From Acidobacteriota bacterium (GTDB lineage Bacteria > Acidobacteriota > Terriglobia > Terriglobales > Acidobacteriaceae), in NCBI GenBank assembly GCA_021806005.1, contig JAJZDM010000019.1:1-41842 (forward strand): a stretch of DNA of 41,842 nt, in the 5' to 3' direction. Within the stretch, counting starts at the first letter, position 1, and each line of letters starts with the position of its first letter. Positions 1-41,842 of this stretch are shown here, in pieces. The translations under genes and the position numbers were made by a program. Under the pieces are notes generated by a model. That model made no database searches. It was not told the origin of the DNA and saw only the letters and a list, made by a program, of their open reading frames with translations.

Positions 1-1
1 C

Positions 2-1267
2 CTCGACCCCAACACCGTTCCCGGTCCGCTGCATGGTCTGCAGATCGCAGTGCCGCGCTACTCTCCGGATGGCAGGAGTATCGCCTTCATCGGCGGCCTG
101 ATGAGCGACCAGGGCTCAACCGGTGGTGATGTTTACATCGTCTCAAGCAAAGGCAGTAAGGCTACAGGAGGCGTTCCGGTGGACGTCACCGCCAACATCG
201 ACGGCACCCCTTGCTTCGAGGGCTGGTTGAATCGCCACGTCATCGGCTTCGTCGAGGATCGCCGCGGACACATCCTGCTCTCCAGCTACAACGTGGATAG
301 CCATGCGCCGGCCGGCGCGCCACTGGACCTGGGTACGGTCTCCATCGCCGGGGGGCCCATCAAGGACGCCGCCTGGACAGAACTGGCCGGCGGCCTGGCC
401 TTTGTCAAACGAGGACCGGCGCTTCCGCCGGAGATCTGGGCTGGACGCTGGGGCGCGGTGCAACAGGTCACGCACCTGAACGACGCTATCAAGCTGAACC
501 CGCCCCGGTTTGAGTCCATCGAGTGGAAGAACGAGGGGTTCAACGTCCAGGGCTGGCTTACCTTCCCTCAAAACTATGACCCCGCAAAGAAGTATCCGCT
601 GATCGTCGAGGTCCACGGCGGCCCATCCGCCTCGGCTGGCCCGCGACCCAACGCCATGTGGTCAGAACAGGGCTACTTCGTGCTGGCGCCCAACCCCCGC
701 GGCTCCTTCGGGCAGGGGGAGCGGTTCGTCCAGGCCAACCGCAAGGACTTCGGCTACGGGGACCTGCGCGACATCCTGAAGGGGATGGACACCATCGAGG
801 CCAGGTACCCCATCGACAAACAGCGTGAGGGGATCACCGGATGGAGTTACGGCGGGTTCATGACCATGTTCGCTGTCACCCAGACGAATCGCTTCCATGC
901 CGCCGTGGCCGGCGCCGGCCTCTCAGACTGGCTCTCCTACTACGGTGAAAACTCCATTGACCAGTGGATGATTCCGTTCTTCGGCGCCAGCGTCTACGAT
1001 GACCCGGCGGTCTATGCGAAATCCTCCGCCATCAACTACGTCAGAAACGTCAAAACACCCACTCTGGTCGTGGTCGGGGATCGCGACGGGGAGTGTCCGG
1101 CACCGCAATCCTTCGAGTTCTGGCACGCCCTGCGCGACCTTGGCGTCAAGACCCAACTGGTGGTCTATCCCAACGAAGGCCATCGCTTCCGCGACCCGGC
1201 CCATATCCAGGACGTGAGCGCGCGCTCCATTCGCTGGTTCGCACAGAACATGCCGGCTGGCCACTGA
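2..1267 (+). CDS. S9 family (DPP-IV/acylaminoacyl-peptidase-like) serine peptidase, 3' part
   Basis: The frame is open from base 2, so the gene is cut by the left edge; 421 codons remain. The first ~150 residues look like the last blades of the beta-propeller (a YSPDGRSIAF blade motif). The rest is the alpha/beta-hydrolase catalytic domain. Visible are the VEVHGGPSASAG oxyanion-type segment, the nucleophile elbow GWSYGGF (Ser near residue 282 of the visible part), an acid in VVGDRDGEC and the catalytic His in NEGHRF. The family removes dipeptides or acylated residues from peptides, usually in the periplasm; the signal peptide would lie outside the window. A hairpin follows the stop. The family call is firm; substrate is unknown. 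Confidence 0.93.
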   Translation, partial: LDPNTVPGPLHGLQIAVPRYSPDGRSIAFIGGLMSDQGSTGGDVYIVSSKGSKATGGVPVDVTANIDGTPCFEGWLNRHVIGFVEDRRGHILLSSYNVDSHAPAGAPLDLGTVSIAGGPIKDAAWTELAGGLAFVKRGPALPPEIWAGRWGAVQQVTHLNDAIKLNPPRFESIEWKNEGFNVQGWLTFPQNYDPAKKYPLIVEVHGGPSASAGPRPNAMWSEQGYFVLAPNPRGSFGQGERFVQANRKDFGYGDLRDILKGMDTIEARYPIDKQREGITGWSYGGFMTMFAVTQTNRFHAAVAGAGLSDWLSYYGENSIDQWMIPFFGASVYDDPAVYAKSSAINYVRNVKTPTLVVVGDRDGECPAPQSFEFWHALRDLGVKTQLVVYPNEGHRFRDPAHIQDVSARSIRWFAQNMPAGH

Positions 1268-1287
1268 AGCGAATGCTCACAGGACAT

Positions 1288-1318
1288 AGGTGCCGGGTTC
1301 GTCCCCACCGGCACCTTC
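1288..1318 (+). terminator. Hairpin after the S9 peptidase
   Basis: A 9-bp stem (1288-1296 with 1308-1316) with an 11-base loop lies 20 bases after the peptidase stop. Only a weak T-rich tail follows, so it is a plausible, not certain, intrinsic terminator. Confidence 0.45.
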
Positions 1319-1572
1319 CGGCTTCTGCCCTTTCAGGACAGACCCGTCGATCTCCGGCGGGGGAGGGAACACCCGGCGTCGGACGCCTACCGGCCCCTGT
1401 TCCCCGGCTCCAGCCCTGCTTCCATTTTGCAAAATCTTCTCCAGTTCGACGGTTTTCTTGCCTTCCCTATTTGCTCACCGACCGTCGAACCCCTAAACTG
1501 GAGACTCGAAAGTTATCACAGTTGACGGTATGACCGTTCAGCTTTCGTTCTAGTTGAACGGGGAGGTTCTTA
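1319..1572 (+). promoter_or_regulatory. Leader with two inverted repeats upstream of the 832-aa lipoprotein
   Basis: The 305-base gap between the peptidase and the lipoprotein contains no gene that I recognise. Two inverted repeats stand out. The first pairs 1444-1453 with 1481-1490 (10 bp). The second pairs 1534-1540 with 1555-1561 (7 bp) and ends directly against the GGGGAGG ribosome-binding site, which could be partly masked by it. No clear -35/-10 pair was identified. Confidence 0.4.
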
Positions 1573-4071
1573 GTGCGGTTGTTTCTCTCGAAAAAGGTGC
1601 GTCGCTTCACTGGTCTCGCAGCTCTTCTCTTCCTTGCGCTTCCCCTGGGTCTGTCCGTGACTGGCTGTGCTCACCACTCAGCCCCTTTGGTTTATTGCAA
1701 TGCGGGCGACTCTGGTCCGGTGCTCGGCCAGGCGTACTCTATTGAGCTGTCCCCCACCCTGGCTACCACCGGCGAGAGCCTGAACTACGCCCAGATGGGC
1801 GTCACCCTATCCGCTGCGGCATACGACTGCAAGGGCAACTCGGTATCTGTCAAATCCTTCACCTACGGCAGCACCAGCAGCTTTGAGAACAACGTAAACG
1901 GTGGGCCGATCTTCGCCGATATCAATCCATCCACCGGCCAGGTCTGCGGTGGAACCTGGAATCGCAACACCGGCGGCGGGGTTGCGGATTACACCATCTG
2001 CAACCCTCCCAGCCCCCTGCCCACACAGTATGTCGCGCAGGTAACCGCAGAAGCGGACGGCGTGACCAGCAATGCAATTGATGTCTATGTTCATCCCGTA
2101 GCCACGGGAGTGGTGCTTGGCCCGGCTTCTACCTCCTGCGCCGCCGGAGCGGATGTGGGTACGGACTGCTGCCCCAATGACACCGTCGGAACGCCTGTCC
2201 CCACGCCGGCAGGTGTGGTGGACGGCAGCAAGTGCATCTCCCAGAATCAGGTCGGGCAACTCATCGCCAGGGTCTACGACAACGGCGGCACCACGGGAAG
2301 CGCAGCGGACAACATCACCTGCAAGGTGGGCCATCTCACCTTCGGCGCTCAGACCTCCGGCATCGTCTCGATCGATGAGAACGGTGCAGCCACCGCAGAG
2401 ATGCCGGGCTCAACCGTCATTACTGCCACCATCGCCAACTCCTCAACGGCCACCAACGCCGGCCTCTTCGCCACCTGCCCACCGGCATCCATCGCGCTCC
2501 AGAATCCCAACGATCCCACGGCTACCAGCGTCACCGTCCCCATTTTGACCGAACAGCCGCTGAACACCACCGTTGTGGATACAAATGGAAACGTCATCAC
2601 CGGGCTCAGCCTCGAGTTCAACTCCACCACTCCGCAGACCATTCCGACCGCCATTGGCTCGGTCAAGCCGGAGTTTCCCGGCTCGGCGGACATCACCGCG
2701 GTGTGCCAACCCGCCTCCTGCAACCCGGCTCCCTTCAGTCAACTCGGACTGTATGGAACCGGCAAGGCGATCACCTCCAATCCGATTACCGTGAACGCCT
2801 CCGGCACCAGCAGCACCGTGGTCTACATGGGCAGCACCTCTTCGCAGTACGTCGCCTTCCGCGACTTCACCACCAACGAGACCAGCACCCTCATCTATCT
2901 GCCCTGGGTACCCAACTCGATGGTGATGAACCTGGCCGGTACAGGCATCTACCTCGGCAGCCAGGAAGGCCTGATGACGATCTCAACCGGCACGAACACC
3001 GTCTCCGCAGCCAATCAGGAGGTTCAGGGCGAGGTTCTGTCCGTATCCCCCGATGGCACCACGCTGGTCGTAACCGATCCGCCCCTGGAGACGATCTCCC
3101 TGGTCTCGGCGACCACCGGCGCAGTGATCAGCAGCTATACCGGTGTCGGCACCAGCGCCTCATGGTCTCCTGACACCCAGGCTGTTTACATCACCACCAC
3201 CACGAACCAGGTTCTCACTCATTCCACCTACACCGATTGGCAGAGTGCGACGGCCGGAGAGATTTACACAGGCACCACCGTCACCGTGCCCAGCATCGGG
3301 GCGTTCTTCGCCGGGCCCAATACCACCGATGGCCGCAGCTACTGCCCATCCAGCACGGTTTCAACCACTGGCTTGCCACCCACGGTGGGCAATGAGTTCA
3401 TCCCACTGGTCGCTCAGAACGCAGTGGCCACCGACCAGATCACCGCAACCAACAACGGTCTGCACATCATCGGCGCCCATGCCAATGGCACTTCATCCAA
3501 CCTCACCGACATCGACCTGGCTCTGCCGTTGCCAACCACCTCACCTGCGGCTGGCGTCAACTACGGCTGTCCCATTCCACCCGCGACCCAACCTGCCAAG
3601 GGTTACTTTGGAACAACAGTGAATGGCCCCATACCCTTGACCGGGATCAACGCCGCCACTATCACCGGTATCCAGGCCTCTACAAACTCTGAGGCGGTCT
3701 TTGTAAACTACACCCTGCCTACCGGAGTCACAACCGGAGGCGGCACTCTGCCCCTCTACCTGCCCCCCTCCAGCGGGGCCGGGACACTGCAGATCCTCAC
3801 CCTCGGCAACGGCGCCACCGCCGCAACGGCCCCCGTCTCCGGAGTCTTCAGCACCGACAACTTCACGTACTACGTGGGCACCGGCTCCAGCGATGGACTC
3901 TCAACCGACAACGATGTCCACGAGATCACAATGACCTATCCAACCAGCGGCCCCCCCACGGCGACCGAGGCGCCCGGTGCGGTCATCACTCCCTTGCTTC
4001 CGCTCTCAACCGGCCCCGGATATGCGCCCGTGAACCTGATCGCTCAGTACCCGAAGAGAACCACCAACTAG
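1573..4071 (+). CDS. Large secreted lipoprotein with Ig-like and beta-propeller-like repeats
   Basis: An 832-residue protein starting at GTG; the GGGGAGG ribosome-binding site just upstream supports this start. Residues 1-32 are a lipoprotein signal peptide: basic n-region (KKVRR), hydrophobic core and lipobox VTGC with the modified Cys at 32. The middle part is rich in Thr, Ser, Gly and Asn and has Big_2-like strands (a SGIVSIDENGAATAEMPG stretch). The second half has propeller-like blades (VLSVSPDGTTLVVTD, a blade motif seen in YVTN-type repeats). Several Cys pairs suggest disulfides. Probably anchored in the outer membrane or exposed on the surface. No enzymatic motif was seen; function unknown. 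Its neighbours do not suggest an operon partner, and a strong hairpin follows. Confidence 0.85.
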   Translation: MRLFLSKKVRRFTGLAALLFLALPLGLSVTGCAHHSAPLVYCNAGDSGPVLGQAYSIELSPTLATTGESLNYAQMGVTLSAAAYDCKGNSVSVKSFTYGSTSSFENNVNGGPIFADINPSTGQVCGGTWNRNTGGGVADYTICNPPSPLPTQYVAQVTAEADGVTSNAIDVYVHPVATGVVLGPASTSCAAGADVGTDCCPNDTVGTPVPTPAGVVDGSKCISQNQVGQLIARVYDNGGTTGSAADNITCKVGHLTFGAQTSGIVSIDENGAATAEMPGSTVITATIANSSTATNAGLFATCPPASIALQNPNDPTATSVTVPILTEQPLNTTVVDTNGNVITGLSLEFNSTTPQTIPTAIGSVKPEFPGSADITAVCQPASCNPAPFSQLGLYGTGKAITSNPITVNASGTSSTVVYMGSTSSQYVAFRDFTTNETSTLIYLPWVPNSMVMNLAGTGIYLGSQEGLMTISTGTNTVSAANQEVQGEVLSVSPDGTTLVVTDPPLETISLVSATTGAVISSYTGVGTSASWSPDTQAVYITTTTNQVLTHSTYTDWQSATAGEIYTGTTVTVPSIGAFFAGPNTTDGRSYCPSSTVSTTGLPPTVGNEFIPLVAQNAVATDQITATNNGLHIIGAHANGTSSNLTDIDLALPLPTTSPAAGVNYGCPIPPATQPAKGYFGTTVNGPIPLTGINAATITGIQASTNSEAVFVNYTLPTGVTTGGGTLPLYLPPSSGAGTLQILTLGNGATAATAPVSGVFSTDNFTYYVGTGSSDGLSTDNDVHEITMTYPTSGPPTATEAPGAVITPLLPLSTGPGYAPVNLIAQYPKRTTN

Positions 4072-4100
4072 ATCAGCTCCGAGAGTTCCGCACGGCAAAA

Positions 4101-4150
4101 AGAGAAACGCCCCAACCCTGTCTTCGTTCAAAGGGTTGGGGCGTTTCTCT
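4101..4150. terminator. Perfect 18-bp hairpin between convergent genes
   Basis: Bases 4101-4118 are the exact reverse complement of 4133-4150, with a 14-base loop. The element sits between the plus-strand lipoprotein (stop 4071) and minus-strand nusB (stop 4231). Read on the minus strand the stem is followed by TTTTT, so it should stop nusB transcripts well. On the plus strand the tail is weaker. Probably a shared bidirectional terminator. Confidence 0.85.
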
Positions 4151-4230
4151 TGGCGATGATGGCTCAATTCGGATACACCGGCGGCGCAACTGCGACCTTT
4201 ACGCTGGGCATCGGGCAACTACCCGGCCCG

Positions 4231-4668
4231 CTACACTCTGCTGCCCGCGTTCAGCCGGGACTCCAGCAGCTCGCGACCCACCGCATCCAACACTCCATTG
4301 AGGAAATGGAGACTCTCCGGGGCGGCATAACGGCGCGCAATCTCAAGGGTTTCATTGATGATCACCGCGGCTGGCGTCTTCGGATAACCAAGCATCTCCG
4401 CCACCGCGCAGCGGAGCAGGTTGCGGTCCACCACCGGCATGCGCTCCAGACGCCAGTTCTGCGCATGCCGCTGTATCATGGCGTCGACATCCTCCTCGCG
4501 CTGAGTCGCAAGACGGTGCAGATCGTCCGCAAACCCTCTTGTCTCTTCGTCCACATCTTCGCGGGAGGCCCAGAAGAGTCGCTCAACCTCCTCCGGCTTC
4601 TGCTTGCCCAGGTCGCCCTGAAAAAGCATCTGCATCGCCAATTCACGTGACTTTCGGCGCGTTCCCAT
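4231..4668 (-). CDS. nusB: Transcription antitermination factor NusB
   Basis: A 145-residue protein of normal NusB length. The N-terminal RRKSRELAMQMLFQ helix is the RNA-binding arginine-rich region. The C-terminal half carries the family patterns DRNLLRCAVAEML and PAAVIINETLEIAR, ending in FLNGVLDAV. NusB binds boxA RNA with NusE (S10) and promotes antitermination on rRNA operons. Its ATG overlaps the stop of the upstream ribH fusion by one base (TGATG), so the two are translationally coupled; ribH-nusB is a classical gene pair. The hairpin at 4101-4150 ends the unit. Confidence 0.97.
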   Translation of the reverse strand: MGTRRKSRELAMQMLFQGDLGKQKPEEVERLFWASREDVDEETRGFADDLHRLATQREEDVDAMIQRHAQNWRLERMPVVDRNLLRCAVAEMLGYPKTPAAVIINETLEIARRYAAPESLHFLNGVLDAVGRELLESRLNAGSRV

Positions 4669-5591
4669 CAGGAGCCCACCTCGATAACGGCTGTGGAGAC
4701 ACGGCCGTTCTCCATTTGTATCTTCTCCTGGATGGACGCCATCTCAATGGCCGCGATACCCGCCTCAAAGCCCTTGTTGCCGGACTTCAGTCCAGCCCGG
4801 TCCAGGGCCTGCTCCAGAGTCTCGCAGGTAAGCACGCCGAAGGCATGCGGAACCCCTGTCTCCTGTTGCGACTGGCCAATGCCTCGGGCGACTTCGTTGT
4901 AGATCGCCTCGTAGTGGGCCGTCTCGCCGCGCAGCAGCACCCCCAGCGTGATAATGGCCGCAAAGCGCCCGGTCTCAGCCAGTGTCCGGGCCGCCGACGG
5001 GATCTCCCAGGCGCCTGGAACTCGAACGATCTCGACATCCGTCCGCGCACAACCGCTGCGCAACAGGGCATCGAGAGCCCCTTGCAGAAGGCGATCTGTG
5101 ATCACGGCATTCCAGCGTGCCGCCACAATGGCAAATCTCCTGCCAGCCGCCGACAAGTCGCCTTCGATCGCCATCGGACGGTTGTGCAACGGGTTCTCTG
5201 ACTGCCAGAAGGCCACACTGAGGCCTGGACGGAGCTCTACCGTAAAGAGTCTCGCATTCCAATCCGTCAACGTCGGCTCTGAGATCCCACCGGCGGCTCC
5301 TTCAGGGCGGCCCATCAACCAGGTCTTTACCGCAGTGTGGATCTCATCCAGTGCCGTCACCTCAATCAACAAAGGGGGGTCAGCAGGCAGACGTCCGTAT
5401 ACAAGTTCCAGATTTCCCAGCGGAGCAAGGAATGCCGCACCTCTTGAGGAGTTCTCGCTGCTGCTCTCTTGCTGCGCGCGCTCGCTCCAACCCTTACCCT
5501 GTTCGAAGCCCAGAGCCTCGAACAGCTCCGCAAGCTCGCTGAAGTCAGCCTCGGAGGCGACCCGCACCACGGCTGTGAGTCCTTTGATCAT
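4668..5591 (-). CDS. ribH: VOC-like domain fused to 6,7-dimethyl-8-ribityllumazine synthase
   Basis: A 307-residue protein, about twice the usual RibH length (~155). Residues ~140-307 are lumazine synthase, which condenses the ribityl-aminouracil with dihydroxybutanone phosphate in riboflavin synthesis. Visible are FAIVAARWNAVITDRLLQGA, the VPGAWEIP turn, GVLLRGETAHYE with the catalytic-type His, FGVLTCETLEQALDRAG and SGNKG. Residues 1-137 resemble a single VOC (glyoxalase/bleomycin-resistance) module: LFEALGFEQG, AFLAPLGNLELVYG, LFTVELRPGLSVAFWQ. No stop or start with a good ribosome-binding site separates the halves; the Met at the junction (MAIEGDL) could be an internal start. Overlaps nusB by one base. 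The RibH half is certain; the VOC call is by fold pattern only. Confidence 0.9.
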   Translation of the reverse strand: MIKGLTAVVRVASEADFSELAELFEALGFEQGKGWSERAQQESSSENSSRGAAFLAPLGNLELVYGRLPADPPLLIEVTALDEIHTAVKTWLMGRPEGAAGGISEPTLTDWNARLFTVELRPGLSVAFWQSENPLHNRPMAIEGDLSAAGRRFAIVAARWNAVITDRLLQGALDALLRSGCARTDVEIVRVPGAWEIPSAARTLAETGRFAAIITLGVLLRGETAHYEAIYNEVARGIGQSQQETGVPHAFGVLTCETLEQALDRAGLKSGNKGFEAGIAAIEMASIQEKIQMENGRVSTAVIEVGS

Positions 5592-5643
5592 AAGTAGATT
5601 GTACCGTCAGAGCAGGGGCACCCTGGCGACTCCCCGATCAGAC

Positions 5644-6195
5644 CTACTGAACCTTTCCGCTGCTCAGGTCGTACACCACGAAACCCAGATCATTCAGCTT
5701 GCTGATCGCAGTTTCCATGTTGCGGCGCACAGCGGGCTCGTCTGCGGCCGGGATCTCATGGGCCTCTTCCACCGCCACAACGCGGCCGTAGGGCCAGCAG
5801 GAGTGGGGAATCGCGCTCATGGCCTGGCCCAGGGTCGAGACGCTGATCGCTGCCTCCTGGCGCCGGGCGTTGATGGGACGGAACATGCCTCCAACCCCGA
5901 TCGACGTCGGGTTAGCATCACTCAGCAACACGTGCAGTTCCAGCATGCTGGGCTCAATGGTAAGAACCGGGTTCTGCCAGCTGTCAAAGCTGTGCACCGT
6001 CATGAACGTACTTTTGGTGGGAGCGGGAATCTGTTCGATCTCCTCGCGTTCGAGCTCCAGTTGGGTCTGGGTCTGAGTCTGGGTCTGCTGTGACTGGAGA
6101 GCCCTCGAGGCTCGGCAACCGCATGGTATGACCAGAAGCCCGCCAAGCAGCGCGGGGAGAAGACAACGGTTCGGCAGCTTGCAGAGTTTCAGCAT
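5644..6195 (-). CDS. Small secreted or membrane-anchored protein of unknown function
   Basis: A 183-residue protein. The start was placed at MLKLCKLPNR because it is followed directly by a hydrophobic stretch (LLPALLGGLLVIP) and two Cys (CGC); the frame stays open 22 codons further upstream. The CGC does not fit a standard lipobox well, so lipidation is unsure. Next comes a short Gln-Thr repeat (QTQTQTQTQ) coded by four GGGTCT-like hexamers, then a charged segment, then an ~120-residue domain without a recognisable motif (VLTIEPSMLELHVLLSDAN, GVGGMFRPINARR). It lies 52 bases upstream of the ribH fusion on the same strand and may share its transcript. Confidence 0.65.
   Translation of the reverse strand: MLKLCKLPNRCLLPALLGGLLVIPCGCRASRALQSQQTQTQTQTQLELEREEIEQIPAPTKSTFMTVHSFDSWQNPVLTIEPSMLELHVLLSDANPTSIGVGGMFRPINARRQEAAISVSTLGQAMSAIPHSCWPYGRVVAVEEAHEIPAADEPAVRRNMETAISKLNDLGFVVYDLSSGKVQ
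6063..6086 (+). repeat. Four tandem GGGTCT-type hexamers
   Basis: Units 6063-6068, 6069-6074, 6075-6080 (one change, GAGTCT) and 6081-6086. On the coding (minus) strand they encode the Gln-Thr repeat just after the membrane segment of the small secreted protein. Whole-unit gain or loss would stay in frame. Confidence 0.8.
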
Positions 6196-6609
6196 CCGTT
6201 CAGGATACCAAGCGGTTGCGGCCGGTTCCATGCAGCCTCCCCGGCCGCCGGCGTCATCCAAACCTTCGCTGGAACACTCTTGTTCTGGAAAGCTCCAGGT
6301 ACAACGTTCTGGCGGTCCGACGGAAGAAGAGATCCGGACTCCATCTGATCTCTGCCAGCGAGTTGCCGGAAGAAGTTCACTGCTAATAGGTGCGCAGTGA
6401 TATCACTACTATCGCTGCCCATACGTCTAACTGCTCGACAGTAATTTATTGAATGAACATGCTGTAATTTTCGAGCGGTTTTTTCCCTCTTCGCGGAAGA
6501 GGCGAATCGCCGCATCAACTTGCGTGAAGACCCATCCCTGTCTGGTGAAATCCAATTCATCGGCAAGGAAAGAGGGTACACGCGGCGTGTTCCCATGAAG
6601 GATATGTGG
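6196..6609. promoter_or_regulatory. Divergent intergenic region with a 12-bp palindrome
   Basis: About 410 bases between divergent genes, with no convincing ORF. Contains the perfect palindrome AGTGATATCACT at 6396-6407, an AT-rich stretch at 6430-6485 with a run of six T (6479-6484), and a 7-bp hairpin with a 3-base loop at 6486-6502. These may hold promoters for one or both genes; no -35/-10 pair is assigned. Confidence 0.35.
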
Positions 6610-7713
6610 ATGGAAAAAGAGAGAAGCAGCTATGCTCAAAGGATGAGATGTATGTTGGCCCTGCTTTGCTTCCTGCCTGTTTATCTGATGCAATCAGGGG
6701 AGGCTCAAACTACAGTCAGTCCGATGGCAAACCCATCCCAGAGTCAAACCGTACCACAATCAAATTCGCAGCCCCGGACCAGTGACGGCATCAACCGAAC
6801 TCTCGGCGGTACGGTAACGGATGAGGATGGAGCTCTTCTCCCTGGAGCCAGCGTGACCCTGCTCAGTGGAGGGCAGTCGCTCACCATGGTGACCAACGCT
6901 GCAGGACACTTCAATTTTTCAAATGTTGCGGCCGGTCCCTACACCTTGAAGATCAAGGCCAAGGGAATGGAGAGCCACACTGAATCAGGGACACTGAATG
7001 TGGACGAGTCCCTGGATCTGCCGCCCATTGCGCTGACGATCACCGTCAGCGATCAGATTGTGGTGTCAGGACTGACCCAGCATGAGTTGGCGCAAAAACA
7101 GATGAAGCAGGAGGAGACGCAACGCGTAATAGGCGTAATCCCCAACTTCTATGTGGCCTACAACTGGAACGCCGCACCTCTCTCGCCTGGGCAAAAATTC
7201 AACCTTGCCTTTCGCTCCATCGCTGACCCGGCGATCTGGGTGCTTGGCGCCGGATTAGCCGGGTTCCAACAGATGACCAACCAGTTCAGCGGCTACGGAT
7301 CCGGATGGCAGGGCTATGGCAAACGTTATGGCGCAGTGCTGGCCAACCGGGCGGTCGGCGGGATATTGGGCGGTGCGGTGTTTCCCATCGTCTTCCGCCA
7401 GGATCCCCGATACTTCTACAAGGGCACAGGAACCACTTGGCAACGGACATGGTATGCCATCTCGCGGGCGGTGATTGAGCGCGGCGATAACGGTAAATGG
7501 CAGCCGGCCTATTCCAACGTACTGGGTGACTTCTCCGCAGGAGCGATCTCGAACCTGTATTACCCCGCAAGCAACCAGACCGGCGTCGGCCTGACCCTTG
7601 AGAATGGGTCGGTCGACGTGGGCTTCAACGCGCTGGAGAATCTCATGCAGGAGTTCGTGCTCAAGAAGTTCACCTCAGGATGGAAGAAACACCCTGCGCC
7701 GACCCCACCCTGA
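6610..7713 (+). CDS. Secreted carboxypeptidase-regulatory-like domain protein
   Basis: About 367 residues. The frame is open from 6520; the ATG at 6610 was chosen because AAGGA lies 7 bases upstream and a hydrophobic signal sequence (MLALLCFLPVYLMQ) follows. ATGs at 6595, 6604 and 6643 are alternatives. After a Ser/Gln-rich linker comes a carboxypeptidase-regulatory-like beta-sandwich (GTVTDEDGALLPGASVTLL, AGHFNFSNVAAGPYTLKIKA), the N-terminal module of many acidobacterial TonB-dependent receptors. Here it is not followed by a barrel but by a ~200-residue region with small glycine-rich hydrophobic segments (AIWVLGAGLAGFQQ, RAVGGILGGAVFPIVF) and RQDPRYFY. Secreted or outer-membrane associated; function unknown. 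Confidence 0.8.
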   Translation: MEKERSSYAQRMRCMLALLCFLPVYLMQSGEAQTTVSPMANPSQSQTVPQSNSQPRTSDGINRTLGGTVTDEDGALLPGASVTLLSGGQSLTMVTNAAGHFNFSNVAAGPYTLKIKAKGMESHTESGTLNVDESLDLPPIALTITVSDQIVVSGLTQHELAQKQMKQEETQRVIGVIPNFYVAYNWNAAPLSPGQKFNLAFRSIADPAIWVLGAGLAGFQQMTNQFSGYGSGWQGYGKRYGAVLANRAVGGILGGAVFPIVFRQDPRYFYKGTGTTWQRTWYAISRAVIERGDNGKWQPAYSNVLGDFSAGAISNLYYPASNQTGVGLTLENGSVDVGFNALENLMQEFVLKKFTSGWKKHPAPTPP

Positions 7714-7774
7714 GAGACTCCAGCCATGCGGTCCACGCTGACCGTTCCATCCATCCAGATCCCGGCGCCCGTCC

Positions 7775-8596
7775 CTAACGCCCCTGCCAGACCGGTGGCC
7801 GCTTGGCAAGAAATGCGCTGAGCCCCTCCTGCTTGTCAGCGGTGGCGCAGAGCCGCCCGAAGATCTCCGCTTCCGTGTCCAGTGCTTCAGCCAGCAGATG
7901 ATCTTCGCCTCGGGCAACGGATTCGAGAACACCAGCGACCGCCAGCGGGGCCATCGCGGCGATCGCGCCGGCTAACGCCCGTGCTCGAGGCAGAAGCTCA
8001 GCGGCCGGGACGACCTCGTCCACCAGGCCGAGCTGCAAAGCCTCGGAGGCGTTCGCTATGTGAGCGGAGAGCATGAGGCGAAGCGCTCTGCTGCGTCCGA
8101 TCAGTCTCGTGAGCCGCTGGGTTCCGCCATATCCAGGGATCAGACCCAGCTTCACCTCAGGGAAGCCCAGGCGGGCCGTCTCACTGGCAATACGCAACGT
8201 ACAGGCAAGGGCCAGCTCACAGCCACCTCCCAGCGCCACTCCGTTGATGGCTCCAATCACTGGCTTGCCGGCTCGCTCCAATTGGGTGTGGATTAGGCCA
8301 AACACCTGGTGGCCTCGCTGAGCGGCAGATGTACCGGTCGCTGCATCGGTTTCAGCAAGCGCGCGGATATCGGCGCCCGCGGCAAAGGCGCGATCACCAC
8401 TGCCAGTGATGATCACCACGCGGACGGCAGGGTCGCCAGCCAGGGTGGTGAACAGACGCTCAAGCTCATCGAACATGGTGCTGTTCAGAGCATGAAGCAC
8501 CTCGGGACGATGCAGCGTCACCGCGGCAATGGGGCCCTCCAGGGCAAGCTGGAGCGTGGAGAGCTCGGTCTCAGGTTCAGGCTTGGCGTTGGTCAT
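7775..8596 (-). CDS. Enoyl-CoA hydratase/isomerase (crotonase family)
   Basis: 273 residues from the chosen ATG. The frame stays open to 8839, but the upstream part is not crotonase-like. The fold is complete: HRPEVLHALNS at the start, oxyanion-hole segments RAFAAGADI and GVALGGGCELALA, and FPEVKLGLIPGYGGTQRL. Both glutamates that activate water in true enoyl-CoA hydratases are present (GGGCELA and FPEV), so it should hydrate trans-2-enoyl-CoA in beta-oxidation or related acyl-CoA catabolism. C-terminal AKRPPVWQGR is typical. The start lies inside an 18-bp tandem repeat that offers several in-frame ATG/GTG codons (8596, 8614), so the exact start is uncertain. Confidence 0.9.
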   Translation of the reverse strand: MTNAKPEPETELSTLQLALEGPIAAVTLHRPEVLHALNSTMFDELERLFTTLAGDPAVRVVIITGSGDRAFAAGADIRALAETDAATGTSAAQRGHQVFGLIHTQLERAGKPVIGAINGVALGGGCELALACTLRIASETARLGFPEVKLGLIPGYGGTQRLTRLIGRSRALRLMLSAHIANASEALQLGLVDEVVPAAELLPRARALAGAIAAMAPLAVAGVLESVARGEDHLLAEALDTEAEIFGRLCATADKQEGLSAFLAKRPPVWQGR

Positions 8597-8641
8597 GGGT
8601 CTCTGGGCTTCCATGCGTCTCTGGGCCTCCACGGGCCTCTG
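8594..8641 (-). repeat. 18-bp tandem repeat spanning the start of the enoyl-CoA hydratase
   Basis: Two full units (8606-8623 and 8624-8641) and a two-thirds unit (8594-8605). Each minus-strand unit reads roughly CAGAGRCSCRTGGARGCC and contains an in-frame ATG or GTG. The repeat therefore duplicates the presumed initiation region; encoded peptide if translated is a QRPVEA/QRRMEA repeat. Confidence 0.75.
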
Positions 8642-8962
8642 GGGGTTGATGCTGGCTCTACGGCCAGGATATGCAGGCCAGGTACGTCCACCAGCCACTC
8701 CGTTGCTGGTCTCGCCCCTGTCGATGGCCTGCGCCTCGATGAGAACCGGGCAAACCGTCAGCCGCACTCCGTCCCCGATCCTTCTTAAAGCACTAACTCC
8801 TTGATCGTACACGGTTTTCCGGACTTTCATCGAGATCACCCCAGATATGCTGGAGCAGACGAAACTTTTTATGAGGTTGAACCATCTTTACGATATAAAG
8901 ATCTTCTTATCGCACGATTTACGATCAAAATCAGGAACAGATCACACAGAAGAGGTTATGGA

Positions 8963-10381
8963 ATGGCTTTGGAAGGTAGCCGGGACACTGGACCGCAGGG
9001 TGGGGATGCGGGTCAGCCTTCAGCGTCGCTTGGTGGAGAGAGAAAACCGGCTCTTCAGGAGCATGGTGGAACGCCTGCGGAACTGACGGAGAAGAAGTCG
9101 CATCAAGGGCTATGGATCAAGCTGGCGATCGCGGCGCTGCTGGCCGTGGCCCTGGTCTACTGGATGACCAAGCCATATGGAAGCAATAATCCCGCTGCTG
9201 GCCAGGCCGGCCGCTTCGGCGCCGGACCGGCTGCGATTACCGCAGGCGAGATCACCACCGGGAGCATCAACGAGTACGTGGAGGCCCTGGGCACAGTGAC
9301 CCCGATCTCCACTATCACCCTCTATAGCCAGGTTACCGGCATTGTCACGTCCGTCCACTATCAAGAGGGTCAGTACGTGCATCAGGGAGACCCCCTGGTC
9401 GATATCGATCCGCGCCCCTACCAGTCAACACTGGACGCCGCTGAGGGCCAACTGCTGCATGACCAGGGCGTGCTCGCTGAAGCCAAGATGGACCTGCAGC
9501 GCTACAGCGAGGCATGGGCACAGAACGCCATTCAGAAGCAGGAACTCGACGACCAGGAAAAACTGGTCATCCAGGAAGAAGGGACCGTCAAGCAGGACGA
9601 GGGCACGGTCGCCTATGACAAGGTCGAACTCTCCTACTGCCACATCGTTGCTCCCATCGATGGGCGGGTTGGACTGCGCCTGGTGGACCCGGGCAACACG
9701 GTCTTCTCGGGTACCGGCTCAACGTTGGTGGTCGTCACGCAGTTGCAGCCGATCACGGTGGTCTTCGAAGTCTCCGAGGACGACCTGCCAGAGGTACAGG
9801 AGCAGCTCAAAACCAACCACGCGATGCGAGTGGATGCATTCGATCGCGAGGACGTGAAAAATCTTGGAGCCGGCAAACTCATCGCTCTGGACAACGAGAT
9901 CGACACAACCACCGGAACCGTGAAGTTCCGTGCTACCTTCCCGAACCGCGATCTCGCGCTGTTTCCCAATCAGTTTGTGAATGCGCGGTTGCTGGTAAAG
10001 ACGCTGGCCAACGCAACACTGGCCCCCACGGCGGCCGTGCAATACAACGGCACCGCGGCATTCGTCTACATCGTCAACCCCAACCAGACGGTGAGCGTGC
10101 ATCCGGTGCAGGTGGTTACTGGCAACGACCGAGTCACGGCGATCACCGGTGTTAACCCGGGTACAACGGTCGCTATCAGCGGCTTTGACCGTCTCGAAGA
10201 TGGCGCCAAGGTCCAGGTGCACAAGAAGCCGCGCAGGACTACACGCACCAGAGGCATGGGGCCGGGCTCTTCAGCTTCCACAGCCTCCCCCGGTTCACCT
10301 GGATCTCCCGCAACCAACTCCTCCACAGCAACCGCCTCTGCCCCCACGGGCTCTTCCATAGGTGGTAGCAGAGCCTCATGA
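8963..10381 (+). CDS. RND efflux periplasmic adaptor (MdtA-like membrane fusion protein)
   Basis: 472 residues. The ATG at 8963 has an AGAGG ribosome-binding site; a longer open frame from 8801 is not protein-like. A hydrophobic segment (LWIKLAIAALLAVALVYWM, residues ~49-67) after a hydrophilic N-terminus anchors it in the inner membrane. Then come the HlyD/MdtA modules: half-lipoyl (VTGIVTSVHYQEGQYVHQGDPL), alpha-hairpin (residues ~160-220), second half-lipoyl (YCHIVAPIDGRVGLRLVDPGN) and beta-barrel. The C-terminal ~50 residues are a Ser/Thr/Gly/Pro-rich tail not usual for MdtA. First gene of a four-gene operon; overlaps the next gene by ATGA. It should link the permeases to the outer-membrane channel. 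Confidence 0.93.
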   Translation: MALEGSRDTGPQGGDAGQPSASLGGERKPALQEHGGTPAELTEKKSHQGLWIKLAIAALLAVALVYWMTKPYGSNNPAAGQAGRFGAGPAAITAGEITTGSINEYVEALGTVTPISTITLYSQVTGIVTSVHYQEGQYVHQGDPLVDIDPRPYQSTLDAAEGQLLHDQGVLAEAKMDLQRYSEAWAQNAIQKQELDDQEKLVIQEEGTVKQDEGTVAYDKVELSYCHIVAPIDGRVGLRLVDPGNTVFSGTGSTLVVVTQLQPITVVFEVSEDDLPEVQEQLKTNHAMRVDAFDREDVKNLGAGKLIALDNEIDTTTGTVKFRATFPNRDLALFPNQFVNARLLVKTLANATLAPTAAVQYNGTAAFVYIVNPNQTVSVHPVQVVTGNDRVTAITGVNPGTTVAISGFDRLEDGAKVQVHKKPRRTTRTRGMGPGSSASTASPGSPGSPATNSSTATASAPTGSSIGGSRAS

Positions 10382-13300
10382 GCCCTTCGCGCCCATTTAT
10401 TCTCCGTCCCGTTGCGACGGCTCTGCTGATGGCTGCAATCTTTCTGGCAGGCGGTGTTGCGTTCTTCCAACTGCCCGTCTCAGCATTGCCCGAGGTCGAC
10501 TACCCCACCATCCAGGTGATCACGTTCTACCCAGGAGCGAGCCCAGAGGTAGTCGCAACGGCTGTGACGGCTCCCTTGGAGCGGGAGTTCGGCCAGGTTC
10601 CAGGATTGAGCGAGATGACTTCGACCAGCTCCGGCGGGTCATCGATCATCGTCATGCAGTTCCAGCTCAGCCTGGACATCGACGTCGCTGAGGAGGAGGT
10701 GCAGGAGGCGATCGATGCCGCCCAAAGCTATCTTCCCGCGGACCTGCCCGCGCCACCGGTCTACAGCAAGTCGAACCCGGCCGATGCTCCGGTATTGACA
10801 CTCGCCCTGACCTCCAAGACCATGCCGCTCTCCAAGGTGGAAGACCTGGCGGATACGCAGCTTTCACCGAAGATCTCGCAAGTCTCCGGGGTTGGCATGG
10901 TGAGCATCTCCGGCGGAGAAAAGCCGGCGGTGCGCATCCAGGTGGATCCAACCCAGTTGGCGGCGTACGGAATCAACCTGGAAGACGTGCGCAATGCGCT
11001 TACCGCCAACAGCCTGGATAGCGCCAAGGGCAACTTCGATGGGCCAACCCAGGATTACACCATCAACTCCAACGACCAACTCCTGAAAGCCGCGGACTAC
11101 AAGTCCGTCGTCGTGGCCTACCGGAACGGCGCGCCGGTGATGCTCACCGATCTCGGGCACGTCATCGATGGTGTGGAGAACAACAAGCTGGCCGCGTGGA
11201 GCAATGCCACGCCGGCAGTGATCCTGAACATTCAGCGGCAGCCAAACGCGAACACCATCCAGGTGGTGGACACCATCGAGAAGCTCCTCCCGCATCTCGA
11301 GGCTGGGCTGCCGCAATCCGTGCACGTCAAGATCATCACCGACCGCACCACCGACATTCGCGCCTCCGTCGACGACGTCGAGTTCGAACTGATGCTCGTC
11401 ATTGCGCTGGTCGTCATGGTGATCTTCCTCTTCCTGCGCAGCTTGTCGGCGACCATCATTCCCAGCATCGCGGTGCCGCTTTCGCTGATTGGAACCTTCG
11501 GCGTGATGTATCTCGTGGGCTTCAGCCTGAATAACCTGACCATGATGGCGCTCACCATCTCCACCGGATTCGTGGTGGATGACGCCATCGTGATGATCGA
11601 GAATATTGCGCGCTTCATGGAAGAGGGCATGGCCCCGATGGAGGCCGCGCTGATCGGCGCTGAACAGATCGGGTTCACCATTCTCTCGCTGACTGTCTCG
11701 CTGATCGCGGTTCTGATTCCGCTGCTGTTCATGGGCGACGTCGCTGGTCGACTCTTCCGCCAGTTCGCTGTCACCCTGGCGGTCACCATCATCTTCTCGG
11801 CGTTCATCTCCCTGACGCTGACGCCCATGATGTCCGCGCGCATCCTCAAACACGACCCCAAGAGAGAACAGGGATGGTTCTACCGCAAGAGCGAGCGCGT
11901 CTTTGAGGCAATCATCGCGTTCTACGGACGCACCCTGCGCTGGGTGCTGCGCTATCAGAAGACCACCCTGCTGGTTGCCCTTGGAACGCTGGTATTGACC
12001 GTCGTCCAGTACATCGAGATCCCCAAGGGCTTCTTCCCTGTTCAGGACACAGGCATCATCCAGGGCATCACCGAGGCTTCTCCTTCCATCTCTTTCCCGG
12101 AGATGGAACAAAGGCAACAGGAGGTTGCAAAGATCATCCTCGCCGATCCCGCGGTACAGGGGATCTCCTCGTTTATCGGCGCGGACGGCACCAACACTAC
12201 TCTCAACAGCGGCCGTATCCAGATCAATCTGAAGCCGCTGCAGCAGCGCAGGATGGATGTGAGCGCAGTGATCAACCGGCTTGCGCAGGAACTGCGCGAC
12301 GTTCCCGGCATCACCCTTTACATGCAACCGGTGCAGGATCTGACCGTGGATGCGCTGGTGACTCGAACGGAGTATCAATACACGTTGGAGGATCCACACA
12401 AGACGGAGTTGGCGGAAGCCACCGCCAGGCTCGTGGCGAAGCTTAAAACGCTTCCTCAACTCACCGATGTAGCCACGGATCAGCAACTGGGTGCGGCATC
12501 CGAAGAGGTAGAGATTGATCGCGAGACCGCCTCGCGGTTCGGGATTACGCCGAACGCCATCGACAATACGTTGTATGACGCCTTCGGACAGCGTGAAGTG
12601 AATATCACCTTCACGGAGCTGAATCAGTACCACGTGATTCTGGAGACAGTTCCAAAGTTCCAATCCGATCCGCACATGCTCAACGACCTTTACGTGCAGG
12701 CAACCTCGACAGGCACGGTTGCGGCAACTCCCTCAAGCACCCAGGGATCGTCGTCTGGCGCGGGCAATGGATCGGCCGCTTCATCCGCATCCATTCTCAC
12801 CGCTACGGGGACCAACGGCGTCTCTGCCGCAGCTCCCTCGACTTCAGCACTCTCTGCGCAGAATTCGACCCTCACCCTGGCGACCCAGACGATCAACCCG
12901 AGTTCGGCGCTGTCGTCGGCTTCCTCCTCCTCCACCATCCCGACCGTGCTCTCCAACGTAAGCACCAGCACCGGAACCTCATCGAGTCTGAATACCTCCC
13001 TGGCAGGCACCTCGCGTTCCACCAGCTCTTCCGGGAGTGGCTCGTCCGGTGGAGGTGGAGGGTCCAGCTCATCCAGCACCAGCCAGGCGGAGGCAAGCCC
13101 TGTCCCGCTCAGCGCGTTTACCCGCTTTATACCCACCAGCGAGGCGCTGTCCGTCAACCATATGGGACAGTTTCCGTCCGTGACGGTCTCGTTCAACCTC
13201 GCCCCCGGTTACTCGCTGGGAGAGGCCCTGGATGCAATCAACCAGGTAATCAAGGAGCAGCATCTGCCGGCCAGCCTGGTATCAAACTACCAGGGAACGG

Positions 13301-13893
13301 CCGCGGCGTTTGAAGGATCCCTCTCCAATGAGGGCCTGCTGATTCTGGCGGCACTGGTCGTCGTGTATATCGTCCTCGGTGTGCTTTATGAGAGCTTCGT
13401 CCATCCCATTACGATCCTTTCCACGCTGCCCTCCGCGGGAGTCGGCGCTCTGCTGGCCCTGCAACTCTTCCACCTTGACCTGGACGTCGTCGCCGTCATC
13501 GGCATCATCCTGCTGATCGGTATCGTCAAGAAAAACGGCATCATGATGGTGGACTTCGCCCTGGAGGGTGAACGCGAACACGGCCTTGACGCCACCGAGG
13601 CCATCTACCAGGCCTCACTGCTGCGCTTCCGCCCCATTCTGATGACTACCATGGCTGCGCTGCTCAGCGGCATTCCTCTAGCCTTTGGAACCGGAATTGG
13701 ACACGAGCTGCGCAAACCGCTGGGTGTGGCCATGGTAGGCGGCCTGCTGATCAGCCAGGTCCTGACGCTCTACACCACTCCGGTGATCTATATCTTCTTT
13801 GACAAACTCGGCTCCTGGTTTGCAGGCTCTTCAAACCAGGGCACGAACACTGGATCGGATGGGGACGGAAGCCACGAGGTGACTCCGGCATGA
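10378..13893 (+). CDS. RND efflux permease, MdtB-like, with a Ser/Thr/Gly-rich insertion
   Basis: 1171 residues; relatives are ~1030-1040. Twelve-TM RND proton antiporter fold: N-terminal RPFILRPVATALLMAAIF, the TM4 proton-relay pair in TGFVVDDAIVMIEN, the TM10 lysine in GIVKKNGIMMVDFA, and FRPILMTTMAALLSGIPLA. Residues ~775-907 (about 12700-13100) are a low-complexity stretch of Ser, Thr, Ala and Gly. They lie between LNDLYVQ and PLSAFTRF, which by comparison with the sister permease is a short beta-turn near the docking subdomain that faces the outer-membrane channel. The flanking sequences resume in register, so this is an insertion, not a frameshift. Overlaps both neighbours by ATGA. Likely forms a heterotrimer with the next permease. 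Confidence 0.93.
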   Translation: MSPSRPFILRPVATALLMAAIFLAGGVAFFQLPVSALPEVDYPTIQVITFYPGASPEVVATAVTAPLEREFGQVPGLSEMTSTSSGGSSIIVMQFQLSLDIDVAEEEVQEAIDAAQSYLPADLPAPPVYSKSNPADAPVLTLALTSKTMPLSKVEDLADTQLSPKISQVSGVGMVSISGGEKPAVRIQVDPTQLAAYGINLEDVRNALTANSLDSAKGNFDGPTQDYTINSNDQLLKAADYKSVVVAYRNGAPVMLTDLGHVIDGVENNKLAAWSNATPAVILNIQRQPNANTIQVVDTIEKLLPHLEAGLPQSVHVKIITDRTTDIRASVDDVEFELMLVIALVVMVIFLFLRSLSATIIPSIAVPLSLIGTFGVMYLVGFSLNNLTMMALTISTGFVVDDAIVMIENIARFMEEGMAPMEAALIGAEQIGFTILSLTVSLIAVLIPLLFMGDVAGRLFRQFAVTLAVTIIFSAFISLTLTPMMSARILKHDPKREQGWFYRKSERVFEAIIAFYGRTLRWVLRYQKTTLLVALGTLVLTVVQYIEIPKGFFPVQDTGIIQGITEASPSISFPEMEQRQQEVAKIILADPAVQGISSFIGADGTNTTLNSGRIQINLKPLQQRRMDVSAVINRLAQELRDVPGITLYMQPVQDLTVDALVTRTEYQYTLEDPHKTELAEATARLVAKLKTLPQLTDVATDQQLGAASEEVEIDRETASRFGITPNAIDNTLYDAFGQREVNITFTELNQYHVILETVPKFQSDPHMLNDLYVQATSTGTVAATPSSTQGSSSGAGNGSAASSASILTATGTNGVSAAAPSTSALSAQNSTLTLATQTINPSSALSSASSSSTIPTVLSNVSTSTGTSSSLNTSLAGTSRSTSSSGSGSSGGGGGSSSSSTSQAEASPVPLSAFTRFIPTSEALSVNHMGQFPSVTVSFNLAPGYSLGEALDAINQVIKEQHLPASLVSNYQGTAAAFEGSLSNEGLLILAALVVVYIVLGVLYESFVHPITILSTLPSAGVGALLALQLFHLDLDVVAVIGIILLIGIVKKNGIMMVDFALEGEREHGLDATEAIYQASLLRFRPILMTTMAALLSGIPLAFGTGIGHELRKPLGVAMVGGLLISQVLTLYTTPVIYIFFDKLGSWFAGSSNQGTNTGSDGDGSHEVTPA

Positions 13894-16800
13894 ACCCCTC
13901 TCGGATCTTCATCGAACGGCCCGTCGCCACCACCCTGCTGACGATTGCGTTGGCCATCGCCGGCATCGTCTCCTTCGGTGTCTTGCCGGTAGCGCCGCTG
14001 CCCCAGGTGGACTTCCCATCCATCAGCGTCTCCGCCGGCTTGCCCGGAGCCAGCCCGGACATCATGGCGTCGTCGGTAGCCACGCCGCTGGAGCGCCAGT
14101 TCGCCCATATCGCCGGCATCAATGAGATGACATCGTCCAGTTCGCTGGGCAGCACCAGCGTCACGCTGGTCTTCGATCTCAACCGGGACATCAACGGAGC
14201 CGCGCGCGATGTACAGGCCGGCATCAACGCCGCCGCAACGTATCTACCCTCCAATCTCCCGCAGAACCCCACCTGGCGACTCGTGAATCCAGCCGACGCG
14301 CCCATCATGGTGATCGGCCTCAATTCAAAGATCTACGATGTCGAGCAGCTCTATGACTCAGCGTCCACCGTGCTCTCACAGAGAATCTCGCAGATCTATG
14401 GCGTAGGGTACGTGCGGGTGGTGGGCGCCTCTCTGCCCGCCGTGCGCGTCGAACTGAATCCGACGCTCATGAACAGTTACGGCATCAACCTGTCCAACGT
14501 GCAGGCCGTTCTCGGCGGGCAGAACGCGGACATGGCCGTGGGGCAGATCTCCAGCGGCAACCACAGCATCGACCTCATGACCAATGATCAGATATCCAGA
14601 GCCTCGCTCTACAGGCCGCTGATCGTGGGCTACCACAACGGCGGAGCCGTGCGGCTGGAAGATATCGCCGAAGTGATCGACTCCCAGCAGTCCATCCGCC
14701 AGGCAGGTTATCTGAATGGAGGTCCCTCGGTAAACCTGATCATCTACAGGCAGCCGGGCGTCAACATCATCACTACCGTCGATGCGATCAAGGCTGCGAT
14801 CCCTTCTCTGCAGGCCTCCATTCCGCGCGGCGAACACATCTTTACCATCCTCGACCACACGCAGACCATTCGCGCTTCCGTGCATGACATTGAGATGACG
14901 CTCGTCATATCCGTGCTGCTCGTCATCCTGGTCGTCTTCCTCTTCCTGCGCAGCGTTCCTGCCACGCTGGTGCCCGCCGTAGCGGTCCCCGTCTCATTGA
15001 TCGGCACCTGTTCGGTGATGTACCTCTGCGGATTTTCCCTGGACAACCTGTCGCTGATGGCGCTGGCAATCGCCAGCGGCTTCGTCGTCGACGATGCGAT
15101 CGTGGTCATGGAGAACATCGCCCGCCACGTGGAAGCCGGGATGACCCCGGTCAAGGCCGCCTTGCAGGGCGCCGAGGAGATTGGCTTTACCGTCTTCTCG
15201 ATCAGCGTCTCGCTGATTGCCGTCTTTATCCCCATTCTGCTGATGGGCGGCATCCTGGGGCGGCTGTTCCGCGAGTTTGCCATCACCCTCTCCACCGCGA
15301 TCCTGGTCTCCATGGTGATCTCTCTCACCACCACGCCGATGATGTGCTCGCGGGTCATGCGCCCGGAGGAAGAACTGCACCATGGCCGCATCTACCAGGC
15401 CAGCGAGAGATTCTTCAAAGGGCTGCTGGAGGGCTACCGCAGATCGCTGGAATGGGTCCTTGATCATCCCGCGCTCATGCTGGCGGTCTTCGTCGCGGTT
15501 CTGGTGCTCAACGTCTTTCTTGTCCTGAAGTCCCCTACCGGCTTCTTCCCTCAGCAGGATACCGGCATCATGATGGGCCAGATGCAGGGACCGCAGGATC
15601 TCTCGTTTTTCGCGATGAACAAGGCCGTGCATGCCGCCAACCTCATCATCAGCCATGATCCTGGCGTGCAAAACGCGATGGCATTTACCGGCGGCTTTGG
15701 AGCCACCAACGGCGCCTTCACCTTCATTGCGCTCAAGCCCCTGAACGAACGCGATGCCAGCGCGGCGCAGATCATTGACCGGCTCCGGCCGCAGCTTGCC
15801 AAGGTGCCGGGGGCTGCCACCTATCTGCAGGCGGTACAGGACATCCGAATCGGTGGACGCATGTCAGCCGCCTTGTACCAGTACACACTCAGTGTAGAGA
15901 CCACGGCTGACCTGGAGAAATACGGCCCCGAACTGCTGGACAGGCTGCGCAAGGCGCCGGGATTCCAGGACGTCAATACGGACCTGCAGGACAAGGGATT
16001 GCAGGCGCTGCTCACCTATGACCGGCCCACCGCCGCGCGACTGGGAGTGACGCCCAGCCTGATGGACCAGACGCTCTATGACGCCTTCGGCCAGGCAGAG
16101 GTCTCGGTGATCGATACCGAACTGAATCAGTACTACGTCGTGATGGAAGTGGCGCCCAAGTACTGGCAGTCTCCAGACGACCTCAAGAAGACCTACCTGA
16201 TTCCAACGCAGGGCGGAGGCGCTATCCCGCTGAACTCGGTGATGGACTACGCGCCCTCAACGACCCCGCTGCAGGTCAATCACACTGGCCTGTTCCCCTC
16301 CGTCACCATAAGCTTCAATCTTGCCAAGGGAGTCTCGCTGAGCCAGGCCACCGATGAGATCAATCAGATCGAAAACAGCATGGACCTGCCCGACACCGTG
16401 CATGGAGAGTTTGCTGGAACCCTTCAGGCCTACAAGCAATCCCTGGGCTCCGAACCCTACCTCGTCCTGACCGCGGTTCTCGCTGTATATATCGTGCTTG
16501 GCGTTCTGTATGAGAGCCTGGTGCATCCAATCACCATTCTCTCTACGCTGCCGCCCGCCAGCCTCGGTGCGATGCTGGCGCTGCGCATCACGCATACCGA
16601 GTTGGACGTGATGTCGATCATCGGCATTATCCTGCTCATAGGAATCGTCAAGAAGAATGCCATCATGATGATCGACTTTGCCCTGAATGCAGAGCGGGTT
16701 GAGGGCAAGAACACGCGAGACTCGATCTTTGAGGCGTCGATGCTGCGCTTCCGGCCGATTCTGATGACCACCATGGCAGCCATGTTTGGAGCCGTACCCC

Positions 16801-16997
16801 TCGCGCTGGGAACAGGCATGGGATCAGAGTTGAGACGGCCGCTGGGAATTGCGATCATCGGCGGACTCGTGGTCAGCCAGGCGCTGACGCTGTTCACCAC
16901 ACCGGTGATCTACCTGTTCATGGACAATCTGCGCCTCAAGATCCAGGGAGACAGGCGGGCCCGGCTGTTCAGCGCAACTCCGGCCGGGACACAATGA
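13890..16997 (+). CDS. RND efflux permease, MdtC-like
   Basis: 1035 residues, the normal length for the family. Complete RND architecture: N-terminal FIERPVATTLLTIALAIAG, TM4 relay residues in SGFVVDDAIVVMEN, TM10 lysine in GIVKKNAIMMIDFA, and RPILMTTMAAMFGAVPLALG. Similar to the preceding permease throughout but without its insertion: here the equivalent turn is only IPTQGGGAIPLNS. Two tandem permeases after an adaptor are the MdtBC arrangement, in which a mixed trimer exports substrates such as bile salts or novobiocin in enterobacteria; the substrate here is unknown. Starts and ends in ATGA overlaps, so translation is coupled along the operon. Confidence 0.94.
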   Translation: MNPSRIFIERPVATTLLTIALAIAGIVSFGVLPVAPLPQVDFPSISVSAGLPGASPDIMASSVATPLERQFAHIAGINEMTSSSSLGSTSVTLVFDLNRDINGAARDVQAGINAAATYLPSNLPQNPTWRLVNPADAPIMVIGLNSKIYDVEQLYDSASTVLSQRISQIYGVGYVRVVGASLPAVRVELNPTLMNSYGINLSNVQAVLGGQNADMAVGQISSGNHSIDLMTNDQISRASLYRPLIVGYHNGGAVRLEDIAEVIDSQQSIRQAGYLNGGPSVNLIIYRQPGVNIITTVDAIKAAIPSLQASIPRGEHIFTILDHTQTIRASVHDIEMTLVISVLLVILVVFLFLRSVPATLVPAVAVPVSLIGTCSVMYLCGFSLDNLSLMALAIASGFVVDDAIVVMENIARHVEAGMTPVKAALQGAEEIGFTVFSISVSLIAVFIPILLMGGILGRLFREFAITLSTAILVSMVISLTTTPMMCSRVMRPEEELHHGRIYQASERFFKGLLEGYRRSLEWVLDHPALMLAVFVAVLVLNVFLVLKSPTGFFPQQDTGIMMGQMQGPQDLSFFAMNKAVHAANLIISHDPGVQNAMAFTGGFGATNGAFTFIALKPLNERDASAAQIIDRLRPQLAKVPGAATYLQAVQDIRIGGRMSAALYQYTLSVETTADLEKYGPELLDRLRKAPGFQDVNTDLQDKGLQALLTYDRPTAARLGVTPSLMDQTLYDAFGQAEVSVIDTELNQYYVVMEVAPKYWQSPDDLKKTYLIPTQGGGAIPLNSVMDYAPSTTPLQVNHTGLFPSVTISFNLAKGVSLSQATDEINQIENSMDLPDTVHGEFAGTLQAYKQSLGSEPYLVLTAVLAVYIVLGVLYESLVHPITILSTLPPASLGAMLALRITHTELDVMSIIGIILLIGIVKKNAIMMIDFALNAERVEGKNTRDSIFEASMLRFRPILMTTMAAMFGAVPLALGTGMGSELRRPLGIAIIGGLVVSQALTLFTTPVIYLFMDNLRLKIQGDRRARLFSATPAGTQ

Positions 16998-18640
16998 AGG
17001 CAGGCCCTATGAGAATGGGAATGATGAGAGACAGCAACTCGCAAGAAGCGAAGACGGACAGATCGAGAGTCACCGTCTCGCCTGGAACCACCCAGCCCTT
17101 CGGCCGGGATGGCAGCAAGATTCGGCAGGCTTCCGCGAAGATTCTGCCCTGTATCGCCTGCGTTACCGCCGCGCTGCTCAGCGGCTGCCAGATCGGGCCA
17201 AAGTATGTGAGACCTGCGGCGCCGGCCCCCCCGGAGTTCAAGGAGGCCGCACCAGCAAAGTATACAAACGCACCGCAGGGAACCTGGCAGCCGGCCAATC
17301 CCCAGGATGCCGCGCTCAAGGGCAAGTGGTGGGAGATCTTTCATGAACCGGAACTGAATGCGCTGGAAGACCAACTGGACATCAACAACCAGAACATCGC
17401 AATGTTCTTCCAGGACTTCATGGCGGCGCGGGACGTGGTGCGCGAGGTGAATTCGCAGTTCTTTCCCTCGCTATCCGGTGGCCCGGCTTACCAACGATCC
17501 AAGACCCCGGCGGCTGCCTCCGGAGCCGTCGCTAGTTCGACAAAGGGAGTGACGGCAAACACCTTCCAGCTCACGGGTGATGCTAGCTGGGCGCCTGATC
17601 TCTGGGGCAAGATCCGTAACGAAGTGCAGGAATCCCAATATGCTGCGCAGGTAAGTGCTGCAGATCTGGTAGGCGAGCGGTTGACGGAGCAGGCATCCCT
17701 GGCAGAGTTCTTCTTCGAACTGCGCGGCCAGGATTCGCTGCAGCGTCTTTACAACCAGATTGTGGAGGCGGACCAACAGACCCTCACATTGACCAAGGCG
17801 CTGCTCACCACTGGTATCGACGATGCCCAGGCCGTCGCAGAAGAAGAGATCACATTGGAGAACGACGAGGCGACAGCCGCGGGAATTGCCACCAACCGCG
17901 CTATCTATGAACACGCCATCGCCGTGCTGATTGGCAAACCGGCATCGAGCTTTTCCATGGACGTAAGGGATCTCACCACTCCAGTACCCGCCATCCCGGT
18001 CGGCATGCCTTCGCAACTCCTGGAGCGGAGACCGGATATCGCTGCCGCGGAGCGCACCCTGGCCGAAGCGAATGCGTTGGTTGGCGTAGAGAAGACCGCC
18101 TTTTATCCGAACGTAACCATCACTGGCGGGGGTGGGTTCGAGTCCTCTACCCTTGGAAGCCTTTTCTCGGCGCCGGCACTGTTCTGGTCTGCCGGATCGT
18201 CTGCATCTGAACTCATCTTTGACGCCGGCCTGCGCAGAGCCACAGTGGCACAGTACGTCGCTCAGTACAGGGCGGACGTGGCCAGTTATCGGGAGACCGT
18301 CCTCACCGCGTTTCAACAGGTGGAGGACGCGATCGCCACCCTTCGGGTGACCTCCGCACAGATCCAGCAGCAGGACCAGGCGGTCCACTCCGCGCAGCAC
18401 TCCCTCGACCTTGAACGATCACGCTATCAGACCGGGATCGATCCGTATCTGAACGTGTTGAGTGCGGAGACAACCCTGTTGAACGATCAGGAGTTGCAGG
18501 TTACTTCGCGTATCACCGAGATCACCGCCGCTGTGGGACTGGTGGAAGCTTTGGGCGGAGGTTGGGACACTACGCAACTGCCAGCCGCCTCCAGGATCAC
18601 CAGCAAGGCGGCAGTGAGGCAGGTTGCAACAACGCCCTGA
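16994..18640 (+). CDS. Outer-membrane efflux channel lipoprotein (NodT/OprM-type TolC family)
   Basis: 548 residues. The lipobox LLSGC puts the lipidated Cys at residue 65, followed by the family signature QIGPKYVRP. The stretch before the hydrophobic core is unusually long (~48 residues) if translation starts at the overlapping ATG (ATGA with the permease stop). Nearby ATGs at 17009, 17015, 17021 and 17024 shorten it little. The body has the duplicated TolC helical pattern, including WWEIFHEPELNALEDQL, LERRPDIAAAERTLAEANALVGVEKTAFYP and YRETVLTAFQQVEDAIATLR. It completes the tripartite pump. A C-terminal Ala/Thr-rich tail follows the barrel. Confidence 0.93.
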   Translation: MKAGPMRMGMMRDSNSQEAKTDRSRVTVSPGTTQPFGRDGSKIRQASAKILPCIACVTAALLSGCQIGPKYVRPAAPAPPEFKEAAPAKYTNAPQGTWQPANPQDAALKGKWWEIFHEPELNALEDQLDINNQNIAMFFQDFMAARDVVREVNSQFFPSLSGGPAYQRSKTPAAASGAVASSTKGVTANTFQLTGDASWAPDLWGKIRNEVQESQYAAQVSAADLVGERLTEQASLAEFFFELRGQDSLQRLYNQIVEADQQTLTLTKALLTTGIDDAQAVAEEEITLENDEATAAGIATNRAIYEHAIAVLIGKPASSFSMDVRDLTTPVPAIPVGMPSQLLERRPDIAAAERTLAEANALVGVEKTAFYPNVTITGGGGFESSTLGSLFSAPALFWSAGSSASELIFDAGLRRATVAQYVAQYRADVASYRETVLTAFQQVEDAIATLRVTSAQIQQQDQAVHSAQHSLDLERSRYQTGIDPYLNVLSAETTLLNDQELQVTSRITEITAAVGLVEALGGGWDTTQLPAASRITSKAAVRQVATTP

Positions 18641-18901
18641 TTGCACGGGACAAAAGCCCCTGAGTCAACATGCTGGCTACCACTCGCTGATAGTCCATGC
18701 TGGCTCGCCTAGAGCGCCTTTGCGATACCAACAGCGAGTAGCCCCGGGTTTTGCTGGCTCAAGACTCCCGCTTTCCAGCGCATCAGCTAAGGCAGTCTCG
18801 CTGTAGGTGTAGATGTCCGCAAACGACCACTCCACCATTGCGTTCGTGACTCCAGAACGACTTGGATTGAGGTGGAACGATTTTCGGCCACTGGCTCGAT
18901 T
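18641..18901. other. Gap after the efflux operon with an imperfect inverted repeat
   Basis: No gene seen. An inverted repeat (18675-18689 against 18732-18743, with a 3-base bulge) lies soon after the TolC stop and could end the operon transcript. The octamer TGCTGGCT occurs three times nearby. Confidence 0.35.
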
Positions 18902-19078
18902 TCAAGCAAAGCTGCGTCCTTCACTCATCGTCGTCATCGCATCGGCGGATCGAGGGCGGCCTCGGCCGGCCGCCCGGTCGTTGCCGTCGGCAGAGAGCTG
19001 CCGTTGCACTCTCTCATGATGATCCGGCAGCGATTCAAGCAAAATCCGAACCGTGAATTTTGTTGCCCTCGCTTTCAT
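18902..19078 (-). CDS. Possible small basic protein downstream of cytochrome c (doubtful)
   Basis: A 58-codon frame starting 13 bases after the cytochrome c stop on the same strand (MKARATKFTVRILLES...). It has no recognisable motif and a poorly spaced GGGAG before the ATG. Its middle is an 8-bp GC hairpin (18954-18961 with 18968-18975) that could instead be a terminator. Position is the only support. Confidence 0.25.
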   Translation of the reverse strand: MKARATKFTVRILLESLPDHHERVQRQLSADGNDRAAGRGRPRSADAMTTMSEGRSFA

Positions 19079-19091
19079 TCTCCCGCCCCGC

Positions 19092-19640
19092 TCATCGGTG
19101 CAACTCCTTGCCAGGTGTTGCTGTCCCACCGGCAGTGGTCACCGTTCGCCACTGTGCAAGAACTTGCGGCGGCAGCTTGTTCATCTGACTCAGGAATGTC
19201 GTGACCTGCCAGATCTGCTGATCGTTGAGGACCTGCTTCCACGCCGGCATCCCGCTGAGGCGCACGCCATGTTCGATGATGTAGAAGTTCTGGTTTTCAG
19301 ACATATCGGGCGCGTCCTGCACGAACAGCGGCGCGCGCGGATAAAGCGCCTCCGCAAACATACCTCTGGGCCGCTCAAGATCTCCGTGGCAACCGGCGCA
19401 GTTCGTCTGATAGATGTTCATTCCCGCAACCAGGGTCGCATCCGTGGGTTCAAGCGGATTCCTGGTCTCCGGCGCCCTCCGGTCCAGGGCAGCGTCCAGA
19501 GACGGCATTGCAAGGCGCTTTTCAAGGATGCTCTCAGGAATGTCGGCTCGGGGATTGACGAGACCAAAGCGGATCCACAGGAATCCGCCCGCGAGAACAG
19601 CAACAGCTCCGGCAAAGGAACCGAAAAGGAATTTACCCAT
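19092..19640 (-). CDS. Membrane-anchored monoheme cytochrome c
   Basis: 182 residues from the ATG at 19640, which has GAGG upstream. The N-terminus (FLFGSFAGAVAVLAGGFLWI) is an uncleaved anchor or signal. The class I cytochrome domain has a single CAGCH haem motif at about residue 88 (NIYQTNCAGCHGD) and a probable Met ligand in RLSGMPAWK. This places a small electron carrier on the periplasmic face. It lies 160 bases downstream of a copB remnant on the same strand, so it may once have been part of a copper-resistance unit. Partner unknown. Confidence 0.88.
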   Translation of the reverse strand: MGKFLFGSFAGAVAVLAGGFLWIRFGLVNPRADIPESILEKRLAMPSLDAALDRRAPETRNPLEPTDATLVAGMNIYQTNCAGCHGDLERPRGMFAEALYPRAPLFVQDAPDMSENQNFYIIEHGVRLSGMPAWKQVLNDQQIWQVTTFLSQMNKLPPQVLAQWRTVTTAGGTATPGKELHR

Positions 19641-19801
19641 GGAAAGCCTCGATTCTGAATTGATTTTCAAACCAGCCGATTCAGTCTGCCCTATGCGCGC
19701 CAACCAGCGTCATTCGACCTGTCTGCAGGGTGCGCGCGCGGCTGAATGCTCCGCGAAGACGCCGAAGATCGTGCCCCTTTCCCGAAGCACATCATCTCTC
19801 C

Positions 19802-20100
19802 TCAATACCAAACACGGAGACCGAAGACGAAGCGTGAATCGTGCACGATCTCTCCCGACTGCCGGGCATATTCTGCCGCGCTGCCAAATTGACCGTTGTA
19901 GGCATAACCGATATATGGCACGAATTTTCGCGGAACTCATATCGCAGGCGGAGACCGGTATCGATCTCCGACAATTGTAGAGGGCCACTCGGCTTCGATG
20001 GGCGTTTTCCCTCCATGAAAACGCCACTGCAAGCCCGCTTCGGGATATCCATCAACACCGAAAATGCCCTGTATGTCCACCCACCGGGAGATCCCGCAAC
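19802..20100 (-). pseudogene. copB: Remnant of copper-resistance protein B (copB)
   Basis: Read on the minus strand, one frame gives SEIDTGLRLRYEFRE. After a +1 shift in an A4 run at 19925-19928 a second frame gives FVPYIGYAYNGQFGSAAEYA and ends SRFVFGLRVWY at the TGA at 19802-19804. Joined, this is the C-terminal barrel of CopB, whose relatives read GLRLRYEI...PYIGV...GLR.WF. One extra A would restore the frame. Upstream (~20000-20100) WVDIQGIFGVDGYPE could be part of the N-terminal domain; the sequence between is much too short for an intact gene. So this is an internally deleted, frameshifted relic. Limits on the right are approximate. Confidence 0.7.
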
Positions 20101-20260
20101 CGATCCAGCATCTGAATCTCATCCTTGCTTCTCTGCTGCTGGCAGTTCGCTTCATGGGTGTGCCGGAGTGCGACGGACCCTCTGTTGTTTTGGAGAAGTG
20201 CTCGTAAAATGGATTCGAGGCCTCGCGCCTGATCGATCAGTCATCCTTCCGGAGATTGAG

Positions 20261-20938
20261 ATGAAGATCCGATGGAACCGTTCAGCCCTCCTCTTCCTCA
20301 CCATCGCACTCTCAGCACCGTTTGCCATCGCCCAAACCTCTGTGGCCGGCAGCATCTATGGAGCCTTCAACGGATCTACAAACGGCAACGGCGTCCAGCA
20401 AAGCCCGGCCAACCAGGCTGGCGCACTGTTCGAACTTCGCCACATCTCCAATGCCATTCTTGGCTTCGAAGCCACGTACTCCTTCAACCGGGCAGATGAA
20501 ACCTACACAAAGCAGCTTCCACAGCCCAGCCTGGCATGCCCGGGCACGTGTGAAGCGGTAGCCGAAACCCTCCAGGTTCCGGCCAATGCACACGAGATTA
20601 CCGTTGACTGGACGCCCTCACTCCACTTCGCCAACTTTCGGCCGTTTGGGGTGCTTGGCCTTGGCGTCCTGCTCAACGTGCCCTCGGGCAGCCAGACTCT
20701 TACAACCATCCAGGGCACCCTCATGAGTTCACAGACGGTTAACGATGCAAGCACCTCCACCAGGGCGGTCTACGTCTACGGAGCAGGCCTTGATTGGGGT
20801 CTTTTGCCGCATCTCGGACTGCGGGTTCAGTATCGGGGCAACTTGTACTCTGCACCTGACCTCAGCTCGCTGTACTCCTCCACAGGTTCCTTCACCCACT
20901 CAGCCGAACCCATGGTAGGCGCTTACTTCAACTTCTGA
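20261..20938 (+). CDS. Outer-membrane beta-barrel protein
   Basis: 225 residues from the ATG at 20261, which has GGAG six bases upstream and opens a clean signal peptide (MKIRWNRSALLFLTIAL, cleavage after AIAQ). The same frame is open back to 19841, but that part runs over the antisense of the copB remnant and is not credible coding. The mature part alternates polar and hydrophobic residues in short strands, has a Cys pair (LACPGTCEA) and ends in aromatic VGAYFNF, as expected for an 8-strand OmpA/OmpW-type barrel. No specific function can be assigned. Confidence 0.8.
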   Translation: MKIRWNRSALLFLTIALSAPFAIAQTSVAGSIYGAFNGSTNGNGVQQSPANQAGALFELRHISNAILGFEATYSFNRADETYTKQLPQPSLACPGTCEAVAETLQVPANAHEITVDWTPSLHFANFRPFGVLGLGVLLNVPSGSQTLTTIQGTLMSSQTVNDASTSTRAVYVYGAGLDWGLLPHLGLRVQYRGNLYSAPDLSSLYSSTGSFTHSAEPMVGAYFNF

Positions 20939-21120
20939 CGCTTTGGGAAGCCGCTGAGTCCCCTGCATCAAACGGCGTTCACGCACCCGCCTAAGTCCGC
21001 ACGACCAACCGCTTCCAGAAGAACCTTCGTGTCCTTCGGACAAGAGCCCAGATCTCATCTCCGACGCAGGCCGTCCTGGCCTGATACATGAAAGGCCGGC
21101 AGCATCCTATCAACTGCTGG

Positions 21121-21161
21121 AACGGGAAACGGCATCCTCGATGGAGAATGCCGTTTCCGTT
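21121..21161. terminator. Hairpin between convergent genes
   Basis: Bases 21121-21135 pair with 21148-21161 (14 bp with one bulged G, 12-base loop). It lies between the barrel gene (stop 20938) and the last gene of the cytochrome operon (stop 21182), and likely serves both. Confidence 0.7.
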
Positions 21162-21181
21162 CACCGAAAAGCTCGTGCGAT

Positions 21182-22618
21182 CTACTGGAAGCCGATCTCA
21201 CTCAGGATCTTCGGGTTGGGATCGTCCACGTCCAGCAGGTTGTGGCAGGCGGAGCAGTCGTTCGTGATGGTCTCGCCACCCTTGGAGGTATGGTTGCCAT
21301 CATGGCAGCGGAAGCAGCCTGGATAGTTCGTGTGACCGATGTTGTCCGGATAGGTTCCCCAGGTCACATGCATGTCCGGGAAGACGTTCCGATCGTAGAT
21401 CTTGATCAGGGCCTGCGCAGCCTGTTCCACCTGCGCGCTCTCGTTGCTCCATACCGCTGGGTACTGATTGCGGTAGTAGGTTTCAAGTCCTGATTTGATC
21501 TTCGAACCGGCATCGGCTTGAGAGGCGTACTTCCCTTGCAGCAGCACCAGACCTTCTTTGTGGATGAAGGGAAGATCCGCACTGGGAATACCAGAGGCCA
21601 TCGCCTCGTTGAGCGCATCCCCCGCCGTCTGGAAGGAGTGAGCCGCCATGGTATGGCAGTCCATACAATCCATGACGCGTCGGACACCCTTCACCGGCCC
21701 CTGCCAGGTTGAGTCGACGTACTCGGTCTCCTTCCCGTTCGAACCCGGCGCATAAACCGCAATGATCTTCTGGAAGCTGTTGTCGGTGGCCACGTACTCG
21801 ATGTGGTTGAGGTGATGGCCATGGATACCGCTTAGATGGGAGAGAGAGTCGATTCCTCCCAGATGCAGCACCAGGATCGTCTTCGTCATGACGCTCTTCT
21901 CGTCATCGGAAAAATCAGTCTTTACCAACAGCTTGTCACCCAGGAAGCGTGTGGGATCGTGGCACTCCTCGCAAGTAGCGCGCGCTGGACGCAACTCGGA
22001 GAGCGGGGCCAGGATGGGACGAGGATACGTATCAAACGTGACACCCACCAACTGCTTCATGCCCGCCAGCTTGGCATCCACATAGTTGCCAAAGCCGCTG
22101 CCCACATGACACTCTACGCAGTCCACATGAGAGTGCGGCGACTGCTGATATGCCACCCACTGCGGACGCATCGGGACGTGGCACGCCGTGCCGCAGAAAG
22201 ACGGATAGTCCATATAGGAGACGCCACGGTAGCTGGCGATACCCACGATGACAAAGTTGATGAAGGTTGCAGCCACAACAAAGTTGAGAGCATGACGAAA
22301 CAAAGGCTCGTTGAAGTCAATGTCCGGGTAGAGGGAAGGCAGCTTGCCCGCCATCACAAGCTTGCGGCGCTGAATCGTGATTCCAATCGGAATCACGATC
22401 AGACCCAGAATGAACAGCAACGGCAGGAAGAAGAAGAGGACCAGGCCGACATATGGATTCCGTGATCCACCGTGACCTACGATATCCACCAGCCAGAAGC
22501 CGACCAGAACAAAGGCGGCCGCGGATGCCACCGCACCGCCGATCAGGCTGAGCGTATTCTTCCCCAGGAAGAAAAAGGGTTGAAGCCAATGCTTTTTAAT
22601 GTGTTCAATTACTGACAC
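21182..22618 (-). CDS. NapC/NirT-like hexaheme cytochrome c, membrane bound
   Basis: 478 residues. Three hydrophobic segments in the first ~140 residues (LSLIGGAVASAAAFVLVGFW; YVGLVLFFFLPLLFILGLIV; a third before GVSYMDYPSF) anchor a periplasmic haem domain. Haem sites: one CX3CH (FCGTACHVPM) followed by CVECH, CEECH, CMDCH, CFRCH and CSACH, so up to six haems. NapC/NrfH-type proteins oxidise menaquinol and pass electrons to periplasmic multihaem partners. Last gene of the six-gene operon, 108 bases after the cytochrome b. Longer than NapC (~200 residues), with the extra haems in the C-terminal part. Confidence 0.88.
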   Translation of the reverse strand: MSVIEHIKKHWLQPFFFLGKNTLSLIGGAVASAAAFVLVGFWLVDIVGHGGSRNPYVGLVLFFFLPLLFILGLIVIPIGITIQRRKLVMAGKLPSLYPDIDFNEPLFRHALNFVVAATFINFVIVGIASYRGVSYMDYPSFCGTACHVPMRPQWVAYQQSPHSHVDCVECHVGSGFGNYVDAKLAGMKQLVGVTFDTYPRPILAPLSELRPARATCEECHDPTRFLGDKLLVKTDFSDDEKSVMTKTILVLHLGGIDSLSHLSGIHGHHLNHIEYVATDNSFQKIIAVYAPGSNGKETEYVDSTWQGPVKGVRRVMDCMDCHTMAAHSFQTAGDALNEAMASGIPSADLPFIHKEGLVLLQGKYASQADAGSKIKSGLETYYRNQYPAVWSNESAQVEQAAQALIKIYDRNVFPDMHVTWGTYPDNIGHTNYPGCFRCHDGNHTSKGGETITNDCSACHNLLDVDDPNPKILSEIGFQ

Positions 22619-22726
22619 GAATCGGACCTCATCGCTGGATTTTCGTTCTTACCAACCCATGCTTGCGTCGTTCCACGCAAGACTTGCTAGTTCGAATATC
22701 CAGCTACGCTCGTGTGGCAATAGAAC

Positions 22727-23626
22727 CTACTGCCGGATATACGCACTCACTGACAATATCAGTAACACAATCCCAGCTGCTACAACTGTGAAACCTATCA
22801 CTCTGCTCACCTTCAGAAGCGATCTCTCTGACCTGCAGGTGAGCTTCTCCTCCAATCGACCTTCGGCCACCAGGCGTCGATATTCGTCTGCATGCCTCTC
22901 CTTGAACTCCTCTTCCGATTGGATGCCGGTAAAGATCGTCGTGTCCATCGGGAAGTTATCCGGGCGCAGATGGCCGTTAATGAAGTGAATCGAAAAGATA
23001 AAGGTGGCGGCAAGCACCGCCTCCTCACCATGGACGATCTGCACCGCGTTCAGAGCCCAGCCGGGAAGGAACCTTCCGAAGAACGGCCCAAACCACATCA
23101 CGTAGCCGGAGAATCCGATGATGATCATTCCCCAGAACACCGCCCAATAATCGAACTTCTCCCAGTAGGCGTAACGTTCAAAGTGCGGCTTACTCCCAAG
23201 CCCAAGGAACCAGCGGAAGTTTCCGATGATGTCCTGCAGGTCCTTCAGGTTGGGAACCATCGAATCCGGACCCCACAGCAGTCCCTTCTGTCCCTTCACC
23301 ACAATGCGATACGCGATATTCCCAATGTGATACAGAAACTCCAGCGTCAGGATCACCGCACAGAACTTGTGAATGAACAGAATAGCTCCGAATCCGCCGA
23401 GGGTGAGGGCAAAGTGCTGCGCCCAGGCGTTCGTACTGAACCGGATGGTAAGCCCGGTGGCGGCGAGACCGAGAAACGTGCTGAACATGACAACGTGCAT
23501 CCATCGCTGCATCGGAGTAAAGCGGACAAAGTACCGTTCTCCCTCCGGATGCGCTGTCGGTGATCCGCCGCCCGATCTCCCCTCTGCCAACTCGTTGCCT
23601 TCAACCCGAACTCCCTGGTCAGCCAT
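22727..23626 (-). CDS. Cytochrome b subunit (formate dehydrogenase gamma/PhsC-like)
   Basis: 299 residues; the ATG at 23626 has a near-perfect AAGGAGG ribosome-binding site and overlaps the stop of the 11-haem gene by one base (TAATG). Four main hydrophobic spans, with His residues in RWMHVVMFSTFLGLAATG, LFIHKFCAVILTLEFLYHIG and ATFIFSIHFINGHL, fit a di-haem b-type quinol-oxidising membrane protein. A fifth hydrophobic segment at the C-terminus follows a cytoplasmic-looking charged stretch (EEEFKERHADEYRRLVAEGR). Together with the upstream 11-haem protein and the NapC-like protein it should form a quinol-to-periplasm electron conduit. Confidence 0.9.
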   Translation of the reverse strand: MADQGVRVEGNELAEGRSGGGSPTAHPEGERYFVRFTPMQRWMHVVMFSTFLGLAATGLTIRFSTNAWAQHFALTLGGFGAILFIHKFCAVILTLEFLYHIGNIAYRIVVKGQKGLLWGPDSMVPNLKDLQDIIGNFRWFLGLGSKPHFERYAYWEKFDYWAVFWGMIIIGFSGYVMWFGPFFGRFLPGWALNAVQIVHGEEAVLAATFIFSIHFINGHLRPDNFPMDTTIFTGIQSEEEFKERHADEYRRLVAEGRLEEKLTCRSERSLLKVSRVIGFTVVAAGIVLLILSVSAYIRQ

Positions 23627-25101
23627 TATCTTCCTCCTTTTGCTGTCCTGCTCTGAGCCTTCTCGACCAGCGAGCGGAGCAGCCAAAGCACGCTGTGCAG
23701 TACGAAGAACGTCATCACGCCGGTGATCAGCAGAACCATGAATATGCGGATGCAATAGAGGATCGGGAACCGCCGGAAGTTCTCGGGGTTTGCGTGGGGT
23801 TCATACTTTACAAAACCAGCGTTGGCCCCCGCATGGCAGCGGCCGCAGGTCTTCACCAGGTTGGCCGGGTTCACCGGAGACCGCGGGTCGGACGCCGGCA
23901 GAATCTCATGTTCGCCATGGCAGTCCGAGCATCGCGCGATATCAATATAGCTCCCCAGCGAACTCACCTGGGAGTGGAAGGTATCGCGATAGGTCGTCAA
24001 CTGTTTCTGATGGCACGAGCCGCACACCGGCGTGGACTCAGCCATCGTCGGAGCGGCAATCGCATGCGCCGTATGGCAATCGGTACAGACCGGAGCACTC
24101 GCGTTCCCGTTGGCCATCGCTTTGCCGTGTATGCCGGCCATGTACCGCGAAAGAATGCCCGCATGACAACTTCCGCACGTCTTGGGAATGTTGGTTCTAT
24201 AGGTCGAACTCTTCGGATCTTCATGACTCAAAATATGATGGGAGCCGTGACAACTGCTGCAGTTGGCCGCCACCAGCAGTCCTTCCTTGCTCAAGGCAAA
24301 GCCATGAATGGAATCCACATACTGTGGATACACGTTGGACAGATGGTGCTGCCTGGCCATCGCCGCATCTCCATGACACCTGCCACAGGTCGCCGGAATA
24401 TTCAGCGGATAGACTGCGGATTTGGGGCTGTCCTTCGAGACGATCACATGTGCATTGCCATGGCACGCTGTACAAGGTTGATGAGAGGCGTGTTCGTGCA
24501 CGCTGCCCTCCAGCCCGCTTGCCTCCTCGGTGTGACAGGTCGCACAGTTGACCGCCGCCGGATGATCTGGATGAGGATACGCGTGGATGTCCGTGTGACA
24601 GGCAGTACAGTCCAGACTGCCGTGAATGCTGGCATGAAACAGGTTCGCATCCACGCCCACATTGTGCCCCGCGGCATCCTGCATCGTTACATCACTATGA
24701 CAGGAGAGACAGTCCGTCTGCGCATGCACCAACACTGGCCAGCCCGCCAGCAGCAGCGCTGTAAAGGCCGTTAGCAGTGATCGACTGGCTGGTTGGAAAC
24801 GGAGAGGAGGGAACGATGCAGCCAGGGCGGTTGCAAATCGTCTTCGAGCGCGCTTCGGTTCCGCAGCCGGCGCCAAGGCTGTCCTGGAGGAATCCCGCGG
24901 ACCACACCGGCCCACGGGCCGGGGGTGGTCCAGAGAGATACGAGGCAAGTCCTGCCCCAGGGGGTAAGGACTTCCAGCAGTACGAGGTGGGAGAGCTCTC
25001 GAGGTGATGCTGTCTTTTGCGTTGAAGCCACTTGATTGCTTCTTGCCGCTAGGGAAGCGGGGGGCTGCCCCCTCTTCCCGGAGCTTACCCAACGGTGACA
25101 T
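23626..25101 (-). CDS. Eleven-haem c-type cytochrome with C-terminal membrane anchor
   Basis: 491 residues if it starts at the ATG at 25101, which has a GAGG site at good spacing. The signal peptide, however, lies only at about residues 100-130 (SLLTAFTALLLAGWPVLVHA), and the ~100 residues before it are Pro/Arg-rich. A TTG at 24876 with AGGA upstream would give a more normal 416-residue preprotein. Eleven CXXCH motifs are visible: CLSCH, CTACH, CATCH, CTACH, CGRCH, CSSCH, CGSCH, CTDCH, CGSCH, CSDCH, CGRCH. Many distal His residues suggest bis-His ligation. A single C-terminal TM (IFMVLLITGVMTFFVLHSVL) anchors it. Translation is coupled to the cytochrome b. Confidence 0.88.
   Translation of the reverse strand: MSPLGKLREEGAAPRFPSGKKQSSGFNAKDSITSRALPPRTAGSPYPLGQDLPRISLDHPRPVGRCGPRDSSRTALAPAAEPKRARRRFATALAASFPPLRFQPASRSLLTAFTALLLAGWPVLVHAQTDCLSCHSDVTMQDAAGHNVGVDANLFHASIHGSLDCTACHTDIHAYPHPDHPAAVNCATCHTEEASGLEGSVHEHASHQPCTACHGNAHVIVSKDSPKSAVYPLNIPATCGRCHGDAAMARQHHLSNVYPQYVDSIHGFALSKEGLLVAANCSSCHGSHHILSHEDPKSSTYRTNIPKTCGSCHAGILSRYMAGIHGKAMANGNASAPVCTDCHTAHAIAAPTMAESTPVCGSCHQKQLTTYRDTFHSQVSSLGSYIDIARCSDCHGEHEILPASDPRSPVNPANLVKTCGRCHAGANAGFVKYEPHANPENFRRFPILYCIRIFMVLLITGVMTFFVLHSVLWLLRSLVEKAQSRTAKGGR
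25050..25080 (-). other. GC-rich hairpin just inside the long frame of the 11-haem gene
   Basis: An ~11-of-12 bp stem (about 25052-25063 with 25068-25079) lies 20-50 bases after the upstream candidate start. It has no T tail. If the real start is further in, this would be a 5' untranslated or intercistronic hairpin. Confidence 0.45.
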
Positions 25102-25123
25102 GACTTGCCTCTTTTTCAGGTTG

Positions 25124-25438
25124 TCACTTCTGCAGCGTGCGGATGTACTCTACGGCTGCCGAGATCTGCGCAGCAGAGAGCTTCCCCGCATAGGCTGGCA
25201 TATTGCCCTTGCCGTTCGTCACAGCAGCGATGAGGGATGCGGTAGACGCCTTCTTCAGCTCGGGCGAGTTGAAGGGTAACGCCTTCATAGACTTGCCAGC
25301 CATCGTCGGCTGTCCGTTGGCCCCGTGGCACATCTGGCACTTGGCACTGTAAACTGCAGCACCTGAGGTCTGCGCAAAGGCTGGTGACACCGTGAGCGCA
25401 ACAATGGAAGCTGCAGCGAGGGTCAGGATACGATTCAT
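25124..25438 (-). CDS. Small secreted monoheme cytochrome c (copy 3 of 3)
   Basis: 104 residues. The ATG at 25438 has AAGGAG five bases upstream and a clean signal peptide (ILTLAAASIVALTVSPAFAQ). A single CQMCH haem motif follows (YSAKCQMCHGANGQP), with the Met ligand probably in GNMPAYAGKLS. Ends in the class I helix EYIRTLQK. It is a paralogue of the two cytochromes just upstream. Twenty-two bases separate it from the 11-haem gene; 155 bases separate it from the copy before, which could hold a separate promoter. Role: soluble periplasmic electron shuttle. Confidence 0.93.
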   Translation of the reverse strand: MNRILTLAAASIVALTVSPAFAQTSGAAVYSAKCQMCHGANGQPTMAGKSMKALPFNSPELKKASTASLIAAVTNGKGNMPAYAGKLSAAQISAAVEYIRTLQK

Positions 25439-25593
25439 GATTGCTCCTTGTTCATTCCTTGATTGTGGACAGCTACGTGGGTGACACGAGAATGTTGCAC
25501 CCATCTAGCCTTTCCATACTATCGGATACAATCACACGGCACCTGGTTGTGCAGAGCGGTCCTCGTCGTGGCAATCGCTCTGTTTGGCGTTCG

Positions 25594-25887
25594 CTACTTC
25601 AGTGTTTTGATGTACGTGGCCACGTCTTTAATCTGAGCGTCGGTCAGCTTGCCGGCGTAGGAGGGCATCCGTGGGCTGATCCCCTTTTTGGTGATGGCGA
25701 CCAAACTCTCCACAGAGGCGCTCGGACTGAAGGATGGGACCTTCATGGCCTTGTTTCCACTTCCGTCAGCCATGTGGCACATCTGACACTTGCTCTTGTA
25801 GATCGTGCTGCCGGTCTGGGCCACCATCGGGGTGGCTGCGGTTACGGCGAGGAGCGAGACGGCAATCGTTATCAGGTTGAATTTCAC
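25594..25887 (-). CDS. Small secreted monoheme cytochrome c (copy 2 of 3)
   Basis: 97 residues, starting at GTG with AGGAG six bases upstream. Signal peptide ITIAVSLLAVTAATPMVAQ, then YKSKCQMCHMADGSGN with one haem site and the likely Met ligand in SPRMPSYAGKLT. Same design as its neighbours on both sides but clearly diverged, with Lys-rich surface (ITKKGIS, YIKTLK). Nine bases separate it from the first copy, so they are co-transcribed. Confidence 0.92.
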   Translation of the reverse strand: MKFNLITIAVSLLAVTAATPMVAQTGSTIYKSKCQMCHMADGSGNKAMKVPSFSPSASVESLVAITKKGISPRMPSYAGKLTDAQIKDVATYIKTLK

Positions 25888-25896
25888 GTGATTCTC

Positions 25897-26217
25897 CTAT
25901 TGCTTCTGCAATGTGCGGATATAAGCGGTTACGGCCGTGATCTCAGCGGCAGTCAAACGTCCGGCATAGCCCGGCATCCGGCCTTTGCCCTTGTTGATTA
26001 CCACCAGCAAATCTGCATTCGACTCCTTTACAGCAGCCGGGGAGAGAAGGGACGGAGCCTTGATCGCCCTTCCAGCGGGAGTACTTCCTGTGCCATCCGC
26101 CGCGTGACACATCAGACACTTGGAGGCATAGACCGACGCACCGTCAGTCTGAGCCGCGGCTGGCAAGGCAATGGCCGTCACCAAGGCAGCCACTACAAGG
26201 ACGCGATATCTTTTCAT
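25897..26217 (-). CDS. Small secreted monoheme cytochrome c (copy 1 of 3)
   Basis: 106 residues. ATG with AAGGAGAAGG upstream, signal peptide VLVVAALVTAIALPAAAQ, haem site CLMCHAADGTG and Met ligand in GRMPGYAGRLTA. First recognised gene of the cytochrome operon that runs down to 21182. Two Crp-type palindromes lie 500-680 bases upstream (26723 and 26879), which is far for direct activation unless an unrecognised gene or a long leader lies between. Confidence 0.92.
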   Translation of the reverse strand: MKRYRVLVVAALVTAIALPAAAQTDGASVYASKCLMCHAADGTGSTPAGRAIKAPSLLSPAAVKESNADLLVVINKGKGRMPGYAGRLTAAEITAVTAYIRTLQKQ

Positions 26218-26305
26218 AGTCCTTCTCCTTTTTCGGATTGTTCTCTGCGGCTCTGTTCTTCAGAACACGAGTTCGAAGATCAGAACAGACCGCGCCGGGA
26301 AAGTG

Positions 26306-26620
26306 TCAACGAGCCTGCGTGGAAACTCCGGGATCAATAGCCCGGAGCAGATTGAATTCATTCGCGTGAATCGCACCACCGTAACCACATTCTTGGCAAC
26401 TGCCTTTGGCGCCCAGCCCTCTTGCTGCCTGTTTCGGAGACGCGATCTTCACAAATCGTTGAGGAGCGGCGCTGCACCAAGGGTCCCGAACCAAGCCTGA
26501 AGCACTGCCCCCGACCCTCAACGTCTGGCCACTTGCGGTTCCACCTCCGGCAAGGACGACCAGTCCGGCCAACACACCCGGTGCAGGATCTCGTGCTATC
26601 GCGCAGAACGTCTGCCCCAT
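26306..26620 (-). CDS. Possible small secreted protein upstream of the cytochromes (doubtful)
   Basis: A 104-codon frame in the leader of the cytochrome operon. It has a weakly signal-like N-terminus (VLAGLVVLAGGGTASGQ) and a CQECGYGG pair near the end. Codon use is less GC-biased at third positions than in neighbouring genes, and GAGG lies 10 bases from the ATG. Its position downstream of the 26723 palindrome is the main reason to keep it. Confidence 0.25.
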   Translation of the reverse strand: MGQTFCAIARDPAPGVLAGLVVLAGGGTASGQTLRVGGSASGLVRDPWCSAAPQRFVKIASPKQAARGLGAKGSCQECGYGGAIHANEFNLLRAIDPGVSTQAR

Positions 26621-26722
26621 AACGGTTACGCCTCACAGCCAGCGGGCGGTACCGATCCTAACCGGTTGATTCCACGCTGACCTTTCTCTGCGACGACCTT
26701 AGTCCTCACTACTGGAGCAACC

Positions 26723-26738
26723 AGTGATCTTCATCACA
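26723..26738. promoter_or_regulatory. Crp-type palindrome 1
   Basis: AGTGA-TCTTCA-TCACA. Nine of the ten consensus half-site bases match TGTGA-N6-TCACA. Upstream of the minus-strand cytochrome operon. Confidence 0.6.
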
Positions 26739-26878
26739 AAATCAGAGTTTTGGCGCGAGAGCACAGGAGACTACCTTGCCCATTGAGACTCATCTGCAAG
26801 ATATTACAGAAGTTATGAAAAAATGAACAAATCAGTCATATTTGCGATAATCGCCCAACTAGAGCGATTACCACGCGA

Positions 26879-26894
26879 TGTGACGCCAATCACA
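26879..26894. promoter_or_regulatory. Crp-type palindrome 2
   Basis: TGTGA-CGCCAA-TCACA, a perfect match to the consensus half-sites, 155 bases from palindrome 1 in the same gap. Confidence 0.6.
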
Positions 26895-27147
26895 GCAGCA
26901 TGTTCAGGGTTGGCATTGTATTGTGATATCGGGACATTCTGGGCGCAAGCGCAGGAGATCCGAGCCGCAGAAAGATCGGCGCGCAGACCTGCTGCGCGCA
27001 GAATGAGGCGATCGATATGGCTGTTATGTCCCTGAAAGAGTTACGGATACTGACTGCGTGCCGGGCCGGGGCATCTGCCTCAATGCATCATTCCTGCAAG
27101 GGCAACACGCCACACTTTGATGAAGCCGGGCGAAAGACAGCTCGCGA

Positions 27148-27276
27148 TTACCGCGGGAGTTGGGCGGAACAAAACGTCGTCGCCAGGTTGGCAAGGAACA
27201 ACACACCAAAGGCAACCAGGATGGCCACAACGCCACCCACCGTCACCCGTTCCCAAAGGTCTGAGTTCTTGTTCAT
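27148..27276 (-). CDS. 42-residue single-span membrane protein
   Basis: A short frame starting MNKNSDLWERVT, with GGGAG seven bases before the ATG at 27276. It is almost entirely one hydrophobic helix (VGGVVAILVAFGVLFLANLA) with a charged N-terminus and a short basic C-terminus containing one Cys. The size and shape recall accessory subunits of respiratory oxidases such as CydX or CcoS, but no family signature is recognised. A Crp-type palindrome lies 70 bases upstream, shared with the divergent regulator gene, which supports a real, regulated gene. Downstream are the cytochrome genes. Confidence 0.55.
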   Translation of the reverse strand: MNKNSDLWERVTVGGVVAILVAFGVLFLANLATTFCSAQLPR

Positions 27277-27346
27277 GAGCAACTCCCGTTTTGCTGCCAT
27301 TGGTCTTGTCCTCATCACCCACTCTACAGAGGCTGTCGGCATTTGC

Positions 27347-27362
27347 AGTGACCATGGTCACA
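27347..27362. promoter_or_regulatory. Crp-type palindrome 3 between the regulator and the small membrane protein
   Basis: AGTGA-CCATGG-TCACA; the inner 14 bases are a perfect palindrome. Lies ~110 bases upstream of the regulator gene and ~78 bases upstream of the 42-residue protein, so it may serve autoregulation and divergent control. Confidence 0.65.
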
Positions 27363-27465
27363 ACCCGATCCTCAGCCCAGGATCTCCGCTTCGGCATAAA
27401 CTTCGAGCCCCAGACGCGCCCCACAAGGTTCCCTTGTCGTTTTTCTCCAGAGAGAAGGCCTACCA

Positions 27466-28179
27466 ATGACGTATCTTCACCCCCACATGAACTCCGGCTG
27501 CAAGAACTGTTCTGATCGCTCCCTGCGCATCCTCTGTGATCTCGCCGGACAGGCTCGCTCAGACTTCGAAGCCCTGGGCATGCAAATGCGGCTACCTAAA
27601 CGATCTGTCATCTTTCAGGAAGACGATATCTGCGACGCCGCAACCATCGTTTGCATGGGACAGGTCAAGTTGTCCTGCACCTCGCGCGAAGGAAAGACCC
27701 ATATCCTGCGGATCGCAGTCCCTGGAGATCTGCTGGGACTCGGCGCCGCGATCTCAGGAACGCATTATGAGCTGACCGCAGAGACCATCGAACCCTGCGT
27801 CGTGAAGAAGATCCGCCGCAGTGAGCTACTCACCTTCCTGGAGAGATACGGCCAGGCCAGCATGCTGGCGGCCAAGGCCCTCTCCGAGGAGTACAAGTCC
27901 GCGTTCTTCGATGCCCGCAGACTGGCGCTCTCCGGTTCCACCGCCGGCAGGCTGGCAGGCGTTCTGCTTGACTGGGGGCGCGCCGCCGCTGGACGCAATG
28001 GAACCGATATGCGCTTCACCATGGCCTTGACGCATGAAGAACTCGCCAATCTCGCTGGGACCTCGCGAGAGACCGTCACCCGCGCTCTGGGCAAGTTTCA
28101 GAAGGAAGGCTTGATTGAGATCCATGGCGCCTCCTTTCGCGTTCTCTCACCGCTGGGCTTGGAGAGTCTGGCCACCTAG
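27466..28179 (+). CDS. Crp/Fnr family transcription regulator
   Basis: 237 residues; ATG with GAGAAGG upstream. Residues ~30-130 are the cNMP-binding-type beta-roll (RSVIFQEDDICDAATIVCMG, AVPGDLLGLGAAISG). A dimer helix follows, then a winged helix-turn-helix (THEELANLAGTSRETVTRALGKF). The recognition helix has Arg201-Glu202...Arg206 in SRETVTR, the E. coli CRP-type reading head for TGTGA, rather than the FNR-type ExxSR. The N-terminus has Cys12 and Cys15 (GCKNC) and Cys24, with more Cys in the roll, which resembles but does not match the FNR cluster spacing. The RxAL-type phosphate-binding signature for cAMP is not obvious, so the ligand is unclear. Probably controls the six palindromes listed. 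Confidence 0.92.
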   Translation: MTYLHPHMNSGCKNCSDRSLRILCDLAGQARSDFEALGMQMRLPKRSVIFQEDDICDAATIVCMGQVKLSCTSREGKTHILRIAVPGDLLGLGAAISGTHYELTAETIEPCVVKKIRRSELLTFLERYGQASMLAAKALSEEYKSAFFDARRLALSGSTAGRLAGVLLDWGRAAAGRNGTDMRFTMALTHEELANLAGTSRETVTRALGKFQKEGLIEIHGASFRVLSPLGLESLAT

Positions 28180-28426
28180 AGCACAAGGCATCACCCGCTC
28201 AGGTGACAACTCATTCATTTACGCCTCCCGCAGATGAGAACCCCTGTGACGAAGGTCACCGTTATTTCTCTGCAAACAGAATTCAATCAAGCAAAACATC
28301 GCACGGCGGAACTCCTTCGAGTGGCCATGCATAAGGCGGTCTCCTATCTCCCCTCTTTCTTCCTCTCAGGGTCCGGCGGCGATGCGTCGGCGAACCGTGA
28401 ACGCCGACTGAAGGAGATTGGGCTTT
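28180..28426 (+). promoter_or_regulatory. UspA promoter region with Crp-type palindrome 4
   Basis: 247-base gap. TGTGA-CGAAGG-TCACC at 28245-28260 (one mismatch) lies 65 bases after the regulator stop and ~170 bases before the UspA start. The rest holds no convincing gene. Confidence 0.55.
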
Positions 28427-29401
28427 ATGCAAAATCTGTCAAAGAAAACGCAATCACCTTTCCGGAAAATCCTGTTGGCCACAAATCTCTGCGAGGGGTA
28501 TGAAGAGGTTTTGCAGGTAACCCTGCAACTCTGCCAGAGAAATAACGCCAACCTGCGGATCCTCTACGTCTCCAGACCGCACCTGCAGCCTCGCGCGCTG
28601 CCCATCGAGCCCTCAGGCACCTTCGCCTCCCCCCTCCGCCTGGATCAGGAGGCGGCCGAGTTGCTTCGCGCCATCAGGGAACGTGCTCTTGCGCTCGGCC
28701 TGAGCTGCACCACCCGGCAGGAACCGGGAGTTCCCGCCGAAAAGATTCTGGAAGCGATCGAAGCCGAGGAGACCGATCTGCTCGTCCTTGGAACCGGGGA
28801 GCCGCTCGGCTCCCTCCGAGATGCCTTTGGACCAACGGCCGAGAAGGTGATGCTCAATGCCACCTGTCCCATCATGACGGTGGGCCAGGTGGCTGCAGAG
28901 TCCTCGGGGGATAGACCGTCCGATGGGCCCATACTCTTTGCCACAGACTTTCATTCCTGCACGCGGCAGGCAATCCATCAGGCCCTCGGCTATGCCCGGA
29001 GTATCCAACAGCCACTGCACTCCGTACACGTGCTTCCGCGTACGCTGCAGACCATCCATGGAGATCACACCCTGGCTGAACTTCTGACCAACGCGCTCAA
29101 ACACCTGGTCGCCACGACCAGCGCATCCACCCAGGACACCACCTGCAAGGTGATCTACGGCAGTGAAATCTCCAATGCCATCGTGGATTATGCCCGGCAG
29201 ATCCGGGCCGGCATCATCTTTCTCGGCGTACGCAGCGACAGCATCCTCTCCTCCCAGGACCGTCTTCCCATTGCATTCCGAATCATCGTCGAGTCGCCCT
29301 GCCCCGTTGTGACCATCGTCTGCGACGCCGAGGCCGAGCCAGCCCACGTGACCGATGCGGACGCCTGCACCTTCCAGGTCCCACCCGCTTTCCTTCAGTA
29401 A
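28427..29401 (+). CDS. Tandem-domain universal stress protein (UspA family)
   Basis: 324 residues from the ATG at 28427; AAGGAG lies 10 bases upstream, and a TTG three codons earlier is too close to that site. Two Usp domains in tandem. Domain 1 (residues ~12-155): KILLATNLCEGYEEVL, EETDLLVLGTGEPLGSL and NATCPIMTVG. Domain 2 (~165-300): GPILFATDFHSCTRQAIHQA, AGIIFLGVRSDSIL and ESPCPVVTIV. The second lacks the usual glycines of the ATP loop. Such proteins often accompany anaerobic or oxygen-limited regulons. The palindrome upstream suggests control by the preceding Crp-type regulator. Confidence 0.9.
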   Translation: MQNLSKKTQSPFRKILLATNLCEGYEEVLQVTLQLCQRNNANLRILYVSRPHLQPRALPIEPSGTFASPLRLDQEAAELLRAIRERALALGLSCTTRQEPGVPAEKILEAIEAEETDLLVLGTGEPLGSLRDAFGPTAEKVMLNATCPIMTVGQVAAESSGDRPSDGPILFATDFHSCTRQAIHQALGYARSIQQPLHSVHVLPRTLQTIHGDHTLAELLTNALKHLVATTSASTQDTTCKVIYGSEISNAIVDYARQIRAGIIFLGVRSDSILSSQDRLPIAFRIIVESPCPVVTIVCDAEAEPAHVTDADACTFQVPPAFLQ

Positions 29402-29453
29402 AGCCCGCAGTCGGCGCTGCTCTCTTCGGCTGCGCGCAGCACAATGCCCGTAT

Positions 29454-29531
29454 CGCAAGCCCCTCCCTGGCTTGCGGCGTCTTCAGGACAACGTCGTAGA
29501 GGACCTGCCAGGGTGTCTTCACCAGGGCAGG
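29454..29531. terminator. Two hairpins between convergent UspA and radical SAM genes
   Basis: Hairpin one pairs 29454-29461 with 29469-29476 (8 bp, 7-base loop). Hairpin two spans 29504-29531 (6 bp, AG/AG internal loop, 4 bp, 4-base loop). They sit between the stops at 29401 and 29581; neither has a long T tail. Confidence 0.5.
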
Positions 29532-29580
29532 CGCCCCCCTCTGAGACCCAGCTACCTCCGGCACTTACGCTGACGATGCT

Positions 29581-30723
29581 TTAATGAACCGGCGGCTCAT
29601 AGTGGCAGAACGGGTCGCTGGCCAGCGCATCCCCGGTGGCCGCAAAGGCTCTCGCCCGGGAGCCGCCGCACAGTGCTCGATACTCACAGCGGCCGCACTT
29701 GCCCTTGAACTGGTTGGGGTCGTGCAGCGCCTGGAAGATAGGAGCGTTACGGTACACGTCCTGTAGCTGATCGGTTCGAACATTCCCCACAGCCAGAGGA
29801 AGGAATCCGGCAGGGCAGATATCACCCTGATTTGAGATAAAGACGATACCGTGGCCGTCGCGAATGCCAAAGCCGCGATAAACAGGCGTGCGCTCAATCT
29901 CGCCAGCCGCCATACCGGCTGTGCGCATGCGGCTCAGCGCCACACGGCGGTAAGACGGTGCTTCCGTCGTGGCCATCGCAAAGGGTGCAACCTTCGACTG
30001 GTCGTAGATCCAGTTCATCAATTGCTCTCCCCGCTCGCTGGAGATGGGCTGCAGCACCTTGCCCCGGCCGACCTCAATCAGAAAGAACAGGCTCCAGCGC
30101 ATCACCGGGAAGGTCTTCAGCAACTCATAGACTGCCGGAATATCGTCGACCGTCTCCTCCGCAACGAGCGTGTTTACCTGGATGGGAACACCCAGACTGG
30201 CCGCCGCTTTGGCGGCGGCGATGGTCCAGCCGAAGCAGCCCTCCACGCCGCGCACGGCCTCATGGCGGGCCGCCGTAGACCCGTCCAGGCTGAGACCAAA
30301 ACTGTCAATCCCATGGTCCTTGAGCCGGGAAAGTACATCCACCGTCAGATCCGCCGTTGCGCTGGGCGTAATCGAGGCGTTGATACCCAGCGAGCGAGCC
30401 TCGTCGATCAAATCGAAGAGATCAGCGCGGCGCAGCGGATCACCACCCGTGAACACCAGATGCGGGGTGGGGTTCTTGAAGGCTGCGATCTGGCGGAGCA
30501 GATTCTTCCCCTCGTCAAACGTCAACTCGTTGGGATGCGGCGTGGAGACGGCCTCGGCGCGGCAGTGTCGGCACGCCAGCCCGCATGCCTGGGTCATCTC
30601 CCAGTACACCAGCATCGGTTGCTCCGCATAGCTGTGGCTGGAGGAGTGCTGCGGATGGGTGTGCGGGTGCCCGTGGCGGGTTGGCGTTGCAGTTGGGATC
30701 GAGCGAATGTCCATGGTCGACAT
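29581..30723 (-). CDS. Radical SAM/SPASM protein (TIGR04053-like, AhbD/NirJ-related)
   Basis: 380 residues; the ATG at 30723 has AGGAG eight bases upstream. The radical SAM cluster motif is CX3CX2C at residues 47, 51 and 54 (TQACGLACRHCRAEA), followed by the FTGGDPLRR SAM-binding motif. The C-terminal SPASM region has further Cys (GDICPAG, KCGRCEYRALCGGSRARA, DPFCHYEP) for extra Fe-S clusters. The last block closely resembles AhbD and NirJ haem-modifying enzymes. It lies 11 bases downstream of protoporphyrinogen oxidase, so a role in haem metabolism is likely but unproven. The N-terminus is His-rich (six His in residues 17-30, RHGHPHTHPQHSSSH), which may bind metal. The substrate is unknown. 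Confidence 0.88.
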   Translation of the reverse strand: MSTMDIRSIPTATPTRHGHPHTHPQHSSSHSYAEQPMLVYWEMTQACGLACRHCRAEAVSTPHPNELTFDEGKNLLRQIAAFKNPTPHLVFTGGDPLRRADLFDLIDEARSLGINASITPSATADLTVDVLSRLKDHGIDSFGLSLDGSTAARHEAVRGVEGCFGWTIAAAKAAASLGVPIQVNTLVAEETVDDIPAVYELLKTFPVMRWSLFFLIEVGRGKVLQPISSERGEQLMNWIYDQSKVAPFAMATTEAPSYRRVALSRMRTAGMAAGEIERTPVYRGFGIRDGHGIVFISNQGDICPAGFLPLAVGNVRTDQLQDVYRNAPIFQALHDPNQFKGKCGRCEYRALCGGSRARAFAATGDALASDPFCHYEPPVH

Positions 30724-30734
30724 GTGTAGTTCTC

Positions 30735-32270
30735 CTAGGAGGTAGAGACGGATCGGGCCGCAACCGGCACCGTTCCGGAAATGGCGTTTGAGCCTTCTAT
30801 CGCGCCGACCAGGGCATCTGCCCGGTGAGCGTCCGGCCCTCGGCGATGGATCTTCGCAGCGGTCTCGGCTCCGCGCTGAATGCATTCGGGTATGCCGGAA
30901 CCGTGATAGGCGGCGCCCGCCAGGTACAAGCCGGGATGTGTTGCCATCCGGCCCTCGATCTCCTGGATCAGTACGCTATGGCCCACGTTATATTGCGGAA
31001 CCGACTTCCTCCAGCGGTAGGCACGGGCCAGAATGGGGGTTGCCGTGATGCCCATGATCCGGGACAACTCCTGGCGCGCAATCTCAATCAAGGAATCCTC
31101 ATCCTGTTCGGCCAGATCCTCGGCGAAGGCGCCGCCGATGAACACGCGCAGCAGCACGGAGTCCTCCGGCGCGCGATGGTCGAACTTGGTCGACGACCAG
31201 GAGCAGGCATTGATCCTTCTCCCCTCGGACTTCGGCACGATGAAACCAAACCCATTGAGCGCGCATGTGATCTCACTGCGGCGAAAGGCCAGCGAAACCG
31301 TCGCGGTGGAGACGTAGCGGATCTTGCGCAGGTCACTCGCAAGCACTGGATCAAACCCCTCGATGATCCCCGCGGTGATGTAGGCCGGCGTCGCAAAGAC
31401 GACATTCTCCGCCTGCACCGAGTGGCCCCCGCGCAGGGTGACTCTGTAACCGCCGCCCTGCACCGGATCACCCTCCCTTGTCACCGACTCCACCGGACAC
31501 TCCAACCCCACGCGCTCCGGGTCAAGCCGGGCAGCAATCGCTTCAGGTAGCCGCTGTACCCCCCCGCGGAGCGTGGTGAACATCGAGGTGCGCCCGGCAG
31601 AGGCAGCGTTCGAAGCCGGCCCGCCATGCGGTCCAGCGGATTGCGCCTTCTTGCGCTTCATCATGCCCAGCACCAGGCTGCGATGCTTCGCCTCCAGCTC
31701 CAGAAACATGGGAAAGGTGCTGCGCAGGCTCAGGCTATCCGGGTCTCCAGAGTGAATGCCGGCCATCAGCGGCCCGGCGATCTTCTCCAGCATCTCCGGG
31801 CCCAGACGGCGGCGGACAAAGCTCCCCAGGCTCTCGTCCGGGTCCGTGGTGTTCCTGCCCACAAAGATCTCCAGCCCCATGCGCAGCTTACCCGGCCAGG
31901 AGATCAGCCGCGAACGAAGAACAGGCAGAATCATCGTCGGCGCCATCAGCATCATGCCTTCAGGCATGGGGTGCAACCGGCCCTTGCTCAGCACATAGGT
32001 GGAGGGCGTGGCCGTGTGATTGGACCCCATCAGTTGATCGCCCAACCCCAGCTCCCGGCACAGGTCCAGCGCAGCCCGCTTCTGGGTCAGGAAGGAGTCC
32101 GGCCCCCCTTCGACCAGGAAACCATCGCCTGCATGGGTGGTGATCTTCCCCCCCAGATGGCTGGAACCCTCCAGGAGAAGGTAGTCTGCGTCCTTCCCCT
32201 CAACCTTCTGAAGGTAGTATGCGGTTGCAAGACCTGCGATTCCAGCACCGATGACGACTGTCTTATGCAT
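30735..32270 (-). CDS. hemY: Protoporphyrinogen/coproporphyrinogen oxidase (HemY/HemG-type flavoprotein)
   Basis: 511 residues from MHKTVVIG. The N-terminal dinucleotide-binding loop is GAGIAGLATAYYL; other family blocks are LGGKITTHAGDGFLVEGGPDSFL, LRGGVQRLPEAI and the C-terminal FAD motif GLYLAGAAYHGSGIPECIQRG. It oxidises protoporphyrinogen or coproporphyrinogen III with oxygen as acceptor in haem synthesis. Slightly long: the family is ~460-470, and the last ~25 residues (AIEGSNAISGTVPVAARS) look like a disordered tail. The ribosome-binding site is weak. A Crp-type palindrome lies 125-140 bases upstream. First gene of a two-gene unit with the radical SAM protein. Confidence 0.93.
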   Translation of the reverse strand: MHKTVVIGAGIAGLATAYYLQKVEGKDADYLLLEGSSHLGGKITTHAGDGFLVEGGPDSFLTQKRAALDLCRELGLGDQLMGSNHTATPSTYVLSKGRLHPMPEGMMLMAPTMILPVLRSRLISWPGKLRMGLEIFVGRNTTDPDESLGSFVRRRLGPEMLEKIAGPLMAGIHSGDPDSLSLRSTFPMFLELEAKHRSLVLGMMKRKKAQSAGPHGGPASNAASAGRTSMFTTLRGGVQRLPEAIAARLDPERVGLECPVESVTREGDPVQGGGYRVTLRGGHSVQAENVVFATPAYITAGIIEGFDPVLASDLRKIRYVSTATVSLAFRRSEITCALNGFGFIVPKSEGRRINACSWSSTKFDHRAPEDSVLLRVFIGGAFAEDLAEQDEDSLIEIARQELSRIMGITATPILARAYRWRKSVPQYNVGHSVLIQEIEGRMATHPGLYLAGAAYHGSGIPECIQRGAETAAKIHRRGPDAHRADALVGAIEGSNAISGTVPVAARSVSTS

Positions 32271-32393
32271 TACGCTGTCACACTTTCGGTAAGCATCGTT
32301 ACTCCTGGGAGAAGGGCGCCTGTGCTGCAAACTCCTCAAGCGCCCGCGAGTTCGTCATCGCCCTTAAGGTTATCGGGGGATGATTCGGGGCAC

Positions 32394-32409
32394 CGTGACT
32401 CGAATCACA
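32394..32409. promoter_or_regulatory. Crp-type palindrome 5 upstream of protoporphyrinogen oxidase
   Basis: CGTGA-CTCGAA-TCACA, one mismatch to the consensus half-sites, centred ~131 bases before the hemY start. Would tie haem supply to the cytochrome genes. Confidence 0.55.
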
Positions 32410-32816
32410 GGGTCGCCTCTGCCCATCGTTTGCCCTGCAGGAGCAGCACCGGCCCTTCAGCCCCAGAGGGCTTCCGCTCCGAGCCTATGCAAGGATCTGC
32501 TTGTCGGCGGCGATGCACAAGCCGTGATCGCTGCTCGTCACCGCCTGATATCGACCGTAAGCCGGTTAGCGGGAGGGGTCAAGTCAACCGGAGACGGGCT
32601 AACTCCAGAGCCGGACGCGGGTCGCGACACGGTAACTCCTTAAGGCAGTTCCCCAAACGGATCTCTCGGAGATGAGGCGAACCAGGCGCTGACTGTGCAA
32701 AGAAGGATGGCGACCCGCTCCTCCCTCTGCAACCGGCTACGGAGTGCCCATTGCAGAAACTGAAGAGCGAGCCGCCATCTGTGTTCTTTGGCAGCACTGT
32801 TGTTGCCACCGTCGGG
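32410..32816. other. Gap between hemY upstream region and porin 3' end
   Basis: About 400 bases without a recognisable gene. The frames here are short and unlike the neighbouring coding sequence. No strong terminator hairpin was found after the porin stop. Confidence 0.4.
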
Positions 32817-34547
32817 CTAGAACCAGGCGATTCCGCCCAGAGCAACCGAATCCGAAGTGGTGATCCCGCCAACCTGCGATTCGGAGCGTTCGTGATTATA
32901 TTCGGCGATTCCACTGAACCAGTTGGTCAAGGCATAACGCCCTTGGACGATCCAGGAGAGGTTGTTCCGGACGATATCCTCCGTGGACGAGGTCAACACC
33001 TCACTGCTGGCGGGCAGCAGAGCGCTCATGCCGTAGCTGACGCCAAACGTCCACTTGCCCGGTGTCGTCATCAACTGAAGATAGTAGCCGTGGGAGGTGC
33101 GCCGTGCCCCGGAGGGATCGGTCGCCAGAAGGAAGATGCCCTCATTTCCAATGCCCTTGCCGTCGTAACCATATCCCACAAAATTGGCCCACTTGCCGAC
33201 GATCTTCGTACCGTAGTCCAACGCCCAGGCCTGTTTGCTCTCTCCCACCGTCAATAACGGATCATCGCTGACGTCGGAGGCATCCGCTTCCATCTTCTGG
33301 GTCAGATAGTTGAACCAGAGCTTTGCCGTCACCGGCTTTTTGTCCGGACTGGAGTAGGCGACCTTCATCTGGAACATCGGTGAACCATTGGCGGTATACG
33401 GCGCCGAAAAAGCCGAGACACCGTTGGTCAAAGACGTTGAGACGGCATCGCTCATCGGCTGAAAGATACCAATCTGCGCGGATAGACCTTCAAAGACGGG
33501 CGTGGCATAGCTTATCTGCGGAATGAAGTCCGTATAAATATCGCCTGTGCCGAAACGTCCAACCGTTGTCGCGCCTGGTCCGGGGCTGGTAACGCTGCTG
33601 GACGGACTGCCGGTACCGCTTACCGTACCTGCACCGAACAAAGCCATATCGTTGAGGGCGGCCTCTGCACCAAAGAAGCCGATGTCGCGACCCAGCTTGA
33701 AGGTTCCCAGCTTGGGTCTGCCCACCGTGATGTACTCCTGCCGGAAGTCCACGCCCGTGTTGCTGAGAGCCACCGAGCTGCCGCCTGCGTAGTTCACACC
33801 CAGCGAACTCTGGATGAGGCTGTTGATCGACGGCCAGATACCGAACCCAACCGAGGTATCCCACCCATCCTTATGGGTAGAAAGCAACACATCGATCCAG
33901 CCGGGCAGCATGCCATCGCCAATCTGCGATGTCGGGTCCCCCCCCACCGTCGCCAGGCAAAGCAGGCAGTTTGAAGCTACGCTGCGATCCGGACGATCGT
34001 GAATGTAGTAGGTATTCACCTCGCCGGCGACCGACAAGGTGTAGTCTCCCATGTGCAACCCGATGCCGCTATCCATGCTTCTCACCACGCTGGACGGAAT
34101 GCAGGGTTGGCCAGGCCCCGCTGCCGCTGCACCCGCCGGACATGGCCTGGGCGCCTCGGACGAGGCTGCAGCGTTCGCAATGCTCTGTGCAACTTTCACC
34201 TTGCACCGCTCTGCATTGCGCGCTTTCAAAGCATCGTACTGTTCCTTGGTCAAGGTTCCATTGGCCTGCAGAACGTTCAACAGATCATCGCTCCCGGCTT
34301 CACAGGCGGCCTGCTCATCAGCCTGCTGCGCAGACGACGAAGCTGACGAAGCCACAGGGCCTGGAGAGACAGCATAGGCCTCCAGCACTGGCGGCTGCGT
34401 TGGTTCTTCCGGCAGCGCGCTCTGCGCCGCCGTCGGTTTCGGCGAACTGCTCTGCTGCCCCATTGCGTGGCCAGCCATAGACAGGGCCAGCGTGAGCATC
34501 AAGGCTCCCATGCCGGCGCCTGCAATTCGAATCGGACGTTGCATCAT
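32817..34547 (-). CDS. Outer-membrane porin-like beta-barrel protein
   Basis: 576 residues from the ATG at 34547, which has GGGAGG upstream and a second ATG directly after. Signal peptide MGALMLTLALSMAGHAMGQ. Then comes a Ser/Ala/Pro-rich linker and a short helical segment resembling a SHOCT motif (DDLLNVLQANGTLTKEQYDALKAR, shown only in part by LTKEQYDALKAR). From about residue 185 the protein is a beta barrel with many alternating strands and aromatic girdles (YTLSVAGEVNTYYIHDR, GTFKLGRDIGFFG, TAKLWFNYLT), ending in the terminal aromatic GGIAWF. Most like general porins of the DcaP/phosphate-selective type, but the substrate is not evident. Its long leader carries three copies of a structured element. 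Confidence 0.85.
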   Translation of the reverse strand: MMQRPIRIAGAGMGALMLTLALSMAGHAMGQQSSSPKPTAAQSALPEEPTQPPVLEAYAVSPGPVASSASSSAQQADEQAACEAGSDDLLNVLQANGTLTKEQYDALKARNAERCKVKVAQSIANAAASSEAPRPCPAGAAAAGPGQPCIPSSVVRSMDSGIGLHMGDYTLSVAGEVNTYYIHDRPDRSVASNCLLCLATVGGDPTSQIGDGMLPGWIDVLLSTHKDGWDTSVGFGIWPSINSLIQSSLGVNYAGGSSVALSNTGVDFRQEYITVGRPKLGTFKLGRDIGFFGAEAALNDMALFGAGTVSGTGSPSSSVTSPGPGATTVGRFGTGDIYTDFIPQISYATPVFEGLSAQIGIFQPMSDAVSTSLTNGVSAFSAPYTANGSPMFQMKVAYSSPDKKPVTAKLWFNYLTQKMEADASDVSDDPLLTVGESKQAWALDYGTKIVGKWANFVGYGYDGKGIGNEGIFLLATDPSGARRTSHGYYLQLMTTPGKWTFGVSYGMSALLPASSEVLTSSTEDIVRNNLSWIVQGRYALTNWFSGIAEYNHERSESQVGGITTSDSVALGGIAWF

Positions 34548-34568
34548 GTACCCTCCCTGAGTGGTATT

Positions 34569-34674
34569 GCGAGATGAAAGGCAGGAGCCGTTGGGGCGCA
34601 CCGGGTCCACTTCGCCGCAGAGCCATAGGTGTTCGAGAACACTGGCTATAACCCTGCCTGCGCAAGTAGCTCCG
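34569..34674 (-). ncRNA. Structured leader element, copy 1 (nearest the porin)
   Basis: Read on the minus strand: outer stem CUACUU/AAGUGG, then CGCAG/CUGCG, then GGUUAUAG/CUAUGGCU, with terminal hairpin GUGUU-CUCG-AACAC. Three pairs in the third stem are G-U, which would be A-C mismatches on the other strand, so the RNA is in porin sense. Conserved 3' tail GGUGCGCC...ACGG...UUUCAUCUC. Ends ~22 bases before the porin start. Confidence 0.6.
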
Positions 34675-34718
34675 TTTTCGCCGGGGAACAGTTCCTTACC
34701 CGATTCCCCGAACCGAAC

Positions 34719-34825
34719 GAGAGATGAAATCTGAGGACCGTACAGACGCACTGAGTCAACTTCGCCGCAGGATCATAGATCTCCGAGAGTCTCGGCTATG
34801 AACCTTGCCTGCGTAAGCAGCCCTG
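34719..34825 (-). ncRNA. Structured leader element, copy 2
   Basis: Same design as copy 1, 150 bases away. Stems CUGCUU/AAGUUG (one mismatch), CGCAG/CUGCG and GGUUCAUAG/CUAUGAUCC (one mismatch). The terminal hairpin is CCGAG-ACU-CUCGG, a different sequence with the same pairing. The tail keeps GUGCG, ACGG and UUUCAUCUC. Confidence 0.6.
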
Positions 34826-34857
34826 CAACTGCCGGTAAGATGTCGCCTCTTGTCAAC

Positions 34858-34878
34858 TCCCCTGGGAGCCCAGGGAGC
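34858..34878 (-). other. Short strong hairpin between leader copies 2 and 3
   Basis: CTCCCTGGG-CT-CCCAGGGGAG on the minus strand, 8-9 bp around a tight loop. A second, longer-range stem (GGGGAA/TTCCCC, about 34683-34709) lies between copies 1 and 2. These spacer stems could be part of an expression platform; neither is followed by a T run. Confidence 0.4.
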
Positions 34879-34974
34879 TGAAGTTCGAAGTCCGTTCTGG
34901 CGCACGGGGTCCACTTCGCAGCTGAGCCATGAATGCCGGAAGATCGGCTATGGCTCCGTCTGCGTAAGCAGCCC
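34873..34974 (-). ncRNA. Structured leader element, copy 3 (nearest the CoA-transferase)
   Basis: Stems CUGCUU/AAGUGG, CGCAG/CUGCG and GAGCCAU/AUGGCUC, with terminal hairpin GCCG/CGGC and an additional GGGG/CCCC closing stem. 154 bases from copy 2. Starts 26 bases after the CoA-transferase stop on the minus strand, so it is transcribed either as a long intercistronic region or from its own promoter. Confidence 0.6.
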
Positions 34975-34999
34975 CTCTACGCTGTGTAACAGTCCTTCC

Positions 35000-36520
35000 C
35001 TAGGCCAGCATGCTCCCCGTCTTTACGAAGCGGCTATGCCATGACAGCGACTCGTCGAGAAGGTGTGGAGTATGTTTGCCTGGAGCGAGTTTCTCTGCGC
35101 GGTTGAAGTAGTCGCGCAGCGCCGGACGGAAGTCGGGATGCGAGCAGTTCTCAATGATGAGCCTTGCGCGCTGCTTCGGTGAAAGCCCCCGCAGATCCGC
35201 CAGTCCCTGATCCGTAACCATGACCTGCAGGTCATGTTCGGTGTGATCCACATGAGAAACCATGGGAACGATCGTGGAGATTTTACCCTTTGCCGCAGTG
35301 GACGGAGCCATCATGAAGGTGATGTAGCCATTGCGGGTAAAGTCACCCGAACCGCCAATTCCGTTCTGCATGCTCGAGCCCATGATGTGGGTAGAGTTTA
35401 CGTTGCCGTAAATATCCCCTTCGATCATGGCGTTCATCGTGATCACGCCGAGCCGGCGGATGATCTCGGGGTTGTTCGAGACCTCCTGCTGGCGAATCAC
35501 AATCTGATTACGGTAGCTGCCGATCTTGGGCATGATCTTCTCGATCCCCTCTGGACTCAGGGAGAACGCCGTCGCCGACAGACTGGTCAGCTTGCCCACA
35601 TCCAGCAGGTGCACCATACCATCCTGAATAACCTCCGTGTAGGCGGCCATCCCTTCAAAAGGAGCCTCTTCCAGGCCAAACAGAACCGCGTTGGCGATGT
35701 TGCCCACACCAGACTGCAGGGGGAAGAGATTCGAAGGCATACGACCCTTCTTCACCTCCCACTCCAGGAAGTTGATAATGTGACCGGCGATCTTGCGCGA
35801 GGCCTCATCCGGCTCCTTGAACGGGCTCGCCCGGTCCCCAATATCCGTATTCACAACCGCAATCACCTTCTCCTGCGGAACTTTCAGGTACGGTGTGCCG
35901 ATCCTCTGATTGGACTTCAGCAGTGGAAGAGGAATGCGGTTGGGCGGCAGACCAAGCCCATAGAAGATATCGTGCATGCCCTCCAGCTCCAAAGGCTGTC
36001 CGGCGTTCACCTCCAGAATCACCTTGTCCGCACGCTCCACCCACGTGGTGTTATTGCCCATCGACGAACTGGGCACCACGCGTCCATCCTCCAGGATGGC
36101 TGTCACCTCGATGATGGCCAGATCCATCTTGCCGAAAAATCCATAGTCGACCTGCTGCGCCAGGTGGCTCAGATGGATGTCCATGTAGTTGGCATCGCCG
36201 CCATTGATGCGCTTGCGCAACTCGGCGTCGCCCTGGTACGGGGCGCGCAACTCCACCCCATTCACTCTGCCCAGTGCTCCGTCCAGTTCCGGACCGGTCG
36301 AGGCTCCCGTAAGCACACTGACCCGGAAGCTTTCGCCCCGCTCATGCGCGGCCTCTATCCGTTTGGCCAGTGCCGTGGGAACCGCCTTCGGATAGCCGGA
36401 CCCCGTAAAGCCGCTCATGCCGATCATCGATCCCGGCTGGATCAACGCCGCTGCTTCATCTGCGCTCATCACACGCTGCGCGAAAAACGAGTTCAAAACT
36501 CTGGAGCTCGTAGAGGCCAT
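35000..36520 (-). CDS. Acetyl-CoA hydrolase/transferase family (succinyl-CoA:acetate CoA-transferase-like)
   Basis: 506 residues, the normal length. Class I-like CoA-transferase with the catalytic glutamate in AYTEVIQDGM and a C-terminal glycine-rich block (SSMQNGIGGSGDFTRNGY). N-terminal GMSGFTGSGYPKAVPTAL and SSSMGNNTTW also match. Members move CoA between acetate (or propionate) and succinate, or hydrolyse acetyl-CoA. Next to citrate synthase and fumarase on the map, an AarC-type role is attractive: turning succinyl-CoA into succinate while activating acetate, in place of succinyl-CoA synthetase. The sequence alone does not settle the acceptor. Lies 186 bases downstream of citrate synthase on the same strand, with hairpins in between. 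Confidence 0.9.
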   Translation of the reverse strand: MASTSSRVLNSFFAQRVMSADEAAALIQPGSMIGMSGFTGSGYPKAVPTALAKRIEAAHERGESFRVSVLTGASTGPELDGALGRVNGVELRAPYQGDAELRKRINGGDANYMDIHLSHLAQQVDYGFFGKMDLAIIEVTAILEDGRVVPSSSMGNNTTWVERADKVILEVNAGQPLELEGMHDIFYGLGLPPNRIPLPLLKSNQRIGTPYLKVPQEKVIAVVNTDIGDRASPFKEPDEASRKIAGHIINFLEWEVKKGRMPSNLFPLQSGVGNIANAVLFGLEEAPFEGMAAYTEVIQDGMVHLLDVGKLTSLSATAFSLSPEGIEKIMPKIGSYRNQIVIRQQEVSNNPEIIRRLGVITMNAMIEGDIYGNVNSTHIMGSSMQNGIGGSGDFTRNGYITFMMAPSTAAKGKISTIVPMVSHVDHTEHDLQVMVTDQGLADLRGLSPKQRARLIIENCSHPDFRPALRDYFNRAEKLAPGKHTPHLLDESLSWHSRFVKTGSMLA

Positions 36521-36546
36521 GGAAACCTACACCTTCCTTATTCCTG

Positions 36547-36660
36547 AAATTTTTTGAAAAACGGAACAGCTTCAGGCAGACCAGAAGGCTGTCCAGACCC
36601 TTCCTGTTCCAGCCCGCTCCCGGGAAGAGCTCTCCCGAACCTCTCCTTCCGGGAGCAGAC
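36547..36660 (-). terminator. Hairpins and T-rich stretch between citrate synthase and CoA-transferase
   Basis: On the minus strand a CTCCCGG-type stem (about 36617-36656) is followed by GGAACAG/CTGTTCC (36604-36610 with 36563-36569), then GTTTTTC and a second T run. This could end citrate synthase transcripts or act as a partial stop before the CoA-transferase. The loop is long. Confidence 0.4.
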
Positions 36661-36706
36661 TGAAATACCAGGTTTCGGGGATGCTGACTCCCCGGAAAAC
36701 GCCGGT

Positions 36707-38026
36707 TTACCGGGTTGAGACCAGAGGCTCTTCCGAGTTCGCTCCATAGGTGAAGGACTCTGGCAGCTTCCTCAGCTCATACCCGACATAGACCTGACGC
36801 GGACGAGCGATCTTCTGCTCCGGATCGTTGATCAGCTCCTGCCACTGCGCCAACCAGCCAACCGCGCGTGGGATCGCAAACAAAACCGTGAACATCTTGG
36901 GCTCAAAGCCCATCGCCTCGTAAATAATCCCCGAGTAGTAGTCCACGTTGGGATACAGCTTGCGCGAGACAAAGTAATCGTCCGTCAGGGCGATCCTCTC
37001 CAACTCCATCGCAAGATCGATCTTCTTGTTCCGGCCGGTGATCTCAAAGACCTCGTCGGCAGTCTTCTTGATCATCTTCGCCCGCGGATCGTAGTTCTTG
37101 TACACCCGGTGCCCAAAGCCCATCAGCTTGTGCCGGCCCTCCTTCACGCCCTGGATAAAGGCCGGAATGTTCTCCTTGCTGCCGATCTCATCCAGCATCT
37201 TCAGCACCGCCTCGTTGGCTCCGCCGTGCAGCGGACCCGCCAGACCCGCGGTCGCCGCGGCTGCGCTAAGGAACGGATCTGCCTCTGAGCTGCCCACCGA
37301 GCGCATCGCGTTGGTCGAGCAGTTCTGCTCATGATCGATGTGCAGGATGAACAGCACATCCAGCGCACGTGCCAGCACCGGGTGCTTCAGGTGCTGGAGC
37401 GGGCTGCGATCCCATAGCATGTGCATGAAGTTCTCCGCGTAGCCCAGTTGCGGCTCCGGCGCAATGTAATCCAGTCCCTTGCTATGCCGGTATCCGTAGG
37501 CCGCGATGATCGGAATCTTCCCAACGATCCGGTGGATGCTCTCCATCTGCCTCTCTGGGTTGCGCACATCCTTTGACTCTGGATAAAACGTCGAAAGCGC
37601 CGCCATCGTGCTCACCAGCATGCCCATGGGATGAGCATCGTAACGGAAACCTTCCATGAACTTTTTGATATTCTCAAAAATACCCATGTGAAGACGGAGC
37701 GCCGCAAGCCATTCAGCCTCCTGCTCCGGAGTGGGCAACTCCCCGTAGATCACCAGATAAGCCACCTGCGGAAACGTGCAGTGTTCCGCAAGGTCTGCAA
37801 TATCGTATCCACGGTAACGAAGAATTCCCTTATCACCATCAATGAATGTGATTTTGCTCTGGCAGGACGCGGTGTTCGTAAAGGCCGGGTCATAAGACAT
37901 CATCCCGAAGTCCTCAGCATCCACCTTGATCTTGCGCAAATCCATCGCACGGATCGTTCCATGAGTAATCGGGAACGTGTACTGTTTTTCTGTGCGGTTA
38001 TCTATCACTGTAACGGTGTTATCCAT
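36707..38026 (-). CDS. gltA: Citrate synthase (type II)
   Basis: 439 residues. It condenses oxaloacetate and acetyl-CoA, the entry step of the TCA cycle. The three catalytic residues are visible: His in LHIDHEQNCST, His in GFGHRVYKNYDPRA and Asp in NVDYYSGIIY. Also typical are GGANEAVLKML and the N-terminal beta-rich domain (YDPAFTNTASCQSKITFIDG) of the allosteric, hexameric type II enzymes. GGGA lies 7 bases before the ATG. A perfect TGTGA-N6-TCACA palindrome is centred 58 bases upstream of the start. Confidence 0.97.
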   Translation of the reverse strand: MDNTVTVIDNRTEKQYTFPITHGTIRAMDLRKIKVDAEDFGMMSYDPAFTNTASCQSKITFIDGDKGILRYRGYDIADLAEHCTFPQVAYLVIYGELPTPEQEAEWLAALRLHMGIFENIKKFMEGFRYDAHPMGMLVSTMAALSTFYPESKDVRNPERQMESIHRIVGKIPIIAAYGYRHSKGLDYIAPEPQLGYAENFMHMLWDRSPLQHLKHPVLARALDVLFILHIDHEQNCSTNAMRSVGSSEADPFLSAAAATAGLAGPLHGGANEAVLKMLDEIGSKENIPAFIQGVKEGRHKLMGFGHRVYKNYDPRAKMIKKTADEVFEITGRNKKIDLAMELERIALTDDYFVSRKLYPNVDYYSGIIYEAMGFEPKMFTVLFAIPRAVGWLAQWQELINDPEQKIARPRQVYVGYELRKLPESFTYGANSEEPLVSTR

Positions 38027-38076
38027 AAATGTCCCTTTCGATTGGTGAACTATCTGCTTCCTAAATTACGGTTGGC

Positions 38077-38092
38077 TGTGATGGATGTCACA
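38077..38092. promoter_or_regulatory. Crp-type palindrome 6 upstream of citrate synthase
   Basis: TGTGA-TGGATG-TCACA, a perfect consensus match, 51-66 bases upstream of gltA, close enough to act at its promoter. Confidence 0.65.
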
Positions 38093-38821
38093 GTTGTTGA
38101 AATCTTCCGATCGCTACCTGTAGCTCTCTCTCTGATCCCACAAGGGAGTGGTTCTCGCGGGCAATCTTCAACGATCTTCGTCCCGTCCAGACATATCATT
38201 TACCCGTAATCTGGCCCCGGGAAACGCTCTCTTCCCACGAAGAATCCGTACGCTTCGCATCATCAGGAGAGCACAACATGCACCCCTCGGAAGAGGAACC
38301 CTCGACTCGGTTTCAACCTGCACAGCCCCATGAGAACCGAAGGGGAAATTCTGAATTAGGATGCTAACAAATCCACAGGAATCCATTGGCCGATTACCGG
38401 AATGACACTCGCCCATCCGGTTAGCTATAGTTATATCCGCATCCTCGTGGCGGTCGTGGGTTCTTCTTTGTAGCGTTTTGCCTTTTCCGCTCCACCCCGG
38501 AACTCCACCCCGGAACTCCACCCCCGAACCCTGCTCCCGCACTCCGCTCCAGAGCTCCACGCCAGGATGCCCTCCGGATCTCCGCCAGACACAGGCCTGA
38601 CCCGGTCGGGACGCGGCATCGCCCTCCGTCCGGAAGGAAGTAAGAGATGACCGAGGGATATGGGCTCCCCGCCGGTTTCGCAGGGAACCCCTCCGCTCCG
38701 AGCCGGGGTCTCCCGGATCACTCCTTAGCGTCTGATGCCGGCAGAGAACTATGGCATCGATAAAATACGAGCAATTCTTATCGCCCGACAGGGCGCAGTA
38801 CTGGATGAGGTCCAGAGGTCT
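38093..38821. other. Long divergent gap between gltA and fumC
   Basis: About 730 bases with no convincing gene. Contains the 13-bp tandem repeat at 38490-38528 and GC-rich inverted pieces around 38690-38725 (GGAACCCC, CCGGGGTCTCCCGG). The fumC frame is open from 38735, but its first 29 codons are not fumarase-like. Confidence 0.4.
38490..38528 (+). repeat. Three tandem 13-bp repeats
   Basis: CTCCACCCCGGAA at 38490-38502 and 38503-38515, and with one change at 38516-38528. Degenerate CTCC-rich pieces continue to ~38562. Non-coding. Confidence 0.85.
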
Positions 38822-40246
38822 ATGAACAGCACAAATCAGATAGCAGAAACAGTCAGTCCAGGCGTACGCGTTGAGTCAGACAGCATGGGACAGATCGAGG
38901 TCCCCTCCAACCACTATTGGGGAGCGCAGACCGAACGCAGCCTGCATCACTTCGCCATCGGCGAGGATCGCATGCCGCTGGAACTCATCCGGGCCTTCGG
39001 CATCCTCAAAAAGGCCGCCGCCATGGTAAACAACGACCTGGGAAAGCTGCCCCGAGACAAGATGGACCTGATTGTGCAGGCGGCCGATGAGGTGATCGAT
39101 GGCAAGCTCAACCAGGAGTTCCCTCTCCGCATCTGGCAAACTGGCTCCGGCACCCAGACGAATATGAACGTGAATGAGGTGATCTCGAATCGGGCCATCG
39201 AGATCGCCGGCGGCGAAATGGGCAGCAAAAAACCCGTGCACCCCAACGACCATGTGAATATGTCGCAGTCGTCCAACGATACCTTTCCCACGGCCATGTA
39301 CGTTGCCGCTGCCACTGAGGTCAAACAGAGTCTGATCCCGGCCATACAGCACCTGCATGACTCGATCGCCGCCAAAGCCAAAGAGTTTGAGTCGGTGGTC
39401 AAGATCGGTCGCACCCATCTGCAGGACGCTACGCCCCTCACCCTGGGACAGGAGATCGGCGGCTGGGCCAGCCTGCTGGAGCGGGACATCCAGCGTCTGG
39501 AACTCTCCCTCTCCGGCCTCTATGAGCTGGCGATCGGCGGCACGGCCGTCGGCACCGGGCTCAACACCCACCCGGAGTTCGCTGACCGCGTCGCCGCCCG
39601 GATAGCTGAACTCACCGGCCTGCCCTTCCGCTCCCATCCCAATAAATTCGCTGCGCTCTCCGCGCATGACGAACTGGTCTTCGCCAGCGGCGCCCTCGTC
39701 ACACTCTCCGCATCCATGATGAAGATCGCCAACGACGTCCGCTGGCTCAGCTCCGGTCCGCGCTGTGGCCTGGGCGAACTGACCATTCCAGAGAACGAGC
39801 CCGGCAGTTCCATCATGCCCGGCAAGGTCAACCCCACGCAGAGTGAGGCCATGACCATGGTCGCGGTACAGGTGCATGGCAACAATGCAGCCATAGCCTT
39901 TGGCGGCAGCCAGGGCAACTTTGAGCTGAATGTCTTCAAACCCGTCATGATCCATAACTTCATGCACTCGGTACGCCTGCTCACCGATACCAGCCATATG
40001 TTCGTCGAGTTCTGCATGAACGGGTTGGAGGCCAACCTGCAACGCATCCACCAGTATGTTGAGAACTGCCTGATGCTCGTCACCGCCCTCAACCAGTACA
40101 TCGGCTACGATAAGGCTGCCAAGCTGGCCAAGACCGCTCACCACAAAGGGATCTCCCTGCGCGAGGCCAATCGTGAACTGGGCTATCTCACCGAAGAGGA
40201 GTTTGACGCCTACATGCAGCCGGAGAAGATGACCAGCGCTGGTTGA
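38822..40246 (+). CDS. fumC: Class II fumarate hydratase
   Basis: 474 residues from the ATG at 38822, the usual FumC length; GAGG lies three to four bases before it, and GATGAGG further up. Superfamily signature [16 protein letters not shown] contains the catalytic Ser on the mobile loop. Other blocks are [47 protein letters not shown] and [16 protein letters not shown]. Iron-free, oxygen-stable interconversion of fumarate and malate in the TCA cycle. A perfect 17-bp hairpin follows the stop. Confidence 0.97.
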
Positions 40247-40270
40247 CCCCCACTACTGAACCCCCAGCAC

Positions 40271-40314
40271 ACACAGCGGCGGCCGCCTTCCTTTCCTGGC
40301 GGCCGCCGCTGTGT
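40271..40314 (+). terminator. Perfect 17-bp GC hairpin after fumC
   Basis: 40271-40287 is the exact reverse complement of 40298-40314, with a 10-base loop; it lies 24 bases after the fumC stop. The tail is CCCTCCC, not a T run. Confidence 0.75.
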
Positions 40315-40421
40315 CCCTCCCTCCCATCCAGACTCGCCTCCCCTCCGAATATCCATCGCCAACCCCAGGATCTGCCCAGGGCTCACGGCCAACGATCTGC
40401 TATAAACTGATCCAACCCATC

Positions 40422-41702
40422 ATGACGATGCCTGCACCTCTACCAGTGCTCGCTGTGATTGCCCGGCTCGCTCCGGCAAAGACGCGGCTGCTCGCTGCCG
40501 CCCTGCTGCTCTGCGCCGCTCCCTGGGCCAACGCCGGCGCGACCGCATCCGCACCCTCCCAACGGAAGGTCCTGCATACGCCTGCGGGCACCACGGAGGT
40601 CGGCGTCCTCAACGGCACCGCCTACCGCATCGATGTGCCGGCTGTGTGGAACCGTGGACTCGTCGTCTTCTACCACGGCTATGCGCGGCAGCCGGTAACC
40701 TTCCATATCGCCTCGCCGCTAGCCAGCAAACAGGCTCCGTTCTTCCAGCGTCACGAAGCCGTGATTCAGAGCGCCTACTCCAGAACTGGATGGGCGCTTC
40801 AACAGGGTTTCCCGGAGACCGAAGCCCTGCGCCGCTACTTCGTCCGGAGATACGGGCAGCCCAGGGCCAGCTACGCTGTCGGACGCTCCATGGGAGGACA
40901 GCTTGTCGCCATCACCCTGGAGCTCAACCCCAAACCCTACGCTGGCGGCCTGGACCTGTGCGGGTCGGTCGGCCCCAGCTATGTGACCTTCAACCATCGT
41001 TTCGCGATGCGCGCGGCCTTCGACTACTACTTCCCCGATCTTCTCCCGCCTCTGGCGCCGGCCTCCACAGGGTATGAGGATACTCTTGCCGACCGCAGCA
41101 GGCTTCTCAGCGCCCTCCAGGAAAACCCCTCTGGAGCGCTGGCGATGCGCAACCTCACCGGCCTGCACAGCGACGACGACCTGGCTCAGGACGTCGCGTA
41201 CTGGACCTTCGACATCCAGGACCTGGAGCAGCGCGCGGGCGGCAATCCCTTCGACAATCGCAACTTCATCTACGCCGGCGCTCATCCCGCCAACCCCGCA
41301 AAGGACTTCGAACTGAACGTCGGCGTGCGGCGCTACGCCTCGTCTCCGCGCGCCCTCGTGTATCTCGTCCGTCACTACACGCCCAACGGCCGCCTGGGCC
41401 GGCCCATGCTAGCCCTGCATACCATCTATGACCCCATCGTCTCCATGAGCCAACTGGAGCTCTATCAGGACGAGGTACAGGCGGTCGGCGCGGGCCAGTA
41501 CCTCGTGCAGCAGGTCGTCAACCGCCAGGGCCATTGCAACTTCACCGAAGAGGAGGTCGGCGATGCCTTTGACCAGATGGTTCGCTGGGCAGCGGGCGGA
41601 GCTCGTCCTACTCCCGGCGCCGTCAAATCCGGTGCGGTCAAACCCGACGCCGCCATCGAAGAGACCATGCTCCACCGTCCGTTGCACGCGAAACCGCACT
41701 GA
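40422..41702 (+). CDS. Secreted alpha/beta-hydrolase
   Basis: 426 residues from the ATG at 40422; a second ATG follows at 40428. TATAAA at 40400-40405 lies just upstream, so the leader may be very short. Signal peptide TRLLAAALLLCAAPWANA. The fold is alpha/beta hydrolase: LVVFYHGYARQ near the oxyanion strand, nucleophile elbow AVGRSMGGQLVA, an acid probably in LHTIYDPIVSM and a terminal His in VNRQGHCNFTEEE. The region between is rich in aromatic residues (FDYYFPDLLPPL) and could be a lid. Peptidase, esterase or tannase-like activity is possible; no subfamily is recognised. The C-terminal ~35 residues are a flexible Ala/Pro/Lys tail. Confidence 0.85.
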   Translation: MTMPAPLPVLAVIARLAPAKTRLLAAALLLCAAPWANAGATASAPSQRKVLHTPAGTTEVGVLNGTAYRIDVPAVWNRGLVVFYHGYARQPVTFHIASPLASKQAPFFQRHEAVIQSAYSRTGWALQQGFPETEALRRYFVRRYGQPRASYAVGRSMGGQLVAITLELNPKPYAGGLDLCGSVGPSYVTFNHRFAMRAAFDYYFPDLLPPLAPASTGYEDTLADRSRLLSALQENPSGALAMRNLTGLHSDDDLAQDVAYWTFDIQDLEQRAGGNPFDNRNFIYAGAHPANPAKDFELNVGVRRYASSPRALVYLVRHYTPNGRLGRPMLALHTIYDPIVSMSQLELYQDEVQAVGAGQYLVQQVVNRQGHCNFTEEEVGDAFDQMVRWAAGGARPTPGAVKSGAVKPDAAIEETMLHRPLHAKPH

Positions 41703-41746
41703 CGTAGACCCCTCGCTTGCCGCCGCGTGAACCGTATAATAAAGTA

Positions 41747-41842
41747 TGGATCCATTGCGGCCGGAGAAGACTACAGTCTCCAGCGCTCCAAAACCTCTCG
41801 TATCCTCTCCTGCCGGTACGCCCCGGAAGAGCGAATCCGGCG
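41747..41842 (+). CDS. Start of an unidentified gene, cut by the right edge
   Basis: An ATG at 41747 opens a frame of 32 codons to the end of the window (MDPLRPEKTTVSSAP...). TATAAT at 41736-41741 lies only five bases before the ATG, which would put the transcript start at or next to the ATG and make a leaderless mRNA. The visible part is Pro/Ser-rich and gives no family. Confidence 0.4.

Follow-up and report, generated by a model that had tools for sequence, protein, structure and literature searches.

A lumazine synthase gene of Acidobacteriaceae carrying a predicted VOC-fold domain in the same reading frame

Lumazine synthase is the maker of the next-to-last intermediate of vitamin B2. In the stretch of Acidobacteriota DNA analysed here (41,842 nucleotides, hereafter the window), the gene coding for this enzyme opens with a segment that the initial annotation had described as a VOC-like domain, which raises the question of whether both parts belong to one protein and, if so, what such a domain would do at the N-terminus of a synthase. 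The presence of a VOC-like domain and a lumazine synthase in the same frame was borne out by family searches, structure prediction and the wide conservation of the arrangement, which is shared by many Acidobacteria of soil. Both domains are of known kinds and it is their combination that is new; the searches made in open-access literature turned up no description of it. The parts of the gene and its conserved downstream neighbour are listed in the table below. The closest named relatives, among the best 80 of 168 in a scan with the N-terminal domain, are labelled Granulicella, and an Rfam scan of the whole window at gathering thresholds gave no match.

Table. Coordinates in the window of the fusion gene, its parts and its downstream neighbour.
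Feature	Coordinates	Strand	Basis
VOC-lumazine synthase fusion gene	4668..5591	-	ATG start, one frame, 307 aa plus stop
N-terminal domain of predicted VOC fold, residues 1-137	5181..5591	-	Model, structural matches, profile match to 3bt3
Interdomain linker, about residues 132-141	5169..5198	-	Modelled without regular secondary structure from the last VOC strand to the synthase
Lumazine synthase domain including N-terminal arm, residues 142-291	4719..5168	-	PF00885 and alignment
Internal Met codon, residue 140, suspected second start	5172..5174	-	ATG immediately preceding the arm of the synthase
nusB, conserved downstream neighbour, outside the fusion	4231..4668	-	PF01029, E 1.4e-32; directly follows the fusion gene

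The same fusion was sought in 120 genomes of one GTDB family (Acidobacteriaceae), in 114 of which the synthase gene was found. Both domains stand in one frame in 87 of these 114 genomes, the synthase is alone in 24, and the tally leaves three in neither class: G051, whose gene is cut by a contig end and shows an apparent VOC domain end, and G076 and G084, where the gene is in pieces. Unfetched genomes were scored as fused if the match starts by query residue 19 and lies in one open frame with the synthase, and G104 was scored as fused from two pieces in one frame. As for the best 80 of the 168 relatives of the N-terminal domain, 78 continue into the synthase and two reach a contig edge; nearly all are labelled Acidobacteria, with two loci (L094 and L109) labelled as other groups and one (L073) only as 'bacterium'. 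Cultured strains with the fusion include Edaphobacter modestus DSM 18101 and Granulicella rosea DSM 18704 and, because the fusion is also present in such named isolates, an assembly artefact was ruled out. The converse situation, i.e. separate genes in the relatives and a frameshift in the window, did not hold up either. Neither was seen among the loci examined (the best 80 of 168 relatives and the fetched family loci), and no second frame for the N-terminal domain lies beside the stand-alone synthase in the 24 family loci or in L141, a locus cut by a contig end.

Concerning the C-terminal half, residues 152-287 match PF00885 with an E-value of 7.5e-50 (168.9 bits vs. a cut-off of 26.7), and TIGR00114 is matched with an E-value of 8e-45 (152.3 bits vs. 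a cut-off of 84.6). The full-length model (pLDDT 80, pTM 0.63) has a synthase half whose best structural matches are the cage enzymes of Aquifex and B. subtilis, at 48% identity, and the ungapped alignment to these enzymes starts at residue 142/143. H226, R265 and K273, related to the B. subtilis numbering by the alignment offset, are invariant in 79 rows; the active-site set is here taken to be B. subtilis His88, presumed catalytic, with an Arg and a Lys of the neighbouring subunit. The only synthase match in the source genome is that of the fusion protein, and RibD, which we take its neighbour to be from its sequence, adjoins the single RibE on a different contig of the same genome. The sole synthase of a genome that also has RibD and RibE would probably be essential and active.

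In the portion of PMC2935281 consulted, the active-site aromatic gate is described as Phe or Trp across lumazine synthases. Here, this gate is Trp160 (about 5112-5114). In a set of 106 rows, eight of which were missed by the search pattern and had to be assigned by inspection or by elimination, the gate is Trp in 36 and Phe in 25 of the 61 fused rows, vs. Phe in all 24 non-fused and all 21 outgroup rows (Trp in 0 of these 45), and the rows with Trp form one fused subclade. Applied to the best 80 of 168 relatives, the pattern reads Trp in 54 and Phe in one, and it made no call in the other 25. By offset, the gate corresponds to residue 27 of the S. pombe enzyme; among the PDB entries of this enzyme are, according to their titles, W27 mutants and a complex with riboflavin.

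The N-terminal half was more elusive at the level of family profiles: residues 1-137 alone matched no Pfam family up to an E-value of 1, the N-terminal 137-140 residues gave no match to NCBIfam, and the curated Pfam cut-off for the VOC superfamily is not reached by the domain. Six of 34 members of its family match PF00903 Glyoxalase, with a best E-value of 0.0011, and the profile of the family matches 3bt3, a 'Glyoxalase-related enzyme', at 7e-4. The model of residues 1-137, built from 78 sequences and of medium confidence (pLDDT 73, pTM 0.61), displays a beta-alpha-beta-beta-beta unit twice, which is the VOC layout. Its structural matches are headed by VOC proteins, namely glyoxalase-like proteins and methylmalonyl-CoA epimerases; the best solved one is 3fcd (Z 11.4, 114 residues at 3.1 A), with 3oa4 (Z 10.7) and an epimerase (Z 10.6) tied within 1 of it. 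The VOC fold predicted for this domain is thereby supported. All of the 79 close relatives share W35, W111, W129, E62 and E77, which are less conserved in a wider set. A Ser/Gln/Glu-rich insertion at residues 38-46 (about 5454-5480) is present in the VOC domain of the window and in its closest relatives; it is missing from about 30 of the 34 rows of set A2 and is the part of lowest confidence in the model.

In metal-dependent VOC enzymes such as glyoxalase I and methylmalonyl-CoA epimerase, four metal ligands are provided by strands 1, 4, 5 and 8. When the corresponding columns are placed by the strands of the model and by what we take to be the motif of E. coli glyoxalase I, the four positions are T6, E62, P73 and A127. 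Of 34 rows, 31 retain E62, which is equivalent to one of the usual ligands; six have His at position 6, and 23 have Asp or Glu at position 73. Position 127 holds A, G, S or T throughout, both in the 34 rows of set A2 and in the 79 rows of set A4. The profile of the domain aligned with two VOC proteins encoded in the source genome too weakly for the ligand columns to be checked, and L175, a standalone relative, aligned well with it. From sequence and model, the four-ligand set of metal-dependent VOC enzymes thus seems to be lacking, the positions being mostly changed.

The initial annotation had also placed the N-terminus of known capsids near the shell, and the available portion of PMC7369331 concurs: both termini lie on the surface, fusions at the termini are tolerated, and peptide fusions at the N-termini left the cages as 60-mers. 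In the protein of the window, a VOC domain without the canonical metal site would be connected by a short linker to the N-terminal arm of the synthase; so joined, the VOC domains would be expected on the outer face of a pentamer or cage. The C-terminal half would be a working lumazine synthase and would probably assemble, through its own contacts, into the usual 12-pentamer cage. In the consulted part of PMC13376624, Aquifex residues R29, L121, E122 and I125 are given as cargo and interface residues; by the ungapped offset, they correspond to R167, L259, E260 and L263 here, and Aquifex W137 and E32 are replaced by F275 and Q170. That most known cage and cargo contact residues are unchanged is a mild argument against a changed assembly, one of the two effects that the initial annotation had put forward, the other being the binding of a flavin precursor. 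The same part of PMC13376624 indicates that C-terminal peptides of riboflavin synthase can direct cage entry, but do so only in some bacteria. In 48 of 50 relatives examined (L224-L273; the 30 best loci and 20 picked ones, from the 97 genomes that gave a match), RibE closes with a short hydrophobic pattern and then Gly-Tyr or Gly-Phe. The tail is present in 34 of the 35 fused genomes and in 14 of the 15 non-fused ones. This tail is a candidate cage-localization peptide and, being conserved and like known encapsulation peptides, it makes a cage with RibE as cargo plausible here by analogy.

Since its usual metal site is missing, the VOC domain would more likely bind a ligand than convert it. 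We tentatively propose that its role is the binding of a small aromatic ligand (the substrate, the lumazine product or a flavin) in the vicinity of the synthase, either for local capture or for feedback; as a guess, the ligand would be a planar compound of the riboflavin pathway. A domain rich in Trp (the invariant W35, W111 and W129), together with a Trp gate in the synthase, would be suited to an aromatic ligand. Taken further, and rather unlikely in its entirety, the scheme would become a three-layer riboflavin factory, with RibE held inside the cage through its C-terminal peptide and up to 60 outer, metal-free VOC domains capturing an intermediate or sensing flavin, so as to control entry, exit or synthesis.

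The main alternative to ligand binding, about as likely and a distinct possibility if short of probable, is that the VOC domain serves structure or assembly and has no small-molecule role: its bulk or its pairing on the outer face would limit the synthase to pentamers, give other shells or link particles. VOC proteins often pair, and the conserved residues of the N-terminal domain could serve the fold alone. The arm to which the domain is attached also packs on the neighbouring subunit and takes part in quaternary contacts, according to the portions of PMC13245402 and PMC2935281 consulted. A changed assembly is nevertheless at odds with the mostly unchanged cage contacts and with the 60-mers retained by cages bearing N-terminal peptides, and the RibE tail, equally kept with or without a VOC domain, suggests an unchanged use of the cage. 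A second, improbable alternative is that the VOC domain is itself a metal-dependent enzyme, for instance a glyoxalase-like one that would clear reactive side products formed from the substrate dihydroxybutanone phosphate. Glyoxalases and epimerases are indeed among the top structural matches of the fold and Glu62 is largely kept, but the three other ligand positions depart from the usual set, most clearly position 127, and a metal-dependent glyoxalase is disfavoured by these changes.

A start at the internal Met before the synthase had been considered in the initial annotation. This codon is ATG in only three of 79 aligned sequences, which makes internal initiation unlikely, and 46 of the 79 show no in-frame ATG, GTG or TTG between codons -10 and +4 relative to it, whereas the upstream part begins with ATG in all of the best 80 of 168 relatives. 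The dN/dS of the N-terminal domain is 0.09-0.20 vs. nine relatives, that of the synthase being 0.02-0.05 in seven pairs with unsaturated dS; of six further pairs, five have values of 0.04-0.23 for the N-terminal domain, and the sixth, a very close pair (dS 0.03), has 0.84. These values are rough, because many dS are near saturation, and suggest that the N-terminal domain is mostly under purifying selection. The window does have an ATG immediately ahead of the synthase arm, but translation from this codon, with the part upstream of it being a remnant or open by chance, is most improbable. We infer that the gene is translated as one chain, and this two-domain architecture together with an active synthase very probably describes a genuine protein. 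The N-terminal domain is absent from 24 of the 114 family genomes, including G006, congeneric with two carriers, and is therefore dispensable.

Strong matches to the N-terminal domain are confined to one bacterial family, Acidobacteriaceae. Class-wide, 72 of 74 family genomes were matched vs. four of 225 others, these four matches being frames of 143-194 residues; phylum-wide, six weak matches were found outside the family, and all 21 outgroup synthases examined are without the domain. Genus g7 shows both states: the domain is fused in G082 and G385, and G006 gave no match to it. In the synthase tree, each of the family's three main branches contains fused rows, with five changes (four if L141 counts as fused), and a single clade of all fused rows is not rejected (p-AU 0.13). 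A joined synthase-NusB tree, restricted to 93 of the 106 rows since NusB was not recovered in 13, gave seven changes of the fused label. An early gain of the N-terminal domain followed by several losses would be the simplest reading of the synthase tree, without being proven by it. As for a standalone donor of the domain, the search found only distant single VOC genes (L044, L171, L175 and two partial ones). L044 (1504-1995, minus strand) is a standalone gene matched by the profile of the domain with an E-value of 1.9e-35, in a genome, G004, that also has the fusion; it is possibly a duplicate, or a relative of the donor.

On the downstream side, nusB follows on the same strand in 78 of the best 80 fused loci, in all 21 outgroup loci and in 23 of the 24 non-fused family loci. 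On the upstream side, the window carries at 7775-8839 (minus strand) a gene that we take to be enoyl-CoA-hydratase-like. Of the 24 non-fused family loci, 21 have such a gene upstream of ribH and in the same orientation, as do 12 of the 21 outgroup loci. It is mostly immediately upstream in the non-fused relatives, and elsewhere or inverted in many fused ones; the neighbourhood of ribH is rearranged in part of the family.

Lumazine synthase cages are both a model protein compartment and a scaffold decorated by hand. The present family is a source of natural linkers, and with it the effect of decoration on assembly, cargo loading and flavin metabolism could be tested directly, the relatives without the VOC domain being ready controls.

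Among known systems, the mitomycin- and bleomycin-binding VOC proteins (1kmz and 1ecs) work by ligand binding, and the N-terminal domain shares with them the predicted fold and the loss of the usual metal-ligand set; the identity to them is 16-18%, and here the VOC domain is fused to a biosynthetic enzyme. The lumazine synthases of Aquifex aeolicus and Bacillus subtilis (8yt4, 1hqk and 1rvv), which form 60-subunit cages, have the same fold as the C-terminal half, to which they align without gaps at the 48% identity given above, with the active-site and most contact residues kept. These enzymes are single-domain, whereas the fusion has a 137-residue VOC domain before the arm, and their active-site Phe is Trp160 in the fusion. 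Finally, laboratory-decorated lumazine synthase cages likewise carry a foreign domain on the outward N-terminus, as described in the consulted portion of PMC7369331; in comparison, the cage considered here is a predicted one, and the attached domain is natural and kept across a bacterial family.
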